From the NCBI GenBank assembly GCA_030052745.1, contig JANBVO010000007.1:62001-126000 (forward strand): 64,000 bases of DNA, given 5' to 3'. A model generated the notes under the pieces. That model worked only from the letters and a program-made list of their open reading frames with translations. It was not told where the DNA came from and searched no databases. Within the stretch, counting starts at the first letter, position 1. Each line of letters opens with the position of its first letter. Both the position numbers and the translations under genes were made by a program. This DNA is from Pleurostoma richardsiae (taxonomy: Eukaryota; Ascomycota; Sordariomycetes; Calosphaeriales; Pleurostomataceae). This document shows positions 1 through 64,000 of this stretch, piece after piece.

Positions 1-1
1 A

Positions 2-163
2 CCGAGGGAGATCGTAGACGCCCCGAAGAAGCCAGACGGCACCGACAGCAGGGAAAACTGGAACTTTAAGGTCTCTTCGCAGATCAAGATCGGCCTCAAA
101 GGCTTTCTCAGACAGGAGATGGGCTGGAAACAGCCAGCGCAGAACGCGAAGTCAGGCTCTTAG
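2..163 (+). CDS. C-terminal end of an unrecognised protein (partial)
   Basis: One frame is open from the left edge to a TAG at 161-163, giving 53 codons. The peptide is rich in charged residues and ends FLRQEMGWKQPAQNAKSGS. Balanced composition and the lack of stops suggest the last exon of a gene whose body lies outside the window. I do not recognise the family. A chance open frame of this length is possible, so the call rests on composition only. Confidence 0.4.
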   Translation, partial: PREIVDAPKKPDGTDSRENWNFKVSSQIKIGLKGFLRQEMGWKQPAQNAKSGS

Positions 164-1077
164 GCGGTTGGCAAAGCTACCCTAGGTCGCATATCCCGCC
201 TCGTCCCCGCATATCATCCACTGATTTGCCGGCCCGTTGAAGGGCCGAGACTTGATGGCTTCCTCAAGAGCGTTCCGGAGTGGCTTTCCGGATTCCGAAG
301 GTACGGGATCTATGGCCGCGTAAGGGATATACGCCAAGTCGGCCACATCGCGGGCCGGCAGGAGGCTGTCGCGAGTGGTTCAGAATAGAATATAGCCCAA
401 AAAGTAATTATCATAGAACCAAATTCATGGCGCCGATATGTCGACGGAGACGGTGATGCCTCGTCCGGCAGATTGCAGAGACGTCTCGCTACAGAATGAC
501 AGACAGTGACAACAGTTAAGAAGGAGGGAGGGAGAGGGGGGGATGGATTGGACGCCATGGGAAAGGAATTGATGCGCATATCTTGGAACATTCAACGCTC
601 AATACTATAGGATCGCGTGTTTAACGAATCTGGATGGACACCAGTGCCAGTGACTACCTATCTATGCGTGCATCTCCTCATCGGTCTGAGTCACGCCGAG
701 CAGCCTGCGGCCCGCGAATGATGCGTGAGTCGAAGCAAGGTGCGGGAAAGAGGATCGATGACAGTAACTGAAAGTATGCCGTCCTTAAGGTATCTCAAAA
801 GCAAAGATTGCCGGGAACAATGACTTGATGAGCCGCCTAGAGATGATTTCTGGCCAACAGGGCGTCGCTCTAGCCAGGCAGCAGCTGAAGAATGCACCCA
901 TTCTCGGCTCGTTGTGTCCATGATAGAGACTCAGGAGCGCCTCCGCCTTGGCTGCAAGCAGTCGCAAAGATATAGATGGATAGCTCCCAGAGATCAAAGC
1001 CTGTAGACTCTTTCATTATCCTCACTCTTCATGAACTGATTTAGCAGAAACAGAGCGCCCGTCAAGCAACTGGTACC
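164..1077. other. Gene-free stretch
   Basis: Open frames here are short, overlapping and unlike any protein I know. Nothing supportable was seen beyond the presumed 3' flank of the left-edge gene and the 5' flank of the broken methyltransferase. Confidence 0.5.
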
Positions 1078-1845
1078 ATGGCCCTCCAGCCGTCATCCCA
1101 CGCTGCCGAGCAGTATACTCAAACAAGCGACAAGCTGGCCGCGCGCCTTGCCACCCACAGTTACAACACACACCCACAAGACTGGTTTTCCTGGGTGAGA
1201 GGCCGCATTGTTGAGACCGGCGATATCCTCGAGGTCGGTGCTGGTACTGGTCAGCTGTGGCGGGGCACCGGCATCGCAGGGGTGTTGTTAACGCTGATCG
1301 ACTTCTCGGCTGCCATGTGTGCGAAGCTGAAGGAGATTCCCGGGGCCAAAGTCGTTCAGGTTGATGCCACTAGGCTTCTGTTCCCGGATGCAAACCTTGA
1401 CACGGTGATCGCTAATCACATGCTATACCACATCGATGACCCTGATGCCGCCCTACGGGAGCTCAGGCGGATTCTACGCCCCGGAGGACAGCTTGTCATC
1501 TCGTTGAACGGTGCGGAGCATATCATCGAGCTTATTGAAGTTGGGAAGCTGGTTGGCAGGCCGGGCTTTGTGTGAGATAATGCGCGCATCACGGCCGAGT
1601 CGGCTCCGGAGTATCTGCGAAAGTATTTCGCGTACATGTCGTCGGAGCGGTTTCTAGGGGTCTTTGAGATGGAGTCGGCCGACCCAGTCACCTTCTATCT
1701 GGGCAGTTTGGACGACGTGCCTTTGGGTGATGAGCAAGCAAACAATAGAGGTGACAAGGATCGTTGAAGAGAAGGTCGCTTCGGAGGGCCGCTTTCGAGT
1801 AAGCAAGAACATGGTATTCTTCACGGCTCAACAGGCCCGATCACG
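1078..1845 (+). pseudogene. Class I SAM-dependent methyltransferase, broken
   Basis: From the ATG at 1078 the frame encodes a Rossmann methyltransferase: glycine-rich motif I (DILEVGAGTGQLW), the acidic strand-2 end (LTLIDFSAAM), motif II/III (VVQVDATRLLFPDANLDTV) and the post-III segment RILRPGGQLVISL. An in-frame TGA at 1573-1575 stops it after 165 residues. The same frame then continues in recognisable sequence (DNARITAESAPEYLRKYFAY) to about 1735. Homology next moves to the +1 frame (IVEEKVASEGRFRVSKNM, then VFFTAQ near 1840). So there is one nonsense codon and one frameshift. The TGA could come from CGA by a C-to-T change, as repeat-induced point mutation would make, but that is inference. 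A short truncated enzyme is conceivable, but the lost C-terminal lobe makes it unlikely to work. Confidence 0.75.
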
Positions 1846-1898
1846 GGACCAGTATTATCTGCGCAGTAGCAAGGCTGTACAAAGTTACAGAACGGAGG

Positions 1899-3705
1899 TC
1901 AGATGATGCTCAGGTTCCCTAAATATGACTTCATCCCTGTGTATTCACGTATTCTCTCGAAAACGCCTTGTGCCGACTGCTTCTGTGCGCTGGTGACACT
2001 GGACTGCTGGCTTTTGATGATCTTGATTGGCCAAAGCAGCAGATAAGCCCCAACGGCACGGCATCTGGGCGGTCTGCCAGTATTGTCCCTGACTCTTCCA
2101 TCGTGGTCAATGTCCCCAAATGTTTGTGGAACTGTTGCAAGGATCTTGTCTGCTAGGCCTTGGATGATAGTTATGCTCTCGACCTCGAGCGGCGTCAGCA
2201 GGGCCATCTCGGTCACAACATTATCATCTGGGGAGCTCGCCGATGACATCCGACGCAAGCATGTCAGTAGTTGCTCGTGCATTATGATTCGCGCCGTACG
2301 GTGGTAGTTCCACTCGTACGCGTTCCACACGTCTGGATGCAGCTGGACCAGCTCGGGAAATGTCGCAAGGATGCCTGGATGGCCTGTCAAATCCAGCCGC
2401 TTCACGGTGCGGAAAGACCACTCGGGTCCTGTCCGCCACTTAACGACTGTCTGGTCGAGGGAGTGCATCTCGCGTACAAGTTGGATGACGTCGGTAATGC
2501 TCAAGTCTTTGTCGGAGGCAAGTCGCTCCATCATAGCCCGTCCGCGCGTACATATCGAAGAGATCTGGAGAGCGTCCCTCTCGAGGTGTGCAAAGGCTAG
2601 TTGCTCGTCTAGATGGTTCAGGAGGTGCTCGGACTCGCGGGACGGGGGGAGATGGAAGGCCAACTGCTGTTTCTGAATGCGGTGATGAGCAAGCTGGAAC
2701 AGACTCCATCCACGAGGATCATGGAATTGTTCTGTCACGCGTAGGCGGAGTATGTGTGCCATTCCATGTGCATGGTGGCCACGGGGTGCCACGTTCGGTA
2801 AGAAGAGTGTCTAATCAAGGCAGTAACCGTACGTCAGCAACGCACAGGGGGAACCAGGAGTATGCCGCGATGGGAGTTCATACCTCGAATAAGTCTAGGA
2901 TCACCACTGTCATGAGGTCGTAGTCGTCCGGGGATTTCCCCTTCTCGGCGAGGGAGCGGCCCAGGGCCGCCAGTGCATTACCATAGCACTCCAGAGCTCT
3001 TTGGCGAAGGCCTGGCTCGAAGCCTGCCGTCGACGCGTCTCCGAAGGCGGCAGCTAGCACAGCCCATCGCAGTGCGCACCTCCCATCGATGTTGACCTCC
3101 TTGAACAGACAGGGAAGGTGCTCCAGAAATCCGACAGATGAGCCCGGGCTGCAAGGATACACGACGTACTTGTCAAAAAACGTCTGTACAGCGCGCTCAT
3201 CCTTGCCCGCCTCGGTCTCGTTTGACGTAGTTGAAGCCGTCGGCCATGAAGAACTAGGTGAATCAAATTCAAGCGCGAAGTGATCCAGTGGCAAGGGAAA
3301 GTGGCCATAATCGCCAAGCCGAGAGCTCTCTCCGCCCGACGGGATCGCTTCGCTGGCCGAGCAGCTTCTCCGTCGTCCCGACCTCAGCTCGGAAGTCTCT
3401 GATGGAGCCGACCGCGGTGGAGATACAGGAAGCGCCCGGAATATGCGAACGACCTTCTCTGTCTCGTGCCTAAAGATGATGTCGGATTCGTCCTTGTATC
3501 CCACACAAGTCTCATTGCGAGTGACGCAGCGCTGACAAGCTGGACGGCCACCATCGCACTGTGGCTCTCAAATCAGTCAACACGTGTATTCAGACGCCGA
3601 GGCAGTTCTGGCCCGGCACGCGCCCGCACGCACCTTTACTCGCCGCTGGCGACAGCGGAAACAGCCTCGACTAATGCGAGGCATCTTTTCCCCGACGTGA
3701 ATCAT
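1899..3705 (-). CDS. Zn2Cys6 fungal transcription factor
   Basis: Three exons on the minus strand: 3684 (or 3705)-3634, 3558-2884 and 2810-1899, about 545 aa. Splicing exon 1 to exon 2 rebuilds a complete binuclear zinc cluster with spacing CX2CX6CX6CX2CX6C (CFRCRQRRVKC, then DGGRPACQRC, then VTRNETC). The middle is the usual loosely conserved fungal regulatory region and the C-terminal part has the GAYLLLWPIKII segment common in this class. Both introns have good donors, branch sites (GACTGA, GCTGAC) and AG acceptors. Two in-frame ATGs (3705 and 3684) are possible starts; the second sits seven residues before PRISRGC. It should bind DNA as a nuclear regulator. It converges on the broken methyltransferase, but no target is evident. 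Confidence 0.88.
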
Positions 3706-4923
3706 GCGGGAGGCCTGGCGGCTCCGTCACTCGCAGGATGATTACTCTACAAGCAAAACGCAGAGGGATCTGACCATCGTAATGTGGGCAGTGCGGGGTA
3801 TCTTTGACGATTTGGCTGGGGAAAGCCAGCTTCGACCTGCCTTCCGGCTTAGCAAGCCTTGCTCCCTACCTACCTAGCTAGGCAGTTTATTGCACCATTC
3901 TGAGAAGAAGCTCTGCTCGTAAAGTTGTTCTTCTTTCTCCTGACTCCGGGACGCCACTATGCCCACCCAAACAGGCGGCCAGACGCTGCTGGCGGGTGCA
4001 ATAGTCTCTACAGTTACAGTAATGCGGTACTGGTAACCATGTGCCCTTGGTTAGATGTATTTCCTCGTTTACTGTGATATTGCCAGAGTCTCATGTTTAC
4101 CATTGCGTCTGGTCCAGCCTCTTCTTTCAGCTGCAGATCCGGGTTTGTCGATGAACAGGATCGGCCGTTGGATTTGGTAGGGCTGGAATCGTTGCTTGGT
4201 AAGGCTGTGCCACGTCCCTTTCCTCTTTGGGTACTTCTTGCGCGGAAATGATACCAGGCCGACAGGGCGGAGGCAGAAGTGGTGCTGCCGGAGTGAGTTC
4301 CGGGTTGATGTTTCCACCCTGTTTCAGGCCCGTTTGCCGCCAGGGGCTGTCCGCAGCGGGATTCGCCCTCACTGGAGACTCCAGGCCTAGGTGTTTCCAA
4401 GACTGCGACGAAGCAGAACAAAATCCCGGAAACGTCCATCGGTGCTCTGAGACAGTGCCTCCGAGCCAAAGCCGAGATGTTCTTGATAGGGTTCTGACAA
4501 GACGGTGGATCGTCAGCGCATCCACGTGAAGATCCGGGGCACCACTTCCAAATGGCAGCAGGTGGTCCCAGAGGTGCCGAGGCTAGAGGAAAAATCCCCT
4601 GCATGGAGCGATCCTGGTCGTCACGATGCGTCGTCGGGTCTCCCTTGCCATTGGGTCATCATCCGCGACAGCAAGCGCTGTGGGACAGCCACTCTCACCA
4701 TGTTCTTGTTCCGAAAGTCTCCATCCGCAGCCTGCCATGAAACAAACGCTTGATAATAGGATGCCCACCCGCGGGCTTGCCCTGCCCTCTCTTCTTCGTG
4801 CCTTTCCTTTACGCAGTCGCTTGACGTGACCTGCTCATGCTTTCTTTTCTCGTTGACTGCGTCGCAGGCGGCCAGTCTCAATTCAATCAATTTCAACCCG
4901 GCTGGCCGTGGGCGTTGTGAGAG
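3706..4923. other. Intergenic region between divergent genes
   Basis: This lies between the start of the zinc-cluster regulator (minus) and the start of the repeat membrane protein (plus), so it probably holds both promoters. It contains a CTACCTACCTAGCTAGG tract near 3866. Several overlapping open frames on both strands (4014-4900) look random. Confidence 0.5.
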
Positions 4924-7900
4924 ATGTGGACGTCGGCATGGGCTTTCCGCGCGGGCCTGGCGGGAGCGACCGCTTTCCTGTCATTGACCTTGGTGATGCT
5001 GGCGGTTGTTGGCGACTTCGCGGATCTGTTCAGGGCCGCCCCGGGGGAGATTGGTGACAGCTTGGATTGGTGGAACGGGGCGCTGGCCGGCCTAGTCACG
5101 CCAAAGACCGCGAACGCCCTGGCTCGCGATCGGCAGCTCCGGCGAAGCTATCTCGCCATTCTTGATTTCTCTGCGGATATCTCGCGCTCTCTGGCCGCCC
5201 GCTATGACGTCCCGCAACTTGAGGAAGCCAGAGAGATGCTTGAGAGCTACCGGAGGGAACTCAACACAGGAGGGAACAGTGTGCTTGGGAAGAGGCTGTT
5301 CGGGCTTGGGGCCAAGGATGACAGCAACTCCACTGACCAGAGCTTTCTAGACGCTCTGACGAAACCACTCACAAGCGCACTTTCAGGAATTGGTAGTGCC
5401 GTTGCAGGTGATCTTGCGGGGCCGGCCATGTTTCTCGGTGTCGGGGTCGGGGAAGGCGCAGCGCAGGGGCTTAAGCTGGCGACCGCAGCCACGACGAAGC
5501 AAGTCGCCGGCAAGGTCGTCGCCGACAACGGCATGGAAGCCACCGGCCTCAACCCTGCTGTGCAGAATCTCGGACTTGGCACATCCGCAACACTTCTCGG
5601 CGCTGTCAACATATCATCTCTGTTCGGATCCAGCACTGTTGACCTCCCTGCTGTAGTGTTGGCAGCAGCTGAAGGGATCGGCAATGGTACCGCGTCTGGA
5701 CTCCGGCTCAGTTCGGCCGCGGATGCCTTGGAGCCACCGAAAGGATCAGATCTGCCAAGCCTCGCCGGAACCCTCGGGTTTGGCGTAACAAAGACTGTCG
5801 CTTCGAGTGTCAACCTGTCCGCGTTGTCAGCAAATGGATTAGACATCTCGTCTCTAACAGGCGGCACCCCCTTGTCGGTCATAGCACTGTCGCTAGCCCA
5901 GGGCATCGGCAATGGTACGGCCAGCGGCCTTAAGCTCGTGTCAACTCCCATCACTCCGCCGTCGGGTTCATCTGCAGCTGATACACTCGGTGCATTTGGC
6001 TTCGGGCTCACGGACTCCATTACTCGCAACATTGATCTTAAGGCCATCAGCCAGTCTTCTAACTTCAACCTCGGCAGTGTGGTTCCAGATATCGGAGCTG
6101 CAGCCCTGAGCTTCGGTCAAGGACTGGGCAACGGGACTACTGCAGGGCTCAAGCTCTCAACCACGGCAACTAGTCCTGACACTGCCGGCTCTGACATACC
6201 GTCCATTGCGGGTAACTTTGCGTTCGGGCTGTCAAAATCTGTCACGGAGAATATCAACACGAGCTCCCTCTTCAGCTCCTTCTCCGGACCAAACACCACC
6301 GACATGCTGGTGAAATTCCTACCATCTGCAGCCTCGGGGCTTGGAAAGGGGCTGGGTGAAGGCGTCTCAGTCGGGCTTGGTTTACAGCCGGAGTCCGCAG
6401 TGGCTATTCAAACTACCAGTAACGGGACCATAGATGTCAGCGGAGTGGTTGAGAGCTTCGCGATGGGTCTGAGCAGCCGGCTGCTCGCGAACGGCTCAAT
6501 AACGAAGCTGTTGAGCAGCACGGGAAGCAAGTCTGCAAGTGAAGGCAGCCTGTTGCTTTCCGGCACAGGCTCAATCAAGATCGGGAAAGTGGCTCAGGGT
6601 TTCGCCATCGGCTTGGTTCAGGGGGCAGGAGACGCCATCGACAGCATGGGAGGCGTGGAGGCACTGTTGAATGGCACTGCTACCACTCCGACCGGCGGCT
6701 TGCCAAACACAACATTGGCTTTCAACGACACTGTTGACGGGGCCGCCACCGGCTTTGGACAAGGCTTGGGCGGACAAGGCGCACTGGTCGCGCAGCAGTT
6801 GATCTCGAAATTGAACCCCGGAGCTCAGACGAGCATATCAACAAGCACGGCCAATGCGTCGACGTTGGCGGTATCCACGCGCGGCATATCTATAAGGAAT
6901 AGCGGCCCTTCTCCGATTGTTCTAGGGAGGCGTCAAACAACTACTTCTAGCGGTAGCTCCGGACTGAACCTGTCAATCATCATAAATGCAGACACCGTAT
7001 CTGCGGTCGCTCAAAAAGGTGTCGATGCTCTCACCTGCCAGGGCGTGGGCGGCCTCCTGTCGGTTTTGCAGGGGCTGAAGAATAGTGGAGTGATTCCAAC
7101 TAACCTTCCCGCGAACAGTAGCGGAAACGCAACCAATTTCATAGAGGAGGCGATCCCTACAGGCCTCATTCGCGTGAAGAACGAGGGTAACGTCTACGAG
7201 CTCGATGGCCAGAAGGTCGTGGGTGCCTTGGGTGGTGGGCTTACCTCTGCTGCGAATGGGGTATTTATCAACGGAAATACGGTTGTGAAGTTCTTGGTAT
7301 TTTTGGCGATACACAGTACGTATCGTTCCCAGAGAGCCTCATTGCGACTCGCTGATAACCATTGCCTAGTCCTGGCAGCAACCGTCGCATTCCTCAATAT
7401 AGTGCCCTTGGCGCTTGGTCTGGAGAGTTCGAGGAACATCTTGATAAGGCTTCGGTTGTCACACGTCATGCCCAACATCCCACGCTGGAATACAGTCTTG
7501 TGGCTCTACGCCTTCACCCCATTCCTGCCTCTTGTCCTTGTATTCGGTATCCTAGCAATGGGGACCGCCGGTCATTTTAGAACTGCTCATGGTGTAAGGC
7601 CGTCCTGCCTGCGTCACTCCTCAAAATTCTGTTTCTTAATGCCTTACTAACCCGCACAGGTCCTGGGTATCCTCACAATAGTCCTTGCAATTGCGGCTGT
7701 AGCACTTCACTGCGTCGTCAAGCTTCGAAGGGCAGAGGACGGCTTGATCATCGCGAGGCCTTTCAAGTTTCTCGACCCCCGAACAGTCCGCACCATCGTC
7801 AACCAGGTGCTTCTCATAGTGTCCGTCGCCACGGCTTTTACTGGCTTTGCAGATCTGAGCGTCATATCTCTGTGCTTTACGCAGCTGATCTCCTTCGAGA

Positions 7901-8052
7901 CCACAGTTGTCCTTGGTTTTAGCCTGTCGGGAGCGCTGATGCTTGGTTCCGCTGTGTCCGGGCTGGACATCTTCCTGGCTTTGAGAGAGTGTCGGAGATT
8001 GCGTTCCTCGGGTTCACAGAACAGCGGGAAGGCTGGCGAGGGTTTCTCGTAG
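4924..8052 (+). CDS. Large membrane protein with tandem glycine-rich NGT repeats
   Basis: Three exons: 4924-7315, 7370-7593 and 7660-8052, 1002 aa. A hydrophobic N-terminal segment (about residues 8-30) looks like a signal anchor. A long region (about 140-640) follows, built of roughly 70-80-residue repeats. Each pairs an FGxxxS segment with a glycine-rich motif such as GIGNGTASGLRL, GIGNGTASGLKL or GLGNGTTAGLKL, giving many N-glycosylation sequons. The C-terminal 200 residues carry about five hydrophobic spans and a short basic cytoplasmic tail. The first intron (54 nt, branch GCTGAT) is a multiple of three without stops, so the unspliced frame reads through. The second has branch TACTAAC. 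The layout suggests a secreted or surface-exposed repeat domain anchored by a membrane bundle. I do not recognise the family. Confidence 0.8.
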
Positions 8053-8592
8053 CTTCAGAGAATAACGGATCACATCTATCGGAAAGGGAAAGAAAGAGGG
8101 ACTGGTTGCGGCTATCTGCGAGGAACTAATTAGAGCACTGGTTGTCTCATGAATCTTTACGAAATCTTCCATTGCTCAAGGGCCGAAACAAGAAATGTAA
8201 TTCGCGGATATGACTATAACTTGAAAACGCCGGCAGTTCAAATCTAACCGTCCAGTGAGTGACGACGTTACTTTGAGGTTGCTCATTTTCAGTTGTACGT
8301 CGCGACATCTCCTGCTTTTCGGTATCGCTTCATTATATTTTTTATATCCCGGACATAGCAGCCTGGATCGAGCTAAAACCAGGGTAAGTTAGAACTCGCA
8401 GAAAAGTACAGTGACCCCATTACTATTAACACCTTGTCCATCCATCGAACGCCCCCAGATATCAAGCTCACCCACCGCGACTGACTCTTGAAACCTTCTC
8501 TGGCTCATAGTTCTTGAATAAGGCTGTGTGTCCGAATATAACCACGCCTATTTCCAATGGCCACCAATACGATCTTCTCCGCGACCAGCCCT
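8053..8592. other. Intergenic region between convergent genes
   Basis: This separates the 3' ends of two convergent genes. It is somewhat AT-rich around 8150-8350. No gene or repeat was recognised. Confidence 0.5.
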
Positions 8593-9835
8593 TTAGTCCA
8601 CTTTTTGGGCGGCGTTGGCATTATTAAGGGCCTCGTCCCTCTCCCAGAGCAAGACTGCTGCTGCTGCAGGTGGCCCTCCCAGCAAAAGCCAATAGGCCAC
8701 CTTCGGGATCAAGTTCTTAGAGCTGACATCCGGTCGTGCAATACAGTGCAGGTAGAGTGCCCAAACTAGGATCGCAGTGCCAGCGCAGTATATGTCCCAT
8801 TGAATAAATAGTCTCGCCAACCTCGCGAGTCCGTCACGAGCAATCGGACTGGCTTTTGGGTCAACCGTAGGTGTATCCCATGGCCAGAAGGGCACAAAAG
8901 CAGAGCGGAGATCGACAGCAGAGAAGACCGCCGCCCATCGCTCTGGAACTGCGGTTCCTGGTGTGGTCGCAACAGCCAGGAGGGCCACTTGGCTTGTTAC
9001 GGATAGCGCAAGTACAAAGAGGTACGTGCAGCCGGCGGCCTGGCGGTGAGCATTTCCGGTCGACGCGGTCCTAGCGGGAGATGCCAGGGGTTTTTTGAGG
9101 GCCCAAAGCCAGACGCTCTGGATCACAGGGAAGACCTGCCAGAACGCGTCCCAACCATAGTGAAGTAGCGGGGACACAACTGATGGGGACGGAAGAGACA
9201 TCATAACAGCGGGAATGATGAACGCGAGTGTCTCAGTGAACGGCAGGAGAATAAGATCCACCGGGTCGACTGATAGAACGCCAGTTGGATCTAGGACGGG
9301 TCGTGCCACTGGTGAGGTGACGAGGTGGAGGATCAGATACAGTGGTACGGTGACAGTGTATGTTACGTTCTGAATAACGATGCCCATGATGCCGGTCCTA
9401 CTGTTTGTGAGCCGCGTGCATCCGAAGAAACGGAAGTCGCCGGTCGGAAGCATACCAGCTCACGAGCTTACCACGGTTACCCTTCCGCAAGCCTTCAAGC
9501 GCCATGAGGGTCCACCCAGCGCAGAAATGTGCCATGAGATACCAGTATGACAGTGTGATATCCCAGGTCTGTGGTCCGTCTATAAGGAACGTAAAGAATG
9601 CCACCAGAACGATTACGTGGTCGTCGATGGCGACGATGCCTGTGTATCTTGTTCGAATCGGCTCCGGCCCGCCCGGAATGTAGCGCTCGCTGGCGGCTGG
9701 TCTGCCGGCAGAGTTAGAGATCACTTCGAAGAGGCCATTCTGCGATCCTGCCCCAAACGTTCCATATCCGCCAAAGCCGGCGCATCCGAGGAGGATGAGG
9801 ATGACAACGACGCGAGATAGTGCTCCAGGAGCCAT
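8593..9835 (-). CDS. Polytopic integral membrane protein of unknown function
   Basis: Two exons: 9835-9456 and 9400-8593, 395 aa. The start is the ATG at 9835; an upstream GTG is not a credible start. The 55-nt intron (GTATGC donor, AACAG acceptor) joins KLVSC to RTGIMGIVIQNV. About eight hydrophobic spans are visible, with RTRYTGIVAIDDHVIVLVAFF near residue 65-85, PLYLILHL after the splice, SLPSPSVVS mid-protein and a last span ending LLWERDEALNN. From memory this resembles fungal membrane proteins found beside secondary-metabolite genes (the AtmA/PaxA sort), but I cannot assign a reaction. It is divergent from the MetX-like gene at 10261, so the two may share a promoter. Confidence 0.8.
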
Positions 9836-10260
9836 CGCGACTCCTTTTATCACTGATACTTGTGGATTGAAGTTCAGTGCGCAAGGACAATTTCACACGC
9901 GGGGATTTTGAGCCAGAGACGAGATGACGTGAGAATTTGAACGGATCAGGGAGCGAACCCCTAAGCTTCCAGAGCGGAGTCCTGCGCAGAGGCCTTAATG
10001 GCACTAACCATAATGGGCTGACCAGGAATTCCAGACAGAGCATCAGCTACTAGCACAGATGAACAGAGGGTTTAAAGACTTTGGGAATCGTCAAGTGATG
10101 TTAACTAGGAAAAGAGGCACCAGCGGCATCTGTTCTTGCAATAGAATCTGATTCCCTATGTGAAGCACCTTGATTGTTCGCCGTCGTCGACCGGTAACCG
10201 CATCTACTGTGCGGATACTGTACTCGGGTAGTTGCCGACACCAAGTCACAGACAGCCGCA

Positions 10261-11409
10261 ATGTCGGCAGGATATCTAGCGCTTCGGGGGTCTTCTCGCA
10301 GATCTCTTCCCTACGAAAGTCGGTTTACACTAAGCCCTCAGGATATCAGAGTTCTAATACCCATCATGCTTATTCCGACAAAGGTCAACAGTTGGCCGGC
10401 CCCGGCCCAATTCGACTTTGAGATCAACAACTTCCATTTCGCCAGCGGCGAGTCGCTGCCAAAGCTTCGGATCCACTGCCAAGTGCTAGGCACGCCGAAG
10501 CAGGATGCCAATGGCCGGACCACAAATGCCGTGCTCATCATGCACGGCACGGGCGGTTCAAGCGATCAATTCTTCAAGGACGTCTTCGCCGGCGAGCTTT
10601 TCGGGCCTGGGCAGCTCCTTGACGCGACAAAGTACTTCATCGTCGTACGCGACGGCATTGGCCACGGCAGGTCAAGCAAGCCCAGTGATGGACTGCGGGC
10701 CGAGTTCCCTGCGTACGGCTACCCCGATATGATCCGCGCCGACCACGCCATGCTGACGCAGGGCCTGGGGATCAACCACCTGCGGCTTGTGATGGGCACC
10801 TCCATGGGCGGGATGCATTCGTGGTTGTGGGCAGGCACCTTCCCAGATTTCATGGACGCCGCGATGCCGCTGGCCTCCTTACCTACTCAGCTCGCCGGCC
10901 GCAACCGCATGTCAAGGAAGATGATCATTGACTCCATCCGCGAGGACCCGGAGTACAAGGGCGGAGATTATGAGAAGCAACCTATTCACGGCCTGAAATC
11001 AGCCGAGTACGTGCTGACTTGGATGGGGTCGGTTCCTTTGCAATGGCAGAAGGAAGCCCCTGACCGGGACTCGGCCGACGCATTCTTAGACCGCCGCATC
11101 TCAGCGGCGTTGCAGACTGCAGACGCAAACGACCTGTTGTATCAAGTCAGTGCATCGTGGGACTACGATCCTCGGCCGCTCCTCTCTAAAATCAAAGCTC
11201 ATCTTCTGGCTATCAACTCGGCCGATGATCAAGTTAATCCACCGGAGCTTGGTATTCTCGAGGAAGGGATCAAGAAAGTTGCCCGAGGGCGAGCCATAGT
11301 CCTCCCTATCAGTGAGGCCACCCATGGGCACGGCACGCATACCTATGCTGCTCTTTGGAAGGATGAACTGAAGGCTTTGTTGGAACGGAGTGGAGGACTA
11401 TTAATATGA
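10261..11409 (+). CDS. MetX-type alpha/beta-hydrolase (homoserine acetyltransferase-like)
   Basis: A single exon of 382 aa. The alpha/beta-hydrolase core is plain: oxyanion strand VLIMHGTGGSS (about 91-101), nucleophile elbow GTSMGG with Ser181, the acid loop INSADDQVNPPE (Asp322/323) and a C-terminal histidine segment EATHGHGTHT (about 353-361). The order and the RADHAMLTQGLGI helix fit the homoserine O-acetyltransferase/MetX superfamily. Fungal members of this branch are often acyltransferases or esterases of unknown substrate rather than the methionine enzyme, so I do not call it MET2. The first 35 residues are weakly conserved; Met36 is an alternative start. Confidence 0.85.
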   Translation: MSAGYLALRGSSRRSLPYESRFTLSPQDIRVLIPIMLIPTKVNSWPAPAQFDFEINNFHFASGESLPKLRIHCQVLGTPKQDANGRTTNAVLIMHGTGGSSDQFFKDVFAGELFGPGQLLDATKYFIVVRDGIGHGRSSKPSDGLRAEFPAYGYPDMIRADHAMLTQGLGINHLRLVMGTSMGGMHSWLWAGTFPDFMDAAMPLASLPTQLAGRNRMSRKMIIDSIREDPEYKGGDYEKQPIHGLKSAEYVLTWMGSVPLQWQKEAPDRDSADAFLDRRISAALQTADANDLLYQVSASWDYDPRPLLSKIKAHLLAINSADDQVNPPELGILEEGIKKVARGRAIVLPISEATHGHGTHTYAALWKDELKALLERSGGLLI

Positions 11410-11684
11410 CCTCCGGCCCCGGTATCTGGCCATGAGCATTCCTTTCTCACGGGCATGTCTGCGACATATAAAGCGCGACCGATCATTAAAAAGGGGCTAG
11501 GGAATACGTGATTTATCTAGCAAGTGACACAAGCAAAAGAGTCTAGAGACGCAAAAGGTAGCACGGCGTAAAATAGAAGGACTGCATCGCCCGAGTCAGC
11601 CTTGATCCCCGCATGTGCGAAATCTTCAGCATCTGCAAGTTGGGCTGGTAAGAGAGCTTGGGGTGGCATATCTCGAGAATCATC

Positions 11685-12577
11685 TCAAGACTCATTAAAA
11701 TCATCATGTTTCTTCTGCCCTGTATGCTTGGTCGCAATCTCAGTCGCCATCTCCTTCGCATCCGCATTCATCTGCTCGAGATGCTCGCCCAAGTAAGGTG
11801 GTAGCGTTTGCATTGTGTTGAACGGACCAGGTACAGGCTCTCCCAGCGCGGTATAGACGGGGATCACGCCAGTCCACACTCTGTCCACGAGTTCCTTGTC
11901 GTCGGTGTCGATCTCCTTTTCGTCCCCAGGCATGGTGGGCCCGGTTCTAACCTTGGCACTCCCAGTAGTGATTTTGACCTTCAGGATACTTGTGCTTTGC
12001 ATTTCAGCCCCCGTCGGCGGGACGCGCGTGTTGGCCCAGCGGTCAGGCACAACGCTGTTGGTGATGAGCTCCATGGCATAGAGCTTCTCGGAGGCATCGG
12101 AAACAATTGTGGCGTAGCCGAACAAGACTGCTGAGCGATAGTTGTAGTTATGCGAGTACGGAGTGAGTGTGAGGACAAGCCCGTCGACATGACTTGCCGT
12201 CACAGTGACTGGGAGCCCGTCTTCTCCCTCGTGCGCCCGCGACGTGGACTTTCGAGACATGTTCATGATGCGCGAGGAGACATAACCGTGTATGTACAAG
12301 TCCAGGGGATCACCTTCGTCTGCGCTGGGCCTTGTGAACGATCCCATCTGCCCAATCATGGGGAGCGTCATTGGGAACGGCGAGCCTGGGACTATGAAAG
12401 CGACATTCACGAGCGGGCTAGAGTTGATGATCTGATGTATTGTCTCTAGCTCATAGCAGGCTTGGCCATAGTCAGCATGTGTGCGCCTAGCTTGCGTTCA
12501 AATACCTCACCTTGGTGGTTATATCTATTCACAGTGCTATATGCTTGTTTCGGATATTCAAGGTCGTGGGAAGGCAT
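11685..12577 (-). CDS. FMN-binding split-barrel protein (NimA / PPOX-like)
   Basis: Two exons: 12577-12511 and 12460-11685, 280 aa. Exon 1 gives the family's N-terminal signature YPKQAYSTVNRYNHQ. The 50-nt intron (donor GTGAGG, branch GCTGAC) joins it to ETIHQIINSSPLVNVAFIV. Later landmarks are LDLYIHGYVSSRIMN, the PVTVTASHVDGLVLT strand, HNYNYRSAVLFGYA and NSVVPDRWANTR, matching flavin-nucleotide-binding proteins related to NimA 5-nitroimidazole reductases and pyridoxamine-phosphate-oxidase-like folds. It is probably cytosolic and flavin- or heme-binding; the substrate is unknown. The C terminus (from about residue 225) is a polar fungal extension. Confidence 0.88.
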
Positions 12578-13827
12578 TGCTAACAAGATATAATGCTGTC
12601 TGTCTAGGAGGAGAACAGGTAGGGAGTATAATACCGGTACTATCGTGCCCCCGAGGTGCAGAGAACTGAGAACCGCGCTCCTAACTCTCAAACCTCCACC
12701 ACTTGCAACTCTTATGTATGTTAATGTACCCAGGGCACCTTCAGCCACAATTTGCTCCCAAGACCTTGTTATCTCGGATTAGCTCTCAATTACACGACAT
12801 CTCATAGGCTAGAGATAGAAGGACTCGATAGTCCCACGGTGCCAGGCTGGTAGTCTCAGTTACCCGTCCTGTACTAACTGCTCTTGGCATGTAGTTCCGA
12901 TCGGTATCTGCAACGGACGATTTCTTGTAGAGCCAGCAAACTCCAAGAGGAATATTTCATGAGCATTTCTGTTCGTGAGCGGTTGCTGGCGCTAATGGGA
13001 TATGGAGAACATCCCGCCTCTCTCCGTCCACAAGCGAAGTTCCCGTGATCTTCCGGCTCCCACATAAAGGTATTGCTCTCCTCCTCAGGCAAGAGGCCTT
13101 TTCCGATCTCTCCACATGATCCCTCTAGCATCCGCAATATTCTATGGGTTTTATGACTCTTAGACGCATATGAAGTTGTTGAGCAAGCGGACAAGCCTTG
13201 CGATCAAGCCCTCTGAGCAGTTGCCGAGCAAGATGAGGTAATCTACAAAAGAGCTGGCCCGCTCGTGCCGGTCAGTCCAATTCGATCTTTAATCATAGAA
13301 AGGGTTCGTAGGTGGAAGTAAGACGGGAATCGTACAATGCCGCCAAACTCTTACTAGCCGTGTCTAACTTTCACTAACCCGAAACGAAGTAACAAAGCTA
13401 GGCTCAACTACCTTTTCTCATCAGGTACCTACATACGTCTATCGGGTCATTCGTAGGGCGTTTTCTGATGGTAGGCTTTAGATATCTGAATTGGAGTCCC
13501 CGAGAATGACAGGGACGAAGCGACAGATCCTCCAGAGCAGGCCATACCTGTGTAGATGCCGGAATACTAGAGCGCCTCGGAGGGCCATGCGTTAAGGCGC
13601 TGTGAACTGGCGAGTATACGTGCTACTCCCAATATAACATTCCCGGTTCAGCAATTGCGCGCGCCAGGCTTGGCAGGAGAATGAGTCGTGCTACAAGAAT
13701 CCAACCAGATCCATCGGACGTAAGATGTATCTAAAGAGCCATCTTCCTCAACGCGGACTTCCTTGTAGTCCAATACGCACATCTTTTCATTTTCATGTAG
13801 CTGTGAGGATCGTGTGAGTCCATCCAA
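12578..13827. other. Gene-free stretch
   Basis: Only short, low-quality open frames are present (for example 12874-13194 minus), none with recognisable protein features. No repeat structure was noticed. Confidence 0.5.
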
Positions 13828-14686
13828 ATGCATCTCCCAGGTCTATCGTAGGTGACCTTGAGCATACTGCTTCTGCCCAGGACTATTCGCGCAGCATGCT
13901 TAATAGTTGATAGGTCAGACCCGACGGATGGCTCCATTGCACTCTACAACTGCTCAGCAAGCGCGAGCGCATACTGCGCAAAGAACAAAGGAAATCGATC
14001 CGACATCGGCCTCACATCCGGGCTCTGTCTTGCTCAAGACAACGTATTCAAAGGCTTCATTTACCCCAACGGCTGCACAGATAAGACGGGAGAGTCAAGC
14101 GAGTGCCCCAGCTTCTGCCCGGACCGTACGTTCGACCTCCCGTGTATTACAGGGTAGGATCTACTAGACACTCACCTTCTCCCTTAGAGTCGAATAACCG
14201 GGCTGGCGGATCACCTGTGGCATCGTGGAACATCCCGCAGTGGCACCCTTGGACTTACTATTGCCGCCCAACTAGCACAACCTTGAACTGCTGCGGCAAC
14301 CAGACAACCTAGTCACTAACTTGGGCTTTGTTCCTGATACAACAGGAGCGAAAAACACTGTGACCCCTACCGTCACGGCAACAGCTGGTGCGGCTCAAAC
14401 CGCCCGGCTGAATTCGACCGCGGAATGCCAAGACAACTCACGGGTTGTCGGTGGTGCCGCCGGCGTCGCTCTCGGTGCAGCACTCCTCGCCGCCTTAGAT
14501 GCGCTCGCGTTTGTGTGCATTCGGCGTCCAAAACAAGCCATAGCCACGGACCCGACCGAAGGGTTCTCAGGTTACGCGCCCTCTATGTTGCACGCTCAGG
14601 GATACATGCCAGGTTATTCTCCGGCGCCAGTTGGATTTCCGACGACCCCAGCAGCATACTTAGACGCGTCCACGTACGCAACGTAG
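13828..14686 (+). pseudogene. Cys-rich single-pass membrane protein, broken
   Basis: The remains follow a common fungal plan: hydrophobic leader, Cys-rich ectodomain, Ser/Thr-rich stalk, one transmembrane span and a Pro/Tyr-rich tail. From the ATG at 13828 the leader (VTLSILLLP) is interrupted by TAG at 13849. The ectodomain runs through LYNCSASASAYCAKNKGN, TSGLC, NGCTD and CPSFCPD to a donor at 14126. A 62-nt intron (14126-14187) restores frame into SWNIPQWHPWTYYC and NCCGNQ. A frame change near 14300 then leads to NLGFVPDTTGAKNT, the span VVGGAAGVALGAALLAALDA and the tail to the stop at 14686. One nonsense codon plus one frame change argue for decay; an unusual gene model is the alternative. 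Confidence 0.6.
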
Positions 14687-15416
14687 CAGAGATCGGCGTA
14701 AGAGCTTCAGGCGGCTGGCTACGTGCATGAGGTGTCGGGCAGTCAGGTATGCATCTCCGTACGCCACACCAATAGACGCGGGGAATGACAGGCGATTGCC
14801 TCAGGTCTCTACGTATCCTGCTGGGGAGGGAAACGTTCTGATTTCGACATGAGATATGGCGTCGCATACATTATCTATTCAGGATATTCTTGCTGGCCAT
14901 GCCTCGAACTGTGTTGTGTTAAAGAGCTGTGCAACTTAGTGGCATCTTGAGGGTACGAATACGCAGCCGCGCGAATCACCATCGAAGCCAGGCAAGAGAA
15001 CTGGGGCGTTGGTGGGGTTCGCGAGTTTGTGGATGCAGCATGCAGTGGCAGAGTGGTTTCGGACCTGCCGTGAAGGATTGTAGTCACATCTAGTGCCCCC
15101 TGGATCAGCAGGGCTGAGAAGACCGATGCAGTGAGAACGCGGGGCCTAAATAAAGAAGATCTAAGCAAATCATCGATCCAGCGTCTCTTACGGGCTCAGC
15201 TGTACAGTAACCACGCCACGCCCTGAAGGACCCAACCGTAGCACTGCCACACTGTTGGCACCCCTGCGAACATCTATCGATCCTTGTGCTCCAGGTACAA
15301 AATAGCTTGCCCTTGACGACAATAAGGCCTCGATGAAGCAAGACGGCCAACGGTAGACAGGTCGCGTCGTCTAGATCCATCTATCAACCATCGACGTGAG
15401 GACACAGAAAAAGAGA
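14687..15416. other. Gene-free stretch
   Basis: A minus-strand frame at 14875-15168 begins with a leader-like hydrophobic stretch but has no ATG and no recognisable downstream sequence. Nothing else was seen. Confidence 0.45.
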
Positions 15417-16283
15417 ATGGGCGATATCAAAGGCCCGGTCAAGGTGGAAGAGGCTCCCCCGCCCTTTGAGGCCGCCTCGTCGTCTGTTCCCGCAGCCGGC
15501 CCCTCGAGCCAGGCCGTTTTCCGCACACGCTTTGCATGCATAACGCTGAACATGACTGACCGCATCCGATTCATCAACTTTCCTCCCTCTGACGTGGAAA
15601 TCCTTCGCGATCATGTGCAGCGCGCCTGGCAAAAGGGCATCCAGGACTTCCGCACGTACGGCCAGGCCAAGGAGATCAAGCTCAACGGCAACCCCTGGCG
15701 AAGCGATTTCTCGGGCTCCGACGGCGCGCGTCGGCTGGTGCGCAAGCTGCTCGAGGCGCTGTACGACATGGGCTGGGTGCTACAGGCCGCGATAGACCTG
15801 AGCAAGAAGGAGAGTGACAAAGGTCTGCTGTTCAAGGGCACGAAAGGGCGGCTTTGCCTTGTGCCGGGCTAACATTTGCCGCCAGACTCGCTCATATTCC
15901 GCTACCAATCCCCGCCTCCGCCGCCGTGTGAGTGGCTTAGCATCTCCTTCGACCGTAGTGATCGGCTGAGAATTTCGGATCCACCTTCATCAGACCTGGC
16001 CGCCACCGTCGTCAGTGCGTTCGGGCAGACTGTATCTAAAGACGAGCGCAAACCGGGATACTTTGAGATAAAGTTCCACGGCTATCCCTGGTATCCTTCC
16101 GGTGAGGAGACGGTCAAAACGCGGATGATGGTCGTGAGGCTCCTAGAAGTTCTGGAGTCGTTTGGCTACACCCTCTACGCGAGCATTGATCAGACGAATG
16201 GGCCGGAGGGAGAGGAGTCGGATGTACTGGTCGTGCACAAGCAGAAGAACTGGGTACCGGGCATGCCTATCTGGCATCGCTGA
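15417..16283 (+). CDS. Two-domain repeat protein of unknown function
   Basis: Best model: 15417-15822 joined to 15886-16283, 267 aa, with ATG at 15417. The two halves are copies of one roughly 110-residue module. Copy 1 runs from FACITLNMTDRIRFI through KEIKLNGNPWRSD to LLEALYDMGWVLQAAIDL. Copy 2 runs from WLSISFDRSDRLRIS through FEIKFHGYPWYPS to LLEVLESFGYTLYASIDQ. Both share the K-N/H-G-x-PW and L-L-E-x-L-x-x-x-G cores. An in-frame TAA at 15870 between the copies is best explained by an intron (15823-15885) with a perfect GCTAAC branch and CCAG acceptor but a weak GTCTGC donor; GTGACA at 15814 is an alternative donor. The module recurs in many fungal hypothetical proteins; its role is unknown. 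Confidence 0.7.
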
Positions 16284-17579
16284 CGCTTTAGCTCATCGTT
16301 GTTCGTCGTTCTGGATGAGATGTTGTACTTATAGCAGTGTTTAGAAATTTCAATAGCCGCCGACTTTGGGCCGAACGGAACGTGCACTGAAAGAGGTGAC
16401 TGCGGGATCTGCTACGGTACCATTCTCATTGCATCATAATATTTCCACAGGTCAGCCGTGGACAAAATTATGCGATCCTCAAGACATTGCGCGTAGCAGC
16501 ACAAACAGGCCCTCCTCCAACCGAGTATCGATGAATTGACAAGACCTTCATCGTTGTGACGGAAGGGCAGATTGTGGATAGCGTCCCCATCAACAGAGCT
16601 AACACCCTACTCATTTTTCACGCCTAACTTGTACGTGAGAAGGTATGTATGTGTGCTGCTAGGCTATCGAATCAGAGCAGGACGAGCGGGATGGCACTAT
16701 TAGCAGACCGCAAGGAACCACTGCGCCGTCGTGATTCGCCAACCATGCGTGCGGCCCACCATCCACGGGGCAAGTGGACATGATGCACTTGAATCGACGT
16801 GGCGATACAAATTCGGATTGTTTGGTCAATGTTTAAACCTACGGAGTACTGCAAGGGCCGGGGTGGCCCCTGAAGTAGGCTATGAAGCCCTATAAGCTTC
16901 AGTGTTTCTATAATCCTCCTACTACACCTACCCATGTAGCACTTACAATGTCGGACCGCCTACAGTCCTAGACCACCCATCAAGTTGGTACAACGCTTGC
17001 TACGCTAGGTAAGTAAGTGTCGGAGGATGGCAGGATATCTTAGTAGGTAAGTAGATGCTGGACACAGGAAAGTAGGGAAGGCCCCGGATTATGAACACTC
17101 CACGTACTACCCTTATACTACCCTTGATTCCAGGGCACGATGCGACACCGCCCGGCTATATTCTTCAACTATGGTCTATTGCCACAGAGGACCTTGGCAG
17201 TTCTGCTTCAGCATAAAACAACTTTCTTGAAGACCGCCCTCCTTACAGTTGGTCCGCTGCCTCTCCCTGCTTTAAAAGTGAGATTGCAGATTCGGTAGCC
17301 TGGAAGCCGTTCTGGTACCCTCAGCCTACAACTATCAATGAAGATCCTTGAGACCTCCCTCTAATTACCGGTAATATCCACGGTCGCTCGAAGAACTACG
17401 ACACGTAAATTAAAGAGAGCCTTATAGTCTGATGGTGCATTTTGCATTACATTCTTTGAATGATGTGAATTTGAATGATATTTCCGTTAGAAGTCACTGG
17501 ACTAACTCGTTGTTATAGTAGTTTCGCGAGAAGAGGCCGCTTGAGCATGGTTAAAGCTAGTAAGTCTCCAATAACGAAG
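16284..17579. other. Gene-free stretch upstream of tRNA-Leu
   Basis: No protein gene was recognised. There are several copies of a TAGGTAAGTAAG-like motif between 17000 and 17060, a low-complexity motif seen again in other gaps. Confidence 0.5.
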
Positions 17580-17733
17580 GGCAAGATGGCCGAGTTGGTT
17601 ATGGGTAAGCTACAAGTTTCTCCCGTTAGTCAGGTACATCCATTCTAACACGAATCAGCGCTAGGTTAAGGCACATCCTTAACAGTGTTTCCTAGTGGAG
17701 AAATCCGCGTGGGTTCAAGTCCCACTCTTGTCA
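17580..17733 (+). tRNA. tRNA-Leu(AAG), copy A, with two introns
   Basis: A type II tRNA folds after removing two segments. Acceptor GGCAAGA pairs with TCTTGTC (one G-U), discriminator A. The D stem GCC/GGC is split. The anticodon stem is CTAGG/CCTAG and the loop TTAAGGT has anticodon AAG at 17668-17670. A variable-arm hairpin and T arm GTGGG-TTCAAGT-CCCAC follow. The usual intron after nt 37 is 17672-17689 (18 nt), and its CCTTAA pairs with the anticodon loop. A second 54-nt insert, 17605-17658, lies between nt 24 and 25 and has a GTAAGC start, CTAAC and a TCAG end. The mature length is 82 nt. The A box (TGGCCGAGTTGG) and B box (GGTTCAAGTCC) are intact and a T6 Pol III terminator lies at 17742-17747. 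Confidence 0.93.
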
Positions 17734-19129
17734 GCTTTCAATTTTTTGCCAATACCCCTAGGTATGATGTGCGCCAAACTTTTTACTTCCAAAGTGAAGT
17801 CGGCAGTGATGACACACGTCCCGTATCATATAACTCCCTTCGCCAGTTCGGCTTCTACTCGATTAGAACATTAGAATCATCGTGCTTCTGACCAATGCAC
17901 CTACTTCATGATGACCTTGGTGAGGACCGGGGTTGGATTCATCTTGCGCCGACCCTATTTCTTTGAATCTTCTTACTACAGGGTCAGCTTCTTCAGCACT
18001 TGCATTGCTGGGTTGTTCATAGCCATATTATTTCTTTCATTCTTGTGGTGGATGTTCTGCCGCCTCGAAAATGTCGTCGAATCTATCCTGGTTGAGTGTC
18101 CCTGTCAAGTTGGTCTTCCACCTCGGACATACCGCAGACTCCCCACACCGCATTGGGGCCGCATCTCGTCTACATCATCTTTCCTTGGAACTTGCACGAA
18201 ATCCCGAGATCTTTCAGCCATTCCAGCGCTCTCCCCTGTTTGCGGAGAGTAAGATCCGGGAGTCCAGGACCTCATTGCCCAAGGTGATTAGAAGACGTTC
18301 AAGAAGATTCTTGAAGAGCGACGACTAGTACTCGACATCAACAGCACTGAAATCGTCTCAGATCCGGTGAGTGTCCAGGCTGGTGGAACACTTCTTCACG
18401 AGGCAGCAGGACGCAAGAACACTTAGCTCACAAAGCCTACACCATCACCTTCGCACTCTAATTTACGCTTTAACCAAGCTGCTGCCATCACGTCAATCTC
18501 GTGGTTGACTATGTGTGCACAGATTGTTTTCAGGAGTTCGTCCAGGGAAGTAGCTTTGACGATTCGCACAAAACAGGTCATAATCAAGATCACATTCACC
18601 GATTTGGCATAATAATTAGAATCTTATAGTCGCTTGATCTGATAGCCAAGAAGCTATCAAGTCGTCGCGTGTATGTCTTCTGGCAAGAAGCTGTATGAGA
18701 AGTTGGTAAACATCATTTGGCCGAAGAATGTGCAGGAGACGAGGCCTAGAACGACTCGTACCTAGAGGCTGCGGTCGAGTCGGCCGAGGCCCGCCGGGAA
18801 ACTGGTGCCGGTTTCTCCATCCTACGGAGCCGGCGGTCGCGGCGGCCGCACCGGGGATAAAGCGCAAGGTAGTAGGAGTTAATGGGGCTTGGCGGCATTC
18901 TCGTCTCCGTCCTAGGCTGCTGTCTCAGGATGGTACATAAATGGTGTTGATAGGTGTCGTAATGATGAACCTTTCTTGAGATACATAGGTAGCGTTCCGG
19001 TCGAAGGACAGCGGGAGGCGGTCTTCACACTTCAAGCATCTGAGTATATCACTGGCATTACTCAGTGCAATCTCACGAGGTGGTAGCTGTGGAGCGACGA
19101 AGCGCCGAACGGATAACTGTGCAACTGCT
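17734..19129. other. Gap with a possible gene relic
   Basis: Between 17908 and 18330 there is a plus-strand frame with one strong hydrophobic span (FIAILFLSFLWWMF) and, in the next frame, a helical-looking segment (LHHLSLELARNPEIFQPFQ). They could be the shell of a lost gene with at least one frame change, but I cannot name it. The rest (18400-19129) shows nothing supportable. Confidence 0.35.
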
Positions 19130-20241
19130 ATGGATGTTGTAAAGAGGCCTTTCAAGCTCCCTGCGGACGCCGTGTGGTTTAGTAAGACACTCGCGCACCC
19201 TGGCGCCTGGAGCAGCAGCTAACAAGCTCAGTCACCGGCTGCTCCTCTGGCATTGGTCTGGCTCTCGCGACACTTATCGCAACGCAGCACCCCTCAAACC
19301 GTCTCGTGGCCACGGCACGGAGCCCTGACGCCCTTAAGGCCCATCTACCCACGGGTGCCAACGTTCTCGTCCTCCCTCTCGATGTGACGTCGGCTGAATC
19401 TATATCTGCCGCCGTGGCAGCCGCGATCTCGGCCTTTGGGCGCCTCGACGTGTTGGTGAACAACGCCGGGTACGGCCTCATGGGCGACACGGAGGCGGCG
19501 ACAGACGATCAAGCTCGGAAGGTGGTGGAGACGGACTTCTGGGGCACGGCGCGGCTGACGGTGCACGCGATGCGGGTGATGCGGGAGGAGAACGCCAAGG
19601 GAGACGGCCCCCAGGGAGGCCTGGTGATGAACGTCACGAGCATGGGCGGGTTCGTGGGGTTCCCGGGGAACGCGTACTACCATGCAGCCAAGTTCGCGGT
19701 GGAGGGATTCACGGAGAGCGTGGCCAAGGAGGTACGACCGGAGTGGAACAGTGAGTATCTCCGCTCTCTTTGTTACTCAATCCTCGTAGACAGAGTGACA
19801 GCAGCTAGTGGAGGAGCGCAGGGGCGAGAAGACGGAATATAACATGATGACTAACGGTGACGGATAACAGTCCACTTCACGATCATCGAGCCCGGCGGCG
19901 TGCAGACTGACTTCCCGACAAGAAGCGCTGTCCGTACGGCGGTGCACCCCGCGTACGAGCTGCCAGACTCGCCCTCGCGGGTGCTAGACAAGTACGTCTC
20001 AACGCCAGAGACGCGGCAGACGTGGGCTCTACCGCAGAAGATCGCCGAGGGCATGTATGGAGTTGCGAGCCGGGGCGAAAGTATCCCGCTGCGGGTGCCA
20101 CTCGGCCCTGACGCGTGGACGTTCATGAAACTCGAGCTAGAAAACGTAGACAAGAACCTTGATGAGGTCAAAGAGCTGAGTCATAAGGTTGGGAACACAA
20201 ATCAAGTTGAGTCGTTGGAGTTCATGAGGAAGCAGGATTAA
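19130..20241 (+). CDS. Short-chain dehydrogenase/reductase
   Basis: Three exons: 19130-19181, 19232-19750 and 19871-20241, 313 aa. Joining exons 1 and 2 rebuilds AVWFITGCSSGIG, the Rossmann TGxxxGxG motif at residues 19-26. NNAG follows at 94-97, catalytic Ser154 in NVTSMGGF and the YxxxK pair Tyr167/Lys171 (YYHAAK). EPGGVQTDF after the second splice is the usual nicotinamide-side loop of classical SDRs. Intron 1 (50 nt) has branch GCTAAC; intron 2 is 120 nt. It is a cytosolic NAD(P)-dependent oxidoreductase closest to the fungal and bacterial oxidoreductase group related to 17-beta-hydroxysteroid dehydrogenases. The substrate cannot be read from sequence. Confidence 0.92.
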
Positions 20242-20573
20242 GAAGGCGATACGTATGTCTACCTAGGGACGCAGAAAAACCTGGCCCACCGCCCATCAAC
20301 TCGACGCGTGCTAGTCATATGTGTTGCCCCTTAGACTGTCAGCCTGTAGCAAGTGTCAAATTCCCGAGCCAAATATGCAGCCGTGAAGTAAGCAACAATG
20401 TCAATGCGGAGCCGTTCCGCGGCGACGACCGGTAGGAGAATCTAGGAGCCGAGATGGGCGAAGTTCAAGGGGCTGAGAGCTGCTGAGACAAGCCAATATC
20501 AGCCTTTGTGACATGTTGTGGCGAGTTGATATCGTGTTGAACACGGCCACTCAGCACTTGACGCCGCCCTTGC
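20242..20573. other. Intergenic region between convergent genes
   Basis: This short spacer lies between the 3' ends of the dehydrogenase (plus) and the aquaporin (minus). No feature was recognised. Confidence 0.5.
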
Positions 20574-21639
20574 TCAGACATGCGGCCCACGTGCAGCTCG
20601 CTGGGCTTCGATGACTGGGCCAGTATTGAAGGGGGTCGCAGGCACGCCCGTCACACTATGGGTAGGGGCGGCGTCAGGGTTGGCGATCTGGCCAGGGCGA
20701 GTCGGAGTGTCCTCACTGAACTGGTCATGCTTGATGGGAGGGGCGGGAGCAGCAGCACCGGGTTGCAGAGTTGACACACCTTCACCGGGGACCTTGTCGA
20801 CGTCTGGGCTGGCCGTCCCAAACTCCAGGATCTTAATGAATCCATAAAAGCCCGACGCGAGGAGAGCACCGAGAATTGGCCCAAGCCAGTAGATCCAGTG
20901 GTAGCCTGGGAAGCTGCGGGTCGCGACACAGGGCCCGAAGGATCGCGCAGGGTTGAGACTGCCGCCAGTGTAGTAGACGCCCCTGGTGACACGCGGGCAC
21001 ACGTCAGCAATCGGTAGAGAGAGGAGGTGCGGAATCCTGGTGAAGCCGAACTTACATCAACTCAGCGATGAAGAGAGCCAGGCCGATACACACGGGAGCG
21101 ACAAAGGTGGCTCGGTTCTTCTCGCCAGCGGTCATGAAGATGACGAAGACCAACTCGGCAGTGAGGAACATCTCCAGGAACAGGCCGCGGGCGATGGACA
21201 TGCCCGGCACCAAGACCGTCGACACGGCAAGAGGTCCAGGGAAGAGAGACGAAACCAGGGCTGCGGCACAGACGGCACCGAGGAGCTGGGCGACGATAAC
21301 GATAGCGGTGCGGAAGATGCTGGCAGAACCAGTGACGAGCATGGCGAAGGTCACGGCCGGGTTGAACTGGCCACCGCCGATACGAAAAAAGGCCCAGACA
21401 TTGACGGCAAGAGACAGACCAAATGCCAACGAGATGTAGAGCAGCTTGGCGGCGTTAGCATTTGTGTCGATGGGCTGCTCCCAGGCGGGAGCCGAGTTGA
21501 CGACGTTAGTGGCTCCGAAGGCAAACAGGAGGAACAGGAAAGTGCCAACGAACTCGCTGATGGTCGCGACGATGTGGTTCTTGATGGCTAGGGGAAGGCG
21601 ACGCGTCGCGGCGTGGCCCTGGTCACGAAAGCGGTCCAT
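20574..21639 (-). CDS. Aquaporin (MIP family)
   Basis: Exons 21639-21056 and 20982-20574, 330 aa. The channel signature is complete: first half-helix QFNPAVTFA (NPA at 93-95) and, after splicing, [11 protein letters not shown] (NPA at 205-207), with about six transmembrane helices ([30 protein letters not shown] and so on). The intron (GTAAGT donor, GCTGAC branch) rebuilds [16 protein letters not shown]. The start is the ATG at 21639 (MDRFRDQG); the open frame continues upstream without an ATG, so an additional 5' exon is possible. The C-terminal tail of about 90 residues is polar and proline-rich. By sequence it looks like an orthodox fungal water channel, not an aquaglyceroporin, but selectivity is inference. 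Confidence 0.93.
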
Positions 21640-22600
21640 GTCTTGGGCGGTATGAGATTTCACGAGGATGGCTTGGGCGATTGCCTGGTGTCGTGGATCG
21701 TCGAGGAGACTGGCTGGGCGGTCGGTCGAGAGACGCAACAGGACAGGATGTCTCGAACGGTGACGGCAGATGGATTAGGCAGCCAGAACTGCGGAAGAGA
21801 AGTTCCTTAGGCGCGAGGAGGAGTAGGAAGACAAACTGTCAAGGGTAGAACAGGGCTTTCTAGGGGCTGCTGCTGATGTCTGTAGGTGGATGAGAGGTCG
21901 CACTGAGGTGAAGACGGCGAGAAGGCGAGAAGACGAGACAGCTTGAGGAATAAATACGGCCGGTTGCTGCAGATCTTAGGTTGTAGGAAGTGGATAGGGT
22001 TAGGATGCGGATGCGGATGTGGATGTGGTAGGTGAGTCGGCGGGAAAAAGTGAGGCAGAGGCGAATCTGACGAGATTGACGGAGACACGAGAGCCGCTGG
22101 TGGTGACGGGGACGCGAATGGAGAAGGGCCACATCGGCGACGGGGGAGCACGCTGTGTACCGGCATCGGAAACGGAAACGGCAGATGAGCAGCTGCCAAG
22201 ACGGAGGACGTACGAGGTACAAACCTCCTTCCTCCCCTGCTCCCCTCTCCCCTTCCTCCCTTGCCTCCGGCGGCGACGGTGACGACAATGACGACGAACT
22301 CTCTCCCCAGTATCACGACCCGAGGAGGGCAGGTGCACCCTCGTCTCCCTAGGTGCCCGCCGGCCTTCTTCCCCGGTCGTCTCCAGAATAAAGCCGCAGC
22401 TGCACGAAGTCAGTACTGGCCTTCGGATGCCAGAGAATACACGCCGGTGTACGCTGTAAGCGCTTTGATGTCTTGATTGCTGGCGTTCGACTATGTTCGG
22501 GGGCGGGACCCTGAACATCACGGCCTTTGCCTCTGCCTCTGCCCCTGCCGGTATCGTTGCCGGTGCCTCATCGTCAGGGCTCAAGGAGAGACAAGGGGCA
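21640..22600. promoter_or_regulatory. Probable aquaporin 5' region with pyrimidine-rich tracts
   Basis: Directly upstream of the aquaporin, the minus strand is strongly CT-rich between about 21990 and 22290, with short repeated CATCCGCATC-type units near 22000-22030. Such tracts are common in promoters and 5' leaders of strongly expressed fungal genes. No defined operator can be named. Confidence 0.4.
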
Positions 22601-24889
22601 GCACGCTGAATGAGGACACGTGAACCCTCACTGAACGAACCCTCGGATCAAGTACCATCTTTGTAGGTTGATGTATGGATCATATCTACCTTGCCTCAGA
22701 TCCCAATGATACCAGGACACGGTGAGGAAGAATGTCTCGATTCACCTGAATAGCGGCATATTGCACGTCTTCCCACCTATCAGGTGTAATGGCAGCATCC
22801 GAATAGCCCTGTTATTCGGCAGGCAGAGCGCGTACCTGCTTCTGTCGCACATGACGGACGCCCGCTCAGTGCAGCTCCGGCGGCAAGACGACCGGGAGGC
22901 ATCGATTGGTAGGAGAGACACAAAGTGCTGTTAGCCAGGCACCTTCGAGGCTACAAGAAACGCCACAGCTCTGCGGTCTTCGAGGCACCCCTGAAGGCAT
23001 GATCTTGGGTCTCTTCGACGGTCTTGCCAGTCACCACACTCCGCCTCTCTGGTATTGCGACAATACCCACCAAAGGGGACAACTGACCCGCCTTCTTGAG
23101 AAATGCCACGGCCGGCGAAATACGGCGTGGGTATGACCAAGATTCGACAAGAGGACTGAGCACTACGATACGGCATGCCAACTCGGCGCCATAGGGAAAG
23201 ACTCGGGAACCAGCCGGCGCCGACGACTTCATGACGGACGGGAGCGAGATGCCTCGATGTAACAATGAGTGATCTTCCTCTCCTGGGTAGCTCGAACGCG
23301 TGACGGGCGGGTAGCACAATCTTGACGCCAGATCTGCCGATGCTTCTTGATCCTTCGAATGGCCGGCTTGCCTTGGAGCTGCCAGACTAAGAGCTCTTCG
23401 TGTAGCCCATGCATTACATTCACCCAGCGGACGCCCTATTATCGCTATCAACACAGATTGATCCTTCGCCAGTCGGTACGCACAGCATATCGCAATGACT
23501 GTCCAGTCGGCGTGGGCTCTTACTTCCGGCCAGTGACACGGGCCACGCGATCAGCCCGGACCGCTGCCGAACAAGAGGGTCACATACCTCCGTCCGTTAC
23601 TCGCCACCGCAGCGAGATGCCCGCAGAGCGGGCGGGGCCTTGCTGTTGACCTGAGACTCCCGCGGAAGAGGGCATTGCCCTGCGGTCACATCTATTAGAA
23701 CCAACGTCTTCGAGGAGCCGACAAGTCCACGTGGGTGTCGGCGAATAGCCGTTGTGCGCTTCCTTCCGGTCGCTGCCGCCACTATTCGATGGCGCTATTC
23801 GATGGCGCGACTCTTGCTTTTGGTGTGCGGTGCGTCGAGGAGGGGCTAGGACTGTTGTTCAAGCTGAGGTCTGCATATCAGCCCACTCCAGAGGAGTCGA
23901 GATGGGGCACATCCCTCAGCCGGGGAATCACAATGGGTCTCTGCTGAGTACTCCGCCATTGCGTGAAGCGTGCTACGTCAACGTACGCCCTCTCTCGTTC
24001 TCTGAGGAGACAGACGGGACGATGGATGGTGTGCAGTTTCTAATTCAGCCACGGCACTGACATAAGGTGCTCCCCAGACCTTGGCATGGCATAATTACCC
24101 CCTCCTTCTGCGGTGGGGGAGGATCTTGCGTCATTTGCACCAGAGGGTAGAAGCAGCTGAAAGACAGGGGCGTTTCCTTGGCCCTGGAGACCCTGCAGCA
24201 TTCGCTTATCGACCGGGCCAGTCATCGAACGGGATCTCTCCACACTTCAGCTTGGTTAACTCGCAACCCGCATTAGCGGGCATTGGCCGGGGGGCTGTCC
24301 AGAAACGGCACACTGCGCTTTGCGTTGGAAGACAGGAGAGACAGGACGTCTCCTCAAGGCGAGGGAGATGCTCGTCGAGACCAAGGCCAGCAGGGCAGTG
24401 ACCTCAGACCGGCTAGACCGAGACCAAGCTTCGTGAGAGGATTCCTACCAAATACCAACAGCCTGCAAGAAGCCTCCAAAATCATGCTTGTGGCATGCCG
24501 ATCCCCTCGACATACCCTTCGGCTGCTCCGGAAAATTAGCATAGCTAGCAAGGACCAGACAGAATACGAAAAGTTGCAGAGAAGGTGGTGAGCCAGGCCG
24601 CACGATGAGGTCAGTTCTCAGCAGCATCAGCCGCCGTCCTCAAGGTCCACAGGCAGGCACACCATCGGCATTGGTTGTGGAGCGAGGCGTTCGCTTGTTG
24701 CCGGAGTATGACCACCGTGTATAAAGCTCAACTCGTTAGCCACCTCTCGTAGTCTGTCTCTTCTTCCTCATCGTTCCCATCTCCAACACCCCATCATCCT
24801 GAGTCTCTGTATTTGAAAGCTCCTTCTCGGTTGCAATCAGATTTCTTCTTCCCTGCCACCACCCTTAACCGCAACGCCAGTCAATCACA
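22601..24889. other. Gene-poor 2.3-kb stretch
   Basis: Open frames on both strands (for example 22951-23454 minus, 24283-24591 plus) lack known motifs and look random. A 13-bp unit CTATTCGATGGCG is tandemly doubled near 23783-23808. The last 150 bases are presumably the promoter and leader of the disordered-protein gene at 24890. Confidence 0.45.
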
Positions 24890-25703
24890 ATGGCTTCTTA
24901 CGGCAACGATTCCTCGTACGGCAACGACTCATCCTATGGCAGCAACAACAACAATGACTCCTATGGCAGCAGCAACAACAACAATGACTCCTATGGCAGC
25001 AACAACAACAACAATGACTCCTATGGCAGCAACAACAACGATTCCTACTCCAACCAGAACAAGTCTGGTGGCTCCGGCCGAGGTAGCACTTTCTCTATCA
25101 ATCAACTTCTACCTCTCTTGTTCCTGACTTTGGTGACAGACAATTATGGGTCAAATGACTCCTCTTATGGCCGCTCCGACACGCGGGACAACGACTCCGG
25201 GGTGAGCTCGGGCTTCGGCAACCGCAGTCGTGACAACGACAACAGCAGCAGTGAGGACCGCGGCTTCGGCTCATCGCGCGACAATGAACGCTCCTCTGGC
25301 TACGGCGACAATGGAAGCTCGGGCTTCGGTTCCTCTCGTGACAACGATCAATCCTCCGGCTACGGCAGCAACCAAGGTTCGGGCTTTGGCTCGTCGAGCG
25401 ACAACGACCGGTCTTCCGGCTACGGCGGTACCGGGAGCTCGGGTTTCGGCTCTGGTCGTGGTGAGTAACATATATGACCCTGTCTCACGCCGACATGAAA
25501 GAAAAGAGTGCTAAGACGCGGTCGCGACCTCTCCAGACAATGATTACTCGAGCGGCAACAGCGGCTCCGGCAACAACGACGAGTACGGATCCTCGGGGAG
25601 CGGCGGCTTCGGCAGCTCCGACAGGCAGCAGGGTGGACAGAAGGAGAGCTTCACGGACAGGGTGATTGACGGTGCTGCGCGCGTGGCCAAGGACAAGTGG
25701 TAA
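24890..25703 (+). CDS. Gly/Ser/Asn-rich intrinsically disordered repeat protein
   Basis: Three exons: 24890-25082, 25140-25460 and 25537-25703, 226 aa. Exon 1 is a run of NNNNDSYGS units. Exon 2 is a series of SSGYG and SSGFGSSRDND units. Exon 3 ends in a short charged, possibly helical tail (ESFTDRVIDGAARVAKDKW). Both introns are phase 1 and both downstream exons begin ACAAT after the acceptor, so the exon arrangement itself seems to have arisen by duplication. There is no signal peptide or membrane span. Composition resembles fungal stress- or conidiation-linked low-complexity proteins and condensate-forming YG-rich proteins, but no function can be assigned. Confidence 0.82.
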
Positions 25704-26471
25704 AGGGGACCGAGACCAGCATGGCTGCTGTTCGTCTTTCCTCGTCTTTGGGTCTAGCCAGCCCCAACATTGCTGGCATTCCGCTCCCTGCATGTTTCTC
25801 GGGTGGAGGCCTGGATTATTCTGGATATCAAAACCATTTGTAATATCACAATCGCATGGGCTGTGACACGTTGGGAAGTCGTCAGACTCACGTCGCTCCT
25901 TGTCGCCGGTATCCCATGCCTGCTTCACTATCTCTCCCTCGCTCTTGAGAGCCTCACTAGGTATCCAGCTCGTGCCCAAATGGGGTAGAGATCATCCCGC
26001 ACAAGATAATTGGTTAATGTAACTTTTTTTCTTGAATACTCTATCCAGAAGGACGCACATCGGTGCATCTACCTCACTCCTAATTCACCCCTGAGCAGAC
26101 AAGCTATGCTCACACCAAGGGCCAAAGCCAAGCCTCTGCCACACTCGTCTAGAATCCTTCCCGGCTTGCCATGCAAAAGCCCCCGGACTTTTATGTCAGT
26201 ATACAGTCAACGACAAAGGAAAATGTCAAGAGGTAGTGGGGGGCCGTAAGGGTGCGAATCCGCCTGGCCAGCGGTGTCGCTGCAGGGGGGCCATCTTGGC
26301 CGAGCGGGTTATGTACAAGCAGATGCAGTATAGACATGCAACCAAAATCCAACTGAAGCCGCTCAGTGGCTTATACTCGTGTGGTATTCTCCCCTCATCA
26401 ATCATCACCTAGCCGAACTCGAACACCCGTCCTCGCTTTCGCGTGGGTCGGGGCACGGGTTTCCTGATTCA
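25704..26471. other. Spacer with a tRNA-like fragment
   Basis: No protein gene is present. Near 26290-26315 there is TTGGCCGAGCGGGTTATG, which resembles the 5' part of a type II tRNA (A box), but no matching 3' half follows. Confidence 0.4.
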
Positions 26472-28213
26472 TCACTGCTTCTTGTCAGCATCGCTATCGG
26501 CTGCCTTCGTCGTCGTCGTCTTAGTCGTCTCCGAGTCTTCGGCAGGGGCCTCAGCGGTCTGCGTCTTGCCCTGCCGCCATTTGTCAATCTTCTCGCCCAT
26601 GTATCTCCAGCTGCGGCTGATACCGGCCGTCAGCAGGCTCTTGAGACTCTGGGTTGTGCTCGGCCAGCTGATCGTCTGCTTGATGACCTTGCGGACGTGT
26701 CGGCGCAGCTCCTCGGGATCGTCGCTGGCGATGCGCCGCTCGAAGCCGCCGCCTTGCTGGCGCGTGAAGGAGCTGGCATCCTCGTTGCGGCTAGCCTCCA
26801 TCATGGCGTCAAAGTCGACCTGAGGCACGGCGAGCTTCTTCTGGTACTGGAAGTAGAGACGCGAGCGGAAGGCCTTGGGCAGACGGCGCACCATGTTGCC
26901 GCGCTTGACGGGGTCCATGTCTTGTCGCAGGCGCAGGTTGGCTGTCGGGTCGAGCAGCCAGTCGCGGTTGCGGGTGCCCGGATCGTCGAACTCGGCGTTG
27001 GGGAGGGTCTCGATCAGTGGAGCGTACAACCGGCGGAAGTTGGGGAGGTTGTTGCCGACGATGTTGGCCACCTTGCGGGGGTTCTCGGTGGGTAGGGACA
27101 TGCGGGGGTCGCCCAGGTAGGAGATACCGGCAATGGTGGCGTACAACTCTTGCTCTGTGAACTCGGGGGGCAATAGAAGGAGAGCAGTGCGCAGCGCTGA
27201 CAGCAAGTTCATCTGGTTCGCGAGGCGGACGCGGGCGTCGTCGCGCAGGATCTTGACAGGCTTGTGCAGACGGCCGGCCAGGTAGAGAGTGTCCCATTCG
27301 GTGAGATCCTTGCACAGGGTGTCGAGGTTGACGACGCCATACTTTATCAGAATGCCGTTGACGACGACGTAGGGGTTAAAGTAGACGCCGGCGCCTAGGC
27401 GGTCCTGCACGTAGGAGACGGCGCCGCTGCCGAGGCTGCCGAGGGCGCTATAGTGGTCGCGGTGCTGGTTAAGGTTGAGGCTATGCCAGTGCTGGGTGAA
27501 GGTGACGCCGAATATGAAGTCGATCATCTTTGGGGTGCCATCCTGGGCACGCTGCACGGCCAGCGGTGCCTTGGGGTGGACGGCGCGGATTTCGGCGTCG
27601 GTTGGGGTGCGGCCGCTGGGCTTGGACTGGGGAAACACGCCGGAGCCGTACGCAAAGGCGTAGCGGATGGGGGCGCGGAACTGCCACAAGATCTGGCGGA
27701 GGGCCTCCTTGAACTCGTCGTTAATTATCATGTGCTGGTTGACGCCGAAGTTGGTGTGCGGAAGCTCGGAGAAGTTGCGGATGTTGAGGTTGGCGTGCTC
27801 CTCCCAGTCGTTGGTGGAGGGCGGGGTGGAAGCGTCGGAAGCAGCGTCGCTCGACGATGGAGGTGTTCTAGTGGCATCGAACGCCGCCTTGTCAGAGGCC
27901 TGCTCTTTCACTGCCCCCTCTTCTGCGTTCTCAGGGAGCCCAGTCTTCATCTCTTCCAGCCGGGTGCAGCTGGACCTGAAGCCTCGCCGGAAGGTCGGAG
28001 CCGGTCGAGGCACGCATGAAGCGGACCTCCAGCTACTTCGGGTGTTCACTCGGATGGAGGACGGGCCCAGGAGCCTGGCGGCCTTTATCACCGTTTCCTG
28101 TCAGCAGGGTGCGCCCATGGCGGCAGAAGGGGGCGGGCTATGACGTCTGAGGGCGTCCCAATGCAATGGTAACTCACCACTACCGGCGGCACGGTTGCCA
28201 TTGAGGGCGGCAT
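26472..28213 (-). CDS. TAM41: Mitochondrial phosphatidate cytidylyltransferase Tam41
   Basis: Exons 28213-28178 and 28097-26472, 553 aa. The small first exon (MPPSMATVPPVV) is joined through a 80-nt intron (GTGAGT donor, GCTGACAG acceptor) to a basic, Ser/Arg-rich leader typical of mitochondrial targeting. The conserved Tam41/MMP37 core follows: LWQFRAPIRYAFAYGSGVF, MIDFIFGVTFTQHWHSLNL, NQHRDHYSALGSLG, VVNGILIKYGVV and YLAGRLHKPVKIL. The enzyme makes CDP-diacylglycerol from phosphatidate and CTP at the matrix side of the inner membrane, the first committed step to cardiolipin. The protein is longer than the yeast enzyme (about 385 aa) because of an N-terminal low-complexity stretch and a polar C-terminal tail. 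Confidence 0.96.
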
Positions 28214-29144
28214 GTTCGGACTGAAGGAGGGTCGGATAGGATCATGAAAGAGCGCGGGGGTCCGGGGTCGGCGTCGGAGGAGCAGCCAGGGCTGCAGGAA
28301 GTCACCGTAAGAGCTGTGCCATGCGTTGAGCTGAGGGCTGGAGTTGGGGGAGTTGTTGTTGCTGAGTTGAGAAAGCCGTGGAAAGCCGGGAGCTCCCTCT
28401 TTCTCACTCCGTCACTCGAGCAAAAAGGAAGCTAAAAAGGTACCGCTACCGTACCTGCCTTGCCAGCCGTTCACGTCAGCGCAGCTCCCAATGGCAGAGC
28501 TCCATGCCTTGATATGTGGGGATCACGAGCCGGCAATGCTTGGCTTCGGGAGCCGCGCCGAGCCCTACATAGCAGTGCCTTATGTAACCTCGACATATGT
28601 ACTCACCTACCTACTTATGTAATCAGCGTCAGATTGGCGCTGAGTGGTGATGGCTCGAGAAACACAGAAGACACTCCGTTCATCGGTAGGTTGATCGATA
28701 TTTCTATACTGGCATAGAGATAGTCTACATGGCTACAGGTGCTGGATTACGTGCCATTAGCTTGTCAGTGAAGACATTGTAGTAGAGCTGCCCGTTGGGC
28801 TTGAGTAAACAGAACAAAGAACAGCTACAGAGCCAAAGAGATAGAGCCGAGCCCATACCAACAAGAACCACCAAGAGATTATCTACCTCCCACGTTCCAT
28901 CTTGTAGTAAACACAAGCCATCGGTGCTACGTCTTCTCCTTTCCATACTCCATACCTACCTGGTACCAAGGTAGGTAGACATTCAAGTCATCGGTGTTTC
29001 TGCCACACTGCGTGCTGGGTGTGCGGCATAGTCACGTGACTCTTTGTTTGGAAGTTGAGGCGCCGCCAAACGTGGGTAGTGATGCAGTCGCGACTCGCTC
29101 CCAAGACACGCGTCTCTCACCTCCCTCTAGAAGCGCAACCGACA
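28214..29144. promoter_or_regulatory. Shared promoter region of TAM41 and MAD1
   Basis: This 0.9-kb spacer separates two divergent housekeeping genes, so it should contain both promoters. It carries CACCTACCTACTTATG near 28603 and a palindrome-like ACCTACCTGGTACCAAGGTAGGTAG near 28953. No specific binding site can be named. Confidence 0.5.
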
Positions 29145-31564
29145 ATGAGGGCGCACACACCCCAGGGCGATCCGCCTTCTGGCGGCGGCGGCGGCGGAAG
29201 ACGCGAATCCTTCAGTAACAGCCGTTTCCGTGCCGGCAGTGGGACTACAGGCCTGCCACGACCACAGACCTCGCTGCGTGAGTCGAGGGTAAGCTACGCT
29301 CGGCGGGGCGATCATGCCCTTTGCAGCTGGCACCCGCCCGCGGTGAAGAAATGGCGAGGCTAACATGTAGTCAGATCAATAACATCCGCGCGAACAGCAC
29401 GCAGCCGACCTACAACCTCTTCACCGGCGAGACCACATCCTCCGCACACCCGCCGCGTCCCTCCAGCCGGCAGTCGACAATCCCGCCCTCCCAGCGTGCG
29501 ATCTCGCGCGAGAGCAGCAAGGAGAACATGGCGCCCCCGGATGCGGAAGAGTACGAGTCGCAGCGACGGCGTATCGAGGAGCTGAAGGCCGAGGTAGGCA
29601 CGCTCAGGTATACCATCACCAACTACGAGTCCGAGAAGGAGATGCAGCGCCTGCAGCAGGAGAACGAGGTGCGCGAAGCACAGCGACGTGCCGACGAAGA
29701 CTTCAAGAAGAAGCAGGCTGCAGAGTCTGAGCGTGATAGGGCCATGCGCACAGTGGAGAGCTTGCAGGAGGAGCTGGACGCGCTGAGGGCGGAAAAGGAG
29801 CAGCAGAAGAAGGACCTGGAGCGCAAGGTCAGGGACGCAGACGATGAGGCGCGGCTGCTCAAGGAACAGCTCGAGGATCTCAATGCTGCTAAGGAAGAGG
29901 CCGCCCGCATGGCGGAGAGGAGAGCGACCGACTTACAGGCTCAAGTCACCGCTGCGCAAAGGGCAGCCCAGGAGATGGAGCTGGAAGGTCAGACACGGGA
30001 GCAGGTGCTCCAGAAGACGCAGAAGCAGCTCGCCCAAAAAGACACCACGGTAGCTGAGCTCGAGGCTGAGGTGCTACGGCTTAAGGCACAGACAGGGGAC
30101 GCCGAGACTATGGCCGTCATTCGCCGAGAGCTTTCGGATCAAGTACAGCACATCAGAGCATTGGAGGCGGCGAACCGAGAGCAGCTCCACGAGCTGAAAC
30201 ACCTGCGCCAGGTGCACCGCGCTGTGGAGGTGGTCGAGGAGGAGAAGGCAACCCTGATTCGCAAGTTGAACGCAGCAGAGGCTGTCGAAGCGGAGCTCGT
30301 CGAGGAGAGGCGCCAGAGGCAGAGACTTGAGGATGAGCGGCTCGCATGGGCAGCGTATCTGAAGAGCGAGTCAAGTACAGGCGACATTGAGTTCGACTCT
30401 CCAGAAGCCGTCGCCCGGGCTCTCGTGCAGGAACGAATAAATGGCGCATCGCTCCTGGAAAGGCTCGGGTCGATCCAGGCGGAGATATCAGAGCGTGACG
30501 CGATCATCAAAACCCTGGAGGAGGAGAAGACAGCCCTTGCCCAAGAGCTGGAGACGTCAAGGGCCGCCGCTGTAGTCTCCTCGGCAGACAAGGCGCGACT
30601 GCGGCTTGACCGTCAACGTGCCCTAGCCGTGAAGGAGGTTGAGTATCTCCGAGCACAACTGAAGACGTTCGACGCGGAGGACATCACCTTTCAGCCCGAG
30701 AACTTCGACCAGAAGAAGGCACAGCGCATCCAGGAACTGGAAGATCTCGTCGACAAATACAAGGAGGAAGTCCAGACCCTGCACAGCGAACTTTCTTCGA
30801 TGGAGTCTGCGTCTACAAGCCCAGCACAGCCGCTCATTGGCAGCAAGAGACCCAGGGGAGAGGAAGAGGAGCATGAGCAGCTCGGCCAGCTGGCGCGCAA
30901 GAACCGCAAGCTGCAGGACGAGTTCTCGAAGCTGCAGACGACGCATCGCCTGCTGCAGAAGGAACTCTCAGTCGCACAGGATCAGCTTGCCGCGGCCAAG
31001 GAATCGGCCAAGACACGGATCCTCTCTCTGCGTTCAAACCCTACGTCGGACTTCGAGGCAGTCAAGACGGCGACGCTCGCGGCGCTAAAGGCCGAGAACA
31101 CGGAACTCCTAGCGCAGGTGCAAGGCCGGCCGGCCGATTTCCCAGTGGTGCCGGTGTCGACACTCGTGGCGGCACAGCGCGAGATCGAGGCCGCAAAGGC
31201 GGAGACGGCTTCGGCACGCAAGTCGGCGCAGCGGCTCAAGGAGGTGTGGGCATCGAAGTCCGCCGAGTTCAAGGAGGCCATCTTCAGCACTCTGGGATGG
31301 CACGTCACATTCATCCCTAACGGCAAGATGCGCGTCGAGAGCGTGTACCATCCCTCGCAGACAGACGAGCACGAGAACAGTATTGTCTTCGACGGCGAGA
31401 GGGGAACCATGAAGGTTGGCGGTGGGCCGCGAAGCGCATTCGCGCAGCGCATCAGCGGCAACATCAAGTACTGGGTCCGCGAGAAGGGTTGCATACCAGG
31501 ATTCTTGGCTAGCTTGACGCTAGAGTTCTACGATGAGCAGACCGGGGCGTCAAAGCCGTCGTAG
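29145..31564 (+). CDS. MAD1: Spindle assembly checkpoint protein Mad1
   Basis: Exons 29145-29288 and 29375-31564, 777 aa. The start MRAHTPQGD is inferred from context; an earlier in-frame ATG exists at 29082. The intron has a GTAAGC donor, GCTAAC branch and TCAG acceptor. After a disordered N terminus (residues 1-110), nearly 500 residues form coiled coil, the Mad1 homodimer and kinetochore/nuclear-envelope tether. The C-terminal head (about 660-777) is diagnostic: FKEAIFSTLGWHVTFIPNGK, NSIVFDGERGTMKV, IKYWVREKGCIPGFLASLTL. Mad1 recruits Mad2 to unattached kinetochores. SYP1 converges on it downstream; TAM41 is divergent upstream. Confidence 0.96.
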
Positions 31565-32438
31565 GGGTTGTCTAGTGTCCCTGAAGGGGTCTAGTGAGAG
31601 CGATGTAGATGATTGGGACCGAGCAGCTGGATACGCTGTACACTTCGGTATCTTAGGGGGTCCTCTCTTGCTGACGTTCGAAGCGAGCACATGTAATGGG
31701 GGCTATATACCTACCTAGGCTACGAAAAGCAGCTTATTGACTGACTCGATATCTCGCCGATCCAGTGCTCATCCGCGCCTGCTTAAGGCTGATCTGAGAT
31801 CGCCTTAACAACAGATTACTACATCGTTCAGCTGTATGGGGCAGCCGGCCTTGTCTTTCATAAAGGCAGGTCTGACGAATCCTTACTCGAGAGGTCCTGT
31901 TCGAATGGCAAGATAGCTCGCAGCATCCCTACTGTACCTTTCCTCTACGAAGGCTATAATCACAAGGGCGGTCAACAGGCATCACCGCCAGAAATCCAGA
32001 GATATAAACAGTTGTATTTAGCCCTCTTACCAGCCAGACTGCGTGGTGTCTTCCTATACAGAACAACTTACAATGTGCTACAAGCTAAGTTTTGCCCGCC
32101 TACATGCGTTGACTTGCCACCCCAAGCACGACAGATTATATCTGGACAGATAGAATAGGTACAGTAAAGTCGTGATGAGACAGCGAGTCCATCTTCCAAA
32201 ACCACATCAATGCCGCCTAGTCAAAGAGTTACCACCGTTTGGTCTTTGTCTCTTACAATCTGCAAAAAAATCCAACGTCTTTCGCTCCTCCGGCCCGTCC
32301 ATGCTTCAGCGAGAAACAAATGGGAAACAGCTGCTTGCTCTATTCTTACGTGCGGTCCCGTACATGCCATGCCTCGTCCATCCACAGTGGGCTAGTTGTC
32401 GATGCTCTTCTGTATGCTGCCAGGTCACCACAGTCCGC
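31565..32438. other. Spacer with a 121-codon open stretch lacking ATG
   Basis: Between MAD1 (plus) and SYP1 (minus), one plus-strand frame stays open from 31793 to TAG 32156-32158. Its peptide is protein-like (DYYIVQLYGAAGLVFHKG, LPARLRGVFLYRTTYNVLQ) but has no start codon and no recognised family. It may be a remnant of a lost gene or transposase, or chance. Confidence 0.35.
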
Positions 32439-35400
32439 TCACTTCGCCTCATACCGCCCGCTAACAAGTTTTCTCGCAAGAGGGACGTCTGCCCAGGTCG
32501 CGTTGTCCTCCTTCGTTCTCGGCGATGCCACAGCAGTATCATCGGCAAACGGATCGTCCTCTTCGGACGTCTCTGGCTCCACAGCCTTCCCCTTCCCCTT
32601 GCCCTCGGCCTTCCTACTCACCGATATGCCACCGATGCTGCTGCCGCCGGCGTCAGTGCCGTGGGTATACTCCCACCTCGCCTCGACGTGGCCGGGCTTC
32701 GGCTCGGCGTTCTCGGCACCAATTATGCGGCACACAATCTTGCTCCAGTCAGCACCCTCCGCGAGAGTAACATCGCCCAACTTCCAGAACACAATATGTT
32801 TATCCTTGAGGTGCGTGCCGGCGGGCTTAGTCTGAACACCGCTGGCGCGGGCGTTCTCGTAGGTCGCGATGAAGAAGAGGTTGCGGAGGACAACGGGCCG
32901 CGGCAGGTGGCAGTCGGGGTTGAGGCCGTACTGGAGGAGCAGGCCGAGCTTGTCACCGAGGGGCTTCCAGGCGGTCTTAATGACGAGGGGACAGTGGGAG
33001 GCGAGGTCGGCGGCGGGGTCGTCGGCGTGGAGGCGGTAGGTAAAGGCCGGAGTGGCGGCCTTCGGTGGGAGGTGAGCCAGATCGAGAGTGAACTCATCTT
33101 CGGATGGTGTATTGGAGACGAAGATGCGGTTGGGGCCGATGACTTCAAGGGCAGGGAAGTTATTGATGCGGATGGTCTCATAAGCTTGGAGATGATGTTA
33201 GTAAGGATTGAAGAGAGCGACCCAGGCACCACGTTGAGCACTTACCAGGCGCTGGACCATCAGCGTTATAGGCAAAAGCAATCTCCCCGCTAATCTTGGC
33301 GGTCTTCACAGTGCCATCCTCGAAGGTCGCTGACACGGACTCGACAATGCTCGAGTTCAGGCCGAGCGCGCTCATCTCCGGGTGCTTCCCATGTGCCAAG
33401 CTGCCCAAGCTAGCTCCGCTGCGCACCGATTGCGTGTCGCTCGTCCCGGCGACACTCGCCTCGGAAGTCAAAGCATGGAACGCAGAGGGCCGTGAGCTCA
33501 CGCTCGAGCTCCCACCGGGTAGCGTCACCGGTAGCGCAGGAGACGGCGGGAGCGCTTGCGTGGGCTCAGCAAGCGCCGCGAGAGACGGCGATGACTCCGG
33601 AAGAGATGAGGTGGAGGGTACGTAGATCGTGTTGCGGACGTCTCGCCGCCCACGGATAGTCCCCGTCTTACGAGACGGCATACCCATTGTGCTAAGTGCA
33701 TTTGTCACGTTGGACAGCGCGGCCTGCTTCGCCTGCGGGTCTTCCTCGGCGACGGGGCTGCTCTGGATACTAAGCTTGAACGGCTGGTCGTGCTCTTCGC
33801 CAGCTTCAGCCGCTGCGTCTCTCTGCGCTTGCGATATTGGGTCGTTCGTTGCCTGGGGGATGGTAAAGCCATCTGCATCTGTGGCCTGTTCGCGTGCCTT
33901 GTTCTGTATGTGAGAAGGCGGCGGGCCAGGCGGTGGGGGGGCGTCGAAGATCTCCTCGGCGGTTGCGCCGTTGAGGACGTTGGACGAGGATCGTACTGGG
34001 GCGATGTCGGCGGGATGGTCGGTGCCGGTAACACCGTTAGTCGTGGTATCGTGAGGTTGGTGGTCTCGATTGGACGATGATCCTGGTGCGCTCGGAGCCT
34101 CGGCGGTGTCGGTTTCGGCGAGAGAAGGCAGCCTATTGTTCGACTCTGCGAGGTTCTGAGAAGAGGCGCGAGGGGATATCGATCGGCCGTGGCTGCTCCC
34201 GAGATTCCGACCGAACGGGCTGTGGCCCTTCTGCGGCGACAGTGGTCCAAAGCCGCCATGGATGCTCTGTCTTCGTCGGCCCAGCATGGTGCCAATACGG
34301 CTGCGCAGTTTTGATTCTACTACCTGTGCGTTAGCAACCAGTCAAGAGCCGTGGAACGATAGCCATCATCAGAGCCTACCTGACTTGTCCTTTTCTTCGC
34401 TTGGGCCGGAATGGTTGCTCTGCGCGTCGTCTTGTGGGTGTGGGTGTGCCGGCGGTGCGCTCGGCGGAACAGGCGTCGTCGATCCTGCCGCCGCGAAGCT
34501 TGACTGCCGCGTCGTGGGCGCCCTCTCTGATGTTCTACGCTGTTCCAGCTTCGGCCGGCCGGCAACGGTACGCTGGGCAAACGTCTCAATCTCCCTGGGG
34601 GTACTGATCTCCAAGACAGTATTGAGGACATCATTAGCGGTGGCCTTCAGGCGGTCGGCATGATCGACTTCGTGGGTCTGCAGCTGGGTGAGGACGTCGC
34701 GCAGATGGTTGCAACGCTGCTCGTCGAGAGCTTGGAGGGTCTCGAAGATGAAGGGTGCCTGTGACTCCCACTGCTGAGAGGCAGACTCGAGCTTAGCGGT
34801 CGCGGTGTCGACCTTGATGGTGCTCGCCTTGCCGCCCTTCTTGGTGAGCTTGTCGGCGCGCTCCTGGGCCTCTTCGAGCTCCTTGGCAATGGTGGAGAGG
34901 TTGGCGGACATGGTGTGCATGTTCTGCATCTCCCGGCGGCCCTGGAAGTTGCGCAAGGCCACCTCGACATCCTTCTCGATGCGCTGCGCGAGGAGGTGAT
35001 GAGAGGCGGCGATGGAGTCGGTCGAATGCAGGATCTTATCCCACGATGGCTGGAAGACACTGTCGACGGATATGCGCGCATTAGCACCGCAGGCCATACA
35101 AGCCCGCACCATCCGCTAGAAGGTTTATTGGGATCGAGGGAATGAAAGCGGCCTTACCCAAGCTCTGAGGCCGAATTGGGGACTCTGAAGAGGAGCAGCT
35201 TCCTCAGCGCGGCCACATATTGTTCCTCGACCTTCCGGCGCTCCTGTTTGCCTGCGTCTCAGCCGTTGCTCCCACTTGCAGGCAAGGAGTCGCGCATGTC
35301 TCGGGATTGGGCCATCCTACCTGGAGCCAGTCTGCGATTTCGGAATTGATCTTTGCGATGCGCTTTACCCGGTCGTTGAGGGCCTGAACAGCTTGGGTGG

Positions 35401-35621
35401 GCTGCAGATTCGCCTGGGGGAGATCAACATTAGCCACCAGAGCTCATGTTTTGGCGATGAGGACAACAAGAGCGCATGTCGCTGGCGCGCAGAGCGATGC
35501 AGCTCCTTGGAGCAACAAGATATGGCGTAGCGCACAATAGAGGCGCAATGACAGACAGAAAATCGGAAGAGACACAGCTTACCAGCATAGCTGGGTACTC
35601 GGCCCGCGAGAGGTCATCCAT
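32439..35621 (-). CDS. SYP1: Syp1/FCHO-type endocytic muniscin (F-BAR + mu-homology domain)
   Basis: Six exons: 35621-35583, 35413-35321, 35243-35158, 35059-34380, 34319-33246 and 33184-32439, 905 aa. Splicing gives the F-BAR start MDDLSRAEYPAML + ANLQPTQAVQALNDRVKRI, then EIADWLQ + ERRKVEEQYVAALRKLL, then SASELG + VFQPSWDKILHSTDSIA and a helical region to about residue 270. A long Ser/Pro-rich linker (about 300-600, with SKLRSRIGTMLGRRRQS) follows. The C-terminal muniscin homology domain holds YETIRINNFPALEVIGPNRI, PLVIKTAWKPLGDKLGLLLQ, DKHIVFWKLGDV and EARWEYTHGTDAGG. It acts at the plasma membrane in early clathrin-mediated endocytosis and septin organisation. Every intron has a clear GT..AG pair and branch site. 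Confidence 0.95.
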
Positions 35622-36542
35622 TGTGGCGGAAGTGTCGGCGCAGGTGAGAAGAGGTGCGCTCGATTGAGTCAACACATATCAGGGCAATCAGGGATCAAAG
35701 GCAAGAGAAGACGACGAGGTCCGCGCGGAGAAGCGGTATATACTCTAGAATACAGGTGAAGATGACGATGCTGGATGGGGCCTCGAGAGGAGAAGCAGTG
35801 AAAGAAGGGGATTTGACAAGTGCCGGGCTGCCGTGGTGGGCCCGACGGTGCAGAGTGATGCGCTTGGGCGGGATATGCAGCAACCGAGACTCGTGATCAC
35901 GTCACTGTCAACATCAGCACCACGTCAAAGTGAAGTTCGCCTACGCCTCCCTTTCCTCTTCAGTTAGGCAAAGCGCACATGCACATGTCATCTATTACCA
36001 TGTCTGTTTCGGTGGCTGCACTCTTTCTCTCTTCGTTCCAGGTTAGGTTTCGTATCCGATGGAACATCGTATTTCCGTCAAGAACGCTGTTCTGGGCGTC
36101 TCTCCGGGTACCACAGCCACCCCGCTCCGGGGCAACCGTCTGTGGCCCGGCCGGTCCGGAGATGGCAAAATCGACCTGTTGCTTACTACGGGACAGAAAC
36201 AAGCTGCCAAGCCATCGGGACCCTAGCGCTTGAGAGCCGTGGATAGTCATTACTGTGTGCACCTACTCCGTACATGCATGATACTTTCCATGCGGCTCAG
36301 GGTGGAGCGCAAGCATTTGCTGATCCGGAGGAATCCCCGATCGCTACGTACCTATTCTTATACCCATCTCCTCACTCATAAACATTCGAATTTATGTGAT
36401 TAAAGGAGTAGTTGCCGATGAATCGCAAAGGTCCAGGGATCTATCTAATCACTGCTTGCTGCGTAGAATATTGTCTTTTTGCACTCCTCCTGGGAACGTC
36501 AGCATTACCACTGAACGTAATCGCCTTCATCATGAGTACTGG
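35622..36542. promoter_or_regulatory. Divergent promoter region of SYP1 and the CAK-like kinase
   Basis: This 0.9-kb spacer lies between two divergent genes. Small open frames exist on both strands without recognisable content. No motif can be assigned. Confidence 0.45.
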
Positions 36543-36554
36543 ATGAAAGCGAAG

Positions 36555-37960
36555 ATGACCGAGAACCAAGACTGGAGGGCATCGCTGACAGCGTCGGAGA
36601 GATACGACAATGTAGAGAAAATGTACCGTACGCCTGTCTTCGCATCACAACTTCATCATCGGACCGCAACTCGTCGCTGACCTGACTGCTCTTGTCTTCA
36701 GTCAGAAGGCCATCGCCGGACTAGGTCCAAGTGGCCTTCTCTCGCCTACGCCTAAAGATGCGTTCACGGTAGAAAACGAGGCATATAAGAACGCGGCTTC
36801 AAGGGTAGGCAGCTTCAACAAGCGGCTGGAATGCCAGAGCTATCGGCTGATCACTCATCTGCAGCGAGAATATGAGGACGCTTGCACCCTGTCACCAGTA
36901 CTTGGGGCTCGACCGGATGCTCAGGAGGCTTCATCTCCACCGTTTGCTGCAACAGGCGTGCCCGACGTGGATGACGAGCCAGGTGTGAGGATAGGCCCTT
37001 ACGAGGACTGTCACTACGTCGCCAGCGGTGTAACCGCCGAAGTCTACAGATGCAAGCACCGGGCTCTCAAGGTCATCACTGAGTCGCGCGGCATCGAACC
37101 GCACAATCCCTTCCGTGAAGCCAAGATCCTTGCCGAGCTCAAGAAGCCGTGCATCCAGCTCCTTGAAACCTTCCGCGACCAGGAGCAGCGCTTCACCCTG
37201 GTGTTCCCTTACATGCCACTAACTCTCGCCGCCCTAGTAGACAAGGGCTCGTCGCTCACAGACGCGCAGCTCCGTACGATCTTCACCGACATGTTCGCCG
37301 CTCTGGCCCATATCCACGACAAGGGCATCATCCATCGCGACATCAAACCCTCCGCACTGCTGTTGGCCTCCACCTCAGGCCCGGCCTACCTCTCCGACTT
37401 CGGTATAGCCTGGCACCCGCGGCTTTCTGAATCCTCTGAGCCCGCCGCCGCGAAGATCCTCGACATCGGCACAGGGCCCTATCGCGCCCCCGAGGTCCTC
37501 TTCGGCGACCGCGCGTACGGTCCGGCCGTCGACATGTGGGGCGCTGGCACCACACTGGCTGAATGCGCGCGGCGGACCGGGGGACCCGCAAGGCCGCTCT
37601 TTGAGTCACGCGCGGCGCACGAGGACGGCAACCAGCTGGGACTAATTCTAAGCATCTTCAAGACGCTCGGCACCCCTACCCCTGGAACATGGCCGGAGGC
37701 GGCAGCTTTCCGCACACCGCCCTTTGAGATGTACGCTGTATTCGAGGGCCGGCCCTGGGAGGATGTTCTACCAGATGTGCAATCGGAATGGCGCGAACTT
37801 GTCGCCCGCCTGGTGAGATATGAGAGCGGAAGTAGGGCGACGGCTGAGCAGGTTAGCTATCCCTCAAAGTCTCACTTACCTTCTCAATGTGTTAGCGCGC
37901 TGACCAGATCCTATCTAGGCTCTGCAACACGGCTGCTTCAAGAACAGGCCATCAGGGTGA
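36555..37960 (+). CDS. Csk1/CAK-like protein kinase with a KIX-like N-terminal domain
   Basis: Proposed exons 36555-36622, 36702-37851 and 37919-37960, 419 aa. The kinase (about 120-410) has catalytic Lys146 (RALKVI), HRD at 234-236 (GIIHRDIKPSALLL), DFG at 255-257 and CDK-group features (TGPYRAPEVLFGD, VDMWGAGTTLAEC, SIFKTLGTPTPGTWPEAA). It fits fungal CDK-activating kinases of the Csk1 type. The last exon (ALQHGCFKNRPSG) follows an intron with branch GCTGAC. Exon 1 plus the start of exon 2 read DWRASLTASERYDNVEKI then ENEAYKNAASRVGSF, close to the KIX fold of Mediator Med15. The exon-1 donor (GTACCG at 36623) is forced by phase and weak, so the N terminus is less certain than the kinase. 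Confidence 0.8.
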
Positions 37961-38565
37961 AGCATGCAGAACGGTTCAGAGTCCATATCCGATAATGGTC
38001 TCGTATTCTCACAGCTGGTGGGTTCAAGGTGGTCAAAAGGTGGTCTACCAGTACCAATCTACAGCTCAATGCCTATGTCCCCAGTTGCTTCCCTCGTGTG
38101 GTATTCTCGCATCCGACTCGGCGTACCCTTCATTTTTCCAATAGATCGCCATGATGGCTCCTCTGTCGTTCTCACTTTCCTCTCCGAAATCGCCGCTAGG
38201 GACCGGTATCACGCATCCGCCCACCCGTCGTGCAGTAGCGCGACCTATTCAGGCAGTATCCCACGCAGCTGCACTGCGGGAGAACGCAGATGCCTCGGAG
38301 CTCCTGCCGTAACTGTAAGCCATTGGAAGGTGACGCATCTGATAATTGATGCAGCTTTGCATGTCATGCGACGCTGTTGGTTCTGCACGCTGGAGCCAAC
38401 GCGTCGCCCCATGACACGGTGCGAAACTGTTGGTCTGGCTACACTTCCCGCCCCCCATAGCCGAAGTCATATAGCACCCCAGATCTCCTCCTGGCATGCG
38501 CGTGTACACCCGGAGCTTCATCTTAGCATCCTGATGATTGAATTTCACAGAGAATACCAGACAAC
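37961..38565. other. Intergenic spacer
   Basis: This lies between the kinase and the LaeA-like gene, both on the plus strand. A long plus-strand open frame overlaps it (37964-38647) but has no protein-like features. The promoter of the downstream gene is presumably here. Confidence 0.45.
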
Positions 38566-40109
38566 ATGGCGGGCGAAACATCGGCAGCTCCTGTACAAGA
38601 AACAGCGAGCACTGGCATCCTTCCTGGCCAGCACTGGGAGCAAGTAGCACAGGTTAGATGACATGTCTCTCAAAACCAAGATTTCTCTTCTCACGCCTCG
38701 ACAGCAAGTTCTTCCGCCTGAGGATGGCAATCGTGATGCCGACTCGGCTCTTGGTGCCGATAATACGAGCTCGACAGCATCCATTAGTTCGTCCATTTAC
38801 CATTACAGATCTATCCTCGGGCGGACATACCACAGCGAGGTCGGCCGCACTCAGTACTGGTAGGGTTAAGTCGGAACTTTTGGAAGGGTGGACGTCTACT
38901 TACCGTGTTGCGAACAGGGGCGCAAACGACGATAGACAGAACGAAACATTAGATATCAAGTTAAGCCGCCCTGAAACCAACCAGCCAATGCATATGCATA
39001 TTCACTGAATCTGACGTTGGCAGCCACCACGTCATCAATCTCGTTCTGGAAGGGAAAGACTACCTGGCCCCCATTGGAGAGAATGTAGAGGTGTGATATA
39101 CCCAGATAGTATCCGCTCTCACACTTGGAGAGTGCAAGCACTTCCTTGGCTGACTTCTTCCAGAGAGTACTAGATGTCGGCACGGGAACAGGTAGGAACG
39201 ACGAAGAACTTTATGGCTCATTTCACTGGGCTTACGTGCATACTCTCACAGGGATCTGGGCGATGTACGACATTGGGAACCATACCTGGTCATACCCGGT
39301 GCTAACAAACTCATAGCGACTTTGGTGATCAGATGCCTGGTGCCCAGGTCATCGGCACAGATATATCACCCATCCAACCTTCCTGGGTACCTCCAAACGT
39401 CAAGTTGTGAGTATACCCTGTGGTTACGATTCTGAGTTGGGTAATCTGACATGGCGCTGCAAACAGTGAAGTTGAGGACTGTACCCAGGACTGGACCTTC
39501 GCATCCAACTCGTTCGACTACATCCATATCCGCTGGCTGGTTGGCAGCATCGTCGACTGGACTGCTCTGTTCAAAGAAGCGTACAGGTGCCTCAAGCCCG
39601 GGGGCTACCTCGAGAGCCACGATGCATCGTCCGTGATGGCTAGCGACGACGGTACAGTGGCAGAGGATAGCGCTATGGGCCAGTGGTCGAAGCTGTGGGT
39701 CGAAGCCGGCCGCAAGATGAGCCAGACGTTCCAGGTGGTGGAGCATGACATCCAGCGAAAGTCAATGGAGGCCGCCGGCTTCGTCGACATCCAGGAAAAA
39801 CTTTTCAAGGTGCGTTGCCTCAGCTGGCTATTTTACTCGATATCGTCTTGATCACTGACGTGCTCCCAGGTTCCCATCGGGAGCTGGCCCGCGGACCCTA
39901 AACAGAAGGAGATAGGGCAGTTCGTCCAGCTGTTCCTGGAGGAGGACCTCGAAGGCCATCTGACCTTCATAAGCAACGTGATTCTTGGATGGTCGGCACA
40001 GCAGATCTTAGTTTTTGCAGCACTTCTCCGGCGGGAGATGCGCTCGAATAAGTCGCATGCCTACTATCATCAGAAGGCCGTCTGGGGTAGAAAGCCGGCC
40101 TCCGCTTGA
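38566..40109 (+). CDS. LaeA-like SAM-dependent methyltransferase, nine exons
   Basis: Exons 38566-38652, 38705-38859, 38918-38959, 39024-39090, 39164-39191, 39252-39264, 39317-39406, 39467-39809 and 39870-40109, 354 aa. Every junction restores family sequence: [69 protein letters not shown] (motif I built from four exons), [36 protein letters not shown] and [15 protein letters not shown]. The C terminus ends [13 protein letters not shown]. Exon 6 is only 13 nt. The class contains the global secondary-metabolism regulator LaeA and many relatives without known substrate; this looks like one of the relatives. Confidence 0.93.
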
Positions 40110-40509
40110 GTCCTTCCCCCTCAGGAAAAGGACTTTTCCATGATGTTCCAGTTCAGTGAGACTACGCGGCGATAACCTCGAGTGGATTCTCTCAGTTCAA
40201 TTTAACTCCAAAACTTGAATATAATTCGAGTCCATCTTTCCCATCGAGAGCCTGTTAGTTCGCGTCGGAAACCCCGGGTTAGGAGGTGCTTGGGCCGAAG
40301 AGATAAGGCGATCGGCGGCAGTTGCCGAAAGGTCCTACTTCTCACCACATTGGACGCTCAACCCCAACCCCACCCAGATAGGTAATCTCAACGTTAAGCG
40401 GCGACTTCCGCGGCCGTGATAGGGGTGCAGCTTCGAGATTCTCATCCTCAGGTTAAGTGACACGTGCCGTAGAGCTTCCCGGAGTCGACTCCAAGTCAAG
40501 CAGCAGATC
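40110..40509. other. Intergenic spacer upstream of the desaturase-like gene
   Basis: No feature was recognised. It presumably holds the promoter of the gene starting at 40510. Confidence 0.4.
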
Positions 40510-41406
40510 ATGACGACGCTCACTGAAACAGTCGTCGACAGGACGGACGTCCCGTTTGTCAAGGCCAAGATAAACTACTACCAGGATCCTTCGGAGAATC
40601 CCGACCTAAACGGACTGTCGACCCACGAGATCCGCATTCAGCGCCGCAGAGAGGATGCCCCGGATGTCTGCCCGCTTGAAGTGGACATCAAGAACCTACG
40701 CGGGCACGAGGCCGACTTCACGCTTTCAGAGAATGGCTTTCAGGTGTGCTTACTTGACTCGGCACTGACGGTCTGGGACGACGAAGCGGCCCTGAAGCGG
40801 GTCTACTTCCCAGAGATCACCGAGCTGCTCAAGCGTACGCTCGGCGCGAAACACGTCATCCAGTATGAGCACCATGTCCGGCGCAAGACGCTGGCCGAGG
40901 CGCTGGCTCAGAACTCAAACGACGCCGTCGACATCAGCGGCCCGGTGCGCCGGCTGCATATCGACGAGACCCCGGTGTCGGCGCGCCGCGAGTTCGCCTA
41001 CTACGTCAAGGATCCAGAGCTCCGTTCGCGGCCTTTTGGCATCTACAATGTGTGGAAGCCGCTGAGGACGGTTCGCCGGGACCCACTGTGTCTAGTGGAC
41101 GCGCGGACGCTGGCGCCGGGGGACTTCCGGGTCGGCAGGGTCACAGTGCCGAACGTGGGCGAGATCGAGAACTACTCCATCCGAGCACCGGCGGAGAGTG
41201 ACAGGGACAGGCACCGGTTTTATTTTGTCGGTGGTCAGACCGAGAAGGAGGCATTGGTGTTCCGTATCTTTGACGAGCGGCACATGGCTGTCGAGGATAA
41301 GGCAACGAAGTTCGGGGTTGCCCACACGTCCTTCGAGGACCCGGCGACGATAGACTTGCCGGAGGCGAGGGAGAGCATTGAGGTCCGATCGTTCTGCATA
41401 TTCTAG
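40510..41406 (+). CDS. AsaB / GA4-desaturase-like oxygenase
   Basis: A single exon of 298 aa, ATG at 40510. It shows the fungal CmcJ/AsaB pattern: VDIKNLRGHEADFTLSENGF near residue 52-75, VYFPEITELLKRTLGAKHV, a YEHHVRRK segment, RRLHIDETPVSARREF, the IYNVWKPLRTVRRDPLCLVD core and a C-terminal RIFDER. In this family a histidine/aspartate set after the VWKP and D-x-R segments is thought to bind non-heme iron for 2-oxoglutarate-type hydroxylation or desaturation. Members occur in secondary-metabolite clusters (asaB, gibberellin GA4 desaturase), and this gene sits just after a LaeA-like methyltransferase. The substrate is unknown. Confidence 0.9.
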   Translation: MTTLTETVVDRTDVPFVKAKINYYQDPSENPDLNGLSTHEIRIQRRREDAPDVCPLEVDIKNLRGHEADFTLSENGFQVCLLDSALTVWDDEAALKRVYFPEITELLKRTLGAKHVIQYEHHVRRKTLAEALAQNSNDAVDISGPVRRLHIDETPVSARREFAYYVKDPELRSRPFGIYNVWKPLRTVRRDPLCLVDARTLAPGDFRVGRVTVPNVGEIENYSIRAPAESDRDRHRFYFVGGQTEKEALVFRIFDERHMAVEDKATKFGVAHTSFEDPATIDLPEARESIEVRSFCIF

Positions 41407-41803
41407 CTCCTGGAACTGGACTTCTCCTAGTCGAAGTAGCATAGCTAGGCAGTCAAGAAATCTGGCAAGACTTCGACACATGCAGACGCCAAGGGGCAAC
41501 TTGTTCCCTCGGCTCTAATACATTGGTGTAAATTGACAGCTTCATTACATGTGTAACAGCGTCTCCCATCTTCCACAACGGCTCGTCCAATCCATGCCAG
41601 CCTTCATAATGTCTGCTGTCCCACCGAGGGCCCAGCACCCGACCTCAACTAAAACCTAACGGGATGCCCACGTAGAAGCAATTTTATCTCGCCGGACAGC
41701 AGAAGTACTTCCCACTGCGGATAATCACCGCTGCAGAATCTTGCATGCGAAAAGAACATTCAGACAGCCCCAGATAGAGCCCAAGAGATCAAAAATGAAG
41801 TGG
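41407..41803. other. Spacer between the desaturase-like gene and tRNA-Leu copy B
   Basis: It contains the presumed 3' end of the upstream gene and, at 41791-41795, the run that serves the minus-strand tRNA as a T5 Pol III terminator. Nothing else was seen. Confidence 0.5.
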
Positions 41804-41958
41804 TGACAAGAGTGGGACTTGAACCCACGCGGATTTCTCCACTAGGAAACACTGTTAAGGATCCAGCCTTAACCTAGCGCTTTTAATTGTTAGTTTGATA
41901 GTATTGAGGACCCTTGACGAGTGTAAGGCTTACCCATAACCAACTCGGCCATCTTGCC
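41804..41958 (-). tRNA. tRNA-Leu(AAG), copy B, with two introns
   Basis: The mature sequence is identical to copy A at 17580. The D-stem insert is 41933-41880 (54 nt), starting GTAAGC, with AACTAAC at its branch position and ending AAAAG. It sits between nt 24 and 25. The post-37 intron is 41866-41848 (19 nt) and contains CCTTAA complementary to the anticodon loop. The anticodon AAG is at 41870-41868. A and B boxes are intact and a T5 terminator lies 8 nt beyond the 3' end. The three bases after the discriminator are CCA (41803-41801), unusual for a eukaryotic tRNA gene but possibly chance. Confidence 0.93.
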
Positions 41959-44318
41959 ATGCGTTGTGGGCGGCGGCGCAGTGTCAGGTGTTTTGTGGAA
42001 GCTAGCAATGAGCCGAACGGGGCGCCGGCGAGATATTATGTGGAATGCCTCGGTTGTGGCATACCAGGGTGGACCTGTTACGTACAAGGAGTGGTTCTCG
42101 GAATGTCCAGTGAAACAAGTAGGACTCGGTGACGTGCAGAATTAGACACGCTTCAACAGACATTATGAGCGACCATTATAGAGGTTCTTCTCTAGCAGTC
42201 ACAATTACTGTACATAGTACATCTGATTCAGGAAGAGGATACCTTCCCCGATGCAAAAGAGGGAAGGGGGGTGAAGCAAGATACGGCACAGCTAGCGATG
42301 AGTTGGGCCAGGACTGGATACCTGAGCAGCTATTATCATGACTTTTGATGACTGCTATAGCTACACTGATACTTATTTTGAGCACCAACATCCCTAAAGC
42401 CGGGGAGTTCCCAGACCAATAAAAGATGAAAATGCAGATTCGAGGAGTCTTCAAGGCATACTCCCTGTTTAATGCTGGCGGAAGGGGACTGGGACTGTCA
42501 GCGCCATCCATACGACGGGGCATGGCCGTATTGGCCGGTCAGAACCGGCAATGGAAGCTGGCGACGAAACATGGAGTCTGGAGGACTCTAAGGTCTTTGC
42601 CTGTCTCACACTGGAGCAGAACTCTCGCTTCAGCTGATTGGCGACACGTATTTGCTCGACGCGATGCACGGGGTTATTCGTAGAAGATCGCATGACGAGC
42701 GAGATTGTGGCCGTTGTCTTAGATCCCCGGTGGGCATAGCTGAAGTTGTCCTTCTGTGCTGTAATGGTTGATTGGGAACGACGTCGCCCAGCCTATTGAA
42801 AAGAGACTGACAACATTCGCCGATAGCCCAAGTCTTCGGTGAAACTCTCAATAAGTACTGTTCACTGTCTCTCACTTTTTGGAGTGATGGCTTGAGCGTC
42901 TCCGACAAGGTCTACATCAAGGTCCCAGTTGACATGATGACGGACGAGGAAATTTATGGAGTGTCGCTGATATATAACAGTATACGTAGATCTGAATAAC
43001 TTCCAGGAACAGGCTCGAGCATTAGAGTCGCTCGCTCGCTCCCTCTTCCTCCAACCGGGGCTACTACTTATGTCGGATAGCAAGTTGAAACTCTATGGCG
43101 GACGTGCAGTTGATGTATAGAAATCTCATCTTTGCCGGACATATCTGCCTCCGGAACGTTGACTCGCATTTTGAAAGGAACAGTGCCTTGAAAGTCCTCC
43201 TACCACAGCATGCAGCTCTTGAGGTCAGTCTTCACACTTGGTAAATTCCAACTAATAACCTAATTATTGCGATGGTCATTATGCCGCCATATTTAGATGA
43301 TTTCATTGCTATTCTACGGGTAGCTAAATTGATTGACCGGCTCTTTGATCTCTAATGCTATTCTCGATCCGTACTCTCTTTGCGGAGCTTCCGCTGCTGC
43401 TAATTGAAGTCACATCAATCATCTGACTCGGGCCACGTATCTTAAGGGCGCCTGGAGATTGAACATATAGCTGACAGGGTCGGCCACACGAGTGGGACAA
43501 CCGCAACACATCTCTAGTAGTTAAAGAGTTGCGGTATCCGCGTGGTATAGCCACCTTTAAGAGATAGAAAGCTGTTTTATGGAAGAGGAATGAGCGCGAA
43601 AGCCTGGCTCTACCGAGAATCCGCTTATATCGAAACAACCACTGAATATCGATCAATGACCCACACCACCTGAATGGCGCCGTATCCAGAGTACAGAGCT
43701 CTGGAGAGACTGAAGTAATACTCAATATTCCGCGAGATAGGAATCACGGAATAACTCGCCAATATCATTCCATTCCCTTTAGGCAGGGCTACTCACGCCT
43801 TAAGACGTGCCCTATGCTTGTCATTATCAGTGGCATATGCAGTACGAAAAGGGAATCCCTGCCTGCTCTAGAATGTAATGATAGTACCCTCACAAGAGAT
43901 AGAGTTCGGAGCTTTTTGAGAGGCCACCGCCCTTGTTGTCCTTTATTTTCGGCCCAGAGCCTCTCGACCGGAAATGTGACTGGCTTTACATTAACAGCCC
44001 TGGCGTCTAGGGTGACCTATTCAGACCTGCTTCCCGTATTCTTGTATAGATGCAAATCTATACAGGGCGTTTCATATGAGGGACTCGGATAGCTCCCGGT
44101 CGAATTTTGTCTTATCGACCAGAGCACACCGCCGTGAGTCCCACCACCGCAGAATACTCAAGGTTGGCACAAACAGAAAGATAAAATTCAAGCTAGAATA
44201 ACCATAGTCATTCTCTTTCCGAGAAAAAGAGAATTCTTCTGCTTCGGATACTACCCCCCAAGAGCTCAACGCCACTGCATGCTGATTGATGGGCAACCGA
44301 AATAGCAAAAAAAGATAA
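41959..44318. other. Gene-poor 2.4-kb stretch between two tRNA-Leu genes
   Basis: Open frames are short and without recognisable domains. The stretch is more AT-rich than the housekeeping part. No terminal repeats or transposase were recognised. Confidence 0.45.
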
Positions 44319-44472
44319 TGACAAGAGTGGGACTTGAACCCACGCGGATTGCTCCACCAGGAATCGGTGTTAAGGATGGACCTTAACCTGGCGCTTTTTT
44401 CTATTAGAATGGACGTATCTGACTAATAGGAGAGATTTCTAACTTACCCATAACCAACTCGGCCATCTTGCC
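44319..44472 (-). tRNA. tRNA-Leu(AAG), copy C, with two introns
   Basis: Same architecture as copies A and B, with compensatory changes: the anticodon stem is CCAGG/CCTGG instead of CTAGG/CCTAG, and one variable-loop base differs. The D-stem insert is 44447-44394 (54 nt), starting GTAAGT, with CTAAT at its positions 41-45 and ending AAAAAAG. The usual intron is 44380-44363 (18 nt) with CCTTAA. The anticodon AAG is at 44384-44382. A T7 run downstream (44313-44307) can terminate Pol III. The paired change in the anticodon stem shows this copy is under selection for a folded tRNA. Confidence 0.93.
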
Positions 44473-46491
44473 GTTGCTGTTGGCGGAATGTGAGTCAGTT
44501 CGTATATATGGGGCATCAGTAGCGTCCAGAGATCGGTGTGAAGCTAGGCACTAAGCTCTTCGCAGTGCTATCGAGCTCTATCTGAGCCTCCGCCTAAAAT
44601 GCCGTACTCTTTCAAACATAGTGCTTCCAGGTCGGGCAAGAGACATGGCCGAGCGTTCGGGAGAACTCAAGTAGGGACAAGCTTAACGATGAAGGATTAG
44701 AGTCAGGAACGCTCGGATACCACCAGTTGGGTCTTGAGCCCAATGCCACATCTTCACAGGCCAGCTGTGGATCTGCGTAAGCCAGAAATGGGAACTGGTA
44801 GCAGAGAAGCTACAGGACGTAGTTTAAAAGAGCTACAGGTGCTGTCCTTCCCAGCTTACCGAGTCACTCACATATCTTCGCGAGCGGAGAGCTGTAGCTG
44901 GCATGGCAGAAATTACTGTACGAGACATACATAGAACGAATTGGCTAGACATATGGAAGTAGAATTAGCGACAAGGGTAGGGAGCTGAGACCGCCTGTCG
45001 TGGCGTCGGCACCGTTGGTCAGACCGTGATGCGGCGATGCAGTCAGGCTTTGGACCAGCTCTGCGAAGTAATTGAACCGCTCACACTCCGAGTCTCCCAG
45101 TGAGCCTGCACCGATGGCATATCGCGGTCGGCAAAGTGGGCAATGAGAAGATGTACGATGCTCTTCCGTTCCGGGACAGAAACGGCAACAAAGGAGAGAT
45201 CGAAGCTGGAAACAATGGGCAGGAGCCCCTGAACCCCTTGAGGTTGACTGTTCGGCTTGTCTTTTGCGAGCGGCGCTTTCCCCAGATACCCCGCCAAGGA
45301 CGTGGAGTTTCGATAGTCGTACGATTCCAATTCGACGGGCTCCTAAACGGGACAGGTCCAGGCATCGCTGTCCCCTACACTAGTTTTACGTGACCGTCTG
45401 AATTATGCAGAGCTTGGACAGGGGCATCTTGGCAATCTGGGGGAGGGGAGCCGACCGAATTCGGGCCTAGAGCCTGCCAGCGTGGTAGCGACGTTTTACT
45501 TGGCGGCAAAGCTTGCTGAGCATGGGCTCTCTTCAGCGATCTTGGCGCTTATATGACGGTTCCCCTCCCCTTCAACGCCCGCTTCCATTGTTGACTCCCC
45601 CAATGTCGGCCCTGCGCCTGCGCCTGCTAACGTACTGCGGAATTCCCGTATTGACTTTGCTGTCCTTCCAGAGATGCCTCTCCCAAGTGGGATGCGTCAG
45701 CATCGGAATCACCGTCGGTCGCCGGTCCGTCATTTCCGCCGGACTGTTATGGTTGAGGACCCGACAGCGTCAGCTAGCTCTTCTCATTTCGGCCCCTGCG
45801 GACCAAGACATTAGGCCACATGGGGGATCACTGCCCAGTCAAGCAGCCAAGCTCACAAGACGTTTCCATATCCAGAGCGGCAGAGACCTTGGCAAGCATA
45901 GCCCGTCTCTTGCACTGCTCCCAGCCTAATCACCGCCGCTGCTAGTTTTGCTACGGCCCCTTTCTTGGCCCGCGCGAGATGGAGCAGGCCCAGAACGAGC
46001 TACAGGCCTGTTCCAATCGTCGGCCACGGCAGCAGCCTCCACGCAGCACTTGGCATGTCGGCATCTGACTGTCACTGCACAAGCGTCGGAGTGCATCGCG
46101 TTCCGGCCATCTTTCAAGACCAAAGGTTCCCTTCCATATGGGGGCGTCGACCCTGGAGTCTTGGTAGTGTCAGGGAGATAGCCCGCGCCGCTGATGTGAG
46201 GCATTCTTTGGCTGTGGAAGCAGGTAAGGACGCGTGTGCTTCGACTACTCAATGTCCCGGGGCTTGAGCCTTTCTATTGCGTGGGAAAGCTTGTCATTGC
46301 AACGATTTGCCTCCTGAGAAACAGCGGAGGCCAGAGTCTAAATCGGCGCCGACACATAAAACTCGAGTATGCCTTGACATCAACCCTCCACTGGCATCAT
46401 TTCGGCGTATTCGTTCGCTTCTCTCCGCTGTTTTCCTATATCTCGCTTTTTTCCTTCTTTTCTCCTTCCCTGTCCTTGTTGCTGGTCTGCA
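44473..46491. other. Gene-poor 2-kb stretch
   Basis: Several open frames (45100-45393, 45513-45929 plus; 45926-46252 minus) carry no recognisable domain. Near 44650-44760 two segments resemble tRNA A- and T-arm sequence but the acceptor stem does not pair. The last few hundred bases should contain the carbonic anhydrase promoter, with a CT-rich tract at 46410-46490. Confidence 0.45.
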
Positions 46492-47730
46492 ATGGCTTCC
46501 CGTTTCCTTCGTGCATTTATTGTTGCCGCGTCTGCGACGCAGGCTGTGGCCTCGTGTGCGTACGGCACCCATCTGGTCCCGCGTGCGGAGGAAGGCGAGT
46601 CGGTGGAGGTCAAGACATTTGGGTATGCCGGATCAATCGTACGATACTTCCCCAGTCACTTCGATCGAAGCCTAATGCCCGTGCCTGACTAAACATCCTC
46701 CAGGGGCCTCTTAACTGGGCGGCGCTCGACGGAGGGTCGGCCAATGTGGCGTGTGCCACGGGCACTCGCCAGAGCCCCATCGACATGGTCGACGGTGTCT
46801 TCCAAATGGTCTCAGCATCGGACCTGACGCTTCAGATCCCCGACATGCCCGAAGGCACCGAGTTCGAGAATCTCGGCACTACTGTCGAGGTCGTCGCGCA
46901 GGGTGGCAGCCTAGAGATCGGAGGGAAGACGTACGAGTTACAGCAGTTCCACTTCCATCTGCCCAGCGAACATCTTGACAACGGGACCAGCATTGCCAGT
47001 ATGTGATCGGGATGTATCATCGTGGGGAAGTCTCTGAGAGCTGACAGGCAAACTCACAGTGGAAATGCACATGGTCTGGCAGACCGCCGAGCAGGAGATC
47101 GCCGTCATCGGTGTCTTCGTCGACCTTGACCCGGGCACTACCGAAGTCACCACCCCGGCAGCCGAGAGACTCCGCCGCCGCGCCCGCCATCGACTCTCGT
47201 CCCGACAGGAGGCCGCGCCCGCTGAAACAGCCCCAGGGTCATTCGGCGGCATCCCGGGATTCCTGACCGTACCGATGGTCAAAGCAGCAGGCGTCTCTTC
47301 TAATCTCCTTGAGACCGTCCTGAGTAAGGTGGAGGAGATCGCCACGCCGGGTACGGTGACCAAGACGGACCCGCTGGTCATGAGCGAGCTCGTCAGCACG
47401 CTGCTTACTGGCTCTTTCCAAAGGTGAGACAGATTCTATAAAATATTCCCAATGCTCACGTTCGGCCACGGCTTTGCGGCTTTGCTAATAGTGTGCTGCC
47501 GCAGCTACTCCGGCTCCCTCACCACCCCGCCCTGCAGCGAGGAAGTCCTCTGGCTCGTCGCCACGCAGAAGCTTCAGATCCAGACGGCCACCTTCGAGAA
47601 GGCACGTAGCGTCATCGGCTTCAACGCTCGGTACCCGCAGAACACGCCCGGGCAGCCTAACCTGCTAGCCGTTGGCGCGGCGTCATCAGCCGCGGCGCAG
47701 GCGGCTCAGGTCCCCATTGCGGCAAGATAG
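46492..47730 (+). CDS. Secreted alpha-carbonic anhydrase
   Basis: Four exons: 46492-46638, 46704-46998, 47060-47423 and 47505-47730, 343 aa. A signal peptide (MASRFLRAFIVAASATQAVA) begins the protein. The alpha-type core is clear: FGYAGSIGPLNWAALD, RQSPIDM, the zinc pair in QQFHFHLPSEH, the third zinc histidine in MEMHMVWQT and YSGSLTTPPCSEEVLWLV near the C-terminal side. An insert rich in Arg/Pro (about 180-215, TPAAERLRRRARHRLSSRQ) separates the two halves and could be a processing site. It interconverts CO2 and bicarbonate, probably outside the cell or in the wall. All introns have regular fungal signals. Confidence 0.95.
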
Positions 47731-48348
47731 GGGCTGGCTGTGAGGAAATCCTGGTGACGGCTGCGTCGGGTGATGGGTGACGATGTGATACATATGGAGT
47801 TCAGGGGTTGAGTGGGCTGAGTACTATTCGAGGTCCGATTAGATATTGATATTGCCATTTTGTGCGCTCGACTTGTACGCACGTCCACTCCATGCGCTTG
47901 CTTGTCCAAATAAGCTCTGCTTGGCTTTGCTTGGCCAGTTACCCAGCAATGTCTTACATCGCGTCACGCATTCTATGCCGTGGACCGCCTGGGTCTGCTG
48001 ATCTGCTTGGCGGTCATGCTGGACTTGGTACCTAATCTGAGCTGCACTTAGCAGCGCCACAGTCACCTAAAAGCGGAGATGTAAAGATTCATAGCTCGCA
48101 ATGAGGTAGAATTCGGATGTCAAAAAACACATGGCAGGATGGCTTCAATCCCATGTCATTAGCTTCTGCTCCTGAATGTTATCTGACCCGATACTGATGT
48201 TCTCTCCAGCCCTTGAAGGGGTTACCATGTCATGCCTGACGTCAGTTTTGCCGTCCATATGCTATCGTAAATACACATCAATTTGCTTCAGTGGTCCGCA
48301 CGTCCCGTACCAGAACAGCACAAGTGGCTCCTCGAGAGCTCGACGGGT
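47731..48348. other. Spacer between convergent genes
   Basis: It lies between the ends of the carbonic anhydrase gene and PDX1 (minus). A short CTTTGCTTGGC-like repeat occurs near 47915-47940. No gene was recognised. Confidence 0.45.
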
Positions 48349-49395
48349 CTACCACCCTCTTCCAGCCAGCTTGTCCTCGGGCTTCATCACGCTGACGTTG
48401 ATGCCAACCATGGCCTCGCCGAGCCCCGTGCTGCACTCGGCGAGCACCTTTGCGTCGCGGAAGTGCGTCGTGGCCCGGACGATGGCCTTGGCGCGCTTAG
48501 CGGCGTCACCAGACTTGAAGATGCCGCTGCCGACGAAGACGCCGTCACAGCCCAGCTGCATCATGAGAGCAGCGTCAGCGGGGGTCGCGACACCGCCGGC
48601 GGCGAAGTTCACAACAGGCAGCCGGCCCAGCTCAGCGGTCTGCCTGAGTAGACCGGCATCGCAGCCGAGCTCCCGGGCTAGAGCGCGGATGCCGGCGTCA
48701 CCGTTCTCCTGCAGCGCGGAGCGGGCGCGGGCGATATCGTGAGAGACGGTGCGCATGTGCTTGACGGCCTCGACGACGTCGCCGGTGCCAGCCTCGCCCT
48801 TTGTGCGGATCATGGCGGCGCCCTCGGCGATGCGGCGCAGGGCCTCGCCGAGGTTGCGGCAGCCGCAGACGAAGGGGACGGAGAAGGGGGCCTTCTCGAC
48901 GTGGTACGCGTCGTCGGCGGGGGTCAGGACCTCGCTCTCGTCGATGTAGTCGACGCCGAGGGCCTCGAGGATCTGGCACTCGACGAAATGGCCGATGCGG
49001 GCCTTGGCCATGACGGGGATGGTGACGGCGTCCTGAATCTCGCGGATGACGGCCGGGTCGCTCATACGGGCGACGCCGCCGTCCTTGCGGATGTCGGCGG
49101 GCACGCGCTCGAGGGCCATGACGGCGCAGGCGCCGGCCTCCTCGGCGATGCGGGCCTGCTCGGCGTTGGTCACGTCCATGATGACGCCGCCCTTGAGCAT
49201 CTGCGCGAGGCCTGCCTTGACGGCGAACGACGGCGGCGTCGTCGTCTTGCTGCCGGCGCCGTTTCCATTACCGTTGCTGTTGCTGTTGCCGTTGCCGTTG
49301 GTGGTGTTTGTGCTGGTGCTACCGCTGCCATTGGCCACAGCAGAAGTTGCCGTGCCGGCAAGACTCAGGGCCGCGCTACCGTGGGTGGAGGCCAT
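48349..49395 (-). CDS. PDX1: Pyridoxal 5'-phosphate synthase subunit PDX1 (SNZ family)
   Basis: A single exon of 348 aa from the ATG at 49395. The TIM-barrel lyase subunit is nearly invariant: [131 protein letters not shown] and [20 protein letters not shown]. With PDX2-derived ammonia it makes PLP from ribose 5-phosphate and glyceraldehyde 3-phosphate. The first 55 residues are an extra low-complexity stretch of Ser, Thr, Asn and Gly ([15 protein letters not shown]), absent from ordinary PDX1 of about 300 aa. It is head to head with PDX2. Confidence 0.97.
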
Positions 49396-50331
49396 TCCGG
49401 GCAGGCAAGTCGCAAGGGGGCGCTGTGATTGGCGGGAGCGAGGCGTATCTGGCAATGCGAGGGTCAGAGGAGGCTTTGCTGGTGCGAAAGGTATTTATTC
49501 TCGTCGGGGGAAGCTTCACTCTCTCTCGTGCTTCTCTCCTCTTTTCTTCTCGTTTACTCTGTCGTTGGTGTTTCTGACTGCGGTGTTTTGTTTGCTGTGA
49601 CTCCTGCATCTTCCAGTCCACTCCCGCGTCCCCGCACAGAGTTTTTCATGACCCAAGGGCGTGGCTGTACCGGTACCGGCTCCGGGCCTTTCCAATCGCC
49701 GGCGCCTATGTACTGCGTACACACGCGGTACTTCGGCGGCGTCCCGACGCTACCCTTTCCCACTCAATGACAGAGTGTTCGGGATCTAAGAGTCGGCAGG
49801 GTAAGTGGACAATGAAGGTACCGGACGGTAGACGCTACCTCTGCCGGAGTCGGTGCCCGCGGGAAATGCAGGCTTCGGAATCTTGGGCAGTTCTCAGCAG
49901 TGAGGAATCGAAGAGTTTCGGTACCTGCTGCTGTCCCTCCCTCCAGCGAGGCCGTCCTCCTCCCCTTTCCCTTCGTGGCATTGCGTGCCGTTGGACCCTA
50001 TCTGGATTCTCTAGCCAGCCCTGAACGGCCGCAGGATGACTCAGACCTGAGGACGGCCCGATGTCGGGACCGGGAAGGCTTTTCCACGGAACGGCAGATC
50101 GGCGAGAAGGGCCAATACACGCCGCGGGCGCCATTAGCTTCAAATCCCGAAATCAACGCCTGCAGACGCCGTGAAGGACCAAGATAGCGGGATAAGACGC
50201 TCCCGGAGCGACTCAACGAGATAAGACGGGACACCGAGCAAGGTTGAGTTCGAGGAAGAGGCCGCATTCGCGAGAGCCTGCAGCATCATCACTAACCGAG
50301 GCCCAACTCGACCTTTGGCGGCTGTGACGCA
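49396..50331. promoter_or_regulatory. Bidirectional promoter region of PDX1 and PDX2
   Basis: A 936-bp spacer between the start codons of the two vitamin B6 synthase subunits. A divergent SNZ/SNO arrangement with co-regulation is known from yeast. Candidate sites cannot be named. CT-rich leader sequence lies at about 49500-49600 on the PDX1 side. Confidence 0.65.
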
Positions 50332-51196
50332 ATGGTCATCACCGTGGGTGTGCTCGCCCTCCAAGGAGGCTTTCACGAGCACATACAGCTGCTTCGGAAG
50401 GCTTCGGAGCATCTTGCGACGTCGGGGGCTAGTAAGGAACAGATTGACCTCATTGAGGTGCGGACTCCCGAGGAGCTCTCCCGTTGTGATGCGCTCATCA
50501 TACCCGGCGGTGAGAGCACCACCATCGCGCTCATTGCCGCGCAGTCGGGCCTGCTCGAACCCTTGCGGAGCTTTGTCAAGTTCGTATCTGACTCGGATCA
50601 CTGAGCAAGACTAGACTTATTTACTGACAGACGTGCAAAGAGTTGAGAGGAAACCGACGTGGGGCACCTGCGCGGGCCTCATACTGCTCGCTGAGGAGGC
50701 CAACGCCACGAAGAAGGGCGGCCAGGAGCTCATCGGGGGGCTGGACGTCAGAGTCCACCGCAACCACTTTGGCCGGCAGATCGAAAGCTTTGTGGCAGAC
50801 GTCGAGCTACCTTTTCTCGGTGACGACGCCGAGACGCCCAGCTCTGCGGCTCCGTTCCCGGCGGTGTTCATCAGGGCTCCTGTTGTGGAGCAGCTGCTAC
50901 CTCACACACGCCTAGCCTCAGGGCAGGCAGGAGGGGAGGCTCACGTACCGAATGCAGAGACGGAGCATAAGAGCGAAGTCGAGGTCCTCGCCGTCGTTCC
51001 CGGGCGGACGAAGCGGGTCAAAGGAGGCCTCGGCAGCGACGAGTCGTCTTCCGCAGGAGACGGAGATGTGAATGATATTGTTGCCGTCAGGCAGGGCAAC
51101 ATCCTTGGCACGAGCTTCCACCCCGAGCTCACGAATGACGTCCGCATCCACGTATGGTGGCTGCAACAGGTTCTCAAGTCGGCCGGACAGGCTTGA
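50332..51196 (+). CDS. PDX2: Pyridoxal 5'-phosphate synthase glutaminase PDX2 (SNO family)
   Basis: Exons 50332-50579 and 50641-51196, 267 aa. Landmarks are VGVLALQGGFHEHIQLL, EVRTPEELSRCDALIIPGGE, STTIALIAAQSGLL, then after splicing FVKVERKPTWGTCAGLILLA with the nucleophile Cys93, GGLDVRVHRNHFGRQIESF and TSFHPELTNDVRIH, which carries the His-Glu pair. The intron has a GTTCGT donor; phase selects the second AG (GCAAAG) rather than GACAG. A charged insert (about 205-235) lengthens the protein relative to bacterial PdxT. It hydrolyses glutamine and channels ammonia to PDX1. Confidence 0.96.
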
Positions 51197-52938
51197 ACTA
51201 CACAGGGTTTTTTGGGAACGTGGATGAGATACCATAGACAGCAATAGAGCGTTAAGCATGAGGCAGGTGGACATTGACAGTAGGTTGCCATCAGGCCGAG
51301 ATTATATCATAAGGCTCGAGAGTACGCCACATTCACATATAATTAGCTCTCCGATGTCTAGCTGTGCTTCAAATGCATACTTGAAGCACGCATACGAGCG
51401 TCAAATTCCTGTCTCTTGTGCGCAGTTATTAGATTCCGTCTCTCCTGTTCTTCTAGGTCAACTCAATCCACTTCCAGCTATTCCAGACACAACTTCTTCA
51501 ACCAGTTCCGCCAAACCCATGTTCAGTCCGGGATAGTGCAACGGCTTGGACAACTGGATCTGGCTTTCCTTCTGAGTGTCGCCTCCTGTGCTGGTATTGG
51601 GAGTGCCGGTCGTTGTGTTGAGGAGGCTCTAAACTGGCAGGGAAGGGCGAGACCTACGAAGATTACTTCGCGGGACAGATCGAAGGGAGAAAGATGTCAT
51701 CTTGCTCACTGTACTCCAGACTGTGACTTAATACAAGGAGACTCCTGGAACTTGAATTTTCTGTGTGGTTGAGCGCAGGTCGTCCTCCCAACGTGCTACT
51801 CCAAATTCGCATCATGGTCAGCCATTCCCCAGTCTTCCTCAAATGATCGTGACGAATACTCTGAACATTCAAGATGAGCCAGCCTATGTATCTACAACGT
51901 GACACGCTTGCTTCCTGTGCTTCACAGCTAAGATGCGTAGTCGACCGAATGCATAGTTCCCTCATAGGACTTTTGATTTCCTGGTAACAGTCAGAAGGCT
52001 TTTAAAACCTCTTCAGTACGTAGTGTAGTCGACCGAGCAGGGTACTCCCATTGTCATTACTCCTCTTCAAGTGGTAAGTTTCCAGAGGGACATTGATTGG
52101 TCGATAGATGACGGAAGATTCCAAGCACTGTGTCGCGAGCGTCGACCTTGAGGTGGACAGAACATGAGACCTTCACAATGATACTAATGCCTTCTGCCTG
52201 AGGTTCTCTGGCGCGGAGAGGATAAGGCAGTTTAACGGGATGATCAGGGCCATATACAGCGATAGTTGCAGTAAAAGTTGTCAATTAATAGGCACCTGGC
52301 CAGTATGAAACTGTAGCTCTAAACGAGATATAATTATCTGGTCAAGACCGGTCACTATTCCTATGCCACCCTCATGATTGCAGTTCCCTTTTAATTAGCA
52401 CTCAAACTGATCAATAAGCTCAAGTAGTCTTCTTGCTGGAAGGATAGAGTCGAGATGGCGGAGATATATTGCAGTGAGGCCTGAGGTCGATGACTACAAT
52501 TAGATCTGGCCGCATGATAAGCACTACAAGCTCACTGAACTTCAACTCATCTCCAGAAGTGATATGACCGTATCCAGGAATTGTATACGTCGTCACGCAC
52601 AAGACCCAGATCCTTGGCAGCGCGATGGTATTTCGTCGGTGGAGCCTTGCGCCAGCATTTGGTTGCAGTGGAGACCAGTGGTCTTTTCCAACTGAAGTGG
52701 GCGGATTTGTCCAATTCTTAACTTCCATTTCTAGGACTGCTGAGCTGAATCCGCAGCAACTTCGCCATCAGGATGCGAGAGCTATTTATATTAGTGTGGC
52801 GTTGAGGCAGACTAGGACGCCTACCAGCTAGGCATCGATGGATGCATAAAGGTCAGCTGGTGTTCTGGGACCGGCGTTAGCCGCCCTACCCTGCATCTGA
52901 GCTCTTCCTACTCGTCTCACCCGACGACATCACTCACA
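51197..52938. other. Gene-poor 1.7-kb stretch
   Basis: Two minus-strand frames (52057-52284 and 52420-52728) are moderately protein-like but have no recognised domain and no convincing joining intron. It presumably also holds the promoter of the kinase at 52939. Confidence 0.4.
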
Positions 52939-55900
52939 ATGTCTACAGAGGACTACGAAAGGATATGCTCCACAATCTACGAGCAGATATACGAGAAGTT
53001 GGAAAGAAAAGATGATGAGAGACTACGATTCGCTAGAAGAGGAACGGCCAAGGACGTGCTTAAAGACCATCTTCTGAGGCGGTTTCTGCGCAGCCTCGTC
53101 CCTCCGAGCATCTCGACAGAAGATGGACTGGGGATCAGGGAAGAGGTTTTCACGGCTAGGATCAAGGATCGGAAGCTCTATCCTTTTCTAGCCGTCTTGA
53201 TCTTTGCGACTTGCGGCATCGAGGCAGCCAGGACCTTCGTCGTCAAGCTCGTGGCAACCCCGACCTGGGATGACAGGGCCAGGGCCCGGAGTAGGCTGCC
53301 CGCAAACAGAGAGACCTTGGTCGAGCTCTTTGGCAGCGTCGTTGCCGCGGACAAGTTCTTCACGAAGCAGGCTTGCTTCTGCACAGTGGTGCTGCGCAAG
53401 GGAGAGGAAGTCCACGTCTCGGATCCGTCGACGCAGCGACTGCCTTACCTGGAAGAGCAGCCGCTGAACAAGGGATCCTTTGGCAAGGTCTCGCGTGTCG
53501 TCGTTGCCAGGGGCCACTTCTTTGACCCGGATTCGGCGAGGACGGGATTCGCGTACAATGATCGGCACCTGGAGATGGCGCGCAAGGACTACGAGATCAA
53601 TAGCGAGCACTTCCCCCGAGCAGGTCAGGAGGAGCGGGCGATCATGGATAAGATCCTCGGCAGCTCGCTGCAAGGGCGTCGGTGCGACAACATCGTCGAC
53701 AACTGGGGCAGTGTCGAGATCGCACCAGACACATACAGCCTGTTTATGCCCAAGGCCACCTGCGACCTGCGCGCCTACATGATGGAGCACCACAAACTGC
53801 GACCCGCGACAACGGAGGCCAAGGCGGAGATGATCGCCTGCGCCGAGGGGCTGGCAGCGGGCCTCAACTTCCTGCACACGGAGATGAAGACGCCAGACTT
53901 CGAGGACATGGTGTGCTACCACATGGACCTTAAACCGGACAACGTGCTCGTCTTCCACGAGCGTGGCCGCCAAATCTGGAAGCTGAGCGACTTCGGCATG
54001 GCCCGCGTCAAGATCCGGCATCGAGGTCAGGGAGGTTTCGAGCGAGAGCGCGACTTCAACAGCTGGTTCAAGCGGCGAAAGCAGCGCGTCGATCCGTCGT
54101 TGTCGGCGACCATGAATCGACGCGCCGAGGGCACCTACTTGGCCCCTGAATCGGTCTCCGTCCGGCCGAGTATGACGACCAAGAGCGACGTGTGGGCGCT
54201 GGGCTGTGTACTGAGCGTCGTCTTCGCCTACCTGGAGGCAGGCGCCGCCGGCGTCGAGAGCTACACTGTCGCCCGGCTGCAGCACAACAAGTCCGACGAC
54301 TATGACCGCTTCTTTGTCAGGGGTAAGTTCGCGCCGAGCGAGCTCCATCCAGAGGTGAAGAGGTGGCACGACCATTTGGGGCGGCAGGCAAGCCAGCGCA
54401 GCATCGCAGAAGGGAGGATAGTGAAGGACATCCTGGGAAACTTGGAGAAAGGCCCTCTCGAAGTGGACCAAGATAAGCGTTGTGACGCCAAGACGGTGAG
54501 GAGGATGCTGGCAGATACTTGCAAGGCGTACAAGAGCCTCGCAGATGAGCATGCGACGGGTGACGCCGCGTCGGACTCGTCCCAACTTCCTACCCCGACA
54601 CCTCGACGCTTCCATCATCTCTTGCCTGGCTTACAACGTATAAACTCCAAGGAGACGGTGGCGAGGGCGCTAGTAGACACCTGGCACCTCTCCTCCACCG
54701 AAGACTTCAAGGGCTGCGAAATTTCGCCTGACGGGACGCTGGTTGCGTACTGGACCGACACCAAAATCGCGCTCTACACGTCGCAGTCCCTGTCGTCCGG
54801 GAACGCATTCGAGGCTACGCCGGCGTCGGACTACTCACTCGGCGAGTCAGAAAACAGCATCTGGAAGAGCATCAGTCTGACGGAAAAGCATTTGATTGCC
54901 TCAACAACCGGCAGCACCTTCAACGTAAGTCACGTTCAGTCGCAGGCGCAACCCATCTCCATGGTCCCCTAGCGGTCCCCCTAATGATAACCTGCACAGT
55001 GCTACATCTTCGACCTCCTCGACGGACCTACCGAGGATGCCATGCTTGGTGACCCTGAGAAGGTGGTCATCACGCGGCTGCCGGAGATTCAGAAGCTCGC
55101 ACTCTCGCCTAACAGTCGGGTGCTTGCCTGCGTGCTGAGGCAGGAGGAGGACGACAGGGGTCCCGGATCGCTTTTCTACGCCGACGTAGCAGATTTGATA
55201 AGGCTTTCAAAGGCGTCTGGGAGCGCCGCAAACAGAGAAGTCTCGGGCAATCGCGAGCCCCCGGGGTGGAAGCCACCGGTGAGACTAGACTGGCCTGCAC
55301 CGGACGTGATCTACTTGTCCATCTCGAACAAGAGGGACATCCATCTTGTCATCCGGCCAGAACTCACTGCAAAAGTCCTTGAGCATAAAATACCCGTCAT
55401 CCATGTGTCTCTTGAGCATTCCACAATAGATACGTTGAATATAGAATCGAAGGTGAGTCCCTTCCATAACGCACCGCGTCAACGCACAAAGGCAGTCCTG
55501 ACATTGAACCAGGGATTTGATAGCAGCAGTGCAGTCGGCTTCTTCACTACCTTTACTCCGCTCACAATCTCCACCAGCAGCGGTGATAGGGATTCAACAT
55601 CGCCGGCGTCGACAGCGGTGCTGGTGACGCGCGAGAAGCGTCTCCACGTCCAGGCTTTCGCCGGCGAGGGACCTGCGCGCGGCGACACGCAGCGCGAGGT
55701 GCAACACTATCGGGTCCTGAAGCTGCTAGGCTGCCGGGAGCCGGACAGGCTGCTCGCGGTCGGGACGGCGTCGGCGAATCAGAAGATGATGCTGCTGGAG
55801 ATCGCGCTGCCGCAGCCGGGGGACCGTGGGAAGGGTGGCATCGCGGCCCGAGGGATCGCGCAGCTGCCCGGCCTCCTGTACGGCAATGAGTTCACGGCGC

Positions 55901-56025
55901 GTCTAGCGGAGGTGCCCCAGGGCGGCGGCGGTGAGCGGTTCGTGCTCGTTGCGGCGCTGGTGGCGACGAACCGCCGGCGAGCCATCTACAAGGTGCATCT
56001 CACGGGGATGGAATCGGGGTTATAG
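52939..56025 (+). CDS. Large protein kinase with a beta-propeller-like C-terminal region
   Basis: Exons 52939-54924, 55000-55452 and 55513-56025, 983 aa. After a helical N terminus the kinase domain spans about 170-520: glycine-rich loop LNKGSFGKVSRVVVA, a candidate ATP lysine in MARKDYEIN, catalytic loop YHMDLKPDNVLVF (HMD in place of HRD, about residue 328), LSDFGMARV (about 351), the P+1 side RAEGTYLAPE and KSDVWALGCVLSVVFAYLE. The C-terminal 380 residues contain WD-like blades (FKGCEISPDGTLVAYWTDTK, IQKLALSPNSRVLACVL). The third-exon intron (60 nt, GTGAGT..CCAG) keeps frame without stops. Such kinase-propeller proteins are numerous in Sordariomycetes and mostly unstudied. Confidence 0.88.
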
Positions 56026-56131
56026 TAGGCACAGTAGGCCTATTCAATAGATTGAAGCACGCTTTTGTGAACCCGCCGCTTTCCCCCCTCTCTATACCTT
56101 CCATATCCCAATCTCAGCGCTGTAACAGATG

Positions 56132-58487
56132 TCATACCGACAGCGTCCGGAGCTGTACGCCGGGCGGCGGCGGATTACCGGAGCGGGGTCCGGTGGTAAC
56201 GGAGGACAGCCGGCGCTTCAGGCCCTGGAGCGGCGCTCTCCAGTCGGCAGATACACGGGCCTTGGGTGCGAGGCGGCGGAATACGGAGCTATCGTGCTCC
56301 TGCAGGAGCCAGTAGTAGAAGGCGAATGTGACGCTCATCAGGACGGCCGAGGCGGCAACGTAGATCCAGACCATGGAGGTCCCTACGATGCGGCTGGTGT
56401 TTTGATCCATGTCGAAGAAGTTCATGCCAAAGAAGGTCTATAATCACGTCTTCAATCAGCAAGCTGCAACGCACACTAATTTCGACACGGGCGAGACGTA
56501 CCGCAACAAAGGACGGGGGCAGGTACACCAGCGTCAGGGTCGTGATGAAGACGGCCGATTTATTGAGCTGCAGCATGCTGGCGCCCTGTTCCTTCGCGAT
56601 GACCTGGTCACGCAGTGCCAATGTATCAGCTAGCAGTTGCGCCGTCGTGCGCGTCTGCTCAAGTAAGAAGGTCGCCGTGCGCTCACACCCCTTGCAGTGC
56701 CGCCGATGGTTCTGGACTGAAGAAGGGAGCTGTGAAGCTCCATCCAAAGCTGTGAGTTCCTCGAGCACATCTGCCGCGGTGGCGATGAGGGCGAGCACCT
56801 TAAGGAAACGTTTCTCGAGGCTGACGAGCGTGCTGAGGTTATCATAGCCTAGCCGCAGGGGCTCATCAATGTATGATGCCATCGTACTGTTTGCCTGAGT
56901 GATGTCAGATCCTGATGCACGCAAGCGCCAATTCATCTTGTCGTGGGTTCTCAAAACTCACAATTGGCAGAAGCTCGCGCTCTAGAGAAGCAATGTAGCG
57001 TCTCCAGGCAGGCAGGTGCGTTGACAAAAACACATCGTGGAGCCATAGCGGACCCTTTTTTGAAGCTTCCTGGTAGTGATCCAGGAGGAGACCTTGTATC
57101 TTCTGGTCTGCGACAGTGTTCGGATTAGGATTAAATAGGACGAACAGGTTCTGAAGAGTCGCCGTGTTGAATCGGTGGTATACGCCGCTTTGGCGGATCA
57201 CCCACTCATCCTCCTCGTCTTCATCCTCATCACCCTCCTTGAACTCGGGATAGCGAAGAGTGTATGAGCTCTCTACAACTGAGTGTCAGATAGGCCGCAT
57301 AACGGTCGTTGTCCTTCGGGTCTGTCTAACCGATCCAGTCCCCGTTTCGGGTGTGCGTGAAGGGAACGCAAAAGGCGGCCTCGAGCTCGATACTCCGGGA
57401 GTAGAAGCATGAGGGCAGCTCGTAGAACGACGAACTTATTTCATGTCTAGACACGAGGAGGTCGAGCATTGGCCGCGTCACCTGGAGAGGACTCCAAGAC
57501 GTCCGCTGGCATATTGATCTGAGATGCGGTCAGCATGCGACTCAGTGCTTGGTGCAGTCGCGTTGGCATCTACGCACATGTAGCGACAGGTATACTGATT
57601 GTTTGAAGGCTCCGTGAGGAAGAATTCAAGCTCCTCGGCGTCTTTGAAGCGATGCAACTGGTGAGTTGATTGACCTGGGGCTGCGTTTCCGCTCGCGGGG
57701 AGGACGTCGACGATCTTCACCGGCTCCAGCACCCTCGTAGCGAAGCAGTTGTCAAGAGGATCCATGTGTATTATGGCATCAGATTGCTTATGGTATCAAT
57801 ACATAACGTACAAGGCCGCGCCATCATCGACGAGAGCTCTCAAGAACTGTCGCGCGAAAAGAAAAACATGAAGAGGCCGATTGAAGTGGTTTGGTGATGA
57901 GGCGCATGGAGAGGGACCTGCACGGTCTAAAACGCCCAATGTAACGCCTTGCCGGCCCGCACCGACCAAGCCACAGCAGAAATTGCCTTCGGCATCTCCG
58001 CGTGGTGTGAGAGGGGGGACGGAAATGATGCCTTGCGGTCACCGCAACTCGTCGCCGGCGGCTTTACACGCTGGCTCCCTCTCGCACAGCACTGACAGCC
58101 ACACAAGTTAGCAGACCCTTTCCACTTGTGTCCAATCGTCTGGTCCATGTGGGTGCTGGTGGGCTTACTCGATGTCAGCCTGCGTCAAGACAAGGGCGTC
58201 AGTAACCACAAAGAGTCCTATTTGAGGGGCATGGTGCGCGCCTACTTCATCCACCTTGGCCGGCGTGGTGAAGGACCACTGGTCATCTTTCAACTGTAGC
58301 ATCTCCTGGGTTAGCGATGCTGCTCAACCCGTGGGGGATGCGGCACGATAAAAATGGCTCGGTGTTGCCGTACGCGAATGTTGAAGTTCTCGTGCCCTGG
58401 GAATTTCTCCTCCAGGAGCTTCTGCAGCTTCGCCTTCTTCAGGTAGCGCTTGCTGACATTCTGCGTGACAACTTCCTCCTTCCCCAT
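56132..58487 (-). CDS. CorA-like Mg2+ transporter family protein, many exons
   Basis: The 3' part is secure: exons ending at 57574, then 57505-57331, 57278-56962, 56894-56502 and 56437-56132. Splices yield CRYMC+RTSWSPLQVTRPMLDLL, DWIVVESSYTLRYPEF, RELLPI+ANSTMASYIDEP and LPPSFVA+TFFGMNFFDMD. The last has the CorA GMN signature after the pore helix and is followed by a second span (VWIYVAASAVLMSVTFAFYY). The 5' part begins MGKEEVVTQNVSKRYLKKA at 58487-58374, then 58305-58255 (EMLQLKDDQWSFTTPAK) and a very small exon near 58179-58169. The stretch from about 58090 to 57770 is not resolved. It probably acts in a membrane with two C-terminal helices; fungal members of this branch are poorly characterised. 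Confidence 0.8.
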
Positions 58488-59257
58488 GGCTCTGGTTCAC
58501 ATGAGGTCCGCCAAGCTTGAGAATGCGATAGACCTTTTACGGCTAACGAAGTTCTAAGCAGTGTTCGATATTCTTTGACTGCCTGCCTGGAAACAGTGAG
58601 CGCTCGCGTCTTTATGGCCACAGCGGCCCTGGGCCGGCAGGCCGGCAGTCAGAAGCCTGTCCTGAAGTCCTGGAGGCCTTCGTGCCGCCACCCGAGACGG
58701 CTGGACGCCTGCGCTGCCTAGTTAGTGAGCTGGAGATAAGGAGGCCGGCCGGTTCCAAGCGCGCACTCTTGTCCAATAGGACAGGGATATTCAGGTCGCA
58801 CAAGGAGTGTGACCACCCCAGCTATCCCGAGGTTCGCTTATCTTCCAGGATGCTTCCTGCGTCTGGACTGCCCGTCAGCCCCGTCCTGACATGAGGCGTC
58901 TGGACGGAGACCATGTGATGACGGGATATTGAAAAATGAATGCCTATTCCATGACCACATGCGCTTACCTGTGTGGAATAAATTGCCATCGAATAGGAGA
59001 AGGAGGAGGAGTTGATCCATCAGCCCGTCTGCCGGGATGCGCCGCCGCCCACATCAACTGCCCCCTAGTTAGCCAGGCCGCCCTGAGGTTTTCAGCTGCG
59101 CGACTTGGTGGTGGGCAGTGCAGCACAGGCAGTGCAGGCTCTCCGGCCATTCCTCCCTTACCCTTGTCCGGAGCCGCTTGAACCGCGATTCTTCTTGTTT
59201 CGTGATGTTTTCCGTTTTCTTCTCCACTCATCTCCGTCCGGGGAACATCGATACCAT
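58488..59257. promoter_or_regulatory. Divergent promoter region of the CorA-like and permease genes
   Basis: A 0.77-kb spacer between divergent transporter genes. Open frames here are shadows or random. No specific site was recognised. Confidence 0.45.
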
Positions 59258-61979
59258 ATGACGGAGACATCTTCTGACTCCGACTGGGTCCCGGATTGGC
59301 TGAAAGGGCCGCTCGATCTCTGGAATGCCGGCGGCGGCGAGCGGCCCGTGCCGCTCCAGGACCGTTCTGCCTCAGACGCGCCGCCCACGCCAGGGCCTAA
59401 GCTCGCAGGCGAGGAAGATGCGACGCACGATGGGTTCACCCGCCGGCAGAGGACCGTCATCGTCACGCCAAGACGGGATCGGACCGTCAACCGCAAGTTG
59501 CGGGGCCACCAGCTCTTTGTGAGTCCGCCGACGGCGCATCTCCGCACGGTTCCATTGACGGAGGCGGCCGGGAGCACCTTAGACACGTGTCTGACGTTTC
59601 GGATAGATGATCACTGTGAATGCAACCCTCGGCACGGGCTTGTACTGGCGTGGCGGCCAGATTCTCGAGCTGGGCGGGCCCGTAGCCGTCCTGCTGTCGT
59701 TCCTGCTCGTTGGCCTCCTTGCGTGGGCGGTAATGCAGTGCATCACCGAGATGCTTTGCATCTGGCCCGTGCCCGGTGCCTTGTCAGTCTATGTGGGCGA
59801 GTTTGTCGACGCCGAGCTGGGCATTGCGGTCGGTGTCGCATACTGGTATGTAATCCGACCATCCGGACTGCCGGCCACGCACCTATTTGGTAGTGTTCTG
59901 ATTTCACTCCCAAAGGTTCACCTACTCGGTGTCCTTCGCCGCACTGATTGCGACTTCGGCTGCAGAAATCGACTTCTGGAGACAAGGGGATAGAGTCTTT
60001 GACGGCGTCGTCGTGTACCTCCTCATCCCGGCGGCCCTGATTGCCATCAATACCTTTGGCGTCAAGGTGAGACTCGAGGAACTGCCCAGGCTGCAGGCAC
60101 CATCGTTTTGCTCCGACATGTGAGCAGCTCTGCTGACAACCGCATAGTGGTACGGCACCCTTGAGGTACTCTTTGGCAGCGTCAAGATCCTGTTTTATCT
60201 CATCATCGTGGCAGCTTTGATTGCTATCAACGCCGGCGGTGAGTTTTGACACGGCGAATTGCCCGAGCACGCCATGGGATTAAGACTCTAACAACAGACA
60301 GCTGGTGCAAACAAAGCCTTGGGCACAAGATGTACGTAAACCGCGGCGGCTCATTTCACCTCGAAGACAGACACTAACGGTAGGGGTAGACTGGAGAGAC
60401 CTCGGCGCCTTTGATCACTCGGCAGCCCATACTTGGGGCACATGCTTACTGTACGGGAATTCCCTTTGCCCTGTTGAGCCAAGCCTGCTGTTCCAGAACC
60501 ATGTCTGACGCAACGGGCTTTCTAGGATGTCCCTGTCTATTTCTGCATTCGCCTACGTCGGCGTTGAGGTCGTCGGTGCATCGGCGCTCGAAGCGCGATG
60601 GCCGGGACACGGCTCCAAGTCCGATACCGAGCATCGCGCTCCAACGGACCTGTCCCAGCGATCCAAGGAGCCGCTGCTGATCGGCGAGACGGTCAAGAAC
60701 TCGACTCTATATATCTCTGCGCTCGCCACCGCCGCTTATGTCACCGGCGGCGTCCTGGCCGCCTTCGACATGCCACACGACGACTGCCGCCTTCCTCGCT
60801 TGAGCTGGATCGACTACACCCCCGGCCCGGGTAATTGCACCTCTACCGTATCTACGTCGTATGATCCCACTCAAGCCAACATCCCACAGGATAAGGGCAG
60901 CACAGCACTGACATCAAGATGGGGATGAACAGGACCTACAGCACGTCGTCAGCCTTCGTTGCCATCGCCCAGGGGGCGCGAATCCCGCACCTGGCCGACG
61001 CATTCAACGTCTTCCTCGTCTTCACGGCCCTGACGTGCGCCAACACGAATCTGTACGTTGCGTCGCGCAGCCTCTTCGGTCTGACCTCGCGGCTCGACGG
61101 CGGCGGCAGGGGTAGCGGCGGGAGCCGGTTGACGCACGCGCTCATGGACGCTCTGGCGTGGCTGGGCCGCACCAACTCGCACCGCGTGCCACTCCGCGCC
61201 ATGATCGTCTCGGCATTCGCCTTCATCTGGGTGCCCTTTCTGCAGCTGAAGCCCGGGGGTTCGAATGAGACCACACCCATCGGCATGGTAGGTAGTCCTG
61301 TGTGCCGCTCTCTATGTCGCATCTCTGGCCTGTGAGTGTATGCGAGCTAATGAACGCAGTTCATCGAGGTCCTTGCCGAGATGGGCTCGGTAGGCGTCAT
61401 TATCGTGTGGGCCTGCGAATGCTGGGCTTTCATCCGATACTACCACTGGTGAGTGAGTCCCAGAGTGCTGGAGGAGGAGCTGGAACCAGGGCTGAAAGCC
61501 GGAGTAACACGCGATTGCTAACAGCCTTGTATAGCATATATCGACACCGTGACGTCCTCGAGAGGTTGAAGGTCTCTCAGGTCCGCCGCTGGGACGAGGA
61601 AGACTACGACGACTACCCCTACCGCAGCAAGGCCCAGCCCCTGCTTGCATACGTGGCGCTGATCGGTTGCCTCTTCGTGCTGCTAGTGTGCAATAACGCC
61701 GCGTTATGGAATGGCTGGCACCTGATGCCCTTCCTATCGTCTTACCTGATTGTGAGTTACTCTCGAGGACTCCTGCATTAGGAGGCCCGTTCATCCGAAC
61801 TTTGAGAAGTTGATTACTGACTTGGGTGTCCTTTGGGCTAGGTCCTCGTCTTCTTCGCGCTGTGGATCGGGCTCAAGCTCATCCGGGGAGCGAAGTGGTC
61901 TCTGGTCGATCTTAAGAACGAGGCGAAGGTGATGAAGATTATTCGGGACTTGCACGATATCCGATTGGGGGCAAGTTAG
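59258..61979 (+). CDS. Amino-acid permease (APC superfamily)
   Basis: Eleven exons: 59258-59518, 59607-59845, 59916-60066, 60148-60238, 60302-60331, 60390-60450, 60526-60830, about 60896-61287, 61360-61448, 61535-61751 and 61842-61979, about 657 aa. A polar N terminus of 80 residues precedes the first helix, HQLFMITVNATLGTGLYW, the glycine-containing unwound helix 1 of APC carriers. Further helices include FLLVGLLAWAVMQCITEML, WFTYSVSFAALIATSA, IPAALIAINTFGVKWYGTLE, AFAYVGVEVVGASALEA, ALTCANTNLYVASRSLFGL, AFAFIWVPFLQL and LLAYVALIGCLFVLLVCNNA. The short cytoplasmic tail ends IIRDLHDIRLGAS. The seventh intron (60831-60895) is chosen by phase only. It is a plasma-membrane importer; the substrate is unknown. 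Confidence 0.9.
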
Positions 61980-62149
61980 CATAGACATGGTTTTGTATAT
62001 ACAATACAGCAAGTTCCGTTGTTGACCGGCTCCTTACTTCGCTTACTCTAACCGCTCCGGATCGCCTCGACAACATCCTGAGCCAATACTCACCCGCTTA
62101 GTAGTACATGCTAACGCTATATACATCACGTTTCTAAACATTTCGGTTC

Positions 62150-62397
62150 GACTGGATGATCTCGGTGTTAGTGCATTGACCATTCGCGTATCCAAGAACA
62201 TGGCGCCACACTTGCAGTCACCGCTGGTGTGGTCGTGGACGATGTAGTTGCCTTTCCCAATGCGAGAACCTAATGGCTGCGCCGGTGATGTTGAAGCAGC
62301 TGGACTTCAGCGGATTGTTGTGGGCCACGAGGTTGGCGGCGCCGCGCGGGGCGCTGGAAGCCAGGCTGATGACGAGGAGGAGCAAGTAGAAGAACAT
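62150..62397 (-). CDS. Possible small secreted Cys-containing protein
   Basis: From the ATG at 62397 a strong signal peptide (MFFYLLLLVISLASSAPRG) leads to HNNPLKSSCFNITGAA. The same frame then stops after a few Arg/His-rich residues. A neighbouring frame continues more plausibly with NYIVHDHTSGDCKCGAMFLD. Fungal small secreted proteins often have exactly such CxC pairs. Either a frame change or an unseen intron separates the parts, so this may be a decayed gene. The end coordinate is approximate. Confidence 0.35.
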
Positions 62398-62606
62398 GGT
62401 CGCCTCTGGGAGCTGTAGGTCAGCAACAGGTCGACCAGTATGTTGAAGCCAGAAGTTGGGGGCCTGATGGGTGAATGGAAGCCATCAATAGTTTTAGGTA
62501 CGTTCAAATGACGGAGACGCGACCTTGTAGGAGTAACAAACAAGCACAATGACGTCCCAACTCCAGCGGCCCTCAGCATGTAAAGGGGGCTCAGCAAGCG
62601 TGCAGC

Positions 62607-64000
62607 TTACATGGGCATCTCGATCTTAGACCGAGCCATCCCGATGCAGAACATGCAGAAAGCTAGCAGGTACCCTGCAATAGCGAAGCCTCCCTGGACG
62701 TCACCCTTGCGCACGGACCAGGTCACGGCCGTGCAAAGACAGATGCAGAAGCCGAGGCATCCGTATGCGAATATCATGAACCAGTCCGCACCCTCGACGA
62801 ACTGGATCCCCCAGCCCACTGAGCTGCCCTTCCTAGGACACGCCTCTAGGCGCGATCGCAGCTTCTTTGGGAATCTCCTGTAGAGGACGGGGAGAACATC
62901 GGCGTGGGTGGGGTGCTCGAAAAGATGCATAAGAAGGTTGGGGCCTATCGGCGGAATGGTCTCTGCTGGTCTCGGCTCATAAGCATACTCCGTCCGCGAA
63001 TGATCCTCTGGTGGGATGGATGGACACATCTGGATGTCTGCAAGTTTACTTCGATACATTTCAAACTTCCTAGTGTCAGCGAGCACCCTTATGTGGTAGC
63101 TATGGGTGGTAAGTCTGCTGCACCTTGACAAAGTGTATGGCTCGTACTTTTCGTAAGCTCTTCCACGCACCCATCGGTCTGCGGTGTACCTTGTAGGCAC
63201 GCTGTAGAAGGCGGAAGAACTCTTGGTCGGAGTTGATGGTGCATATCTCGGCCTGGTGGACCTTGATACCCCATTGTAAAAAGGGAACGCAGAGTAGCAC
63301 GAAGTTGTGATTGGCTTGGCCGGGCTCTGGTGAAGAGATGCAAGTGCCGAGCTCGATCGCATCACTTGGATTAGGGCAATGCTGCGGGAGACCTGGCGTT
63401 CGCCCATACAGGACGAACCTGTGGCAAAGCGAGAGAGCGGCAGAGAACGAATCTCTCCAACCTCCTCGAGGGCCCTGATTGTCCCGTGTCCCGGCGGGTT
63501 CGGCCGGTACGTTGACATCATCGTAGCCTTTTAGAAGGTTCTCAAGACGAATCAGAGCTCCTGGATGAAGTTCGATAAAGTCATCAAACAGTTGCTGTCC
63601 GCATCGCTGCCGGATTTCAGCGCAGTCCTAGAATCAGACTGGAGCTGACACTGCGCACTTACACACTTCCAGTGTATTCGCCTTCTGCCTTCTTCAACAC
63701 CCGGCTGATCAAAACGTGCGACCACATTGTTGAAATAGAGCTGAACATGATAGACAGCTCTCTGAAAAATGCTTTCTCGTCGGCCGAGCGCAACATAACA
63801 GGAGAGGTTCTGGCGGAGGGATAGCATCGGACCTGTGCTAAATAGGAACTCCCTGGCGATATTGTAGTCAAACGAGGTCTCCTCTCCTTCAGCACTTCTT
63901 TCGCTCTCTTCATGTCTTAAGTTTTGCTGCAACACAAGTGGCTCTTCAATCCCCTGTCCGGCGAGGCCATGAGCGTCTAGGGCTCGTTGTGTGATCTCGC
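62607..64000 (-). CDS. Fungal membrane-anchored protein of unknown function (5' end outside window)
   Basis: Three exons are visible: 64000 (edge)-63663, 63627-63124 and 63065-62607. The reading frame is open to the right edge, so the N terminus lies outside. Conserved family segments are HWKCDCAE then LFDDFIELHPGALIRLENLL, VLLCVPFLQWGIKVHQAEIC, TINSDQEFFRLLQRAY, RKVRAIHFVKFEMYRSKLAD, PPIGPNLLMHLFEHPTHADV, GSSVGWGIQFVEGADWFMIF and two C-terminal membrane spans. I know this C-terminal arrangement from many Sordariomycete proteins of unknown role. The 63628-63662 intron would be only 35 nt. The next has an alternative acceptor; phase selects GGAAG. Confidence 0.82.

Follow-up and report, generated by a model that had tools for sequence, protein, structure and literature searches.

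Putative spliceosomal-type introns in the D arm of nuclear tRNA-Leu(AAG) and tRNA-Arg(CCT) genes of Pleurostoma richardsiae

The removal of introns in eukaryotes is usually viewed as divided almost absolutely between the spliceosome, which acts on mRNA, and the tRNA endonuclease, which acts on tRNA, and canonical eukaryotic tRNA introns lie after nt 37 and do not follow GT..AG rules. A tRNA-Leu(AAG) gene of P. richardsiae, located in the 64,000-nt stretch of DNA analysed here as a whole (the window), is interrupted in its D stem by a short insert with GT and AG ends, which raises the question of whether a nuclear tRNA gene can contain an intron of the mRNA type. The species belongs to the Calosphaeriales (Sordariomycetes) in the NCBI taxonomy, and the window's protein at 26472-28091 (minus strand) shows 100% identity to a P. 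richardsiae protein. As judged from sequence, the D-arm inserts described below are probably (at roughly 85%) spliceosomal introns of the GT-AG, U2-type class residing in nuclear genes transcribed by RNA polymerase III (Pol III).

Genes carrying a D-arm insert

The first-pass annotation had described the insert as 54 nt in length (17605-17658), starting with GTAAGC and ending in TCAG, with TTCTAAC 9 nt from the end, and all of this is borne out by the sequence; its placing of CTAAC at 17641-17645 was mistaken, the true position being four bases further on (Table 1). Removal of the insert together with the 18-nt intron after nt 37 leaves, as had been claimed, an 82-nt type II tRNA-Leu(AAG), for which the A box (starting at 17587, as read from the sequence), the B box and a T6 run are found. 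The D insert can be cut in two frames giving an identical product, one of which is GT..AG.

Table 1. Positions of the tRNA genes, their inserts and the Pfam-tested mRNA introns (window coordinates unless a contig is named)
Feature	Position	Strand	Description
tRNA-Leu(AAG) copy 1	17580..17733	+	154 nt; exons 17580-17604, 17659-17671, 17690-17733
Copy 1 D-stem insert, spliceosomal-type	17605..17658	+	54 nt, GTAAGC..TCAG
Copy 1 branch-site-like CTAAC	17645..17649	+	expected branch A at 17648
Copy 1 canonical intron after nt 37	17672..17689	+	18 nt; CCTTAA complementary to anticodon region
Copy 1 B box	17712..17722	+	
Copy 1 T6 Pol III terminator	17742..17747	+	
tRNA-Leu(AAG) copy 2	44319..44472	-	
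Copy 2 D-stem insert	44394..44447	-	54 nt, GTAAGT..TTCTAAT..AAAG
Copy 2 canonical intron after nt 37	44363..44380	-	18 nt
tRNA-Leu(AAG) copy 3	41804..41958	-	the one place in the window that Rfam matched to tRNA (30.7 bits)
Copy 3 D-stem insert	41880..41933	-	54 nt, GTAAGC..AACTAAC..AAAG
Copy 3 canonical intron after nt 37	41848..41866	-	19 nt
tRNA-Leu(AAG) copy 4	C44:467292-467443		both inserts; D insert 52 nt
tRNA-Arg(CCT)	C72, L048:1360-1525		D-loop insert, TACTAAC, ACAG end; also an intron after nt 37
mRNA intron, aquaporin	20983-21055		Pfam match spans junction
mRNA intron, CorA	56438-56501		Pfam match spans junction
mRNA introns, carbonic anhydrase	46999-47059, 47424-47504		Pfam match spans junctions
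mRNA intron, short-chain dehydrogenase	19182-19231		Pfam match begins at junction

Only one affected gene had been recognised in the first pass, which is right for 17580-17733 but misses two more copies in the window, a fourth copy elsewhere and a tRNA-Arg(CCT) gene. When the whole assembly (39.4 Mb, 136 contigs) was searched with window positions 17500-17800, four places matched, copies 1-3 in the window and copy 4 on another contig. All four Leu(AAG) genes found contain both a D-stem insert and an 18-19 nt intron after nt 37, and their D-stem inserts (52-54 nt) start with GTAAG, carry CTAAY 9-10 nt from the end and terminate in AG. The insert of copy 4 lies 2 nt earlier (GTTAT/GTAAGT..TCAG/GGCGC), and its removal by GT..AG gives GTTATGGCGC, the same D arm. 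The genes have A and B boxes, a T run and paired acceptor, anticodon and T stems, and are thus predicted to be functional tRNA genes. The four copies may go back to one ancestral insertion, in which case they are not four independent cases.

The spliced sequence, used as a query, gave six matches (exon 3 of the four copies, a 15-nt match to exon 2 of copy 4 and a Leu(TAG) gene matched along its full length). A T-arm pattern with up to two mismatches was found at 15 places, which include all four Leu(AAG) copies and Arg(CCT) as well as five Leu genes with other anticodons (CAG in three, CAA and TAG, as named by ARAGORN); in these five the D arm is uninterrupted. The first-pass annotation had allowed that the mature tRNA might come only from other, intact Leu(AAG) genes, and neither the spliced query (five first-look candidates scored) nor the T-arm pattern found a Leu(AAG) gene without the insert in the assembly. 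In eukaryotes CUU and CUC are usually read by the tRNA with anticodon AAG, so that, provided the assembly contains every member of this family, the insert has to be removed.

The gene on contig C72, provisionally identified as tRNA-Arg(CCT) from our own reading of its sequence (ARAGORN names it Pro), contains a D-loop insert unlike that of Leu(AAG), with TACTAAC 13 nt from its end. Its 5' site is ambiguous between GTAGAA (56 nt) and GTTAGT (60 nt), which counts against a spliceosomal reading. The GTTAGT site is preferred, as it gives TGGCGCAATGGTAGCGCG, identical to the D arm of the tRNA-Trp gene L034, and has G at +5. A second Arg(CCT) locus was not found with the spliced 56-nt version as query (one first-look candidate).

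In a partial survey of the assembly (63 of 807 tRNA candidates scored), 65 distinct T-arm sites were readable in 97 loci, and 47 of them led to a gene with acceptor pairing and an A box, mitochondrial genes included. Five of these 47 genes contain a D-arm insert and the remaining 42 do not. A genome-wide pattern joining the A box (TGGY) with GTANG and CTAAY had 11 matches as against eight in the control; four are the Leu(AAG) genes, and the other seven were judged only by eye from the sequence strings. The same design with a TAGY A box and GTRNG was not enriched (seven matches, 23 in the reversed control), which counts against the spliceosomal reading. Loci L062, L067, L085 and L055 were inspected and set aside as degenerate or chance matches; L067 (C1:1333461-1333508, minus strand), presumably Glu-like, is a degenerate tRNA-like sequence that keeps its T arm intact and is followed by a T run. 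The Leu-type D-insert pattern had no match in bacterial and archaeal genomes or in viral contigs. The plasmid collection was searched without a match.

ARAGORN with default settings reported no tRNA in the window, and with introns allowed it gave copies 1, 3 and 4 the names Cys, Ser and Met, failed to find copy 2 and took Arg(CCT) for a Pro gene (misnamed two-intron genes: 17580-17733 and 41801-41958 in the window; L002, L003 and L048). It was the only tRNA finder tried with introns allowed, and since it misnames or misses the known two-intron genes, others may be overlooked. Among other tRNA genes, ARAGORN placed long introns near the usual position in tRNA-Leu(CAA) (L049, 51 nt) and tRNA-Leu(CAG) (L046, 43 nt), and a 93-nt tRNA-Gln(CTG) (L008, C56:243420-243512, minus strand) stands beside a normal Gln(CTG) gene, with part of its anticodon arm and the following sequence seemingly duplicated (about 21 nt extra).

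Splice signals and local mRNA introns

The inserts of copies 1-3 are equal in length, and the 11 columns of the motifs GTAAG, CTAA and AG are all invariant, as against 10 of the 43 other columns (Fisher p 4e-6, a value that is only indicative because the motif columns were picked after the inserts had been seen). Non-motif insert columns, 42 in number, agree in 30 cases between copies 1 and 2, in 13 between copies 1 and 3 and in 14 between copies 2 and 3, and the 60-nt flanks of the copies show an ungapped identity of 11-25/60 with longest common words of 6-12 nt. This pattern is consistent with a selected tRNA whose insert drifts outside its splice signals.

Chance seldom reproduces these signals. 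After shuffling of the copy 1 insert, GTAAG..CTRAY..AG stood in place in none of 200,000 trials and a looser rule was satisfied in 11 of 200,000. The arrangement GTNAG..CTAAY..AG with the spacing of the insert occurs in three of the 128,046 54-nt segments on both strands of the window (0 at 52 and 60 nt), and these three are the three Leu(AAG) inserts, each of which conforms to the rule.

A frame-based scan for mRNA introns in the window returned 32 rows, in part representing different possible ends of a single intron, and nine in the reversed control; 12 rows were joined, and five introns were tested with Pfam (Table 1). These five are 50-81 nt in length and contain GTRNG and CTRAY, the latter 8-20 nt from the end. 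The tRNA D-arm inserts, with 52-60 nt, fall within that length range, their G+C content (0.31-0.48) is lower than that of the mRNA introns (0.48-0.62), and their branch sites differ from those of the mRNA introns in having AA rather than GA in most. GT and AG ends whose removal leaves a sound tRNA are present in all four Leu(AAG) genes and, with two possible GT, in Arg(CCT), and the branch sites are CTAAC, CTAAT, CTAAC, CTAAC and TACTAAC at 9, 9, 9, 10 and 13 nt from the end, respectively. The D-arm inserts are otherwise like local mRNA introns in length and signals. Two features count against a spliceosomal reading: the inserts lack a pyrimidine tract in the interval from the branch site to the AG, and copy 2 has an additional AG 2 nt past CTAAT, which would need to be skipped.

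Alternative readings and a predicted processing route

The inserts might instead be ectopic introns whose removal falls to the tRNA splicing endonuclease, acting on a bulge-helix-bulge (BHB) structure in the D arm, with the GT..AG signals coincidental; this is improbable. Endonuclease-type introns in the D arm are known, many of those in the Guillardia nucleomorph being without a defined BHB motif in the available text of PMC3978253, and in the four Leu copies exon 1 can pair over 4 bp with the 3' part of the intron (GTTA with TAAC), a length shared by one of the seven canonical introns tested. Complementarity between exon 1 and the intron amounts to 4 bp in the Leu copies, 2 bp in Arg and 4-7 bp in the seven canonical introns; the Leu match may be a by-product of the D-loop GGTTA meeting the branch-site TAAC. 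At the Leu inserts none of eight tests gave a relaxed BHB. The Arg insert gave one in one of two frames for the 56-nt version, namely GT..AG, and in one of three frames for the 60-nt version, a shifted one; this corresponds to the chance rate, 113-246 of 2000 shuffled interiors scoring likewise. BHB testing is weak here and its strict form counts little, since not one of five canonical introns passed that form in full. Endonuclease cutting also leaves unexplained why only GTAAG, CTAA and AG stay fixed, and the inserts, situated in the D stem in Leu and in the D loop in Arg, depart from the rule of a position after nt 37. The presence of Sen15 (two pieces on C71) was also weighed against this reading.

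That the insert-bearing genes are pseudogenes, and an intact Leu(AAG) gene is absent from the assembly, is very improbable. An assembly in 136 contigs may be incomplete, and the DNA search scored five candidates only, which leaves some room for such a gene. The mature Leu(AAG) sequences are alike at 77 to 82 of 82 positions among the four copies (82/82 between copies 1 and 3), two of the three differences of copy 2 from copy 1 make up a compensated anticodon-stem pair, and the two differences of copy 4 make up a compensated acceptor-stem pair. Moreover, the B box and T runs are intact in all four genes, and the lack of an insert-free locus in the searches made extends to Arg(CCT). Extremely improbable is that the inserts are self-splicing introns of group I or II: group I introns do occur in fungal nuclear rRNA genes, as stated in the accessible part of PMC8527467, but 52-60 nt is, as a matter of general knowledge, far below the size that the core of a group I or II intron requires, and Rfam at the gathering threshold found in the window (copies 1-3) only the tRNA at 41804-41958 and no other family.

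The spliceosomal reading proposed in the first pass is favoured by the recurrence of the insert in the four Leu(AAG) genes, the occurrence of a different insert in an unrelated tRNA gene, the conservation of the motifs, the shifted insert of copy 4, the likeness to mRNA introns and the lack of a relaxed BHB hit at the Leu junctions. Under this spliceosomal reading, Pol III transcription would be directed by the A and B boxes, which are intact, and end at the T run, and the spliceosome would recognise a 5' site (GTAAG, or GTTAGT for Arg), a branch site (CTAAY or TACTAAC) and the AG, excising 52-60 nt as a lariat and restoring the D arm, while the tRNA endonuclease and ligase would take out the second intron, after nt 37. 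We infer transcription, lariat excision, the acting enzyme and the order of the steps from the DNA sequence. The evidence suggests, as its best reading, that one RNA would need both the spliceosome and the tRNA endonuclease. Both tRNA-Leu(AAG) and tRNA-Arg(CCT) are likely to be obligate products of the spliceosome, matured through spliceosome and endonuclease plus ligase, and the decoding of CUU and CUC, and partly that of AGG, would then be spliceosome-dependent. If this is true, a short Pol III RNA whose first exon measures just 17-25 nt can be a substrate of the spliceosome, tRNA supply is tied to splicing capacity, and the entry of introns into non-coding genes becomes testable.

Comparison with known systems

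The first-pass annotation knew of no earlier description, and likewise no report of a spliceosomal intron in a tRNA gene was recognised in the open-access PMC literature, among the matches listed; the inserts would represent a known intron type in an RNA class for which that literature gave no report. The precedent invoked in the first pass, the U6 snRNA, is upheld by the available portion of PMC10484740, according to which U6 genes of Schizosaccharomyces pombe and other fungi contain an mRNA-type intron in a Pol III RNA. The tRNA inserts resemble this case in being spliceosomal-type introns within a Pol III RNA, but the U6 host is a part of the spliceosome, with an intron thought to derive from reverse splicing near catalytic bases, whereas the host here is a tRNA carrying a second, endonuclease-type intron. 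In the present assembly, with 47 of 2115 candidates scored, the only U6 match over the cut-off (L035, C49:929565-929667, plus strand) runs through the model uninterrupted by an insert; with 45.5 bits against a gathering score of 44, it may be diverged.

Spliceosomal introns are also found in the rDNA of lichen-forming and other ascomycetes, including one of 57 bp in Cladonia grayi which yeast removed from a Pol I rRNA (portions of PMC8527467), and titles in the reference list of PMC2586383 name an intron in the U2 snRNA of Rhodotorula as well as ascomycete rDNA introns. The rDNA introns are similar in size to the inserts described here, are spliceosomal and reside in a host RNA not made by Pol II, but there the host is a Pol I rRNA and here it is a tRNA made by Pol III. 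Archaea, the red alga Cyanidioschyzon merolae and the nucleomorph of the cryptomonad Guillardia theta have tRNA introns outside position 37/38, the D arm included, and more than one per tRNA, as described in the text available from PMC3978253. The genes of P. richardsiae share with them the D-arm position and the multiple introns per tRNA; those introns are assigned in that text to the endonuclease and BHB-type motifs, whereas the inserts here display GT, branch-site and AG signals, with no relaxed BHB hit at the Leu junctions. The four Leu(AAG) genes and the Arg(CCT) gene likewise contain the canonical intron after nt 37, and the D-arm insert is a second one, located elsewhere and carrying other signals.
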